DNA of 41,768 nucleotides from Thermodesulfobacteriales bacterium. Its GTDB lineage: Bacteria; Desulfobacterota; Thermodesulfobacteria; Thermodesulfobacteriales; Thermodesulfatatoraceae. Positions 1-41,768 of the stretch are shown in pieces (position 1 is the stretch's first letter; every line of letters begins with the position of its first letter). Under the pieces are notes generated by a model, which was not told the origin of the DNA, ran no database searches, and saw only the letters and a program-made list of their open reading frames with translations. The DNA lies in contig JALSPG010000063.1 in assembly GCA_026986115.1 (NCBI GenBank), forward strand, positions 1 through 41,768, in the 5' to 3' direction. The translations under genes and the position numbers were made by a program.

Positions 1-91
1 TTTCACCGGTAAAAACGATAAAACCCGGCTCCAAAAGCAGCCGGGCTTCATCGATGAGGACAAAGTCTTTAAGGCGAAGCTCAAGGAGCAT
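1..91 (-). CDS. recN: DNA repair protein RecN, N-terminal fragment (runs off window)
   Basis: Minus-strand translation from the ATG at 91 reads MLLELRLKDFVLIDEARLLLEPGFIVFTGE, matching the RecN N-terminus. Not in the ORF track because it is truncated. Confidence 0.85.
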   Translation of the reverse strand, partial: MLLELRLKDFVLIDEARLLLEPGFIVFTGE

Positions 92-99
92 GAAAGAGA

Positions 100-1122
100 T
101 TAGAGAAATTTTTCTGCTAAAATTTCGGCAATTTGAACGGCGTTGGTAGCTGCTCCTTTACGGAGATTATCTGCTACTACCCAAAGATTGAGACCATTGG
201 GGATAGATTCATCTTCTCGAATTCGTCCCACAAAGACTTCGTCTTTGCCCGCAATTTCGATCTGGAGGGGATATCTCTTCTCTTCCGGTTCATCGATTAC
301 TATTACTCCAGGAAAGGCTGCTAAGAGTTCGCGGGCCTTTTGCACGGAGATTTTTTCTTCTGTCTCGATATTTACTGCTTCGGCATGTCCATAAAAGACT
401 GGTACACGCACCGTCGTCGCAGTTACACCGATATTTTCGTCTTCCATAATTTTTTTGGTTTCATTGACCATCTTCATTTCTTCTTTTGTGTAGCCGTTAT
501 CCAAAAAAACGTCTATATGAGGAAGGCAATTGAAGGCTATTTGATAAGAGAAGACTTTGGGTTTAGGGATGGTTTTCCCTTGGCACCAGGCTTGGGTTTG
601 ATCCATAAGTTCTTGAATCGCTTTTTGCCCAGCTCCAGAAACCGCCTGATAAGTAGAAACGACCACCCGTTTAATACGGCTATAATCATAAAGGGGCTTT
701 AAGGCTACCACCATTTGAATAGTGGAACAGTTGGGATTAGCGATAATGCCTTTGTTTTTATAGCCTGCTACCGCATGAGGATTTACTTCTGGGACAATCA
801 GGGGTACTTCTGGATCCATCCTCCAAGCACTGGAATTATCTATCACCACCGCTCCGTCAGCGGCGAATTTAGGGGCAAATTCAAGGCTTCGCGAGGCCCC
901 AGCTGAAAAAAGGGCAATGTCAATCCCGGAAAACGACTTTTGTTCAGAAAGAACTTCCACTTCTATTTCTTCACCTTTAAAGGGAATTTTTACTCCTCGA
1001 GAGCGTTCCGAAGCGAAAAGGTGTAACTCTTTGACAGGAAAATCTCTCTCTTCTAGAATTTGAATCATCATGCGTCCTACGGCCCCGGTAGCCCCCACCA
1101 CGGCTACTACGAATTCTTTCAT
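100..1122 (-). CDS. asd: Aspartate-semialdehyde dehydrogenase
   Basis: VAVVGATGAVGRMMIQILEERDFPV and the active-site region IIANPNCSTIQMVVALKPL. Confidence 0.97.
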   Translation of the reverse strand: MKEFVVAVVGATGAVGRMMIQILEERDFPVKELHLFASERSRGVKIPFKGEEIEVEVLSEQKSFSGIDIALFSAGASRSLEFAPKFAADGAVVIDNSSAWRMDPEVPLIVPEVNPHAVAGYKNKGIIANPNCSTIQMVVALKPLYDYSRIKRVVVSTYQAVSGAGQKAIQELMDQTQAWCQGKTIPKPKVFSYQIAFNCLPHIDVFLDNGYTKEEMKMVNETKKIMEDENIGVTATTVRVPVFYGHAEAVNIETEEKISVQKARELLAAFPGVIVIDEPEEKRYPLQIEIAGKDEVFVGRIREDESIPNGLNLWVVADNLRKGAATNAVQIAEILAEKFL

Positions 1123-1136
1123 GACTAAACCCCCTT

Positions 1137-1334
1137 TTAAGTTAGGCGGTCACAACGCATTAGAGCGAGTAATCTCTCAAGTTCTGGCGTTATTTCTTCC
1201 CAATAATCTCGTAGATCAAAATCTTCTCTACAGCTCTCACACCGGAGAGCAATTTTCCTTCAGGTGCGCCAGAGCCGAAGTTCTTTCTTGCAATGTCGAC
1301 AATAAAGCCCCACTTTTTGATTAAAGACAAACAT
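1137..1334 (-). CDS. Candidate dual-CXXC small selenoprotein (in-frame TGA at codon 25) or nonsense-mutated zinc-ribbon ORF
   Basis: Manual minus-strand translation: MFVFNQKVGLYCRHCKKELRLWRT[TGA]RKIALRCESCREDFDLRDYWEEITPELERLLALMRCDRLT*. CxxC pairs lie on both sides of a single TGA (1262-1260). Located just upstream of asd. Confidence 0.6.
1233..1250 (-). promoter_or_regulatory. Candidate bacterial SECIS hairpin
   Basis: GCTCTC-CGGTGT-GAGAGC on the minus strand: perfect 6-bp stem, 6-nt loop containing GGU. Loop begins 15 nt after the in-frame TGA. Confidence 0.5.
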
Positions 1335-1375
1335 ATTAATGTTATATATAAAGAGATTGCTCCTGCCAAGCCTTA

Positions 1376-1406
1376 AAGAAAAGGCGCGCCTTTGAGCGCG
1401 CCCGCG
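1376..1406 (-). terminator. Rho-independent terminator-like hairpin, minus orientation
   Basis: Minus strand GGCGCGC-TCAAAG-GCGCGCC followed by TTTTCTTT. No recognisable minus-strand gene immediately upstream. Confidence 0.6.
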
Positions 1407-1461
1407 ATTAAGGTAGAGGAGGTAAGAACGAGAATTTCTTTGTAGAGAAATAACAAAATTT

Positions 1462-1475
1462 TTGATTTAAATCAA
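1462..1475. promoter_or_regulatory. FNR/CRP-family box-like palindrome
   Basis: TTGATTTAAATCAA, a perfect 14-bp palindrome matching TTGAT-N4-ATCAA, in an intergenic region. Confidence 0.5.
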
Positions 1476-1621
1476 GTATTTTGAACATTATTTAAAAATA
1501 AAGCTTTAATAGTGTGATAAAAATTTATAATCTCTGTTAAATTAAGGAATAAAAATTTTTCTTGATACCTTAAAAGAAATTCGGTAAGAGCCTTTAAAAA
1601 AACAAAGAAAGCGTAAGATTT

Positions 1622-1831
1622 ATGCAGTGTCAGAGACTCAAAAGACTAGCAAGAGATTGGTACCAAAAAGTCAAAGAGGATGCCCTTGCCCCAGCGCGGA
1701 TGATGGAGCTCATTAAGCGTCATGTAGAGCATTGTGCAGTGTGTCAGACAGATCCAGATCTCCCGGAAGAACTCGAAAAAATTCGGGAGTTTATCAGGGC
1801 CCCTCAGCCATTGGTCCCTCCCTCCGAATAA
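1622..1831 (+). CDS. Small conserved-looking Cys-containing protein (CAVC motif), unknown function
   Basis: 69 aa, MQCQRLKRLARDWYQKVKEDALAPARMMELIKRHVEHCAVCQTDPDLPEELEKI; ends shortly before the response regulator gene. Confidence 0.65.
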   Translation: MQCQRLKRLARDWYQKVKEDALAPARMMELIKRHVEHCAVCQTDPDLPEELEKIREFIRAPQPLVPPSE

Positions 1832-1895
1832 TAACACTTTAATTTTTGTGTTTTTTAATATTTTTTTAAATAAATTTTTCCTAATCAGAGGGGAA

Positions 1896-3221
1896 ATGGC
1901 AAGTACTATGGAATTTTTGAATATTCTTGTAGTGGAGGACGAAAAGGTCCATCGCGAGCTTTTGCGGAAGACTCTGGAAGAGGAGGGCTATCGCGTCTCG
2001 AGCGTTCCCAGTGCGGAGAAGGCCCTTCCTGTGTTGAACCAAGAAGAAATAGATGTAGCCATTTTAGACGTGCGTCTTCCGGGAATGAGTGGTTTGGAAC
2101 TCCTGAAACGTATCAAGGAAAAGAGCCCGGAAACGGAAGTCCTCATCATTACGGCTTTTGGGGAAATCGAGGACGCCGTTTCTGCGATCAAGGCCGGTGC
2201 CTTTCACTACCTGGTGAAACCCTACGAGCCGGAAGTGCTTCTCAATCTGGTGCGAAGATGTGGAGAGCTGGTAAAGCTTAAAAAACCCCGTAAAGACGGG
2301 CCTTTGGTCTATCGTTCCCGGGTTATGAAAGACCTCCTGCGGCAAGCCGAGACCTTTGCCCGCACCGAGGCCCCGGTTCTCATCTTGGGAGAGTCGGGGG
2401 TGGGAAAAGAACTTTTAGCCCGCTATCTCCACGAAAAAAGTGGCCGCCAGGGGCGGTTTGTGGCTGTAAACTGTGCGGCCCTGCCGGAGCAACTCTTTGA
2501 GGCCGAACTTTTCGGTTACGAGCGTGGGGCCTTTACCGGAGCCGGAAGCGGGAAACCCGGGCTGATCGAGGAAGCCCAGGACGGCACCCTTTTTCTTGAC
2601 GAAATCGGAGAGATGCCTCTGGTTCTCCAGAGCAAACTCTTGCGGTTCCTCCAGGAAGGTGAATTTCGCCGTCTGGGGAGCAACCGAACTCTCCAAAGCA
2701 ACGCCCGGATTATAACGGCCACCAATGAAGACCTCAGGGAGGCGGTCTCGCAACAGAAATTTAGGGAGGATCTATATTTTCGTCTTAACGTCTTGGTGCT
2801 CAAGATTCCGCCTCTCCGGGAACGCCAAGAAGATATTCCCGAGCTTGTGGCCTATTTCCTGCATAAGTTCAACCGCAAATACCGGAAAGAAGTAAGGATT
2901 ACCCCCGAGGCCATGGAAAAACTGCTCCGTTACCCTTTTCCGGGGAACGTGAGAGAACTTGAGAACCTCATTCATCGGGCGGTATTGGTAAGTGAACAGG
3001 AAATCACTCCCGAAAGCCTCAGACTGGAGACCAAGGACACGTCGAGGATGGATCTACGTCTTTCTTCGGGAAAAACCTTGCCCGAGATCCTAGCCGAAGT
3101 AGAAAAACACCTCCTCAAGGAGGCTCTGGAACAAACCGGATATGTGCAAACCAGGGCTGCTGCACTCTTAGGGATAGACGAGAAATCTTTGCGATACAAA
3201 CGTAAAAAATATGGCCTCTAG
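1896..3221 (+). CDS. Sigma-54-dependent response regulator (REC-AAA+-Fis), NtrC family
   Basis: REC domain VVEDEKVH...VAILDVRLPGMSG; AAA+ motifs GESGVGKE, GAFTGA, FLDEIGEM; C-terminal Fis HTH TRAAALLGIDEKSLRYKRKKYGL. Start set to the ATG at 1896 after AGAGGGG; the track's upstream extension is unlikely. Confidence 0.95.
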   Translation: MASTMEFLNILVVEDEKVHRELLRKTLEEEGYRVSSVPSAEKALPVLNQEEIDVAILDVRLPGMSGLELLKRIKEKSPETEVLIITAFGEIEDAVSAIKAGAFHYLVKPYEPEVLLNLVRRCGELVKLKKPRKDGPLVYRSRVMKDLLRQAETFARTEAPVLILGESGVGKELLARYLHEKSGRQGRFVAVNCAALPEQLFEAELFGYERGAFTGAGSGKPGLIEEAQDGTLFLDEIGEMPLVLQSKLLRFLQEGEFRRLGSNRTLQSNARIITATNEDLREAVSQQKFREDLYFRLNVLVLKIPPLRERQEDIPELVAYFLHKFNRKYRKEVRITPEAMEKLLRYPFPGNVRELENLIHRAVLVSEQEITPESLRLETKDTSRMDLRLSSGKTLPEILAEVEKHLLKEALEQTGYVQTRAAALLGIDEKSLRYKRKKYGL

Positions 3222-4356
3222 ACGCTATCTGCTTTTCTTTTTTGTCGTTTTGGAGATCTTGGGACTTGGTTTCCTTTATAACTTTTATCGTTTGAGGAAC
3301 GAGTGGGAGAGTTTTTTTCGTCTGACTCTCGAAGAAGAAAAACAGAGGGTACATTCGGCTCTCAAGGCCACTCTGGCTGCCGGGGGAGATCCGGTGGAAA
3401 CCCTTTCCGAATACCTTGAAGGCTCGCGGCTTCTCAAAGGAGCCGCTCTCATTCTTTCCGGAAGGACCATCATTGTTCCCGGCTCAGACATCCCTCCTCA
3501 AAGTTTGATTTATACCCTAGAGCTAGATCCCTTTGTATTTCAGCTCTATTTTTCAGGGAAAAGCTTCTACGAAATCAAACGTCATCTTTATGCCGAACTG
3601 GCCCTGTGGCTGCTGCTGAATCTTACGGGGTTAGGGGTAACTTTATGGCTTCTTAGGAGTTATTACCGAAGCAGACTGGCTCTGACCCAGGAGAGGGCTG
3701 AAGCCGAACGCTTAAAAAGCATCTCTCTGGCCATCGCTTCCGTGCTCCATGAAGTCAAAAACGCCCTGAACAACTTTAACTTTGCGGTCTTTCGTCTGAA
3801 AAAGAAGACCTCGTCCGAAGAGGTGAGGCTTCTTGAGGAGGAAATAAGACGCCTTACCCTTTATCTGGAAGAGGTCTCCGATCTGAGAAAACCTCTGATA
3901 CTAAACCGCGTTGAGGTCAGCATAGCTGATCTCCTCCGAGAAGTCCTCGGGGAATTTTCCGAAAGGATAAAGGATCTTGGCGTAGAAGTGGAGATCGACG
4001 TTCAACCCGCAAGGCTTTTCGTGGACCCGGAGAGAATGCGCGTGGTCTTGCGCAATGTGGTCCGCAACGCCCTAGAGGCTTTGGCGGAGGTGTCTCCTCC
4101 CCGGAGGCTTAGAGTTAGTGGCGAGGTCAAAGATAAGTTTTACGAAATAGAAGTAGCCGATTCCGCAGGTCTCCTGCCAAAGGCCACCGAGCTTTTCAAG
4201 CCTTATAAGAGTCAGAAGCCCGGGGGCTTTGGCCTCGGTCTCTTTAACGTCAAGCGCATCGTCGAGGCCCACGGTGGTGAGGTCCAAGCTGAAGTGCGCT
4301 CCGGCTGGACCGTTTTTATCCTCCGACTTCCCCTCGGAAAACCTTCCGAGGAATAA
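3211..4356 (+). CDS. Membrane-bound sensor histidine kinase
   Basis: Two TM segments, HEVKNALNNF H-box, NALEAL N-box, GGFGLGLFNVKRIVEAHGG. Overlaps the regulator stop. Confidence 0.93.
   Translation: MASRRYLLFFFVVLEILGLGFLYNFYRLRNEWESFFRLTLEEEKQRVHSALKATLAAGGDPVETLSEYLEGSRLLKGAALILSGRTIIVPGSDIPPQSLIYTLELDPFVFQLYFSGKSFYEIKRHLYAELALWLLLNLTGLGVTLWLLRSYYRSRLALTQERAEAERLKSISLAIASVLHEVKNALNNFNFAVFRLKKKTSSEEVRLLEEEIRRLTLYLEEVSDLRKPLILNRVEVSIADLLREVLGEFSERIKDLGVEVEIDVQPARLFVDPERMRVVLRNVVRNALEALAEVSPPRRLRVSGEVKDKFYEIEVADSAGLLPKATELFKPYKSQKPGGFGLGLFNVKRIVEAHGGEVQAEVRSGWTVFILRLPLGKPSEE
4333..4350. promoter_or_regulatory. Candidate bEBP upstream activating site, copy 1
   Basis: CTCGGAA-AACC-TTCCGAG, imperfect 18-bp palindrome at the 3' end of the kinase gene, 32 bp centre-to-centre from copy 2. 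Confidence 0.5.
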
Positions 4357-4364
4357 CCCCTCCT

Positions 4365-4382
4365 TTCGGAAAATTTTCCGAA
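4365..4382. promoter_or_regulatory. Candidate bEBP upstream activating site, copy 2
   Basis: TTCGGAAAATTTTCCGAA, perfect 18-bp palindrome about 140 bp upstream of the -24 element. Confidence 0.6.
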
Positions 4383-4478
4383 GTGGTGTTCCTGTAAAGC
4401 TTTCGCTCAAGAACCGGAGGGGTTTCGTTCCCTCACCGTAAGCCATGGAATGGGGAGCTTTTGCGGGGCCTTAAGGTT

Positions 4479-4496
4479 CCGCCTACGGCGGTTTTT
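4479..4496 (+). terminator. Rho-independent terminator after the kinase gene
   Basis: CCGCC-TAC-GGCGG followed by TTTTT. Confidence 0.65.
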
Positions 4497-4511
4497 AAGT
4501 GCTTTCAGGAG

Positions 4512-4527
4512 TGGCATATCCTTTGCT
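4512..4527 (+). promoter_or_regulatory. Sigma-54 (-24/-12) promoter
   Basis: TGGCATATCCTTTGCT: GG and GC with correct spacing versus TGGCACG-N4-TTGCW. Followed by an AAGGAGGT RBS at about 4553-4560 and the ATG at 4568. Confidence 0.85.
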
Positions 4528-4567
4528 TAAGGATTTGATGAAAAAATAAACCAAGGAGGTTGTAGCC

Positions 4568-5269
4568 ATGAACAAAGGAAAAATTAAATCCCTGGCTCTG
4601 TTTTTCCTTCTTCTGTGGTTTGGAGTGGCTATGGGAAAGACGCCGCGGATTCTCATGCAAGAGGTGGAGGGAACGGTAAAAGAGATTCAGGTGGAAAAGG
4701 CTTCCCCTAAAGCCAAGTTCGGTTTTGTAACGGCGGTGCTCGCTACGGATAAGGAAGAGATGAAGGTGCGGCTCTATCCCGAATGGTGGAAGCTCAAGCC
4801 TCCCTTTACCGTAGGGAGCCGGATAAAGGTCAAGGGTTGGGTTCCTCCACGCACGGCATTTACCGGCCAGCCGGTTTTAGTAGCGGCGGAGATCAAAAAT
4901 CTAGATACTGGAGAAGTCCTCGTTCTTCGCGAAGGACCAGGCAAGCCCCGGTGGAGATTCGGCATGAAAGCTCAGATCTTTTCCGGAAAAATCGTGTCCC
5001 GAAAGATCCGTCCCGGCATAGGTCGCCCGCAAATCAAATGGTTGGTTATCGAGGTGAGGGATAAGGAGGGTAGGGTAGGCCATTTTAGGATTTCTCCTCT
5101 TTGGCTGAACGATTATCCCGAGCTTAAAACTGGAGAGAAGGTCAAGATCTGGGCTTATCGGCCTCCTTTCTGGGCGGCACGAGGTATCAAGGAATACATG
5201 GCCTGTCGGATAATGCTTATGGAGCGGGATCAGACCATAGATCTTAGAAAGTGTCCTCAAAAAAGTTGA
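4568..5269 (+). CDS. Secreted protein, possibly two OB-like beta domains, unknown function
   Basis: Signal peptide LALFFLLLWFGVAMG; two similar halves (EVEGTVKEI...GSRIKVKGWVPP and FSGKIVSRK...GEKVKIWAYRPP). Confidence 0.7.
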   Translation: MNKGKIKSLALFFLLLWFGVAMGKTPRILMQEVEGTVKEIQVEKASPKAKFGFVTAVLATDKEEMKVRLYPEWWKLKPPFTVGSRIKVKGWVPPRTAFTGQPVLVAAEIKNLDTGEVLVLREGPGKPRWRFGMKAQIFSGKIVSRKIRPGIGRPQIKWLVIEVRDKEGRVGHFRISPLWLNDYPELKTGEKVKIWAYRPPFWAARGIKEYMACRIMLMERDQTIDLRKCPQKS

Positions 5270-5282
5270 AAGAGTTATGTAG

Positions 5283-6089
5283 ATGAGGAGCTGGGTTAGT
5301 CTTTTTCTTTTCTATTCTGCGGGGCTGGTGATTCTGACTGGACTGGTGCTCTATATCATGCCCCCTGGTAGTGTGGCCTACTGGACAGACTGGCGTCTTC
5401 TGGGCCTGGGAAAGGATCAGTGGGAGTCCATTCACATCCTTTTTGGAATCCTGATGATGGTTCTCGCTATCTGGCATCTTTATCTCAACTGGAGACCCTT
5501 TAAACGCTACTTAGGTTCGACCAAGGTCCCAAGCAAACCCTTCGTTTCGCTGACTTTGCTAACGGTGATCCTCACGGCTTTGACGATAAAGGATCTTCCT
5601 CCGGCAAGCTGGCTGGTAAGCCTTCAAGCTCACTTCAAAAACTCTTGGCCGCAACCGGCCGTACCTCCTCCTATACCTCATACCGAACTCCTTCCTCTTG
5701 AGGCTTTGGTCAAAAGAGAAAATCTTTCCCTGGAAGAAACCCTACGGTTTCTGGAAGCCAAAGGATTTAAAATTCCTTCCTCTCGGATGACGCTCAAAGA
5801 GCTTGCCCGCTTGAATAAAAGCTCTCCGGCTGATCTTTATGCTCTGATAATCCGTCATAAACATTCTTCCAGCATTCGCCCAGGAAAAGGAACCGCTATC
5901 TCGCATCCTAGCCGAAGAACCTTGAAGGAGGTTTGTGCGTTTTACGGTTTAGACCGGAGGACTTGCGAAGAGATCCTCAAAGCCCATGGAGTTACTCCGG
6001 AATGGGATCGTCCTCTGAAAGAATGGACCTTCTCCTACGGGATTACCCCTTGGGATGTTGTAGAATGGCTTCAGGAACACCAGAAGTAA
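5283..6089 (+). CDS. DUF4405-like membrane protein with C-terminal repeated helical motif
   Basis: TM helices with WESIHILFGILMMVLAIWHLYLNWRPFKRYL typical of DUF4405; soluble C-terminus with three LKE-type repeats. Confidence 0.7.
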   Translation: MRSWVSLFLFYSAGLVILTGLVLYIMPPGSVAYWTDWRLLGLGKDQWESIHILFGILMMVLAIWHLYLNWRPFKRYLGSTKVPSKPFVSLTLLTVILTALTIKDLPPASWLVSLQAHFKNSWPQPAVPPPIPHTELLPLEALVKRENLSLEETLRFLEAKGFKIPSSRMTLKELARLNKSSPADLYALIIRHKHSSSIRPGKGTAISHPSRRTLKEVCAFYGLDRRTCEEILKAHGVTPEWDRPLKEWTFSYGITPWDVVEWLQEHQK

Positions 6090-6101
6090 GGGGGGCCTGA
6101 A

Positions 6102-6350
6102 ATGAAGATTTCACGCTTGGCTATGAATGATGAAGGTTTTATTTTCGATCCGGAAACAGGTAATAGCTACACCGTAAACGAAACCGGCCTTTTCATCCTG
6201 CGGAAGCTCAAAGAAGGGTTATCTCCTGCAGAAATTAGCATGGCGCTCTCAGAGGAATATAGGGTTTCATTTGAGGAGGCCGAACGAGACGTAGAGGAAT
6301 TTCTGGAGGATCTTAAGAGATATGGGCTCTGGAGGAAAAGTCATGATTAA
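6102..6350 (+). CDS. PqqD-like / RiPP recognition element protein
   Basis: 82 aa, FIFDPETGNSYTVNETGLFILRKLKEGLSPAEISMALSEEYRVSFEEAERDVEEFLEDLKRYGLW; PqqD-type winged-helix pattern. Confidence 0.8.
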   Translation: MKISRLAMNDEGFIFDPETGNSYTVNETGLFILRKLKEGLSPAEISMALSEEYRVSFEEAERDVEEFLEDLKRYGLWRKSHD

Positions 6351-7371
6351 GGTAGCGGTCTCTGGGATAAACGCCGTGGACAATCCGGGGCCGGGACTGG
6401 GCATCATCAAGGGACTACGGGAGGGAAAGACTCCGGTATCCATCGTGGGGCTGGCCTACGACGCCATGGAACCGGGCGTTTACCTTACGGAACTCATAGA
6501 TCGGGCCTATCTCATGCCCTACCCCTCCGAGGGCGAGGAACCCTTCCTGAATCGCTTCCTTTACATCAAGGAACGGGAGGGCCTGGAGGTAGTCATCCCG
6601 ACTCTCGACGCGGAGCTTCCCCTTTTCATAGATCTGGCTCCGCAACTAGCCTCCTACGGCCTCAAGACCTTTCTTCCCACTCGGGAACAGTTCCGACTGC
6701 GGGCAAAAGACCGTCTGCCAGGGGTGGCTGAGGCTATGGGTATAAAGATTCCAACTACCTTGTCGGTCTCTTCCTACGAGGAACTGGGCCGTGCTCTTTC
6801 CGAACTTCGGTTTCCGGTGATGGTCAAGGGACTCTTTTACAAAGCCCTGCGGGCCTATACCGAGGCCGAGGCCAGGCAGCACTTCCAGACCATCGCCGCG
6901 GAATGGGGCTACCCCGTGATCCTTCAAGAGGTGGTGGAGGGCGAGGAAATGAATGTGGTGGGCGTGGGAGACGGGGAGGGCGGCCACTTCGGTCTCCTGG
7001 CCATCAAAAAGCTCTGGATCACCTCCCTCGGGAAAATCTGGACTGGGGTTACGGTAACCCATCCGGGACTTCTAACCGCCGCGGAGGAATTCGTGCGACA
7101 CTTTCGCTGGCGAGGAGCCTTCGAGCTCGAGACCATCGTTTCCGGAGAGGACATTTACCTCATCGAGATCAATCCCCGCTTTCCGGCCTGGGTGTACTTC
7201 GCCGTGGGAGTGGGGATAAACCTTCCGGAAAGACTGCTCCGGGCCGCCCTGGGGCAGGAACCCGAGAGAGACTGGGAATATCCCGCGGGAAAGCTCTACA
7301 TCCGCTTCACCGACGATCTGGTAACGGATCTAGAGATATTTCAGCACATGGTCACCAGGGGGGAAAGATGA
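6343..7371 (+). CDS. ATP-grasp superfamily ligase (CarB-like)
   Basis: MIKVAVSGINAVDNPGPGLGIIKGL; FPVMVKG; VILQEVVEGEEMNV; IYLIEINPRFPAW. Overlaps the PqqD-like gene. Confidence 0.88.
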   Translation: MIKVAVSGINAVDNPGPGLGIIKGLREGKTPVSIVGLAYDAMEPGVYLTELIDRAYLMPYPSEGEEPFLNRFLYIKEREGLEVVIPTLDAELPLFIDLAPQLASYGLKTFLPTREQFRLRAKDRLPGVAEAMGIKIPTTLSVSSYEELGRALSELRFPVMVKGLFYKALRAYTEAEARQHFQTIAAEWGYPVILQEVVEGEEMNVVGVGDGEGGHFGLLAIKKLWITSLGKIWTGVTVTHPGLLTAAEEFVRHFRWRGAFELETIVSGEDIYLIEINPRFPAWVYFAVGVGINLPERLLRAALGQEPERDWEYPAGKLYIRFTDDLVTDLEIFQHMVTRGER

Positions 7372-8708
7372 AAAGAACTTATCAGAAACCCACCATCGTC
7401 AAACTCCAGGTCGGTCTCCTACGGGACAAAAAAAGCAGTCTTTCCCGGCTCCTGCGACGGGAGATCGACGGAGTGCCGGTAAGAGATCTGGTGGAACGAT
7501 TCGGGTCTCCGCTCTTCGTCTTTTCCGAAAGAAGACTGCGTCAGCAGTTTCGGTACCTGAAAAGACTCTTCGAGGGATACTATCCCCGGGTGGAATTCAG
7601 CTGGTCTTACAAGACCAACTATCTGGACGCCATCTGCCGCATCTTTCACCAGGAGGGGGCCAGCGCGGAGGTGGTTTCGGACTTCGAATACGAAAAAGCT
7701 CGAAGGCTGGGGATGTCCGGAGACCGGATCGTTTTCAACGGACCTTACAAGCCCAAAGAAATCCTGCGCAAAGCGGTGGAGGAGGGAGCCCGCATAAATG
7801 CGGATTCCCTGGACGAGATCCTGGATCTGGAGGAAATCGCCCGGGAGACGGAGAAAAAGATCCGCATCGGTCTCCGGGTGAACATGGACACCGGGATTTA
7901 TCCCCGATGGGATCGGTTCGGTTTCAACCTGGAGTCCGGCGAGGTGCTCAATGTGGCCCGGAGGATCGCCGCCGGAGGCCGGCTCGAGGTGGTGGGCCTT
8001 CACTGTCATCAGGGCACCTTCATCCTGGAGCCGGAGGCTTACGGTCGGGCCGCGGAAAAGCTGGTGCGTCTCGCCCGCAGGCTGGAGGAAGAGTTCGGCT
8101 GGACCATCGAGTATCTGGATCTGGGCGGGGGTTTTCCCTCCCGCAACCGTCTAAAGGGACTCTACCTTCCTCCGGAGGTGGCGGTGCCACCGCTTTCGGA
8201 ATACGCGGAGCGGATCGGCCGGGCTCTTCTGGCCTCTCTCCCCCCGGGAGACTACCCCCTCCTGATCCTGGAGACCGGAAGGGCCCTGGTGGACGAGGCC
8301 GGCTTTCTCATCACCACCGTGCGGGTCTGCAAGCGTCTTCCGGATGGCCGGCGGGCCTATGTGCTCGACGCGGGAGTGAACCTGCTCTTCACCTCCTTCT
8401 GGTACCACTTCCGGGTGGAAATAGAGAAAGAGGTGGCCGGTCCCCCGGAGCCCTGCGTGCTCTACGGCCCCCTGTGCATGAACATAGATGTGGTGGAGGA
8501 AAACGCCCTACTCCCTCCCCTTTCCCGGGGCACCAGGCTGATCCTGTCCCCAGTGGGAGCCTACAATGTGACCCAGTGGATGCAGTTCATCACCTACCGA
8601 CCCCGGGTGGTCCTCGTTACCGAGGAGGGAAGGGTTGAGGTGATCCGCGAGGCCGAAACCCTGGAGGACATCGTAGCCCGGGAAAGGATACCCGAACACC
8701 TGCGATGA
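7368..8708 (+). CDS. Fold-type III PLP-dependent decarboxylase (diaminopimelate/ornithine decarboxylase-like)
   Basis: GSPLFVFSERRLRQQFR, YSWSYKTNY-type Lys region (FSWSYKTNYLDAI), VVGLHCHQGTF, EYLDLGGGFPS, ILETGRALV. Start at 7368 overlaps the ATP-grasp stop (ATGA). Confidence 0.9.
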   Translation: MKRTYQKPTIVKLQVGLLRDKKSSLSRLLRREIDGVPVRDLVERFGSPLFVFSERRLRQQFRYLKRLFEGYYPRVEFSWSYKTNYLDAICRIFHQEGASAEVVSDFEYEKARRLGMSGDRIVFNGPYKPKEILRKAVEEGARINADSLDEILDLEEIARETEKKIRIGLRVNMDTGIYPRWDRFGFNLESGEVLNVARRIAAGGRLEVVGLHCHQGTFILEPEAYGRAAEKLVRLARRLEEEFGWTIEYLDLGGGFPSRNRLKGLYLPPEVAVPPLSEYAERIGRALLASLPPGDYPLLILETGRALVDEAGFLITTVRVCKRLPDGRRAYVLDAGVNLLFTSFWYHFRVEIEKEVAGPPEPCVLYGPLCMNIDVVEENALLPPLSRGTRLILSPVGAYNVTQWMQFITYRPRVVLVTEEGRVEVIREAETLEDIVARERIPEHLR

Positions 8709-10798
8709 GAGACTTAAGGCCCGTCGCAAACTCCATCCTGAACAGTTACTCCGGGGTGCTCTTTTTCTCCCGCCCGGCCGGAGGACTGGCCATCCTGCTT
8801 TTCACCCTGGTCCTCAATCCCAATCTGGGGCTTTCCGCCCTGGTCTGCCTGCTCTCCGCCTACCTCTGCGCCCGCCTCCTGGGCCTTAAGGAAGACTTTC
8901 TGCGACTGGACTTCTACATATACAACCCCCTGCTGGTGGGGCTCTCCATAGGCTACTTCTTCCGGCTCGACCTCCTGAGTCTCCTCTTCCTGGTGCTCAT
9001 GGGTGTCTTCACCTTCTTTCTGACCTACGGCCTTTCCTCGGCCTTCTCTTACTACCTCAGACTTCCTGTGCTGAGCCTTCCCTTCGTGATCGGAAGTCTC
9101 ATCGCCACCCTGGCCTCCTACCACTACTCCAACCTGTTCGTAAAGGCCCTTTACGCCCGCAAACTCTTCCTTTTCACCTCCCTTCCCCTGTGGCTTGACG
9201 GCTTCCTTAGGGCCCTGGGAGCGGTGTTTTTCATGCCCCATCCCCTGGTGGGACTGGGACTCTTTCTGGTGCTTCTTCTGGCCTCTCGTATCCTGGCCCT
9301 TCTCGCTCTGACGGGGTATCTGGCCGGAAGCCTCCTGGTCTACCTCTTCACCGGATCCTCCGCGGAGGCCTTTTCCAACCTCGCCCACTTCAACTTTATC
9401 CTCATCGCCATGGCCCTGGGCGGGGTCTTCCTGATTCCCTCACCCAGGAGCTACCTCCTGGCGCTCATCGCCTCCGCCATGGCCGTCCCCCTCACCGAGG
9501 CCTCCCGGGCCTTCTGGGAAAGGTTCGGTCTTCCGGCCTTTGCCCTGCCCTTCAATCTAACCACCCTGCTGGTGCTGTACGCGCTGGGGGTCTCGGGATA
9601 CCGTCGTCTCACCGGTTATTATCGTGGAACCCCGGAAAGCACCCTGGATCACTACCTGACCTGGGAGAAACGGTTTCCCTCCACGGCCTGGGAAGTGGAG
9701 CTTCCGGTGAGCGGTCGCTGGACGGTGTGGCAGGGGCCTGACGGACAGTTCACCCACAAGGGGCCCTGGCGATACGCCCTCGATTTCGTGATTACCGACG
9801 AGGAGGGACGCACCCACGGCGGAGACGGAACGCGCCTTGAGGACTACTACGCCTACCGCAAGCCCGTTCTCTCCCCGGTGAGCGGGCGCGTGGTGGAGGT
9901 GGTGGACGGTCTCCCGGACGAGCCTCCGGGCTCGGCCAACCGCGAACAGCCCTGGGGCAACTATGTGGTCATCCACGACCAGCGGGGTTTTTACGCGGTG
10001 CTGGCCCACCTGAGCCCGGGCACCGTAAAGGTAAAGAAGGGGGACTGGGTGGTGAAGGGAGCCCTCGTAGGGCTTTGCGGAAGTTCCGGCTATTCTCCGG
10101 AACCGCATCTCCACCTCCACCTTCAAACCGGGCCGGAGCTGGGGTCTCCCACCATTCCCTTTCTCTTCAGCGGTTATCTCAGGAACGGAGAGTTTCACGC
10201 CCTTTCCCTTCCCGCCGAAGGGGAAACGGTGGAACCCGCCCTCCCGGAAAAACGGCTCAAACAGAGCCTCAACCTTCTTCTGGGGCAAAAATTCACCTAC
10301 GAGGTGCAGGGGGAGGGAGGCTCCGGGGAAATCCTCCACCTGGAGGTAAAGATGGCCCCTGACGGGACCTTTTACCTCACCGACGGAAAGGCGCGTCTTT
10401 ACTTCGCCCAGCGGGGGGCGGCCTTCTGTTTCCTGAATTACGAGGGGACGAACCGTTCCCCCCTGCGCTGGTTCTTCCTGGCCGCCCCCAGGATCCCCCT
10501 GAACCTCCGCCCGGGGATCTCCTGGTCCGACCACCTTCCGCTGGAAATCCTGCTGCCTCCCCTCAAAAAAGGGCTGTATCTCTTCCTGATTTCCTTCTGG
10601 CCCTCTTTTTTGCGTCTGGAGGCCCGCTATCAGGCCCTGGGAAGATTTGACTTCCGCGGAAGGATTATCTTTAGTGATTACGAGGTGGAAACCGCCGTAA
10701 AAATCCATCCCCTGGCGGGGTTTGAGGAAGTGGTTATCCGGAGAAAAGGACGAACCCTGAGACTTAGACGGAGGGAAAACGATGAGGAGAATGCTTAG
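8705..10798 (+). CDS. Urea-transporter-like membrane domain fused to M23 (LytM) peptidase domain
   Basis: N-terminus SGVLFFSRPAGGLAILLFTLVLNPNLGL...YNPLLVGLSIGYFF; C-terminal half WRYALDFVITDEEG...SPVSGRVVEVVDG...WGNYVVIHDQRGFYAVLAHLSPGTVKVKKGDWV...GLCGSSGYSPEPHLHLHLQ. Confidence 0.88.
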   Translation: MRDLRPVANSILNSYSGVLFFSRPAGGLAILLFTLVLNPNLGLSALVCLLSAYLCARLLGLKEDFLRLDFYIYNPLLVGLSIGYFFRLDLLSLLFLVLMGVFTFFLTYGLSSAFSYYLRLPVLSLPFVIGSLIATLASYHYSNLFVKALYARKLFLFTSLPLWLDGFLRALGAVFFMPHPLVGLGLFLVLLLASRILALLALTGYLAGSLLVYLFTGSSAEAFSNLAHFNFILIAMALGGVFLIPSPRSYLLALIASAMAVPLTEASRAFWERFGLPAFALPFNLTTLLVLYALGVSGYRRLTGYYRGTPESTLDHYLTWEKRFPSTAWEVELPVSGRWTVWQGPDGQFTHKGPWRYALDFVITDEEGRTHGGDGTRLEDYYAYRKPVLSPVSGRVVEVVDGLPDEPPGSANREQPWGNYVVIHDQRGFYAVLAHLSPGTVKVKKGDWVVKGALVGLCGSSGYSPEPHLHLHLQTGPELGSPTIPFLFSGYLRNGEFHALSLPAEGETVEPALPEKRLKQSLNLLLGQKFTYEVQGEGGSGEILHLEVKMAPDGTFYLTDGKARLYFAQRGAAFCFLNYEGTNRSPLRWFFLAAPRIPLNLRPGISWSDHLPLEILLPPLKKGLYLFLISFWPSFLRLEARYQALGRFDFRGRIIFSDYEVETAVKIHPLAGFEEVVIRRKGRTLRLRRRENDEENA

Positions 10799-11648
10799 AA
10801 CGGTTCTCACGGTATCGGCCCTGGGACTTTTCCTGGCCGGAGGAACCCCTGCGGGAACCCTCAAAAAGTACATGGCCCTGTACGGGACCTATCTCAACTA
10901 CGGCAACTCTCGTTTCAAGGAGGACGGGTACGCCCTCACCGCTTACGGGAGTTTCGGAGACGGCCTTCACCACGGGGTGGAAGCCGCGGTCTCTCAGCTT
11001 CACCTGAACTACGACTCCGGCTATAACGATCTGGATCAGACCGACCTAACCCTGGCCTACACCAACACCGGAAGCCTCCATCCCAACCTCTCCTTGCGGG
11101 TGGGGGGCCACTACATCTCCAGCGACGACGACCTCACCGACGACGGAAAGATCGTTTTCGGAGACCTCACCTATCTCGTGCCCTATCGCTGGAATGTGGG
11201 TCTTGAGGTGGCCTACTCGGATTATCACCGGGGGGTGGATGTGCTCCAGTTCTCTCCGCACGCGGGCTACTTCCTGAAGCTGGGCGAGCGCTCTCTCTAT
11301 CTCGAAGCCCGGGGCTACTACATAAACCTGGACGAAAACGAAAAACTGGGCCTTTCCATGGAAAACTACTACTCCCTGGAGCTTTCGGCCAGTTGCACCC
11401 GGGGACCTTTAAGCGTCAAGCTTTCCGGGTGGGCGGGGCAGCAGGTCTTTGCGGTGAAACGGGCCGGGTTCGTGGTTTACAACCTCACCGAAAAGTATCG
11501 GGGCGGAGTCACCGGAGAGGTAACCTATCGTTATCGGAAAAAGTATGTCCTGGGTCTTACGGCAAGCTGGAACACCTATAAGGAGATCGAGTCCGAGAAG
11601 GCTGTGAACCAGAGCGTGCTCACCGCCTTTTTCGGTTTTAACTTTTAA
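10782..11648 (+). CDS. Outer-membrane beta-barrel protein
   Basis: Signal peptide, alternating amphipathic strands rich in Tyr/Gly, terminal aromatic FFGFNF. Confidence 0.8.
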   Translation: MRRMLRTVLTVSALGLFLAGGTPAGTLKKYMALYGTYLNYGNSRFKEDGYALTAYGSFGDGLHHGVEAAVSQLHLNYDSGYNDLDQTDLTLAYTNTGSLHPNLSLRVGGHYISSDDDLTDDGKIVFGDLTYLVPYRWNVGLEVAYSDYHRGVDVLQFSPHAGYFLKLGERSLYLEARGYYINLDENEKLGLSMENYYSLELSASCTRGPLSVKLSGWAGQQVFAVKRAGFVVYNLTEKYRGGVTGEVTYRYRKKYVLGLTASWNTYKEIESEKAVNQSVLTAFFGFNF

Positions 11649-11650
11649 CC

Positions 11651-12304
11651 GTGGCCCGCAGAGGGATACAAGTGAGATCTCTGGTCCGGGGGGGTTTTTT
11701 TCTCTTGGGGCTGCTGGTGTGCTGGAGTGCCCCGCTTAAGGCCCTGGACTACGAGGGCATAAAGAAGGCCTACTACGAGTCCTATCGTCTGGAGCGGGAG
11801 GGGCGCTATGCCCGGGCCCGAGAGGCCCTGCGTCCGGTCTACGAGACCTTTCCCCGGGCCTACACGGTTAACCTCCGTCTGGGCTGGCTTTACTACCTGG
11901 AGGGACGCTATCGAAACGCCATAGAGCATTACCAGATCGCCGCGGCCGCGGCGCCGCAGGCGGTGGAACCCCTCCTGGGGCTGAGTCTTCCCTATCTGGC
12001 CCGTAAGGACTGGCGAAGGGTGGAGGAACTGATGTACCGCGTCCTCAAGATCGACTACTACAATTATTACGGCAACCTGCGCCTGGCCCGTGCCCTCAGG
12101 GAGGAGAAAAAATACCGCCAGGCCGAGGTGGTGTGCCGGAAGATGCTGACCCTTTATCCCACCGATGTGGCCTTCCTCACCGAGCTGGCCCTGACCCTAG
12201 AACTTTCCGGTTGTCACAAAGAGGCCCTAGCTCTTTTTCGAGATATTTTGATTCTTGATCCTCGGAATTCGGTAGCCAAAGAATATCTTTCCGAAAAGCA
12301 CTAA
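11651..12304 (+). CDS. TPR-repeat protein
   Basis: GTG start; signal-like N-terminus; TPR patterns such as YARAREALRPVYETFPRAYTVNLRLGWLYYLEGRYRNAIEHYQIA. Confidence 0.85.
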   Translation: MARRGIQVRSLVRGGFFLLGLLVCWSAPLKALDYEGIKKAYYESYRLEREGRYARAREALRPVYETFPRAYTVNLRLGWLYYLEGRYRNAIEHYQIAAAAAPQAVEPLLGLSLPYLARKDWRRVEELMYRVLKIDYYNYYGNLRLARALREEKKYRQAEVVCRKMLTLYPTDVAFLTELALTLELSGCHKEALALFRDILILDPRNSVAKEYLSEKH

Positions 12305-12401
12305 AATTTTCTTATTTCTACGTAAACTTTTCTTTGGAGTCCAAATATCCTTAGGATCGTTGCGGGAAAACCAAGCTTGTGTTAATTGATTTTTATAGTT
12401 A

Positions 12402-12489
12402 GCCGAGGTGGCGGAACTGGCAGACGCGGTGGACTCAAAATCCACTGGGGTTCACCCCCGTGCGGGTTCGACTCCCGCCCTCGGCACCA
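12402..12489 (+). tRNA. tRNA-Leu (CAA)
   Basis: 88-nt cloverleaf GCCGAGGTGGCGG...GTGGA-CTCAAAA-TCCAC...GGGTTCGACTCCCGCCCTCGGCACCA with variable arm and encoded CCA. Confidence 0.97.
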
Positions 12490-12492
12490 TTA

Positions 12493-13887
12493 TTAATCTT
12501 TTTCCCGTCCGTAAACGTCTTCAAAACGTACAATATCGTTTTCTCCAAGATACTCACCATTTTGAACTTCTATTATTTCCAAGGGAATTTTCCCAGGATT
12601 TTCCAGGCGATGCTTAGTAGATTTAGGCACAAATACAGATTCGTTCTCGTGAAGATACATTTCTTCTTCTCCAATTTGGACCTTGGCTGTTCCTTTTACT
12701 ACTACCCAGTGTTCAGAACGATGATAATGCATTTGGAGACTCAGTCTTTCTCCCGGATTTACTACAATACGCTTTATTTTGTAACGGGGGCCTTCTTCGA
12801 GAACCGTATAACTTCCCCAAGGACGATAGGTGGTCACGTGTTCTGTGGCTTCAGGATAGCCTAGGGTCTTGAGTTGTTTTACTAACTCGCTCACCTTCTG
12901 AGTTTGTCCCCTTTTTACGAGAAGGAGGGCATCTGGAGTTTCTACTACTAGATGTCCTTCAAGACCAATGGTAGCGATCAAACGTTTGTTCCCTAAAATT
13001 AGAGAATTTTCGGTATCAATGGTAATTACGCGTCCTTCCTTGGCGTTACCAGCGCTATCTTTTTCTAAAATATCAAAAAGGGCGTCCCAAGAGCCTATGT
13101 CGTTCCAATAGAGATTTAAGGGAACTACGGCCACGCGAGAAGATTTTTCCATCAAGGCGTAATCAATAGAAATATCAGGAAGATCCGAAAATTTTTTTTG
13201 CATTTTAGAAAAACCAGAGGCAAAGGCAGAATATATCTCAGGGGCGTATTTTTCCAGTTCCTCTTCAAAGGTTTTCAAATTAAAAAGAAAGATTCCGGCA
13301 TTCCAGTAAAAACCGCCCGAAGAGAGATAGTGCTGCGCTGTTTCCAGATCGGGCTTTTCGGTAAAACGAGAGACCTCAAAGGCCTTTGTTTTAGGAATTT
13401 CTAAAGGGTTACCCTTTTGAATGTAACCATAGCCGGTTTCGGGACGGGTAGGGGTGATACCAAAGGTTACGAGATAGCCTGCTTGTGCTACTGGTCTAGC
13501 CTTTTGGACAATGTTTGCAAATTCTTCTGACGGTTCAATAACATGATCAGAAGGACATATTAAGAAGGTTTCTTCTGAAAGATCACCGAATCTTTCCTTG
13601 GCATAAGCAAGTGTCAAAGCAATAGCTGGGGCTGTATTTCTCCCTGTTGGTTCACAAAGGAGATGAAAGCCTTCCAGGCCGGCGAGATGAGATTTTACGT
13701 GGAACTTATAATCTTTGCGCGTGACGATGAGAAGGTCTTCTGGATTTAAAAAAGCTAGTAGTCGTTCTACCGTTTGGCGCAAAAGAGATTTATCGCCATT
13801 TAATTTCAGGAACTGTTTGGGATAAGCTTCCCTTGAGAGGGGCCAAAGTCTGGTACCAGATCCTCCAGCCAAAATGATTGCCTTCAT
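12493..13887 (-). CDS. manC: Mannose-1-phosphate guanylyltransferase / mannose-6-phosphate isomerase
   Basis: MKAIILAGGSGTRLWPLSREAYPKQFLKL; FTEKPDLETAQ; C-terminal cupin RPWGSYTVLEEGPRYKIKRIVVNPGERLSLQMHYHRSEHW. Confidence 0.95.
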   Translation of the reverse strand: MKAIILAGGSGTRLWPLSREAYPKQFLKLNGDKSLLRQTVERLLAFLNPEDLLIVTRKDYKFHVKSHLAGLEGFHLLCEPTGRNTAPAIALTLAYAKERFGDLSEETFLICPSDHVIEPSEEFANIVQKARPVAQAGYLVTFGITPTRPETGYGYIQKGNPLEIPKTKAFEVSRFTEKPDLETAQHYLSSGGFYWNAGIFLFNLKTFEEELEKYAPEIYSAFASGFSKMQKKFSDLPDISIDYALMEKSSRVAVVPLNLYWNDIGSWDALFDILEKDSAGNAKEGRVITIDTENSLILGNKRLIATIGLEGHLVVETPDALLLVKRGQTQKVSELVKQLKTLGYPEATEHVTTYRPWGSYTVLEEGPRYKIKRIVVNPGERLSLQMHYHRSEHWVVVKGTAKVQIGEEEMYLHENESVFVPKSTKHRLENPGKIPLEIIEVQNGEYLGENDIVRFEDVYGREKD

Positions 13888-13897
13888 AAGGTGCTCC

Positions 13898-15238
13898 TTA
13901 CGTGTTTTTGAGGGGTGGTTGTCCGGTTGACTCCAGAACCGACTGCCAGAAGCGACTCTTAAGATTGACGTGTTTTCTCCTGGTAACAGCTAATTTTAGT
14001 GGTACGTGTATATAACGATCGTTTAGATAGCTCACCATGAGACCGGTTTTTCCCGCCATGGCAGCATGGGTGGCATATTGTCCTAAAAAACCGCAATAAA
14101 TACGATCATCTACAATTGCAGGTACACTACGAATAATATAACTCGGATCAATGTAGCGCAGATAAATTTCTATTCCTTTTTGGGTAAAATATTCTTTAAT
14201 TTTCTCTTTTAAAAATTTCCCGATATCACCCAGTTTGAGATTTCCGGAAGCGTCATATTCCGGGGGGTCAGGGCGTACGTATTTCTGACCAGCCCCCTCA
14301 GCTACCACAATGACTGCATGTTTGCGAGTCTCGAGCCGTCTTTCTAAAGCAGCCAGAAGACCTTGAGGGGGCTCAATGTCGAAGTCTTCTTCCGGGATAA
14401 GACAAAAATTGACCTCTTTTCGGGCCAGGGTAGCCGCGGCTGCTATAAAGCCAGAATATCTTCCCATCACCTTTACCAGACCGATCCCGTTAGGCGCTGC
14501 TATAGCTTCGGTATGGGCACAACGAATAGCCTGACAGGCCATTTCTACTGCTGTATCGAATCCAAAAGTCTTGGAAATAAAAAAGATGTCATTATCAATA
14601 GTTTTGGGTACCGCTACTACCGCGATTTTGAGTTGTCGCTTATCAATTTCCTCTTTGATCTTGTTGGCAGCCCGGAAAGTTCCATCTCCGCCAATCATAA
14701 AAAGAATTTGAACGTTCATTCGCTCCAAGGCGTCAACAATTTCTTCAATGGGTTGGTGTCCTCGGGAAGTGCCAAGGATAGTACCTCCCAGTTCATGGAT
14801 GTTAGAGACTACTTCCGGGGTGAGCTCCAGAACGTCGTGGCCATATTTAGGAATAAAACCTTGTAGACCATAACGAATACCGAATATATGCCTTACACCA
14901 TAAGAATAATAAAGAGTTAAAACAATAGAACGAATAACATCGTTTATGCCCGGGCAAAGACCACCACAAGTAACGATAGCCGCCCTTGTCTTGGAAGGAT
15001 CAAAATAAATTTTGGGTCGCGGGCCTGCTAGCTCTGCCGTGGGAGGAAGTTTGCCTTGAGAAAGTGATTTTTCCAGATAGGCTTCAGATAATTTGAGACT
15101 TACACGCATATCATCAGTTACATAACAAAGGGGATCTTTTTGGAGCGGAGTATCCACCTTACAAGGCCCCAAGGTTTCGATATGTAGATCAAGTTCTTCT
15201 TCACTTATTTCTTCAAGTAATTCTAGTTGACATTCCAT
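13898..15238 (-). CDS. 6-phosphofructokinase (GGDGT / PKTIDND type)
   Basis: CGGLCPGINDVIRSIV, MIGGDGTFRAANKI, VPKTIDNDIFFISKTFGFDTAVE. Confidence 0.92.
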   Translation of the reverse strand: MECQLELLEEISEEELDLHIETLGPCKVDTPLQKDPLCYVTDDMRVSLKLSEAYLEKSLSQGKLPPTAELAGPRPKIYFDPSKTRAAIVTCGGLCPGINDVIRSIVLTLYYSYGVRHIFGIRYGLQGFIPKYGHDVLELTPEVVSNIHELGGTILGTSRGHQPIEEIVDALERMNVQILFMIGGDGTFRAANKIKEEIDKRQLKIAVVAVPKTIDNDIFFISKTFGFDTAVEMACQAIRCAHTEAIAAPNGIGLVKVMGRYSGFIAAAATLARKEVNFCLIPEEDFDIEPPQGLLAALERRLETRKHAVIVVAEGAGQKYVRPDPPEYDASGNLKLGDIGKFLKEKIKEYFTQKGIEIYLRYIDPSYIIRSVPAIVDDRIYCGFLGQYATHAAMAGKTGLMVSYLNDRYIHVPLKLAVTRRKHVNLKSRFWQSVLESTGQPPLKNT

Positions 15239-15265
15239 TTTTGAACCTCCTGATCCTTTTATCGC

Positions 15266-16177
15266 TTATGAAGAAGAAATTTTTAAAAGATTTTTCAAGG
15301 CCTGCTCAATATCCGGAAACCGGAAGCGAAACCCTGCTTCCAAAAGTTTTTGGGGACGCGCCTTAACTCCTCCGAGAAAAAGTTCTGCTAACTCTCCGAA
15401 AATGAATTTCAAGGCCAACTTAGGCACAGGGAAGACAGCCGGCCTTTTTAAAACCTTTGCTAAAGCCTTAACGAATTCTTTCTGGCGTACTATCCCAGGG
15501 GAGACAAAGTTGAAAGGACCTTTTAGACTGTTTTTCTCAGCTAAAAAACAAGCAGCCTCACAAAGATCGCCAATGTGAATCCAGGGAAACCATTGCTCAC
15601 CAGAACCAAGTGGGCCTCCAAGACCTAATTTGAAGGGAAGAAGCATCTTTTTAAGAGCCCCGCCATCAGAGCCAAGAACAATCCCGAAACGCATCAAACA
15701 AACGCGTATTCCTCGTTTTTCTCCTTCTAGGGCCTCTTTTTCCCATTCCTGACATACTTGTGCCAAGAAATCTTTCCCCGGGGAGCTCTCCTCTGTAATT
15801 TCTTCCTCACCACGGTCGGCTCCGTAAAATCCAACGGCTGAAGCATTTAAAAGCACTGTACCTTTTGGCAGTGATGAAACTATCTGACGGGTAGCCTCCA
15901 CTCTGCTTTCTTTGATTAAACGTTTATAAGCTGGTGTCCAGCGCGAAAAGATATTGGCTCCCACAAGATTTACTACTACCTGGGCAGAAGCACATACTTC
16001 TTGCCAAGGACCAGGTCTCAAAGGATCTCCCAACACCGGGCGTGCCCCCGGAGGAAGCCGATCTTTTTTAGTAGGATGACGCACGAGAGCTTCTACCTCG
16101 AAACCCCGGGCTAAAAAAGCCCTCATAAGATGGGGGCCGATAAAACCCGTACCACCAGCCACAAAAACCTTCTTCAA
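15266..16177 (-). CDS. TIGR01777-type NAD-dependent epimerase (YfcH-like)
   Basis: KVFVAGGTGFIGPHLMRAFLARGFEVEALVR; LLNASAVGFYGADRGEEEITE; PFNFVSPGIVRQKEFVKALAKVLKRPA. Confidence 0.92.
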   Translation of the reverse strand: MKKVFVAGGTGFIGPHLMRAFLARGFEVEALVRHPTKKDRLPPGARPVLGDPLRPGPWQEVCASAQVVVNLVGANIFSRWTPAYKRLIKESRVEATRQIVSSLPKGTVLLNASAVGFYGADRGEEEITEESSPGKDFLAQVCQEWEKEALEGEKRGIRVCLMRFGIVLGSDGGALKKMLLPFKLGLGGPLGSGEQWFPWIHIGDLCEAACFLAEKNSLKGPFNFVSPGIVRQKEFVKALAKVLKRPAVFPVPKLALKFIFGELAELFLGGVKARPQKLLEAGFRFRFPDIEQALKNLLKISSS

Positions 16178-16249
16178 AAGCCACCTCCTCCTTTAACTTT
16201 AGCGAAAAATTGGAATTTAATCCAATTTATTTCACAATTTATCAACAAG

Positions 16250-16358
16250 AGACTCCTCAAAATTGTCGAGATTAGTATGACAAGCACAACCGCAAGAAAT
16301 TGTTCCGAAAAACGGAGGATCCTCAAACGGGCCTTAAGAAAAAGCTTTGCAAAGGTTT
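16250..16358 (-). mobile_element. Degenerate MITE-like element, copy 2
   Basis: Shares CAAGCACAACCGCAAG, TTCCGAAAAAC/GGATCC and ACGG(G)CCTTAAGAAAA..TTTGCAAAGG with the reverse complement of the element at 37588-37715. Confidence 0.6.
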
Positions 16359-16565
16359 CCAAACAAAATTATCCGTTCAAATTAGCGCCAAACTTTTCAA
16401 GTTTGGGATGTTTTTTGTGGAGATGATTTAGATCGGAAAAATCTTTTTAGTGGTCCAGGTTACGGAAAAGAAGTCCGGGACGGCCAAGAAGCGACCAAAA
16501 TCAAACTCGAATTATGGATATCGGAACCTATTTCCTCGGGGGAGAGTTTTGCTGAGCATATCATT

Positions 16566-16641
16566 TGGCTCCCCGGGCAGGACTCGAACCTGCAACCTAC
16601 GGGTTAACAGCCCGCCGCTCTGCCGATTGAGCTACCGGGGA
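16566..16641 (-). tRNA. tRNA-Asn (GTT)
   Basis: Reverse complement TCCCCGGTAGCTCAATCGGCAGAGCGGGCGGCTGTTAACCCG...GGTTCGAGTCCTGCCCGGGGAGCCA. Confidence 0.96.
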
Positions 16642-17014
16642 AACTGACGCAAAAATATCTCTCTTAAGAGCTGCTGTCAAGATGGTAATTGGCCATATGT
16701 AAGCCCGTTTTTTTGTTCGAAAAGATAGGAAAGATTGCTGTTCCTTGCGTCTTTTTGATGAATTTATATTTTGGCAGTTTATAGATAATTCGGATTTTCC
16801 TTTCTCTTTTAAAGAATACTTTTTGACTCTGAAATAGCTAATATAAGTTTTTAAAAAATATTAAAGTTGGTCTTTTGGAGTATCGATTTAATAAGATGAT
16901 AATTAGAGACCTTTTGGAGATTATCAAGTTAGTGTTACAAGCCAAACTGTCTGGGGGTTAGGTAGCGATATTAAAAAGTTTGGCAGAAATTCTTAAATAA
17001 AAGGCTTTACGGAT

Positions 17015-18298
17015 ATGGTTAAGACAGGCAAGATCGTTTTGCACAAAGTTCCGGAAGAATCTTTTCCAGAAATTATTGCTTTTCTGGCCCCTTATGTCTC
17101 AGATAATGGGGTAAAAATTGCCGAAAAACTTGCGAAGACCCCTTCTGTCTTGCAAGAAGATATCTCCCTAGAAGAGGCCGAAATATTGCTTCAAGGTCTT
17201 AAAGCTTTGGGAGCCGAGGCCAGTTTTGAACCTCAAGAGGTTCCCAAATCCCAAAAACGTGAAGAAATTTGCCAGGAAAGATCGAAGGATTTTACCCCTT
17301 CTCTCCTCAAAGAAAATAGAGAAGGATCCCGGTTTTCTTTCCGAGAACGTATTCTTGAGGAAGTCCTCAAAGTAAACAAGGAATTTTGGCTTATTCTTTC
17401 TTTAGTAATCCTTACGGCATTAATGAATTATCTGGTAGATTCTCAGCGCCTCCTTCTCAGCCTTTATACCTTACCAACTGTTTTTTCGGCTTATTATTTT
17501 GGTAAAAGACATGCTGTTTTTACCGCTTTTGCGAGTATCTTGATGGTTATTTTTGTGCTTCATTTCTTTCCCCAAATTTTTTCAGAAAAACCAATTTTAT
17601 CTTTTCAAAATGGTGGCTGGCGCGATTTAGCTATCTGGGGAGGTACTCTTCTTATTACAGCCTATGCTATGGGGACCCTTTATGATCATTATCGAAGCAA
17701 AATGAAAGAACTTCAAAAAACATATCGGGGCATTTTGGTTATTTTGAGACATTTTATCTCCCAGGACGAATATACTGAAAATCACTGCTATCGTGTTTCC
17801 GTTTATGCCGTCAGAATTGCCCAATATTTGGGTCTGCCTGATGAAAGAATTGAAGATTTAAGGGCTGCAGCCCTTTTACATGATCTTGGTAAACTCAAAA
17901 TAAGCCGGGAAATACTCTATAAAGCAGCCAAACTTACCCAAGAAGAGTTTGAAGAAGTTAAAAAACACGTTTCTTCTAGCACGGAAATTCTTGAACCCTT
18001 AGAAGGGGCCCTTGGGCGGGTGATCCCTATTGTTCTTGCTCATCATGAAAAATGTGATGGAACAGGATACCTGGGGCTTCGTTGTGATGAGATTCCCCTG
18101 GAGGCTAGGATCTTGGCAGTAGCTGACGTTTACGACGCTCTTGTTAGCGATCGTCCTTATCGTAAAGGTCTTCCTCCTTTTGAGGCCAAAGAGATCATCG
18201 TTAGAGGCTCAGGCAAACATTTTGATCCTCTCGTAGTAAAAGCTTTTGTGCGGGCCTTTGAAGCTGGCGAAATGGAAATCCCCAAGATCGTTCTCTAG
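17015..18298 (+). CDS. Membrane-anchored HD-GYP-like phosphohydrolase domain protein
   Basis: TM/DUF4118-like region (LLSLYTLPTVFSAYYFGKRHAVFTAFASI) then HCYRVSVYAVRIAQYLGL...AALLHDLGKLKI...HHEKCDGTGYLG...AVADVYDALVSDRPYRKGL. Confidence 0.88.
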   Translation: MVKTGKIVLHKVPEESFPEIIAFLAPYVSDNGVKIAEKLAKTPSVLQEDISLEEAEILLQGLKALGAEASFEPQEVPKSQKREEICQERSKDFTPSLLKENREGSRFSFRERILEEVLKVNKEFWLILSLVILTALMNYLVDSQRLLLSLYTLPTVFSAYYFGKRHAVFTAFASILMVIFVLHFFPQIFSEKPILSFQNGGWRDLAIWGGTLLITAYAMGTLYDHYRSKMKELQKTYRGILVILRHFISQDEYTENHCYRVSVYAVRIAQYLGLPDERIEDLRAAALLHDLGKLKISREILYKAAKLTQEEFEEVKKHVSSSTEILEPLEGALGRVIPIVLAHHEKCDGTGYLGLRCDEIPLEARILAVADVYDALVSDRPYRKGLPPFEAKEIIVRGSGKHFDPLVVKAFVRAFEAGEMEIPKIVL

Positions 18299-18335
18299 AT
18301 GACAAATCTTTCGGAGATTGTTAGAAAAATGATTC

Positions 18336-18959
18336 ATGATAAAAGGCGATGGATACGAATTGCGGGTGTGTCGGAGTGCTGCCTGTCCTATGGCAGCAGT
18401 GGAGGCTGAGAGCTTGGTCTCTCGCCTTAAGGTTCTCCTAGATACCGCCTCCTTAGGCGAATTTTACCGTTCCCTTTCTCTTAAAGATCAGAAACGTTAT
18501 CGTTTCCGGGTGGCCCTGTCTGCTTGCCCTAATGCTTGTACTCAGGTTCAAATTGCAGATTTTGGCCTCATTGGCCAAGTGGTACCTCAACTTGCGGGAG
18601 AATGTGTAGCTTGTGGTGTCTGTGAAGAAGTATGTGAGGAGGGGGCTGTTACCCTTCAAGATAGATGGCCTCTTTTTGATACAGAACGTTGTCTTAATTG
18701 TGGCCTTTGTATAAAGGCCTGCCCTAAACAGGTATTAGCAGCAGAAGTCAAAGGATACAAAGTTTTAGTAGGAGGGAAATTAGGCAGACACCCCCAATTG
18801 GCTAAGGAGGTCGTGGCCCTGACTAGTGAGGAAGAAGTTCTTCACCTTCTTGAACGTACTCTTTCTTTTTACCGTAAATATTGTCGCCGCGGAGAAAGAT
18901 TAGGGGTAATTATAAACCGTTTAGGATGGGAAAATTTTTTGGCTTTTGTTCGCCGGTAA
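18336..18959 (+). CDS. 4Fe-4S dicluster protein, sulfite/nitrite reductase-like domain
   Basis: CRSAACPMAAVE, ACPNACTQVQIADFGLIGQ siroheme-type motif; ferredoxin clusters CVACGVCEEVCEEGAV and CLNCGLCIKACP. Confidence 0.82.
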   Translation: MIKGDGYELRVCRSAACPMAAVEAESLVSRLKVLLDTASLGEFYRSLSLKDQKRYRFRVALSACPNACTQVQIADFGLIGQVVPQLAGECVACGVCEEVCEEGAVTLQDRWPLFDTERCLNCGLCIKACPKQVLAAEVKGYKVLVGGKLGRHPQLAKEVVALTSEEEVLHLLERTLSFYRKYCRRGERLGVIINRLGWENFLAFVRR

Positions 18960-18962
18960 ATT

Positions 18963-21695
18963 GTGACCTCTATTAAAATCTCCAAAGTTAGACAACATAA
19001 TCTCAAAGGATTCGACCTCGAAATCCCTCTCTATAAGGTTACAGTTGTTACCGGAGTTTCAGGGGCAGGTAAATCTACTCTTGTTTTTGATGTCCTTTAT
19101 GCTGAGGGGCAACGCCGCTACGTAGAGACCTTCTCTATTTATCTGCGTCAATATCTTGAGCGTTTACCTCGACCCCGAGTAGAAGAAATTTCTTCCATCC
19201 CTCCGGCCATTGCCATTGGTCAAACTAACCCTGTTAAGAGTTCTCGTTCTACAGTGGGGACTCTTACAGAGATTACAAACTTTGCCAAAATGCTTTATTT
19301 CCGCGCTGCCAAGCCCTTCTGCCCCCTGTGTCAAAGAGAGATTGAAGTAGTAGGTGCTACTGAAGCTGCTCAAAAAATTTTGGCCCAACTTAGGGGCCAA
19401 CAGGTTGTGCTAACGGCTCCGGTAAAAGTTAAAGAAGATGTCTCCCTCTTAAAGGAGGGGCTTTTGCAAGCGGGTTATTTTCGGCTGTTCTGGGAAGGAA
19501 AGGTCTGTGATCTTGAGGAGTTTGAAACCTTACCGCCAGAAGCTGAAATAGTACTTGATCGTCTTAAACCAAGTGCAGAAGACCTTTCTCGCTTGGTTGA
19601 GGCCTGCGAGAGGGCTTTTACCCTTGCCGGAGAGATACGCGTTCACCTTCCCTACGGCAAAGAAATTCGTTTTACCAATAAGCCGCGTTGTCCATATTGT
19701 AACTATACTTTTCCCAAAAAGACTCCCAACTTGTTCTCTTTCAATAGTCCTTTGGGAGCCTGTCCTGAATGTCGCGGTTTTGGCCGCGTAATCGATATTG
19801 ACTGGGATCTTGTTATTCCTGATCCGGAAAAGAGCCTCGCCGAGGGCGCCATAAGTATCCTTTCCATGCCTTCTTTTTGGGAAGATGAAGAAGAGCTATT
19901 TGAGTATTGTCGTCGTCAGGGGATTCCTCTTAATAAGCCCTGGAAAGAACTTCCCGCCTCTATCCGAGAAAAAATTCTTTATGGAGATGGAAGGTGGTAC
20001 GGGATAAAAGGCATTTTCGATTGGCTAGAAACTAAACGCTATAAAGCCCACATCCGCATCCTGCTTTCTCGCTACCGGGCTTATTTACCCTGTCCCCGGT
20101 GTAAAGGTGCGCGCTTTAAATCGGAAACCTTGCTGTATAAATTTCAAGGGCTTGATATTGCCTCTTTTTATTCCCTTTCCGTAAAAGAAGCATGGCAATT
20201 TATCTCAGAAGCCCTTAAAGGGGACTTTGATCGAGCCACAATCCTTCTCCTGCAGGAGCTTGAAAGACGTCTCAAATATCTAAACGAGGTAGGACTTTCT
20301 TACCTTAGTCTTGACCGGCAAAGTCGTACTCTTTCAGGAGGGGAGGTGGCCAGGGCTTTACTCACCCGCGCCCTTTCTTCGGAGTTGGTAGAAACACTCT
20401 ATCTTTTCGATGAACCCACTACCGGGCTTCATCCTCGAGATACCGCTCGCATCATTTCTTTTTTGAAGAACCTTGCGGACAGACAAAATACGGTGGTGGT
20501 GATAGAACATGATCCCGAAATCATCTTGGCCGCTGAAAACGTCATAGATTTAGGGCCTGGAGCTGGCGAGCAGGGGGGAAGGCTTCTTTTTGCGGGCCCA
20601 GGGAAGGAGCTCCTTCAAAAGGATACCCCTACCAGCCGCACTTTAAAGTTGGTCCGCACACCAAAAAAGCTTGCTCCTCTGGTTTTACCTACTAAGGAGT
20701 TTTTCAAAGTTTTAGGGGCTTCAGCACACAACCTCAAAAATATTGATGTTTCTTTTCCTTTGGGAAGCTTTACAGTTATTACAGGAGTTTCTGGTTCAGG
20801 GAAATCTTCCCTCCTGGAGTATGTTCTTTACCGCGGCCTTAAGCGACTTAAGGGAGAGGCTACCGAACCTCCGGGGTCTTTTACTGGTTTTGAGGGAGCT
20901 GACAGAATTAAGCAAGTGCTTCTTATTGACCAGAGCCCTCTTGCCAAATCTCCACGGGCCAATCCTGCTACTTATCTTAAGGTCTATGATCTCATCCGCA
21001 AAATTTTTGCCGGAAAACCTCTGGCCAAAGAAAGGGGGCTTTCAGTTGCGACCTTTTCTTTTAATTCTCCTGAGGGGCAATGTCCTCATTGTGGAGGGCT
21101 TGGGGTAGAAGTGGTGGAGATGCAATTTCTTTCGGATCTTTATTTTCCTTGTCCGGTTTGTCGGGGAAGCCGCTTTCGGGAAGAGGTTTTAGCTATCACG
21201 CACAGGGGGAAGAACATTGCTCAAGTTCTTGCCCTTACTATCGACGAGGCCGTAGAGTTTTTTTCTGAACACGAAGAGTTAAGGCGAAGGCTCGCTGCGG
21301 CCCAAGCTGTAGGGCTTGGTTATTTAAAATTAGGCCAACCTTTGAACACCCTTTCTGGTGGGGAGGCACAACGATTAAAGATTGCCCGCTACCTTTTTCT
21401 GGAACAAGGCAGCGGGCACCTTTTTCTCCTCGATGAGCCCACGGTTGGTCTCCATTTTATGGATGTCGAAAGGCTTTTAGAAGCTTTCAAAGCCTTACTA
21501 GAAGCAGGAAATACTATCATCGTGGTAGAACACCATCTGGAGCTTTTAAGAAGGGCAAGCTGGATTGTGGATCTTGGTCCAGAAGGTGGAAGTCAGGGAG
21601 GAGAGCTTCTTTATGAAGGTCCTCCTGAAGAGCTTCTCAATCTTCAAACGCCAACAGCCGTATGGCTGCGAAAATATCTTGAAGGAACTCTTTGA
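18963..21695 (+). CDS. UvrA-family ABC ATPase, paralog 1 (non-canonical)
   Basis: [36 protein letters not shown]; Zn Cys pairs; NBD1 signature LSGGEVARALL deviates from canonical [11 protein letters not shown]2 [15 protein letters not shown] start. Confidence 0.9.
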   Translation: MTSIKISKVRQHNLKGFDLEIPLYKVTVVTGVSGAGKSTLVFDVLYAEGQRRYVETFSIYLRQYLERLPRPRVEEISSIPPAIAIGQTNPVKSSRSTVGTLTEITNFAKMLYFRAAKPFCPLCQREIEVVGATEAAQKILAQLRGQQVVLTAPVKVKEDVSLLKEGLLQAGYFRLFWEGKVCDLEEFETLPPEAEIVLDRLKPSAEDLSRLVEACERAFTLAGEIRVHLPYGKEIRFTNKPRCPYCNYTFPKKTPNLFSFNSPLGACPECRGFGRVIDIDWDLVIPDPEKSLAEGAISILSMPSFWEDEEELFEYCRRQGIPLNKPWKELPASIREKILYGDGRWYGIKGIFDWLETKRYKAHIRILLSRYRAYLPCPRCKGARFKSETLLYKFQGLDIASFYSLSVKEAWQFISEALKGDFDRATILLLQELERRLKYLNEVGLSYLSLDRQSRTLSGGEVARALLTRALSSELVETLYLFDEPTTGLHPRDTARIISFLKNLADRQNTVVVIEHDPEIILAAENVIDLGPGAGEQGGRLLFAGPGKELLQKDTPTSRTLKLVRTPKKLAPLVLPTKEFFKVLGASAHNLKNIDVSFPLGSFTVITGVSGSGKSSLLEYVLYRGLKRLKGEATEPPGSFTGFEGADRIKQVLLIDQSPLAKSPRANPATYLKVYDLIRKIFAGKPLAKERGLSVATFSFNSPEGQCPHCGGLGVEVVEMQFLSDLYFPCPVCRGSRFREEVLAITHRGKNIAQVLALTIDEAVEFFSEHEELRRRLAAAQAVGLGYLKLGQPLNTLSGGEAQRLKIARYLFLEQGSGHLFLLDEPTVGLHFMDVERLLEAFKALLEAGNTIIVVEHHLELLRRASWIVDLGPEGGSQGGELLYEGPPEELLNLQTPTAVWLRKYLEGTL

Positions 21696-24169
21696 TGCAG
21701 GCCATCGAGATATACGGCGCCAGGCACCATAATTTGAAAGACATTTCTACCCGTATTCCTCGCCACGCCTTTACGGTGATTACAGGGGTTTCTGGCTCCG
21801 GAAAATCTACCTTGGCATTTGATCTTATCTTTGCTGAAGGACAAAGACGCTATATCGAGAGTCTCCCTACTTATGTACGCCAATTTCTCAAACTTTACGA
21901 ACAACCAGAAGTGGATTTGATTCGCGGGCTTCCCCCAACTGTAGCCATTGAGCAGCGTACTAGTCAGGCCGGCCCTCGCTCTACAGTTGGAACCTTGACG
22001 GAAATCTATCACTATTTGCGCCTCCTTTTTGCCAAAGTAGGGCTCCCCTTTTGCCCTCAGTGTCAAAGGCCCTTATCTCGTACCGATATAGAGGCCTTAC
22101 TCGAACTCCTGGAAGATAAGTTTGGTGGCACAAAAGTGGCTTTTTTGGCCCCGAAAGTAAGACGGCGTAAAGGCTATCATCGCCCTCTTTTTGAGGCTGC
22201 CCTAAAGGCCGGGCACCACAGAGCCCGTATAGATGGGCGTTTAGTAGAATTTCCTCCGGTTCCCGAACTTTCTCGTTTTCGGGAGCACACCATCGAGATC
22301 GAAATCGGTCAGATAAAAGTCTCCCCCCAAAACAGGGTCTCCGTAAAGCGTCTTTTGCAAGAAACCTTCGCAGAAGGTGGAGAAGAAGCTATTATTTTGG
22401 GGCCAGAGGGAGAAGAACTCCTATTAAGCGCCAAAGCTTTTTGTGCTCAATGTGGAATTTCTCTTCCTGTTCCTGACCCCCTTTTATTTTCTTTCAACAC
22501 TAAAGCCGGGGCATGTCCTCGCTGTGAAGGTCTTGGAAGGGTGGGGGAAAAGATCTGCTCACTCTGTAATGGAAGCCGCCTCAGGCGAGAAGCCCTTGCC
22601 TTTCGTGTAGGTGGAAAAAATATCAGTGAACTTACAGATCTTTCAGCTGTAGAAGCGCTAAAGTTTCTGGAAGGTTTGAAGTTTGAGGGTAAAGAGGCAG
22701 TTATTGCCGAACCTATCTTAAAAGAAGCCCGAGAGAAACTGGTATTTCTTTGTGAGGTAGGGCTTGGTTATCTTTCTTTGTCCCGTAGTGGAGATACCCT
22801 TTCAGGAGGAGAGGCCCAAAGGGTAAGGCTTGCTTCCCAGCTCGGTTCTATTCTTACCGGGGTTTGTTATGTTCTCGATGAACCCACCATTGGACTTCAC
22901 CCTCGCGATAATATCCTTTTGCTTAAGGCCTTGAGAAAACTTAAAAATAAAGGGAATACCGTCATCGTGGTAGAACACGATGATGAAACTATTCGGATGG
23001 CAGATTGGATCTTGGATTTGGGCCCTGGAGGAGGACGAAGGGGAGGAAAGATTGTCTTTGAAGGACCTTTTAAAGAACTCCTTAAACATTCTTCTTCAAT
23101 CACTGCTCGGGTTCTCAAAGACCCTGCAAGGTATCAACTAACAAGCTATAAGCGCAAACCTCAAAATTTTTTGAGACTTTACGGGGCTTGTGCCAGGAAT
23201 TTAAAGGAAATAGATATAGCTATCCCTTTAGGGGTAATTGTAGCAGTAACTGGGGTTTCTGGGGCCGGGAAGTCTTCCCTTGTCATGGATGTCCTTTATG
23301 AAAATCTCAAACGGCGTGAAAAGGGAGAAGGCTTTAAATATCTGTGCGGTATGGAAGGGGCAGATATTCTTAAACGTGTCGTAGTGGTTGACCATAGCCC
23401 TATCGGGCGAACACCCCGTTCTACTCCTGCAACATATGTGGGCCTTATGAATCGCATACGAGAACTCTTTGCCGGGCTCCCTGAAGCTCGTGCCAGAGGT
23501 TTTGGGCCTAGTCGTTTCTCTTTCAATCTCGAAGGAGGTCAATGCCCGCATTGCAAAGGCCAGGGACAACTTCGGGTGGAAATGAAATTTTTACCCGAAG
23601 TTTACGTTACTTGTGAAGCCTGTGGTGGGGCACGTTACAATGAAGAAACCTTAAGCGTGCAATATAAAGGAAAAAATATAGCCGAGATCCTCTCTATGAC
23701 GATGGAAGAGGCTCTTGAGTTTTTCAGAAGAGTCCCCAAACTCGCCGAACCATTAAAGCTCCTCTGTGAAATTGGACTTGATTATCTTACCCTTGGCCAG
23801 CCTAGTCCTACGCTTTCCGGAGGAGAAGCCCAGCGCCTTAAACTAGCTGCCGAATTCATAAAAGGCAAAAAGGGCGGAAGCCTATTTATCCTCGACGAGC
23901 CAACTACCGGGCTTCATATTGCTGACATAAGAAAACTTTTGGCCCTTTTCCATCGTTTGGTAGAAAGGGGCGATACAGTATTGGTGATTGAGCACAATCT
24001 CGACGTTATTAAAGAAGCTGACTGGATAATCGACCTAGGCCCTGAGGGCGGAGATCAGGGGGGCGAAGTCCTGGTTAGTGGCCCTCCTGAGGAATTGCTC
24101 AAACAAGACACTTATACTGCAAAGGCCCTCAGAGAATTTATCGAGAAGGGGCCTCTTCAAAACTTTTGA
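21695..24169 (+). CDS. UvrA-family ABC ATPase, paralog 2 (shortened)
   Basis: [36 protein letters not shown]; both NBDs with [37 protein letters not shown] lacks the long segment normally separating these Cys pairs. ATG overlaps the upstream TGA. Confidence 0.9.
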
Positions 24170-24360
24170 GGAAGTTCTCGTTTCGGTATAAACTCCTTCA
24201 ACAATTTAAAGGTCTTTTGGGCCACCCTACGCGTATAAACCTCATCGGAAGTAAGGTCTAGAAACACGCGTTGCCCAAATCCTGTGCGGCGGAGCTTAAC
24301 CCCGCGCTTAGCCTCCATGATGTTTTTTTGTACAAGCTTACTGGGCATGTTCTGTTCCAT
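24157..24360 (-). CDS. Small Lys/Arg-rich hypothetical protein overlapping the hypD 3' end
   Basis: 67-aa frame [67 protein letters not shown] (from within the track's 123-aa ORF), filling the hypD-uvrA gap. Confidence 0.4.
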   Translation of the reverse strand: MEQNMPSKLVQKNIMEAKRGVKLRRTGFGQRVFLDLTSDEVYTRRVAQKTFKLLKEFIPKRELPQKF

Positions 24361-25405
24361 AGGCATACCAGGCCGCACAAGTCCCTTCGCTTGAAACCAT
24401 GCAAGGTCCTTTAGGAGTTTCTGGGGTGCACGCCTTGGCGAAAAGTTTGCATTGAGGAGGTGTTGCTTTCCCGCAAATAATCTTTCCACAAAGGCAACCT
24501 GGCGTTTCTTGGGCTTCGGGGACTTCAAGCGGTAGGGCTATCTTAGCATCAAAGGCCTTAAACTCTTCTCGAAGTTTTAGACCACTTTGAGGAATCAGGC
24601 CAAGACCACGCCAGTAAGCGTCGCAGGGCTCAAAAACCTTGCGAATCAACTGTTTTCCCATGGGGTTTCCTTCCCAAGTCACAACCTCTCGATAGGCAAT
24701 TTCAACCTCTGTGCGCCCTTCAGAGATTTGTTTGGCAAGTAGGTAAATACCATGTACGATTTGATGCGCCTCAAACCCTGTTACTACCGCTGGTAAAGAA
24801 TACTCTTTGGCAATAAATGAAAAATAACCAGCACCTGTTATTGTTGAAACATGGCCTGGAAGAATGAGGCCGTCTAACTCAATTTCTCCAGAACCCAAAA
24901 GTGCTCGCAAGGCTTGCGGCATGGTGCGATGGCTTACCGCAAAAAAGATATTAGGTATTTTTTCTTTTTTAGCTTCAAGAACAGCTACCGCCACCGCAGG
25001 TGCTGTAGTTTCAAAGCCCACCGCCGCAAAGACTATTTTATAGTCAGGATTTTCCCGAGCTAATTTTAGAGCATCAAGCGGTGAATAAACTACTTTCACG
25101 TTAGCCCCACGAGCCCGTGCTTCTTTCAAAGAGCCCTGGCTGCCTGGTACACGAATCATATCGCCAAAAGTGGCCAAAATTATACCTGGTTGTAAAGCAC
25201 AGGTGATGAAATAGTCGATTTCTTCCTGCGGGGTAACACAAACCGGACAACCCGGGCCTGAAATCAAGGTGATCTTCTTAGAAAACAGGCTGCGCAAGCC
25301 ATAACGAAAAATATTAACCGTGTGGGTACCACAAACTTCCATTAAACGAACCGGCCGGGGTAAAAGATCTTCGATTTTTGAGATAAGCTTTTTAAGAGAG
25401 GCCAT
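24338..25405 (-). CDS. hypD: [NiFe]-hydrogenase maturation protein HypD
   Basis: LMEVCGTHTVNIFRYGLRSL, SGPGCPVCVTP, VVTGFEAHQIVHG, GCLCGKIICGKATPPQCKLFAKACTPETPKGPCMVSSEGTCAAWY. Confidence 0.97.
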   Translation of the reverse strand: MASLKKLISKIEDLLPRPVRLMEVCGTHTVNIFRYGLRSLFSKKITLISGPGCPVCVTPQEEIDYFITCALQPGIILATFGDMIRVPGSQGSLKEARARGANVKVVYSPLDALKLARENPDYKIVFAAVGFETTAPAVAVAVLEAKKEKIPNIFFAVSHRTMPQALRALLGSGEIELDGLILPGHVSTITGAGYFSFIAKEYSLPAVVTGFEAHQIVHGIYLLAKQISEGRTEVEIAYREVVTWEGNPMGKQLIRKVFEPCDAYWRGLGLIPQSGLKLREEFKAFDAKIALPLEVPEAQETPGCLCGKIICGKATPPQCKLFAKACTPETPKGPCMVSSEGTCAAWYAYGTEHAQ

Positions 25406-25414
25406 GCTGGCAGT

Positions 25415-26221
25415 TTAATCTCGAGGACGTTTTTTTAAAAGTTCCCGAGCCTCTAAGGGAAGTCCCTTAACGGGTTGTCCGAGAAGTTCTTTGAGACGCA
25501 AAGCATTTGGGACAGCCCATCCCAGAGCGTCGTTATCAAAATAAACGTAAGTGGGTTTGGCCCATTTCTTTATTTTTTGTGCCCATGTTTGTAACTCTTC
25601 TTCGGTGTAGCAAGAACGATAAAGTACTCTTGAACCGTGAAGACGAATATAAACAAAATCTGCCGTAAGGACTTCAAAAAGCGAAGGATAACGCCCGGCA
25701 GTATCTGAGAGACAGAGGGCCACGTTATGAGTAATTAAAAGTTCTAAAAAATCTTCGGTATGAAAACTTTGGTGTCGAACCTCAATGGCGGTGCGAAAGT
25801 GTTGATCAAGAAGAGCTAGAAAATTTGCGATCACCTCCCGCTGGTATTTAAGGGTTGGCGGAAACTGAAAGAGAAGAGGTCCAATTTTGTCTTTCAAAGG
25901 AGAAATAACAAAATAAAACCGCTTGAGGGGCTCCTCAATATCTTTTAAGCGCTTGATATGGGTGATAAAACGGCTGGCCTTAAGAGCAAAGAGGAAATCA
26001 GGAGGAGTTTCTTCGTACCAACGGCGAAGTGTTGTTTCCTTAGGAGTACCATAAAAAGTGGCATTTACTTCTACGGTATCAAAATATGAGGCGTAGTAGG
26101 AAAGCCATTTTCTTTGAGAAAGTCCGGAAGGGTAAAATACTCCCCTCCAGTGCGGGTAATTCCAGCCTGAAGTCCCGATACGAATTTCAATTTGTGAAAG
26201 AGGCGTTGACACCATTTCCAT
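25415..26221 (-). CDS. DUF72 / YecE family protein
   Basis: RIGTSGWNYPHWRGVFYP...YYASYFDTVEVNATFYGTP...YVYFDNDALGWAVPNALRL. Confidence 0.93.
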   Translation of the reverse strand: MEMVSTPLSQIEIRIGTSGWNYPHWRGVFYPSGLSQRKWLSYYASYFDTVEVNATFYGTPKETTLRRWYEETPPDFLFALKASRFITHIKRLKDIEEPLKRFYFVISPLKDKIGPLLFQFPPTLKYQREVIANFLALLDQHFRTAIEVRHQSFHTEDFLELLITHNVALCLSDTAGRYPSLFEVLTADFVYIRLHGSRVLYRSCYTEEELQTWAQKIKKWAKPTYVYFDNDALGWAVPNALRLKELLGQPVKGLPLEARELLKKRPRD

Positions 26222-26269
26222 GACGTATTATATAGCGCACGCGGAATTTCTATCAAAGGAGGGATTGTC

Positions 26270-26557
26270 TTGCCTCAACATCGTTCAGCAGCTAAGGCTT
26301 TGAGACAAAGCCTCAAACGGAGGATGCGCAATAAGGCTATCAAAACCCGGGTCAAAACCGAGATCAAAAAATTTCTTGCCACTTTGCAACAGGGAACCAT
26401 TGAGGAAGCGGAAGAGGCCTTCCGGCGTGCCCAAAGTATGCTTCAGCGTGCGGTCTCCAAAGGCACTCTTCATCATCGTACTGCAGCCCGTAAAATTTCG
26501 CGCTTGGCAGCCAAGTTAAATGCCAAGAAGGCTGCTGCCGCTCAGGGCCAAGCTTAG
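26270..26557 (+). CDS. rpsT: 30S ribosomal protein S20
   Basis: MPQHRSAAKALRQSLKRRMRNKAIKTRVKTEIKKF...LHHRTAARKISRLAAKLN; TTG start. Confidence 0.94.
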   Translation: MPQHRSAAKALRQSLKRRMRNKAIKTRVKTEIKKFLATLQQGTIEEAEEAFRRAQSMLQRAVSKGTLHHRTAARKISRLAAKLNAKKAAAAQGQA

Positions 26558-26598
26558 TTGACAGATATCTCCTTTCTCGTTACCTTCCTTAGCAATAC

Positions 26599-26674
26599 GG
26601 GGATGTAGCTCAGTTGGGAGAGCGCCACGTTCGCAACGTGGAGGTCGGGGGTTCGAATCCCCCCATCTCCACCA
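26599..26674 (+). tRNA. tRNA-Ala (CGC)
   Basis: GGGGATGTAGCTCAGTTGGGAGAGCGCCACG-TTCGCAA-CGTGG...GGTTCGAATCCCCCCATCTCCACCA. Confidence 0.97.
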
Positions 26675-26774
26675 TAAGCTAAACTTTTCATCTTCTCCTC
26701 AAGCAGCAACAACCTTTTTTCTAAGATTTTCGTGAGATAAAGTTTTTCTTGACAGTTTGGAGAACTCTTGTTAC

Positions 26775-26801
26775 GTGCTACTTAAACTAAAAAAGTAACA
26801 A
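26775..26801. promoter_or_regulatory. Candidate NikR operator
   Basis: GTGCTAC-N13-GTAACAA upstream of the nickel transporter operon, close to the GTGTTAC-N13/14-GTAACAC type. An extra TTGTTAC abuts at 26768-26774. Confidence 0.6.
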
Positions 26802-26812
26802 AGGAAGGGGTT

Positions 26813-27616
26813 ATGAAAAGATTCCTTTTAATCTTTCTTTTTTGTTTGTGGGGTTGGGGAATAAACGTTTGGGCTCATTTTCTGGTTTTATTTCCTGAAA
26901 AAGATTTGGTTTCTTTTCCTACAAGAAATTTAGAGATCAGGATATTTTTTACACATCCCATGCAAGGTGGACCAGCCATGGATCTTGAGAGGCCTCTGAA
27001 AGTTGGGGTTTGGGTGAGGGGGAAACATTTTGATCTTTCTCAGGGGCTTAAAGAGATAAAATGGCCTCTTTATGCCCCTTGGCGGGGAGAAAAAAGCTCT
27101 CAAAAGGTGCGTGCTTGGCAATTTACTTACCAATTTAAGCGGCCTGGAGATCATATTTTTTATGTCATTCCGACCCCCTATTTTGAACCTTCTGAGGAGG
27201 TCTTCATTCAACAAATTACCAAAGTAATCGTAAATGCTTTTGGAGCAGAGACAGGATGGGATGTTTACCTTGGGCTTCCCATCGAAATAGTTCCTTTAGT
27301 AAGACCTTATGGTCTATGGGCGGGAAATCTTTTTTGTGGTTTGGTATTAAAAAATGGCAAACCCCTCTCTGGGGCCGAAATAGAGGTTGAATATCTAAAT
27401 GATGGTTCCGTAAAAGAAGTTTCTGGGCCTTTCGTAACCCAGGTCTTAAAAACGAATCAAGCTGGAGAATTCTGTTATACCATTCCTTGGGCAGGGTGGT
27501 GGGGTTTTGCAGTTTTGAGTGAGGGTAAACCTTTGAAAAAAGACGGTCGCGAATACCCTTTAGAGCTTGATGCCGTTATTTGGCTCCGGGCTTATCCGTC
27601 TCCAGTGGGGCGATAA
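26813..27616 (+). CDS. nikK: Nickel ECF-type transporter accessory protein NikK (DUF4198-like)
   Basis: Signal peptide, AHFLVLFPEKDLVSFPTRNLEIRIFFTHPMQGGPAMDLERP; first gene of the NikMLQO operon. Confidence 0.85.
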   Translation: MKRFLLIFLFCLWGWGINVWAHFLVLFPEKDLVSFPTRNLEIRIFFTHPMQGGPAMDLERPLKVGVWVRGKHFDLSQGLKEIKWPLYAPWRGEKSSQKVRAWQFTYQFKRPGDHIFYVIPTPYFEPSEEVFIQQITKVIVNAFGAETGWDVYLGLPIEIVPLVRPYGLWAGNLFCGLVLKNGKPLSGAEIEVEYLNDGSVKEVSGPFVTQVLKTNQAGEFCYTIPWAGWWGFAVLSEGKPLKKDGREYPLELDAVIWLRAYPSPVGR

Positions 27617-28209
27617 TGCATATTTCTGAAGGCATCCTTCCGGCATCGGTTCTCATAGCAGGGGGAGTGCTCTCTCTTTTAGGAACGGCGATAGGCCTGA
27701 AAAGGCTTACTCCAGAAACCATTCCACGGGCGGCACTCCTTACAGCTGCAGCCTTTGTAGCTTCTTTAATTCATCTCCCCTTAGGCCCTAGTTCTGTTCA
27801 CCTGGTTTTCAATGGTCTTTTGGGATTGATGTTAGGAATGGCCGCCTTCCCTGCTTTCTTGATTTGTCTTTTTTTGCAGGCCGTATTATTCCAATTTGGT
27901 GGATTAACCACCTTGGGGGTTAACACCTTTAACTTGGCCTTTGCCGGTATTGTTGGAGCCTGGTTTGGGAAATTTTTCTTCCGTTTTGGGTTGCGTGGGG
28001 TTGTAGTAGGGGGTTTTATTGCCGGAGCCTTGGCTATTTTTTTAGCCGGTTTCTTGGTGGCCCTTGAGCTTTTCTTGGCGGGTGAAAGCTTTCATGCCGT
28101 GGCCAAACTCATTTTAGCTGCTCATCTTCCCGTGGCCCTTGTGGAGGGTGTGGTTTCAGCTTTTATTTGTCTCTATCTTCAAAAAGTAAGACCGGAGATC
28201 TTCCAATGA
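27616..28209 (+). CDS. nikM: Nickel transporter substrate-binding component NikM (CbiM family)
   Basis: N-terminal MHISEGILP metal-binding signature; TM helices; GGLTTLGVNTFNLAFAGIVGAW. Confidence 0.92.
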   Translation: MHISEGILPASVLIAGGVLSLLGTAIGLKRLTPETIPRAALLTAAAFVASLIHLPLGPSSVHLVFNGLLGLMLGMAAFPAFLICLFLQAVLFQFGGLTTLGVNTFNLAFAGIVGAWFGKFFFRFGLRGVVVGGFIAGALAIFLAGFLVALELFLAGESFHAVAKLILAAHLPVALVEGVVSAFICLYLQKVRPEIFQ

Positions 28210-28646
28210 GATATTTCCTCCTTCTTTTTTTGATTTTTTGGGCCTTTCCTGTGCAGGCTCATCGTATCAATATTTTCGCCACTTATCAAAAAGGATATCT
28301 TGAGGGTGAAGTCTTTTTCAACGATGGAAGACCGGCGAAAAATGCAAAAATTGAGGTAGTTACTCCTCGTGGTACCTTTCACACCCGGACGGATCAAGAA
28401 GGCCGTTTTACGCTCCAGCTTCCTGAAAAGATTGAAAAAGGAATAAAAATTATAGCCTACGCCGGTATGGGGCACCGGGCGGAAATGGTTTTAACACCTG
28501 AACCCCCGTCGGGAGCTGTTCCACCTTCTAAGACTACTATCCCTTGGCGGGACATCTTTAGTGGCCTAGGGTATATTGTGGGGGTTTTTGGTTTTTTGGC
28601 CTATTTTAAAGCGAGGGCAATGACAAGTGGCAAGGCCAGATCCTAG
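28206..28646 (+). CDS. nikL: Nickel transporter auxiliary protein NikL
   Basis: AHRINIFATYQKGYLEGEVFFNDGRPAKNAKIEVVTPRGTFHTRTDQEGRFTLQLP plus C-terminal TM; located between NikM and NikQ. Confidence 0.8.
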   Translation: MRYFLLLFLIFWAFPVQAHRINIFATYQKGYLEGEVFFNDGRPAKNAKIEVVTPRGTFHTRTDQEGRFTLQLPEKIEKGIKIIAYAGMGHRAEMVLTPEPPSGAVPPSKTTIPWRDIFSGLGYIVGVFGFLAYFKARAMTSGKARS

Positions 28647-29340
28647 GCTGAAGGTCCTTTTCTGCTTCGGTTACGCCCTGCTGGTGGCTACAGCCGAAAC
28701 CTGGGAAGCGGTTTTTTGGGCCCTGTGTTCTTCTTTTCTTTTTGCCTTTTTCTGGCGAGCCTGGTCTTTAACCCTTTTAAAACGCCTTTTTGGGGCGGAT
28801 TTTTTTCTCTTTTTTGTGGTTTTTACTTTACCTTTTACCACTGCGGGAAACGCCCTTTTACAAGTAGGTCCTTTTTGGATCACGAAAGAGGGCTTACTTT
28901 TGGCCTTATTTATTTTTTGCAAATCAAACGCTATTCTTTTGACAACCTATGTCTTTTTTGCTCGAAATAATGTTTTTGAGTTAGCTCATGCTCTACATCA
29001 CTTGTATTTACCTTCAAAACTTGTACAACTTCTTTTCTTTACTTTACGATATCTTGAACTCCTTGAAAGAGAATTCAAACGTTTATTTGAAGCAGCAAAA
29101 CTCCGTGGTTTTGTTCCTCGTACAGCTCTTAGGAGTTACCGGGTTTGGGCCTATCTTTTTGCTAGTCTTTTTCTACGAAGCTATGATCGTTCGCGGCGTA
29201 TTTATGAGGCCATGCTTTTGCGTGGTTACCAGGGCTATTTTCCGGTGTGGCACCATTTTTCGTGGGCTAGGAGTGATTTTTTTTGGTTGATAGGGGGTAG
29301 CATTTACCTTATTTTCATGGCAATTTTGGCCTACCGATGA
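28627..29340 (+). CDS. nikQ: ECF transporter T component NikQ (CbiQ family)
   Basis: PRLKVLFCFGYALLVATAETW...RYLELLEREFKRLFEAAKLRGF...RSYDRSRRIYEAMLLRGYQG; GTG start. Confidence 0.9.
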   Translation: MARPDPRLKVLFCFGYALLVATAETWEAVFWALCSSFLFAFFWRAWSLTLLKRLFGADFFLFFVVFTLPFTTAGNALLQVGPFWITKEGLLLALFIFCKSNAILLTTYVFFARNNVFELAHALHHLYLPSKLVQLLFFTLRYLELLEREFKRLFEAAKLRGFVPRTALRSYRVWAYLFASLFLRSYDRSRRIYEAMLLRGYQGYFPVWHHFSWARSDFFWLIGGSIYLIFMAILAYR

Positions 29341-30026
29341 AGCCCCTTTTGGAATTTAAAAATCTCTCTTTTGGGTATCCAGGGCGTCCTCTATTTGAGG
29401 GGTTTAATTTTTCCCTCAAAGAGGGGAGCCGTATCGGGCTTATTGGTCCCAATGGTGCGGGGAAGAGCACCCTTTTGCGTCTTATGCTTGGTCTGGAAAG
29501 ACCAAAGGCTGGAAAAATTTATTTCCGTGGACAGGAGCTCAAAAAAGAAAGAGATTTTTACCCGGTCCGTCGTGAGATAGGGCTCCTCTTTCAAGACCCC
29601 GAAGATCAGCTTTTTTGTCCTACTGTAGAAGAAGACTTAGCCTTTGGCCCCCTCAATTTAGGGCTTTCCCGCCAAGAAGTGGCCAAAAGGGTAGCAGAAG
29701 TGTTACAGTTTTTGGGGCTTAGGGGTTTTGAGAAAAGACTTACCTACCGACTTTCGGGAGGAGAAAAACGCCTGGTAGCTTTGGGGTCTATCCTTACTAT
29801 GCAGCCTAAGTACATCCTTCTTGATGAACCTACTGGAGATTTAGACTGGAAAAATTTTCAAAAATTAGTTTCCCTCCTTCAAAACAAAATGACTTCATTC
29901 CTGGTAGTCTCTCACGACTTTGAATTTTTAGAACTTGTTTGTGAAGAAATATTTTGGCTGGAAAAGGGGCGTTTGGAGCCCCTTTCAAAAGGGCAACGCC
30001 GAGGTATTTACTTCGCGATAAAATAG
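29337..30026 (+). CDS. nikO: ECF transporter ATPase NikO (CbiO family)
   Basis: LIGPNGAGKSTLLRLMLGL, LLFQDPEDQLFCPTVEEDLAFGPLNLGL, LSGGEKRLVALGSIL, ILLDEPTGDLD. Confidence 0.94.
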   Translation: MKPLLEFKNLSFGYPGRPLFEGFNFSLKEGSRIGLIGPNGAGKSTLLRLMLGLERPKAGKIYFRGQELKKERDFYPVRREIGLLFQDPEDQLFCPTVEEDLAFGPLNLGLSRQEVAKRVAEVLQFLGLRGFEKRLTYRLSGGEKRLVALGSILTMQPKYILLDEPTGDLDWKNFQKLVSLLQNKMTSFLVVSHDFEFLELVCEEIFWLEKGRLEPLSKGQRRGIYFAIK

Positions 30027-30128
30027 CTTATTAGAATTTTTTGCTGTTGCTAGTCATTTCTAATTTGACCGAACTTTATTTGTTTAGTAGATTTTAGATT
30101 TAATCTTGCCAAGCAGTGAGGAGGGTTT

Positions 30129-30617
30129 ATGGAAGAGAAAAAAGTAGCTCCCAATATGGTGGTGATCCTTAATTATCAGCTTGAAATCGAGGGGAAGAAA
30201 ACCCCTTCCTGGTTTTCCCGTCCGATGCGAGTGAATTTTGTCTTTGGACGTGATCCTTTAATGCCTATTATTGAGCAGGCCATCTCTGGTGCCAAAGAAG
30301 GGGAAGAAATTACTGTCACTATTCCTCCGGAACAAGCTTACGGTCCTTATGATAAAAATCTTGTGCAAGAGATTTCTCTTAAGCAACTGAAAAATCCGGA
30401 GCAAGTCAAAGAAGGGGAGTATTACCAAGAGGTAACTCCTACGGGGCGTCAAATAATGTTTTATGTGCTTAAAAAAGATGGCGATCGGGTGATAGCGGAT
30501 TTTAACCATCCGGCAGCAGGGCATAACGTAATTATGAAGATCAAAGTAGACGAGGTACGCCAAGCAACAGCCATGGATTTTGTTGCTTGCGATATGCGCA
30601 ATTGTGGTGGTGGATGA
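30129..30617 (+). CDS. slyD: SlyD-like FKBP-type peptidyl-prolyl isomerase
   Basis: FVFGRDPLMPIIEQAISGAKEGEEITVTIPPEQAYGPYDKNLVQEI; DFNHPAAGHNVIMKIKVDEVR; C-terminal ACDMRNCGGG. Confidence 0.9.
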   Translation: MEEKKVAPNMVVILNYQLEIEGKKTPSWFSRPMRVNFVFGRDPLMPIIEQAISGAKEGEEITVTIPPEQAYGPYDKNLVQEISLKQLKNPEQVKEGEYYQEVTPTGRQIMFYVLKKDGDRVIADFNHPAAGHNVIMKIKVDEVRQATAMDFVACDMRNCGGG

Positions 30618-30655
30618 AGTTGTTAATAAAGGGCAGTTTGCCCTTTAAGTTTTTT

Positions 30656-30678
30656 AAGGCCCCGCCAAGCGGGGCCTT
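30656..30678. terminator. Bidirectional rho-independent terminator
   Basis: AAGGCCCCGCCAAGCGGGGCCTT flanked by A/T runs, between convergent slyD and protease genes. Confidence 0.85.
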
Positions 30679-30692
30679 TTAATTTTTCCTAG

Positions 30693-31538
30693 TTAAGGTT
30701 GTTGTGATGGTAGGTGTTGCCCTCCTCTCAGACGACGAGGTGTCGGATCATAAAGTACCGAAGGTTGTTGACGTAAAGGTTGCGGAAAAAGATTCATAAG
30801 CTGATAAATTTCAACGGGCATGTCTTTCTTTACAGGAAGCCCCAGTTTTTTGGCTTCCTCAAAGGTAATGGGATAATCGTGTGTCCAGCGGCCCTGTGAG
30901 AGTACTTCGGCCAATTCTTCAACTTTATCTTTGGTATACTTTCCGGCTAAGAGTTCCCGGAGTTCTTCTTTCATCTGTTTTAGCGCTTTTTCAGAAACAT
31001 CTGCTAAGATTAAAGTTTGGTCATCTATCCTTTCGACCGGCTTTTTTCTTAGTACCCGCGCGATACTAGCTGCTGGAAATTGTCCTAGCTGGGGGTCCAC
31101 AGGCCCCAGTACAGCATGTTCATCCATAATAATTTCGTCTGCAGCAAGAGCAATGAGAGTACCACCACTCATAGCATAATGGGGCACAAAGGCCGTGGTT
31201 TTGGCCTTATGGCGTTTGAGAGCTTTTGCAATTTGCAGAGCTGCCAGAACAAGCCCGCCTGGAGTATGGAGAATGATATCGATGGGAACATCGGGGTCGG
31301 TAAGATGGATAGCTCGGATGACCTGCTCAGAATCGTTGATATCAATGTACCTCATCACTGGAAAGCCAAAAAAACTCATGGTTTCCTGTCGGTGCACCAG
31401 AAGAATAACGCGAGAGCCTCGTTTTTTTTCGATCTTTTCGATCATTTTTTGGCGGGCTGCCTCCAGAAATCTCTGGCGCATAAGGGGCTGCAAGGTCATA
31501 AGAATAAAAAACAACCAAAAAATATCGAATCCACTCAT
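30693..31538 (-). CDS. SDH_sah / ClpP-fold membrane-anchored serine protease
   Basis: N-terminal TM; IILHTPGGLVLAALQIAKAL, VPHYAMSGGTLIALAADEIIMDEHAVLGPVDPQLG. Confidence 0.9.
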   Translation of the reverse strand: MSGFDIFWLFFILMTLQPLMRQRFLEAARQKMIEKIEKKRGSRVILLVHRQETMSFFGFPVMRYIDINDSEQVIRAIHLTDPDVPIDIILHTPGGLVLAALQIAKALKRHKAKTTAFVPHYAMSGGTLIALAADEIIMDEHAVLGPVDPQLGQFPAASIARVLRKKPVERIDDQTLILADVSEKALKQMKEELRELLAGKYTKDKVEELAEVLSQGRWTHDYPITFEEAKKLGLPVKKDMPVEIYQLMNLFPQPLRQQPSVLYDPTPRRLRGGQHLPSQQP

Positions 31539-31553
31539 AATTCCACCTCCTCC

Positions 31554-32303
31554 TTAACGATTTGTTTTTTCAAATACCAGGGGCAAAACCCCCCAAGGGG
31601 TTTCTTCGTCTCGATAAAAAATCTTGCGGCGTCCCAAACAAAAGAGTCTATGTAAGAGAAGGCCCGCTACGAAACCTCCAGTATGGGCCCACCAAGCCAC
31701 CCCTCCGGCAATTTCTCCATGAACCACCGAAAGGGTGCCGGAAAACACCTGGATAAAAAACCACCAGGCCAGATACAGAACTGCCGGAATTTCGAAAAAG
31801 AAAGGGAAGATAAAAATTGGTATCATTACGATCAGTCTTGCTAAAGGAAAGAGGGCGTAGTAAGCCCCTAAAACACCGGAAATCGCTCCTGAGGCCCCGA
31901 TGGTGGGGACGGTAGAATGAGGGTGCATATAAATATGTGTCAGAGAAGCCGCAAAACCACAGAGAAAATAAAAAATGAGAAAACGCAGACTCCCCATGCG
32001 GTCTTCTACGTTGTCTCCAAAGATCCAGAGAGTCCACATATTGCCGATAAGATGGACCCAGCCGCCATGAAGAAACATGCAGGTGAGGAAAGCAAGATAT
32101 TTGAGCCCTGGGAATAGGACTTGGCTTTCTAAGTGCGGGTTGGTATAACGCGCAGGAACAACTCCAAAATAATAAATGACCTTTTCAAGTACTGGTGGAG
32201 GAAGTGAAATTTCTACTAAAAAAACAGCGACGTTGAGGGCAATGAGAAAATAGGTAGCTAATGGAACGCTTTGTCGTGGAGCATTATCCTGCACAGGAAA
32301 CAT
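31554..32303 (-). CDS. Rhomboid family intramembrane serine protease
   Basis: MFLHGGWVHLIGNMWTLWIFGDNVEDRMG, TIGASGAISGVLGAYYALFP, WWAHTGGFVAGLLLHRLF. Confidence 0.95.
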   Translation of the reverse strand: MFPVQDNAPRQSVPLATYFLIALNVAVFLVEISLPPPVLEKVIYYFGVVPARYTNPHLESQVLFPGLKYLAFLTCMFLHGGWVHLIGNMWTLWIFGDNVEDRMGSLRFLIFYFLCGFAASLTHIYMHPHSTVPTIGASGAISGVLGAYYALFPLARLIVMIPIFIFPFFFEIPAVLYLAWWFFIQVFSGTLSVVHGEIAGGVAWWAHTGGFVAGLLLHRLFCLGRRKIFYRDEETPWGVLPLVFEKTNR

Positions 32304-32389
32304 GGCTTTCCTCCTCTTTTGAGATAGTTAGAAGTTGGGCCCTAAAAAGGGAAAGTCAAGAATGAATTTGCCAAAAAAGTAAAATTTTT

Positions 32390-33349
32390 ATGACACAATT
32401 GTTAGAACTAAAGGGCCTCGAAATTTCCTACAAAAATGGTCCTCCTATTGTGGAGGCCCTTTCTTTATCCCTTAAAAAAGGGGAAATTTTGGCCTTAGTA
32501 GGGGAATCAGGTTGTGGCAAATCGCTCAGCGGACTCGCTATTTTGAGACTTTTGCCACGGAGTATTGTGCTTTCAGGAGGCAAAATAATTTTCAAGGGCC
32601 AGGATCTTGTTCCTCTTCCTGAAGAGGAAATGAGGAAATATCGTGGGCGAGAATTAGCTATCATCTTCCAGGATCCGATGGTGAGTCTCAACCCGGTATT
32701 CAGGGTAGGAGAGCAGGTAGCGGAAGTATTACAATGCCATTATGGCTATTCTAAAGAAGCGGCCCTTAAAAGGGTAGAGGAGCTTTTTGGAGAGGTGGGA
32801 ATCCCAGCCCCTCACGAGAGGCTACACGCTTATCCTCATGAGCTTTCTGGGGGTATGCGGCAACGGGTAATGATTGCTATGGCTTTGGCCGGAGAGCCAG
32901 CCTTACTAATTGCGGATGAGCCTACCACAGCTCTTGATGTGACAATTCAGGCCCAAATTCTTGAGCTTCTAGCCTATTTGAGGAAGTCCCGCAGGCTTTC
33001 TATTCTCCTCATCACCCACGACTTGGGGGTAGTAGCCGAGCTTGCTGACCAGGTGGCGGTTATGTATGCCGGTCGTTTGGTGGAGGTAGCTTCCTGTGAG
33101 GACCTTTACGAGAGGCCGGCTCATCCTTACACCAGGGCGCTTTTAGCAGCTTTGCCACGCCCTGGCCAGCGTCAACTCTATGCCTTACCTGGGAATGTCC
33201 CGCCTCCGGGAAGGCGTCCTCCTGGATGTAAGTTTTTAGATCGCTGCCCTCAAGCACGATCTCGCTGTCAAGAAGAGGAGCCTTCCCTTGAGCTTTGGGC
33301 ACCAAATCATTGGGTCAGGTGTTTTTATGCCAGAGATTCTCAAGCTTGA
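32390..33349 (+). CDS. Oligopeptide/dipeptide ABC transporter ATPase (OppD/DppD-like)
   Basis: [53 protein letters not shown]-terminal [13 protein letters not shown]. Confidence 0.93.
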
Positions 33350-34286
33350 AGGGGTTTCAAAAATCTACACCCTCCGTAAGGGTTTTTTTTCTAAAGGAAG
33401 ACCTTTTTATGCCCTGCGAAAAATAAGTCTTTCTCTCTCAGAGAATGAAGTCCTCGGGATTTTAGGAGAATCAGGCTGTGGTAAGAGTACCTTAGCCCGG
33501 GTGGCACTGGGGCTGGAAAGACCAGAGGAAGGAAGAGTATTAGTGGCAGGGAAGGACTTTTTTTCACTGTCTCCCCAAGCGCAGCGTCGTCTCCGCCGTT
33601 ATGTGCAGATTGTTTTTCAGGATCCTTATGCTTCCTTAAACCCTCGTAAGAGGGTCTTTGATCTCCTTGCCGAGCCCTTGGTCATCCATCGTCTTTGCCA
33701 CTCCAAAGAACGGCGCGCGCGAGTAGCAGAAATTTTGTGCCAGGTAGGGCTTTCTCCAGAGGATATGGAAAAATATCCCCATCAGTTTAGTGGCGGTCAG
33801 CGTCAACGTTTGGCCTTAGCTCGGGCCCTAATTTTGGCTCCTAAGGCCCTTGTGCTCGACGAACCTACCTCGGCCCTAGATGTTTCCGTACAGGCTCAGA
33901 TTCTAAATCTCCTTCTTGAATTCAAAAGAAGACAGGGCCTTTCTTATCTTTTTATTTCTCACGATCTCCCTTTAGTCCTCTTTCTTAGTGACCGGGTTGC
34001 TGTAATGTATTTGGGCCTAGTAGTGGAGATTTCACCCAGCCGGAATTTTTTTGAGCTCTCTCACCATCCTTATACGGAAGTATTATTGGAATCTGTTCCC
34101 GAGCCTAACCCCCGCTATCGTAAAAAGAGAAGGGCGGTGCGAGGGGAGCCCCCGGATCCTGGTAAGGTTCTTTCTGGCTGCCCCTTCTTAAATCGCTGCC
34201 AGGAATCCTTACCTTTATGTGCAAAGAAAAGCCCCCTTTTACGGGAGATCTCTCCAGGACAGTGGGTGGCATGTCACCAGCGTTAA
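33327..34286 (+). CDS. Oligopeptide/dipeptide ABC transporter ATPase (OppF/DppF-like)
   Basis: [68 protein letters not shown]. Start at 33327 preferred over 33288. Confidence 0.93.
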   Translation: MPEILKLEGVSKIYTLRKGFFSKGRPFYALRKISLSLSENEVLGILGESGCGKSTLARVALGLERPEEGRVLVAGKDFFSLSPQAQRRLRRYVQIVFQDPYASLNPRKRVFDLLAEPLVIHRLCHSKERRARVAEILCQVGLSPEDMEKYPHQFSGGQRQRLALARALILAPKALVLDEPTSALDVSVQAQILNLLLEFKRRQGLSYLFISHDLPLVLFLSDRVAVMYLGLVVEISPSRNFFELSHHPYTEVLLESVPEPNPRYRKKRRAVRGEPPDPGKVLSGCPFLNRCQESLPLCAKKSPLLREISPGQWVACHQR

Positions 34287-35329
34287 TACGCATTGACGGT
34301 TCTTACGGAGAAGGTGGTGGTCAAATCCTACGCACCGCCCTTACACTTTCTATGATTACCCGCAAGCCTTTTGAACTGGTAAATATTCGGGCTAAAAGGC
34401 CTAAGCCCGGTCTTCGCCCCCAACATCTTACCTGTGTGAAGGCGGCCCAAAAGGTTTGTGGTGCCGAAGTAGAAGGAGCCTTTGTGGGGTCTCTTTTTTT
34501 ACGCTTCATCCCCGGGTCTCTCAAGGCAGGTTCTTATTACTTCGATATCGGGACTGCAGGGGCAGTAAGCCTGGTCTTCCAGACCATAGGTCTAGCCTTG
34601 GCGGAAGCCGGTTCTTCCAAAATTCTTATCCGTGGGGGGACCCACGTACCTCATGCCCCAAGTTTTCATTATCTTTACGAAATCTACGGGCCGGTAGTGA
34701 AAATTTTGGGTTTTGACTTTTCTTTTGAACTGCGCCGTTACGGTTTTTTCCCTGCCGGTGGTGGAGAAATGTTGGTACGTATTTTACCCCGTCGAAACCC
34801 TTCTTATTTGGAACTTTTGGGGCCTTATGAAGCCAAATCTGTACGCGTGCTTTCAGTAGTTACGGAAGATTTACCTTCTCACATTCGTACCAGACAGGCC
34901 AAGACAGCTGCTGAACTTTTAGCCCGCAAAGGTTTTCAGCCTCTCATCGTTTTAGAGCGTGCCAAGGCCTTGAGCCCGGCTACATTTGTTTTTATTTCGA
35001 TAAGTGAAGGTCAAAAACGTGCTGGATTTATTTCCTTCGGTAAAAAGGGAAAGCCTGCAGAAAAAGTGGCTGAAGAAGTGGCAAAAGAATTTTTAGACTT
35101 TTATGCTTCCGGTAAGGCGGTGGATCCTTATCTCGCAGATCAATTATTACTTCCCTTAGCTTTAAGCGGCGCTTCCTGCCATTTTGACGTTTCCCGTTTG
35201 AGCCGGCATTTTTTTACTAACCTTTGGGTAATTCGCCAATTTTTGCCGGATTTTACCCCAGAGGTGAAGGGGAAACTTGATCAAACGGGCGAAATTAAGC
35301 TTGTTAAAAACAAGGAGAAAACATGTTAG
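34271..35329 (+). CDS. rtcA: RNA 3'-terminal phosphate cyclase
   Basis: IRIDGSYGEGGGQILRTALTLS, RPGLRPQHLTCVKAA-type motif (KPGLRPQHLTCVKAAQ), GGTHVPHAPSFHYL, RYGFFPAGGGEM. Start at 34271. Confidence 0.95.
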   Translation: MSPALIRIDGSYGEGGGQILRTALTLSMITRKPFELVNIRAKRPKPGLRPQHLTCVKAAQKVCGAEVEGAFVGSLFLRFIPGSLKAGSYYFDIGTAGAVSLVFQTIGLALAEAGSSKILIRGGTHVPHAPSFHYLYEIYGPVVKILGFDFSFELRRYGFFPAGGGEMLVRILPRRNPSYLELLGPYEAKSVRVLSVVTEDLPSHIRTRQAKTAAELLARKGFQPLIVLERAKALSPATFVFISISEGQKRAGFISFGKKGKPAEKVAEEVAKEFLDFYASGKAVDPYLADQLLLPLALSGASCHFDVSRLSRHFFTNLWVIRQFLPDFTPEVKGKLDQTGEIKLVKNKEKTC

Positions 35330-36495
35330 AGGGGGAAATTAGCCTCCAGAAAGACCTTTTAAAAGAGGTTTATCAAAGTTCTCCACGCCTTCGGAAGATT
35401 TCTTTCAAGGAATTAGAAGAGGCCTTGGAGCAGGGGAAGCTCCTTTATATTGAAGGCCTTGCTCTGCCGGCCTTTCGTTTTAAAAGAGACTGGCGGGGGT
35501 TTTCTGCGGGTACTGTGGTAGCGCCAGGATTTTTGATGCCGGGGTTCCCACATATTCCCCGCATTTTTGTACTGTATACCGGGGTACCACGTTATTTGCG
35601 GGGGCCTTTTTATGCTGAAGAGAAGATCGAAGGTTATAACGTGCGGCTAGCGAGGCTTGGCGGAGAAATCAAGGCCTTCACACGGCGGGGCTTTGTTTGT
35701 CCCTTTGCTACGGATCGTTGGCCTGATTTTTTACCAAGGCTTCCGGATTTTTTCGATAAATTCCCACAATACGTTGTTTGTTGCGAAGTAGCGGGGCCAG
35801 AGAATCCCTTTGTGACCGAATGGCCTCCCTATCTAAAAGAAGATGTGGGTTTCTTCTGTTTTGATATTTTAGACCTTGCTCACGAGCGTTTTCTACCGCC
35901 AGAAGAAAAATATGCACTCTTTAAAGAATTTGGCTTTCCTATGCCAGAGGTAAATGGCCCTTTCTCTCCCAACAAACTCAAGACTTTGAAAGAGATCCTG
36001 TTACGATACGAGACAGAAGGCCGAGAAGGAGTGGTACTTAAGCCCATTTCTCCGCAGTCTGGCAGGGTGATTAAATACGTTACAGCCGTGTCAAATATTT
36101 CGGACCTCCGGGTGGCTTTTCCCTATATTGGAGAACTTGACCCAAATTATATTGTACATCGTCTGGTACGAATGGTGATTACGCGCTGGGAATTGGGGGA
36201 AGGTTTTGGTGACGATTTCTACCGGCAGGTGGGAGAAGCGCTTTTTACCGAAATGCCCATGATTTTAGACCAAATTGCTAAGGGAAAACCGGTAGAAGAG
36301 GTCTTTCAGGTCCGGTTGCGACGGGAAGAGTCCTTAGAGGCCCTTCTTTCTCATTTTAGATTAGCCCAAGTTCGGGTTGAGGTCCGACAGAAGAAATGGC
36401 AAAAGGGCTACCTTAGGGTAAAATTTGCCAAAATTTATCCTCGGGCTACTTCTTTTTGGGCAAGCAAGCTTGAAGGTTTAGCACAGATTGATTAG
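35323..36495 (+). CDS. ATP-dependent RNA ligase, Rnl3 (Pab1020/MthRnl-like) family
   Basis: KxxG nucleotidyltransferase motif EEKIEGYNVRLAR, VVCCEVAGPENPF, REGVVLKPI; C-terminal dimerisation-type region. Overlaps the rtcA stop. Confidence 0.85.
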   Translation: MLEGEISLQKDLLKEVYQSSPRLRKISFKELEEALEQGKLLYIEGLALPAFRFKRDWRGFSAGTVVAPGFLMPGFPHIPRIFVLYTGVPRYLRGPFYAEEKIEGYNVRLARLGGEIKAFTRRGFVCPFATDRWPDFLPRLPDFFDKFPQYVVCCEVAGPENPFVTEWPPYLKEDVGFFCFDILDLAHERFLPPEEKYALFKEFGFPMPEVNGPFSPNKLKTLKEILLRYETEGREGVVLKPISPQSGRVIKYVTAVSNISDLRVAFPYIGELDPNYIVHRLVRMVITRWELGEGFGDDFYRQVGEALFTEMPMILDQIAKGKPVEEVFQVRLRREESLEALLSHFRLAQVRVEVRQKKWQKGYLRVKFAKIYPRATSFWASKLEGLAQID

Positions 36496-36521
36496 CCCAC
36501 CGGGCAAGAAGGATCGCATTC

Positions 36522-37535
36522 TCACCCCTTTCCTTTTTTGAAAGGGAAGAGATGGTAGAGAAGCAAGACACCCAAGATGAGGGTGGCAGCTACTTTGAAA
36601 GGAGAAAGGCTTTCTTTGGGAAGGGTGGGGGTAAGCAGGGGTACATTGAGTTCGGCAATGAGAAGATCAAGAAGTGAGCCAGCTAAAAGAGCTCCCAGAA
36701 TGAGGCTTCCTACATAAAAAAGAAAGGCCCGCAGGCCCAAAATCTTTTTAACTACCACTAAAGAAGTGATGTTAGTTGCCGGGCCACTCATAAGAAAAAC
36801 TAAAAGACTTCCCGGACTAAATCCTTGAAGATAGAAAGAAAAGGCTAGCGGTAAGGACCCCGAAGAACACATATAGACCGGGACCCCGGCCAGAAGCATT
36901 ACCAGATATTGTGTTAATCCGGGAGGAACTTTGGTTCCCAAATATCCAGCCGGTAAAAGGGTAGTAAGGAGAGCAGCCAGAAAAAGCCCTAGAACAAGGG
37001 GTCTGGCAATTTCCTTAGGTAGTTCCAAAAAGGAATATTCAAGTACGGCTTTCCAAAGAGGAAAGTTTTGGTCACAGCAAACACGGGGATTTTGAGGGGA
37101 TGAAAGGTGGTTTTTAGGGGTTAAAAATAAATAACCTAAGAAGCCTGCTAAAAGGCCAGCTACAAGGGCAGCCAGCCCGTAAGCCAACGTAAAAGCCCCT
37201 CCAAAAAGGCCATAAGTAATAAAGAGCGCGTCGGCACTCGTCTGCGGAGTGGCTACTAAAAAAGCTAATATAGCGGGAATGCCAGCTCCGTGGCGATGTA
37301 AAGAAACTGCCACCGGAAGGACACCACAAGAACACAAAGGAAGGGGAAGCCCTAAAAGGGCGGCTTTAAAAATTGCCCTTAAACGTCCTTCACCTAAGTG
37401 TTTGGCTAATTTTTCCTGAGGAAGGACGGCTTTCAAAATTCCTGCTATCAAAAGGCCAAAGAGGAAGTAAGGAGCGATATCCGCTAATAAAGAGAAAAAA
37501 TTTTTGGCAAAATTACTTCCTAGACTCCAAAGCAT
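36522..37535 (-). CDS. Permease, SO_0444/DUF318-type efflux family
   Basis: GLPLPLCSCGVLPVAVSLHRHGAGIPAILAFLVATPQTSADALFITYGLFG; VPVYMCSSGSLPLAFSF. Confidence 0.85.
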   Translation of the reverse strand: MLWSLGSNFAKNFFSLLADIAPYFLFGLLIAGILKAVLPQEKLAKHLGEGRLRAIFKAALLGLPLPLCSCGVLPVAVSLHRHGAGIPAILAFLVATPQTSADALFITYGLFGGAFTLAYGLAALVAGLLAGFLGYLFLTPKNHLSSPQNPRVCCDQNFPLWKAVLEYSFLELPKEIARPLVLGLFLAALLTTLLPAGYLGTKVPPGLTQYLVMLLAGVPVYMCSSGSLPLAFSFYLQGFSPGSLLVFLMSGPATNITSLVVVKKILGLRAFLFYVGSLILGALLAGSLLDLLIAELNVPLLTPTLPKESLSPFKVAATLILGVLLLYHLFPFKKGKG

Positions 37536-37587
37536 TTCTTGCGAGTTTATCCTATTTTTCTTTAAAAAACTTTTTAAAAATTTTTAG

Positions 37588-37715
37588 AGACCTTTGCAAA
37601 ACATCTTTTCTTAAGGCCGTTCAGGGATCCGTTCCTATTTTTTGTTCCGAAAAATGGGGACGGATCCCTTGCGGTTGTGCTTGCAATATAGATATTAGCA
37701 ATTTTGCAAAGGTCT
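37588..37715. mobile_element. MITE-like non-coding element, copy 1
   Basis: 14-bp perfect terminal inverted repeats AGACCTTTGCAAAA/TTTTGCAAAGGTCT, flanking TTTTAG direct repeat, internal long hairpin centred on AGGGATCCGT...ACGGATCCCT. Confidence 0.75.
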
Positions 37716-37814
37716 TTTTAGCTATTTTTTGCATAATCCCAACTAGCCATTTTTTAAAAAGTTGTTTAAAATCCTTTTTCCTACTATATTAGTAGAAAAG
37801 TTGGAGACTTTTAT

Positions 37815-38192
37815 ATGTTTCGTTTTGTTTTTGGACTAGCACTTTTATTTTTTCTTGTAGGTTGTGGAGGTAAAGGAGTTTACATTTTTGCCGAAAGAGG
37901 ATCTCAAGCCCGCTATGATCTTGACCGTCCTTGGGTAATAATCGGTAAAAAGGGGGCGGGGTCAAGGAAGCTTGAAGCTCAACTTTGTAAGCAAAAAGAA
38001 CTTCTGAAGATCTTGCAAGACGCCAAACTTGAACCATTCGAAGAAGAAGCCCTTTGGGAGGCTGCTTGTGGTAAGGAGGCTTCTGCAACGCGATTTTTGC
38101 AATTTTATTATGGACTTGAGCGAGAAAAGAGAAAGCGTCTTCGGGAAAGTTTCCATCGTCATGGTTATAGCCTTAATGATTATGGTTGCTAA
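37815..38192 (+). CDS. Small lipoprotein, unknown function
   Basis: Lipobox LVGC in MFRFVFGLALLFFLVGCGGKG; 125 aa; overlaps the smc stop convergently. Confidence 0.65.
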   Translation: MFRFVFGLALLFFLVGCGGKGVYIFAERGSQARYDLDRPWVIIGKKGAGSRKLEAQLCKQKELLKILQDAKLEPFEEEALWEAACGKEASATRFLQFYYGLEREKRKRLRESFHRHGYSLNDYGC

Positions 38193-41100
38193 TGTAAGGC
38201 TACACTTACAATTTTAGAGATACCCTTCTCTTCCATGGTAACACCGATGAGGGTATCAGCGGCTTCCATTACCTGTTTGTTATGCGTCACAAGAATGATT
38301 TGCGCGTAACGGTTGAGTTCTCTTAAAAGTTTGACGAATCGAAGAGTATTGGCCTCGTCAAGGGGAGCATCGACTTCGTCCAAGATGCAAAAAGGCCCAG
38401 GATTTACGAGATAAAAAGCGCAAAGGACCGCAAGGGCCGTGAGGGCCTTTTCTCCACCTGAAAGCATAGAAAGATGTCTTATAGGTTTCCCGGGGAGCTT
38501 TACTGTAAGATCAAGGCCTGCTTGAAGGGGGTCTTCACTTTCTGTGAAGCGGAGTTCGGCTTTCCCTTCTGGGAAAAGATGAGGAAAGATTAGTTTTAGT
38601 TTCTCGTTGGCAGCCTGAAGGGATTCTCGGAGTCTTTGGCGACATTTGTAATTTATTTGTCTTACAGCTTCCTCCAGATCAGAGATAGCCTTTTCTAGAT
38701 CCGCCTTTTGTTCTTGGAGAAAACGTTTTCTTTCTTGAGTTTTCTCTAATTCCTCGATGGCTGCAAGATTAACAGGTCCTAAATTCGCAAGTTTTTTTCT
38801 TAAATATTGGAGCTTCTCTTCTAAAGAAGATATAGAGACTGTTTCAGCTTTGTTAACAAATGGAAGAGGAAATTCTAGTTTTTCGCGAGCTTGTTCTTCG
38901 AGGTGTTTAAGAGAGAGTTCTGTTTCTGCAAGATCTATCTCAAGGCGATGTAGATTTTTTCGGTAAGAGATGATTTTTTCGTTTATTTTTTCTATAGTAA
39001 TGTTTAGTTCTCGCCATTCTTTATCGTATTGTTGATAAATTTTTCTTTTAAGATTTAACTTTTCTTTTAATTTGTCGATTTTTTCTCGATTTTCTTCTAA
39101 AATTTTTCGTTTTTGTTGGTATTCTTCTTTTATTCTTGAAAGTTCTTTTTTTAGTATTTGAAGTTTTTTTTGTCTTTTTTCTAGCTCTTGCCAAATTTTT
39201 GTTTCTTCTTTCAGTAATCTTTCTTCTTCGTGGTAAAGATGCTTTTTCTTTTCCTTTTTTGTAGAGATAGAAATTTCAATTTTTTTAAGCCTTTCCAAAA
39301 AAGATTTTATTTCTTGGTTAATATTTTTTAGTTCTTTTTCAAGAATTTCTATTTTTGGCTTTCTTTCTTCTAAAGAAGCGGTCTTTTCTTTTATTTTTTT
39401 CTCTAATAGGTCTAGTTTTTTCTTTATTTCTTCTTTATTTGTTTTTATTTCTTTTTCTTTTTCTAAAAGAAAATTTTTTTCTTGAGAAGTTGCCTCATAT
39501 TTTAATTTTAAGTGATTTATATTTTTTTCTATTTCTTTTAATTTTTTTATTAAATTTTTTTCTGTTTCTATTTTGATTTTAATGTCTTTTTTTGCATTAT
39601 TTGCTTCCTTTAAAGTGTTTTCTAATTTCGTCTTAATTCTATTATGTAATTTTTCTGTTTCTGTTAACAAATTCTTTTTTTCTTGTAATTCTCGGTATTT
39701 CTTAAGAAGGGAAGGAAATTTTTTCCCTCTTATGTGTAAAAGCCCATCTGGTTCGAGTAAGTGCCCTTCTGGAGTTACAATAGTTTTTCCATCTGAAGGA
39801 AGGAGTTTTTCTTGAAGTTTGACCCGAGATAGACGTCTTTGGAGAAAATCTTCCGGGTTGTTCCCTAGATAAATTAGGGCTGAAATTTCTTTGGGGGTTA
39901 AAATTTCTAGTACTTTCTCAAGTTGGTCTTCTCTTAACCACAAGGCTTCAAGAATTTCTGGAAAGGCAAGTTCTACGAGTTTTTCTTGTTGAGGTAAAAG
40001 TTTTAAAACTTCAAAGAGTAGGGGAATTTTTATATTTTCCTTTGCTAGTACTTTTTCTGCTTCTGGTCGAGCTTTAGCAAGAAAATTTTCAATCCAAGAT
40101 ACTTCTTCACTCAATTCTTTCAACTTAACACGTAAGAAAGCCTCTTCTTCTTTAAGAGTTATTATTTCTTTTTCCTTTTGAGAATATATCTCTTTTAGTT
40201 TTTTTATTTCTGAGTTTGTCTTTTCTATTTCTTTTTTTATTTTCTGTTTATTGTTTTGAACTTCTTTTTCTTCTAGCTTAATTTTTTCTTTTTGTTTTAT
40301 TATTTTTTCTTTTTTTATTTCTAATTTTCTTTCTTCTTCGTTCAGTTTTTTTAGTTCCCGTTCCCAGTATTTTTTTTCTTGTATCTTGTTATCTAGTAGA
40401 TGTTTCTGGTGGAAAATTTCTTCGCGTAATTTTTGTAGTTGATTATTTATTTGTTCTTGCTTTCTGATAAGATCTTGATATTTCTTTTCTAGGTTAATTT
40501 TTTCTTGCTGGTAAGAATTTAATTTTTCTTGAATGCTTTCTTTTTCTATTCGGATTTCCTTTAAGCGGTCCTTTATTTGTTGGAGTCTTTCTTTTTTACC
40601 CAAAAGTCTTCCTTCTGCCTGGGCAATTTCGCGAGCCAGAGAATTTTCTTCTCGCAGTAGGTTTTCTAAGAGATTTTCTTGCTGTTGCAGGGAGTTTTCT
40701 TCTTTTTGTCTTTGAGACTCAAGTTCTTGGAGTTCAACCTGTAAGAGTTCAAGATGGGCCCATTTTTCATCTCTTTGAGGTTCAAGTTCTGCAATTTTGG
40801 TTTCTATTTTTCCAAGGCTTTCTTTCAAGGTTTTTAATTTTTCGAGGATTTTTTCTCTTTTTTTCTGGTATCTTTCATAAAGAATTTGGAGTTTTTTCCG
40901 TTCCAATGTGCGAATTTCTTCCTGGATTTGAAGATAAGTCCGAGTTTTTTCCGCTTGTTTATTAAGTTCTTGGAGTTGGTTTTCTACTTCTACCAAAATA
41001 TCCTTGATGCGAATAAGATTTTGGCGGGTGCGTGAGAGCTGACGTTCTGCTTCTTCTTTTTTGAGTTTATAGCGGGAAATGCCTGCTACTTCTTCTAAAA

Positions 41101-41584
41101 ATCTTCTTCTTTCTCGGGGAGATTGATCTATAAATTGTCCTATTTGCCCTTGGTCGATGATCCCATAACCCCGAGCATGGGCCCCAGTGTCTAAGAAGAG
41201 ATAAACGATATCTTTTAGCCGGCAGGGACGATTATTTAGGAGAAATTCGCTTTCTCCGTCTCGATAAAGCCTGCGGACTACGGTTATTTCTGAATATTTG
41301 GCCAAATCTTTAGGCCCCTTGCCCTCTTCATTAGAAAGGATCAACCGCACTTCAGCAAATTCTGGGCGACGGCCATTTTCTCCAGTGAAAATCAAATCTG
41401 TCATTTCACGTACACGCAGGAGTCTGGGGCTCTGTTCTCCCAAAATCCATCTCAAGGCGTCTATAATGTTACTTTTTCCCGAGCCGTTAGGGCCTACAAT
41501 AGCGGAAATACCTCTGGGAAAGAGAAGGGAAACGCGGTTAGGGAAAGATTTAAAGCCGTAAAGTTCCAAGCGCTTAATATACAT
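38189..41584 (-). CDS. smc: Chromosome segregation protein SMC
   Basis: MYIKRLELYGFKSFPNRVSLLFPRGISAIVGPNGSGKSNIIDALRWILGEQ; long coiled coils and hinge; LSGGEKALTALAVL...FCILDEVDAPLDEANTLRF. Confidence 0.98.
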   Translation of the reverse strand: MYIKRLELYGFKSFPNRVSLLFPRGISAIVGPNGSGKSNIIDALRWILGEQSPRLLRVREMTDLIFTGENGRRPEFAEVRLILSNEEGKGPKDLAKYSEITVVRRLYRDGESEFLLNNRPCRLKDIVYLFLDTGAHARGYGIIDQGQIGQFIDQSPRERRRFLEEVAGISRYKLKKEEAERQLSRTRQNLIRIKDILVEVENQLQELNKQAEKTRTYLQIQEEIRTLERKKLQILYERYQKKREKILEKLKTLKESLGKIETKIAELEPQRDEKWAHLELLQVELQELESQRQKEENSLQQQENLLENLLREENSLAREIAQAEGRLLGKKERLQQIKDRLKEIRIEKESIQEKLNSYQQEKINLEKKYQDLIRKQEQINNQLQKLREEIFHQKHLLDNKIQEKKYWERELKKLNEEERKLEIKKEKIIKQKEKIKLEEKEVQNNKQKIKKEIEKTNSEIKKLKEIYSQKEKEIITLKEEEAFLRVKLKELSEEVSWIENFLAKARPEAEKVLAKENIKIPLLFEVLKLLPQQEKLVELAFPEILEALWLREDQLEKVLEILTPKEISALIYLGNNPEDFLQRRLSRVKLQEKLLPSDGKTIVTPEGHLLEPDGLLHIRGKKFPSLLKKYRELQEKKNLLTETEKLHNRIKTKLENTLKEANNAKKDIKIKIETEKNLIKKLKEIEKNINHLKLKYEATSQEKNFLLEKEKEIKTNKEEIKKKLDLLEKKIKEKTASLEERKPKIEILEKELKNINQEIKSFLERLKKIEISISTKKEKKKHLYHEEERLLKEETKIWQELEKRQKKLQILKKELSRIKEEYQQKRKILEENREKIDKLKEKLNLKRKIYQQYDKEWRELNITIEKINEKIISYRKNLHRLEIDLAETELSLKHLEEQAREKLEFPLPFVNKAETVSISSLEEKLQYLRKKLANLGPVNLAAIEELEKTQERKRFLQEQKADLEKAISDLEEAVRQINYKCRQRLRESLQAANEKLKLIFPHLFPEGKAELRFTESEDPLQAGLDLTVKLPGKPIRHLSMLSGGEKALTALAVLCAFYLVNPGPFCILDEVDAPLDEANTLRFVKLLRELNRYAQIILVTHNKQVMEAADTLIGVTMEEKGISKIVSVALH

Positions 41585-41691
41585 GCCGGGAAAAATTTAA
41601 CTAAAGTAAGGCTTAAAACAAGCCCAATTTTGAGCTTTAAAATGGGGCTTGCCTTCTTTTGGAGACCAGCTAATCTTATTAGAAAAGAAAT

Positions 41692-41768
41692 GCCCCCGTA
41701 GCTCAATCGGATAGAGCAGCGGCCTTCTAAGCCGTTGGTTGGGGGTTCGAGTCCTCCCGGGGGCACCA
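41692..41768 (+). tRNA. tRNA-Arg (TCT)
   Basis: GCCCCCGTAGCTCAATCGGATAGAGCAGCGGC-CTTCTAA-GCCGT...GGGTTCGAGTCCTCCCGGGGGCACCA. Confidence 0.96.

Follow-up and report, generated by a model that had tools for sequence, protein, structure and literature searches.

Small bacterial proteins with two CXXC motifs that occur in Cys and Sec forms are covered by the NCBIfam model NF041197 (CxxC_Se_CxxC), named 'dual CXXC motif small (seleno)protein'. A 2026 review enters this model twice, once as OS_HP3, with an RxU motif, and once as hypothetical protein DW, with a GxU motif (PMC13188914). A literature search for a tested function of the family returned none. Weak structural likenesses, none of them significant, lie with the zinc ribbons found in small subunits of RNA polymerase and in TFIIS, and with ZifS (TTHA0897), all of which display a ribbon with an exposed hairpin turn. 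However, these proteins are without Sec. TFIIS carries an acidic pair at the tip of its hairpin, and this has no counterpart in the protein described here.

The window, that is the whole stretch of 41,768 nucleotides analysed here, holds a minus-strand gene whose product, we are highly confident, is a selenoprotein of 65 residues that belongs to the NF041197 family and is of the OS_HP3 (RxU) type. Its main features, as predicted from the nucleotide sequence, are:

1137..1334, minus strand: gene for a 65-aa dual-CXXC zinc-ribbon selenoprotein, with ATG at 1334-1332 and stop codon TAA at 1139-1137
1290..1301, minus strand: first CxxC (C12-C15), half of the predicted zinc site, invariant in 57 sequences
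1260..1262, minus strand: TGA codon 25, read as selenocysteine; a TGA or Cys codon stands here in all homologues read
1230..1241, minus strand: second CxxC (C32-C35), the other half of the predicted zinc site, invariant in 57 sequences

Retranslation of the minus-strand frame 1334-1140 gave 65 residues with a single in-frame TGA at codon 25, between C12xxC15 and C32xxC35, in exact agreement with the frame and coordinates of the original prediction. With TGA as U (1334-1137, minus) the translation reads MFVFNQKVGLYCRHCKKELRLWRTURKIALRCESCREDFDLRDYWEEITPELERLLALMRCDRLT*. Against NF041197 (cut-off 40) this protein reaches 57.8 bits, with residues 12-64 aligned to model positions 1-53, which identifies the 'recognised bacterial family' mentioned when the frame was first noticed. 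R23-T24-U25 corresponds to the RxU motif of the OS_HP3 form and the gene fits that branch of the family: U lies between the two CxxC motifs, homologues carry Cys at the same column, and nothing essential differs. The SECIS register is near in the window (loop 15 nt after the UGA), whereas in most of the distant NF041197 members it is further away (loop about 23 nt). The family is already on record at NCBI and in selenoproteome publications, the window gene being an added member, and the NCBI pipeline, which now includes a model for it, should be able to call the gene.

The frame is absent from a standard ORF list and a strong Shine-Dalgarno is missing at its start, both of which would suit a decaying gene in which the TGA is a true stop within a broken zinc-ribbon gene, or joins unrelated fragments. 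We searched 60 related genomes with the window protein and found matches running through the TGA in 6/7 genomes of the same genus, in 1/2 of the same family and in more distant genomes. The best match (G001) showed 71% identity at an E-value of 2.7e-31, with others ranging down to 40% and below. Exactly one in-frame TGA lay within each of the matches in G001, G003-G007, G009 and G010. In every TGA-containing relative read the TGA fell at the homologous codon, and all seven close relatives with a match (G001, G003-G007, G009) share it. Because matches with one TGA at the homologous codon run through the relatives, the observation is not due to chance. Moreover, the protein-like character first remarked on either side of the TGA is borne out, as the homologue matches pass through it with a CxxC on each side.

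Extending this with the NF041197 profile to 395 genomes of the phylum yielded 112 genomes with a match; the majority of the matches contained one TGA and some contained none. Codon 25 is TGA, TGC or TGT in every homologue read. An unrelated sense codon at this position, which the original prediction had named as the mark of a nonsense mutation, was looked for in these homologues and did not occur. In an alignment of 57 homologues the C12, C15, U/C25, C32 and C35 columns are invariant, and L19 and D62 nearly so; R23 is present in 33/45 Sec forms and 12/12 Cys forms, and R/K26 in 40/45 Sec forms. A nonsense mutation would have to account for a TGA that seven close relatives and members of dozens of genera share, in a protein conserved on both sides of it and with Cys the only alternative codon seen. 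We regard a nonsense mutation or pseudogene as ruled out by the conservation of the TGA across the phylum, its probability being negligible. Judged by this conservation, the frame is read through the TGA.

The start of the gene had been called uncertain for want of a well-placed Shine-Dalgarno. Indeed, none lies 5-10 nt ahead of the ATG, so this part of the observation stands. The doubt about the start itself is eased: the alignment places a Met of the close relatives at this position, in several cases with a strong Shine-Dalgarno, and therefore the ATG at 1334-1332 is probably the correct start. Close upstream of it we find TTGGCA-N17-TATAAC, a near-consensus candidate promoter, which was not listed by a promoter scan that demanded T as the last base of the -10 box. 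This candidate promoter could give a near-leaderless transcript of the selenoprotein gene, and such a message could explain the absent Shine-Dalgarno. One more element lies just upstream of the gene:

1382..1403, minus strand: terminator-like stem-loop upstream of the selenoprotein gene, by consensus match only

This stem-loop suggests that transcription may start afresh at the selenoprotein gene.

A frame that is read through its TGA need not contain Sec, and an ordinary amino acid (Trp or Cys) might be inserted instead, through codon reassignment or near-cognate readthrough. The inserted residue is beyond the reach of computation, and the existence of Cys homologues lends this reading some support. 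The genome holding the window (1.83 Mb, 96.8% complete), however, encodes dedicated machinery for Sec. We detected selA (559.7 bits), selB (392 bits), selD (378 bits) and a tRNA-Sec (82.9 bits by Rfam) whose anticodon is UCA by ARAGORN. Thus the search for selA, selB, selC and selD, whose joint absence was to have counted against a selenoprotein, recovered all four. Moreover, several homologues terminate with their own TGA, which argues that TGA has not simply been reassigned. Among the 112 gene-bearing genomes, SelA is found in all but G045 (79% complete) and G081 (67% complete). This co-occurrence is a weak test, since SelA is present in 360/395 genomes of the phylum. As a separate observation, the selD gene of the window's genome (L039, G000:C103:8531-9454) has one in-frame TGA of its own, and its product is probably a selenoprotein itself.

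Further evidence against an ordinary residue comes from the RNA downstream of the UGA:

1233..1250, minus strand: SECIS-type hairpin GCUCUC-CGGUGU-GAGAGC, recognised by its fold, by a conserved register with paired changes and, for the class, by synonymous controls

The stem of this hairpin begins 9 nt, and its loop 15 nt, after the UGA; the loop and 3′ arm overlap the codons for R31 to S34, part of the second CxxC. The fold energy is -9.0 kcal/mol for a 42-nt stretch, or -7.8 for the hairpin alone. The published bSECIS model asks for a loop of 3-9 nt with G in the first two positions, a stem of 4-16 bp, a distance of 16-37 nt from the UGA and an MFE of at most -7.5 kcal/mol (PMC13188914). The bSECIS check proposed at the outset, made here by these published values, found a fitting hairpin 3′ of the TGA, with the loop CGGUGU, a 6-bp stem and an energy within the limit. 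Its spacing is borderline: the 6-nt loop lies 15 nt from the UGA, and the distance becomes 16 nt once the inner C-G pair of the loop is included, which the N1-N2 pair of the model permits.

In the window and seven relatives, 95.8% of stem cells are paired compared with at most 58% when the register is slid, and the stem pairs covary, one pair having changed on both sides. Across the wider family, screening three fixed registers showed a hairpin in 60/65 TGA genes compared with 2/27 Cys genes; these registers were chosen after inspecting folds, which favours the TGA set, and the energy test is independent of them. In that test, the TGA genes of two subfamilies had stronger hairpins than their synonymous-codon randomisations, which preserve the encoded protein, with mean energies of -9.3 vs -4.2 and -8.7 vs -3.2 kcal/mol. 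The Cys genes showed no excess (-2.6 vs -2.7 kcal/mol). Fisher p values were 1.7e-20 and 3.7e-10 for the two TGA subfamilies and 0.92 for the Cys genes, figures that ignore relatedness and are therefore overstated. Taken alone, the window hairpin is marginal against its synonymous controls (p 0.07), and so its support comes from the class of TGA genes. The Sec/Cys comparison thereby acts as a built-in test, with hairpins in the TGA genes and none in the Cys genes. An ordinary residue at codon 25 is very improbable in light of these data, and we infer that residue 25 is Sec, given the sel genes, the hairpin and the existence of Cys homologues.

Gene context offers a less consistent picture. The immediate downstream neighbour is:

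100..1122, minus strand: asd, aspartate-semialdehyde dehydrogenase (Pfam Semialdhyde_dh and Semialdhyde_dhC), directly downstream of the selenoprotein gene and kept as its neighbour within the taxonomic family

This gene starts at 1122, on the same strand and separated by 14 bases. It follows the selenoprotein gene in the window and in 6/6 same-family relatives whose loci were compared, and in those six a recN-like gene comes after asd (by reading; only the asd of the window was profile-tested). Outside the taxonomic family the selenoprotein gene lies near fabD-like or truA-like genes, as read without profiles, and no neighbour is conserved there among the loci compared. An assignment of function from gene context was dropped, as asd is a neighbour only within the family, other genes take its place elsewhere and there is no consistent partner. 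Elsewhere in the window, a 69-aa frame at 1623-1832 (+), MQCQRLKRLARDWYQKVKED...HCAVCQTD..., lies between the selenoprotein gene and a response-regulator-like gene and has no Pfam family above cut-off. A single protein at 8705-10798 (+) combines urea transporter and peptidase M23 domains. A 434-codon open frame at 7334-8638 (+) shares its reading frame with this urea-transporter ORF, a TGA at 8636 lying between the two; having no Pfam match and overlapping a decarboxylase gene in another frame, it is probably an overlap artefact.

We then turn to what the protein might do. An AlphaFold model of moderate confidence (pLDDT 79, pTM 0.57) has strands at 18-23 and 28-32 and helices at 41-47 and 50-57; residue 25 falls in the turn that joins the strands. 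The two CxxC knuckles are linked by a beta-hairpin, as in a zinc ribbon, and Pfam Zn_ribbon_6 matches at 22.8 bits, just below its cut-off of 25. We therefore predict a one-zinc ribbon with C12, C15, C32 and C35 as ligands and a C-terminal helical tail. In the usual zinc-ribbon geometry the hairpin turn points away from the zinc; with residue 25 in that turn, Sec25 is thus probably held away from the metal.

Such a fold raises the possibility that this same selenoprotein is mainly a structural or nucleic-acid-binding ribbon, associated with RNA polymerase or the ribosome, in which Sec is a redox switch and not catalytic. Its weak likeness to the RNA polymerase small-subunit and TFIIS ribbons and to ZifS, together with housekeeping neighbours such as asd, would be in keeping with this. 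However, a fold search of the PDB with both models gave no significant match, the best E-values being 0.18-0.36 and all above 0.1, and a profile search for function returned generic zinc ribbons only. Furthermore, only U or C occurs at column 25, and Sec is usually retained for catalytic redox work. A mainly structural role is consequently rather unlikely in our estimation, and on balance we lean towards a small thiol/selenol redox protein acting as a redox effector.

During translation, SelB bound to the hairpin just 3′ of UGA codon 25 would deliver Sec-tRNA-Sec, and the ribosome would insert selenocysteine at the UGA instead of stopping. Sec25 would then sit in the beta-hairpin turn between the CxxC knuckles, beside the basic residues R23 and R26. 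Under the favoured redox-effector reading, its exposed selenolate may attack or reduce oxidised sulfur or metal species. Alternatively, Sec25 might bind a partner protein through a reversible selenenylsulfide. Cys61 is a possible resolving thiol, albeit not a universal one; it is found in only 30/45 Sec forms, and a role as the obligatory resolving thiol is unsupported. Together, the invariant C-C-U-C-C pattern, a hairpin turn that bears Sec and basic R-x-U-R surroundings provide a concrete, testable hypothesis for a very small redox protein, and the gene is a securely supported addition to a small selenoprotein family of thermophilic anaerobes.

A second set of small TGA zinc-ribbon genes, with a GxU motif (A2, L112-L131), is present in G003, G004, G005, G007, G010, G012, G013, G015, G016, G020 and other genomes. 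TGA occurs in 18/20 of the GxU genes read and Cys in the other two; among aligned members, 18/18 match NF041197 at E <= 0.01, 16 of them with TGA and 2 with Cys. The set shares the C-C-U-C-C spacing and the NF041197 model with the window family. It differs in having GxU in place of RxU, conserved GG, V, Y and E residues and a long C-terminal helix, in being without the (R/P)xDR(L/I) tail, and in partly using another hairpin register. These genes probably correspond to hypothetical protein DW of PMC13188914, as judged by the GxU motif only. No GxU gene was found in the window's own assembly, though sister genomes have one.

Considering both sets, we tentatively suggest that a selenol at the tip of a zinc-ribbon hairpin, set apart from the metal site and lacking the customary UxxC/CxxU resolving partner, might represent a distinct redox architecture. 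Two paralogous small proteins, one RxU and one GxU, would share it, with their SECIS hairpins in different registers. This idea is doubtful at present.

The surroundings of the GxU gene, with all names assigned by eye, vary between lineages. At four loci (L113, L118, L126, L127) it lies on the opposite strand beside genes resembling a dsr electron-transfer complex, namely NrfD-like, ferredoxin, haem c and DsrK-like genes, plus a HEAT-repeat gene. In the f3 genomes it precedes an apparent dnaX-ybaB-recR; genomes of the window's genus have it after an apparent topA.

Follow-up and report, generated by a model that had tools for sequence, protein, structure and literature searches.

We identified a set of six adjacent genes that almost certainly constitutes one functional unit, in which a PqqD-type RRE probably reads a leader-like tag on an enzyme rather than a peptide precursor. 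In order, the core comprises the genes for the PqqD-type RRE, an ATP-grasp ligase, a PLP decarboxylase, a fusion of a UT-type channel with an M23 metallopeptidase domain (UT-M23), a putative outer-membrane barrel, and a TPR protein. Tentatively, we picture the cassette as a widespread diderm machine in which the RRE would hold the enzyme tag to form a metabolon, passing an amine product to a dedicated UT-family channel with a cytoplasmic M23 hydrolase. Every one of the proteins falls into a known superfamily; what is new is the module as a whole.

A preliminary description of the window (i.e., the whole analyzed stretch of 41,768 nucleotides, contig JALSPG010000063.1 of a Thermodesulfobacteriales bacterium) had claimed eight tightly packed genes at 4568-12304, and all eight open reading frames were found where it had placed them. 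Their treatment as a single system holds for the six-gene core, which recurs, but not for the OB-fold and DUF4405 genes, which are additions in some lineages only (present in a subset of loci, both among relatives and across phyla). The DUF4405 protein consists of a b561-like membrane part followed by a C-terminal region. The ATGA-type overlaps described previously were observed between the ATP-grasp and decarboxylase genes (7368) and between the decarboxylase and UT-M23 genes (8705), but the other two junctions differ, with an overlap of 8 nt for PqqD/ATP-grasp (ATG at 6343; stop at 6348-6350) and of 17 nt for UT-M23/barrel (ATG at 10782; stop at 10796-10798). The features of the locus are as follows.

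1896..3221, + strand: NtrC-family sigma-54 response regulator (Pfam Response_reg, Sigma54_activat, and HTH_8)
3211..4356, + strand: membrane sensor histidine kinase, ZraS-like (HATPase_c, 1.7e-14; best NCBIfam match ZraS, below cut-off)
4512..4527, + strand: predicted sigma-54 (-24/-12) promoter, TGGCATATCCTTTGCT (sole match in the window on either strand)
4568..5269, + strand: exported OB-fold-like protein, accessory (signal-peptide-like N terminus; weak, sub-threshold PF01336)
5283..6089, + strand: DUF4405 membrane protein, cytochrome b561-like, accessory (PF14358, 7.7e-18)
6102..6350, + strand: PqqD-type RRE, core (PF05402, 6e-18)
6343..7371, + strand: ATP-grasp ligase, CPS-like, core (PF15632/PF02655, about 1e-7)
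7368..8708, + strand: AR-fold PLP decarboxylase, subfamily unassigned, core (PF02784, 6e-33; PF00278)
7380..7433, + strand: YxKPxI tag at the N terminus of the decarboxylase (residues 5-22), putative ligand of the RRE (Y..P.[ILVMF] in 87/87 homologues)
8705..10798, + strand: UT-type channel, M23 metallopeptidase, and an unassigned C-terminal region, core (PF03253 at residues 9-293, 5e-62; PF01551 at residues 385-475, 1e-12)
10782..11648, + strand: putative outer-membrane beta-barrel, core (signal-peptide-like N terminus; no Pfam family for the window protein)
11651..12304, + strand: exported TPR protein, core (TPR families in Pfam)

Among 60 relatives, UT-M23 gave 17 matches (including the window's own genome), every one of them accompanied by the decarboxylase as a protein distinct from the LysA-like homologue. 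The six-gene order is kept in the relatives wherever contigs reach, as well as across phyla, and the arrangement is therefore far beyond chance. Within the phylum, an identical set of 17 of 395 genomes contains the decarboxylase and this PqqD. These genomes are akin and hence do not represent independent events, but the distribution is patchy within orders; UT-M23 is present in 16 of these 17 genomes and in no others. The one genome without a UT-M23 match (G059) has a contig that stops inside the decarboxylase, after TPR, PqqD, and two ATP-grasp genes. The latter (L035, 1560-4767) are tandem paralogues flanked by PqqD and the decarboxylase; they share about 35% identity with the ATP-grasp ligase of the window and possibly represent a two-ligation variant.

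Scanning 84,980 genomes led to the identification of at least >550 relatives, which sets a lower bound on prevalence. The best 80 of these >550 loci are spread over about 22 phyla, including Thermodesulfobacteriota, Aquificota, Verrucomicrobiota, Planctomycetota, Cyanobacteriota, giant sulfur bacteria, and others, all of which we take to be diderm. Although these 80 loci were fetched by the decarboxylase alone, genes adjacent to it, counted where the contig reaches far enough, encode PqqD in 66/69, the ATP-grasp ligase in 68/71, UT-M23 in 59/61, the TPR protein in 44/51, and the barrel in 37/58 loci. In five genomes whose loci are split, the missing PqqD lies elsewhere in the genome in 5/5 cases (next to an ATP-grasp gene in 4/5) and UT-M23 in 4/5. 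A second PqqD/ATP-grasp pair with no decarboxylase beside it occurs in G112 (L150, 242-1529). Only two-component regulators recur in the flanks, the other neighbors being random or lineage bound, and no plasmid-borne copies were detected at E<=1e-60. An anti-phage defence system was considered and rejected, with no PADLOC match for any of the eight proteins. Thus, examination of other genomes showed that the genes do co-occur, either linked or elsewhere in the genome, so that this possible refutation of the preliminary description failed, and an undescribed, co-inherited gene set that includes an RRE, a ligase, and a decarboxylase is supported. No description of the set was found in the open-licence literature; a survey of RREs does not mention a decarboxylase, a urea transporter, or M23 (PMC12710340).

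The solved chains nearest to the RRE are the lasso RREs TfuB1 (6jx3; 8.8e-9) and TbiB1 (5v1u), and a lasso PqqD model matched 38/38 scanned RRE members, with the window protein falling below the cut-off of the model. In LppB structures, the leader Tyr is held by D70, the Pro lies against F74, the next hydrophobic leader residue is held by M78 and L83, and N33 fixes the kink (PMC13381572). When mapped by spacing from D70, this pocket corresponds to D63, F67, L71, L76, and N26 of the window RRE, which are conserved in 71/71, 70/71, 70/71, 66/71, and 59/71 distinct sequences, respectively. The type of motif read by lasso-type RREs is found at the N terminus of the decarboxylase, where Y-x-x-P-x-[ILVMF], typically Y-x-K-P-x-I, is present in all 87 homologues. 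This tag is N-terminal of the LysA-alignable region, and <1% of neighboring ORFs carry the motif close to their start. Like the lasso RREs (TfuB1/FusB1 and TbiB1) and LppB, the cassette RRE is a small stand-alone protein with the PqqD fold and an Asp/Phe/hydrophobic pocket, which in those proteins reads YxxPx[LVIFA]. Unlike in lasso systems, the predicted ligand motif sits on a 446-residue enzyme: no stand-alone precursor peptide with a YxKP motif was found in any locus, no small ORF showed conservation across phyla, and no lasso B2 protease or asparagine-synthetase-like cyclase recurs as a neighbor in the loci. Given the invariant tag, the conserved pocket, the kinship with lasso RREs, and the lack of a precursor peptide, docking of the RRE on the enzyme is the simplest interpretation. 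The proposal of a RiPP-recognition-like protein is confirmed as to the PqqD-type RRE, but the searches revealed no RiPP precursor, and the predicted ligand is the decarboxylase tag.

The tag is usually followed, in most phyla, by GxMNKFG, a second conserved element that is not explained by pocket binding. This segment could be the core of a RiPP precursor built into the enzyme, in which PqqD would present the leader YEKPxI, the ATP-grasp ligase would modify GxMNKFG (as a carrier or crosslink), and M23 would later cut the tag. Such a scheme fits the lasso-leader-like tag and the short conserved stretch after it, the RRE and ATP-grasp combination, which is a RiPP pairing, and the plausibly cytoplasmic side of M23. 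A modified core would be expected to be the most conserved part, but NK, kept in 74/87 homologues, has disappeared from the window's own lineage (LLRDKKS, LREKKS) and from a few more, whereas the Tyr, Pro, and hydrophobic residues of the tag are retained in 87/87. This pattern argues against GxMNKFG as the modified core, and we consider a built-in precursor unlikely in comparison with docking of the RRE on the enzyme.

The ATP-grasp ligase, whose nearest solved structure is 2pn1, has intact metal-site residues, and E261, E263, E275, and N277 are invariant in 17 sequences. Likewise, the AR-fold catalytic set of the decarboxylase (K82, H212, GGG 253-255, R305, and C370) is invariant in 84 sequences. 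The nearest solved relative of this enzyme is the N-citrylornithine decarboxylase FigC (7kh2), and BtrK is also among the matches. According to a published comparison, the substrate is bound by acids in ODC, ADC, and CASDC and by an Arg in DAPDC, and citrate is contacted by FigC H357 or SbnH K347, with FigC M355 at the loop (PMC7857480). The cassette decarboxylase has neither the ODC/ADC/CASDC acids (ornithine, arginine, carboxyspermidine) nor the DAPDC Arg. Its specificity helix reads T342-x-x-W345-Y346 and its Cys loop C-M-N-I-D (M371 in 83/84, I373 in 80/84), in which M371 corresponds to FigC M355 and Ile replaces the citrate-contacting H357. Assignment as LysA was rejected (NCBIfam 224.7 versus a cut-off of 297.9; DAP-binding residues replaced), and most genomes searched also encode a distinct LysA-like homologue with about 31-35% identity. 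Assignment as FslC/FigC was rejected as well (203 versus a cut-off of 500; Ile at the H357 position in 80/84). Because FigC is the best solved match, BtrK is among the matches, and the specificity residues have changed, the substrate is likely to be a conjugated rather than a free amino acid.

In the butirosin pathway, BtrJ is the ATP-grasp ligase and BtrI the carrier. BtrK is the AR-fold PLP decarboxylase of that pathway and acts on a conjugated amino acid (PMC7857480). By analogy with BtrJ/BtrK, the adjoining ATP-grasp ligase would be a natural source of the conjugate, and ligation followed by decarboxylation is the order that we moderately favor. Unlike the butirosin system, with which the cassette would share these two steps, it has no acyl-carrier protein and contains instead an RRE, plus a dedicated channel, barrel, and TPR protein.

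The kinship with FigC also raises the possibility of a siderophore-like pathway akin to rhizoferrin or staphyloferrin, which would conjugate, decarboxylate, and export its product, with the barrel as a receptor. FigC/FslC (rhizoferrin) and SbnH resemble the cassette enzyme in having a Met beside the catalytic Cys and no diamine-binding acid, and the N-citrylornithine decarboxylase, its closest solved relative, has NGPYK and the Cys-Met loop in common with it. However, the His or Lys that holds citrate (FigC H357/SbnH K347) is Ile in 80/84 sequences, the cassette ligase is an ATP-grasp enzyme and not an NIS synthetase, and neither an NIS synthetase nor a TonB-dependent receptor is in the conserved set. 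A siderophore-like role is thus very improbable.

The membrane channel and peptidase of the preliminary description were both confirmed by Pfam (for the UT domain, PF03253 at 210 bits versus a cut-off of 25), but the peptidase more likely faces the cytoplasm than the periplasm. UT proteins have cytoplasmic termini. In the UT domain, K+R residues number 9.6 on the side of the N and C termini versus 3.5 on the opposite side, a bias seen in 57/57 sequences with hand-set, approximate loop borders. On the basis of this bias and the known orientation, the M23 domain is probably cytoplasmic, which would be unusual for an M23 peptidase. Its metal/catalytic residues H351, D360, H435, H468, and H470 are invariant in 57 sequences, as is C458 (57/57). 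These data bear on a cell-wall system, in which a periplasmic M23 would cut peptidoglycan and the cytosolic enzymes would modify the wall or its lipids with the help of the TPR protein and the barrel in placing the modification. M23 domains usually act on peptidoglycan, the five metal/catalytic positions are invariant, the phyla are diderm by general knowledge, and the kinase is nearest to ZraS-type envelope sensors; however, the charge bias argues for termini, and hence an M23 domain, in the cytoplasm, C458 is invariant, and the flanks contain no recurrent gene for wall synthesis. We therefore regard a cell-wall system as improbable.

The UT domain shares with the urea transporters (dvUT, UT-A/B) the family fold, both FN motifs, the Phe slots (F27/F190/F243), and Leu 84/247. 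It differs from them in the fused M23 and C-terminal regions and in the urea-binding ladder, which we take to be Q24, E187, and T130 of dvUT: across 57 sequences, Q24 is replaced by E/G, E187 by A, and T130 by S (one signature Thr, T130, was mapped). Urea is therefore an unlikely substrate. Since UT channels are passive, as is generally known, the sequence does not fix the direction of transport, and the same parts could serve the uptake and catabolism of an amide or urea-like compound that enters by the barrel and UT and is processed by M23 and the enzymes. Counting against uptake, ATP-grasp ligation is normally biosynthetic, the ladder residues are replaced, and no urease or amidase is in the conserved set; we give this route little credence. 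Export is favored by the barrel homologues, whose export signals and C-terminal F (in 31/34) fit an outer-membrane beta-barrel and which gave isolated weak OMP/porin Pfam matches, and by the TPR homologues, most of which have signal-peptide-like N termini. Together with the UT channel, these signals support the export-type layout proposed earlier, and we rate export through the UT channel and the barrel at about an even chance. The barrel is missing or unrecognised in about one third of loci, so that export through it is not universal. In L113 (3165-6419), UT-M23 and two TPR units are read through as a single frame of 1085 residues that contains a signal-like stretch internally, which is either a fusion or the result of a stop lost in the MAG.

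The suggestion of signal-induced expression is supported by a conserved sigma-54 promoter and an NtrC-type two-component pair. The site at 4512-4527, which stands before the OB-fold gene, was the only one found, versus 0.31 matches per strand of the window expected by shuffling. A corresponding site is present at -44 to -56 in 5/5 lineage loci with upstream DNA (i.e., the window, L022, L023, L026, and L036), and the NtrC-family regulator also adjoins the cassette in L023, L026, and L036. In 73 further loci, the DNA immediately preceding PqqD has no conserved sigma-54 site; sigma-54 regulation is therefore lineage specific.

The block from ATP-grasp to TPR (6343-12200) matches its counterpart in G023 (L020), a member of another family, at 97-99% identity along most of its extent, whereas PqqD is only about 64% identical at the DNA level and other shared regions about 66%. 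GC3 is 0.46 in PqqD but jumps to 0.70-0.76 across the block, and the GC content of the block is 60% versus 44-48% in the surrounding DNA. These patterns indicate that the block was recently exchanged by allelic transfer, with the border at PqqD/ATP-grasp and the resident PqqD left in place. Retention of PqqD across the exchange is consistent with a universal tag.

Our best overall explanation, which we hold to be evenly balanced, is that an RRE-scaffolded ligase-decarboxylase pair makes a conjugated amine that is exported via the channel and the barrel. In the cytoplasm, the ATP-grasp ligase would couple an amino acid to a partner molecule, and the decarboxylase would strip the amino-acid carboxylate from the conjugate to leave a small amine, with free DAP, Lys, Orn, and Arg not serving as substrates. 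PqqD would act as a docking adaptor: its groove would grip the YxKPxI tag and so link the enzyme to the ligase and perhaps also to the membrane. The product would pass the inner membrane via the UT-like channel, at whose cytoplasmic mouth M23 may hydrolyse or gate something, and cross the outer membrane via the barrel, aided in the periplasm by the TPR protein. In the window's lineage, the two-component system would switch the unit on via sigma-54. In this picture, the gene set and its co-inheritance, the tag, the RRE pocket, the changed specificity residues, and the sigma-54 site are computed results, and the binding, the order of the reactions, the side of M23, and the direction of transport are inferences. 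Synthesis and export of an amine-containing or amino-acid-modified product, as proposed previously, is supported with respect to ligase, decarboxylase, export-type layout, and regulation; the accompanying suggestion of envelope remodelling gained no direct support.

The presence in about 22 phyla of a six-gene unit whose function is undescribed points to a widely used metabolite that has so far escaped recognition. Should the RRE indeed read an enzyme tag, RREs would not be RiPP proteins only, genome-mining rules that take every RRE as a sign of a RiPP would need revision, and the leader motif would become a candidate for enzyme scaffolding.
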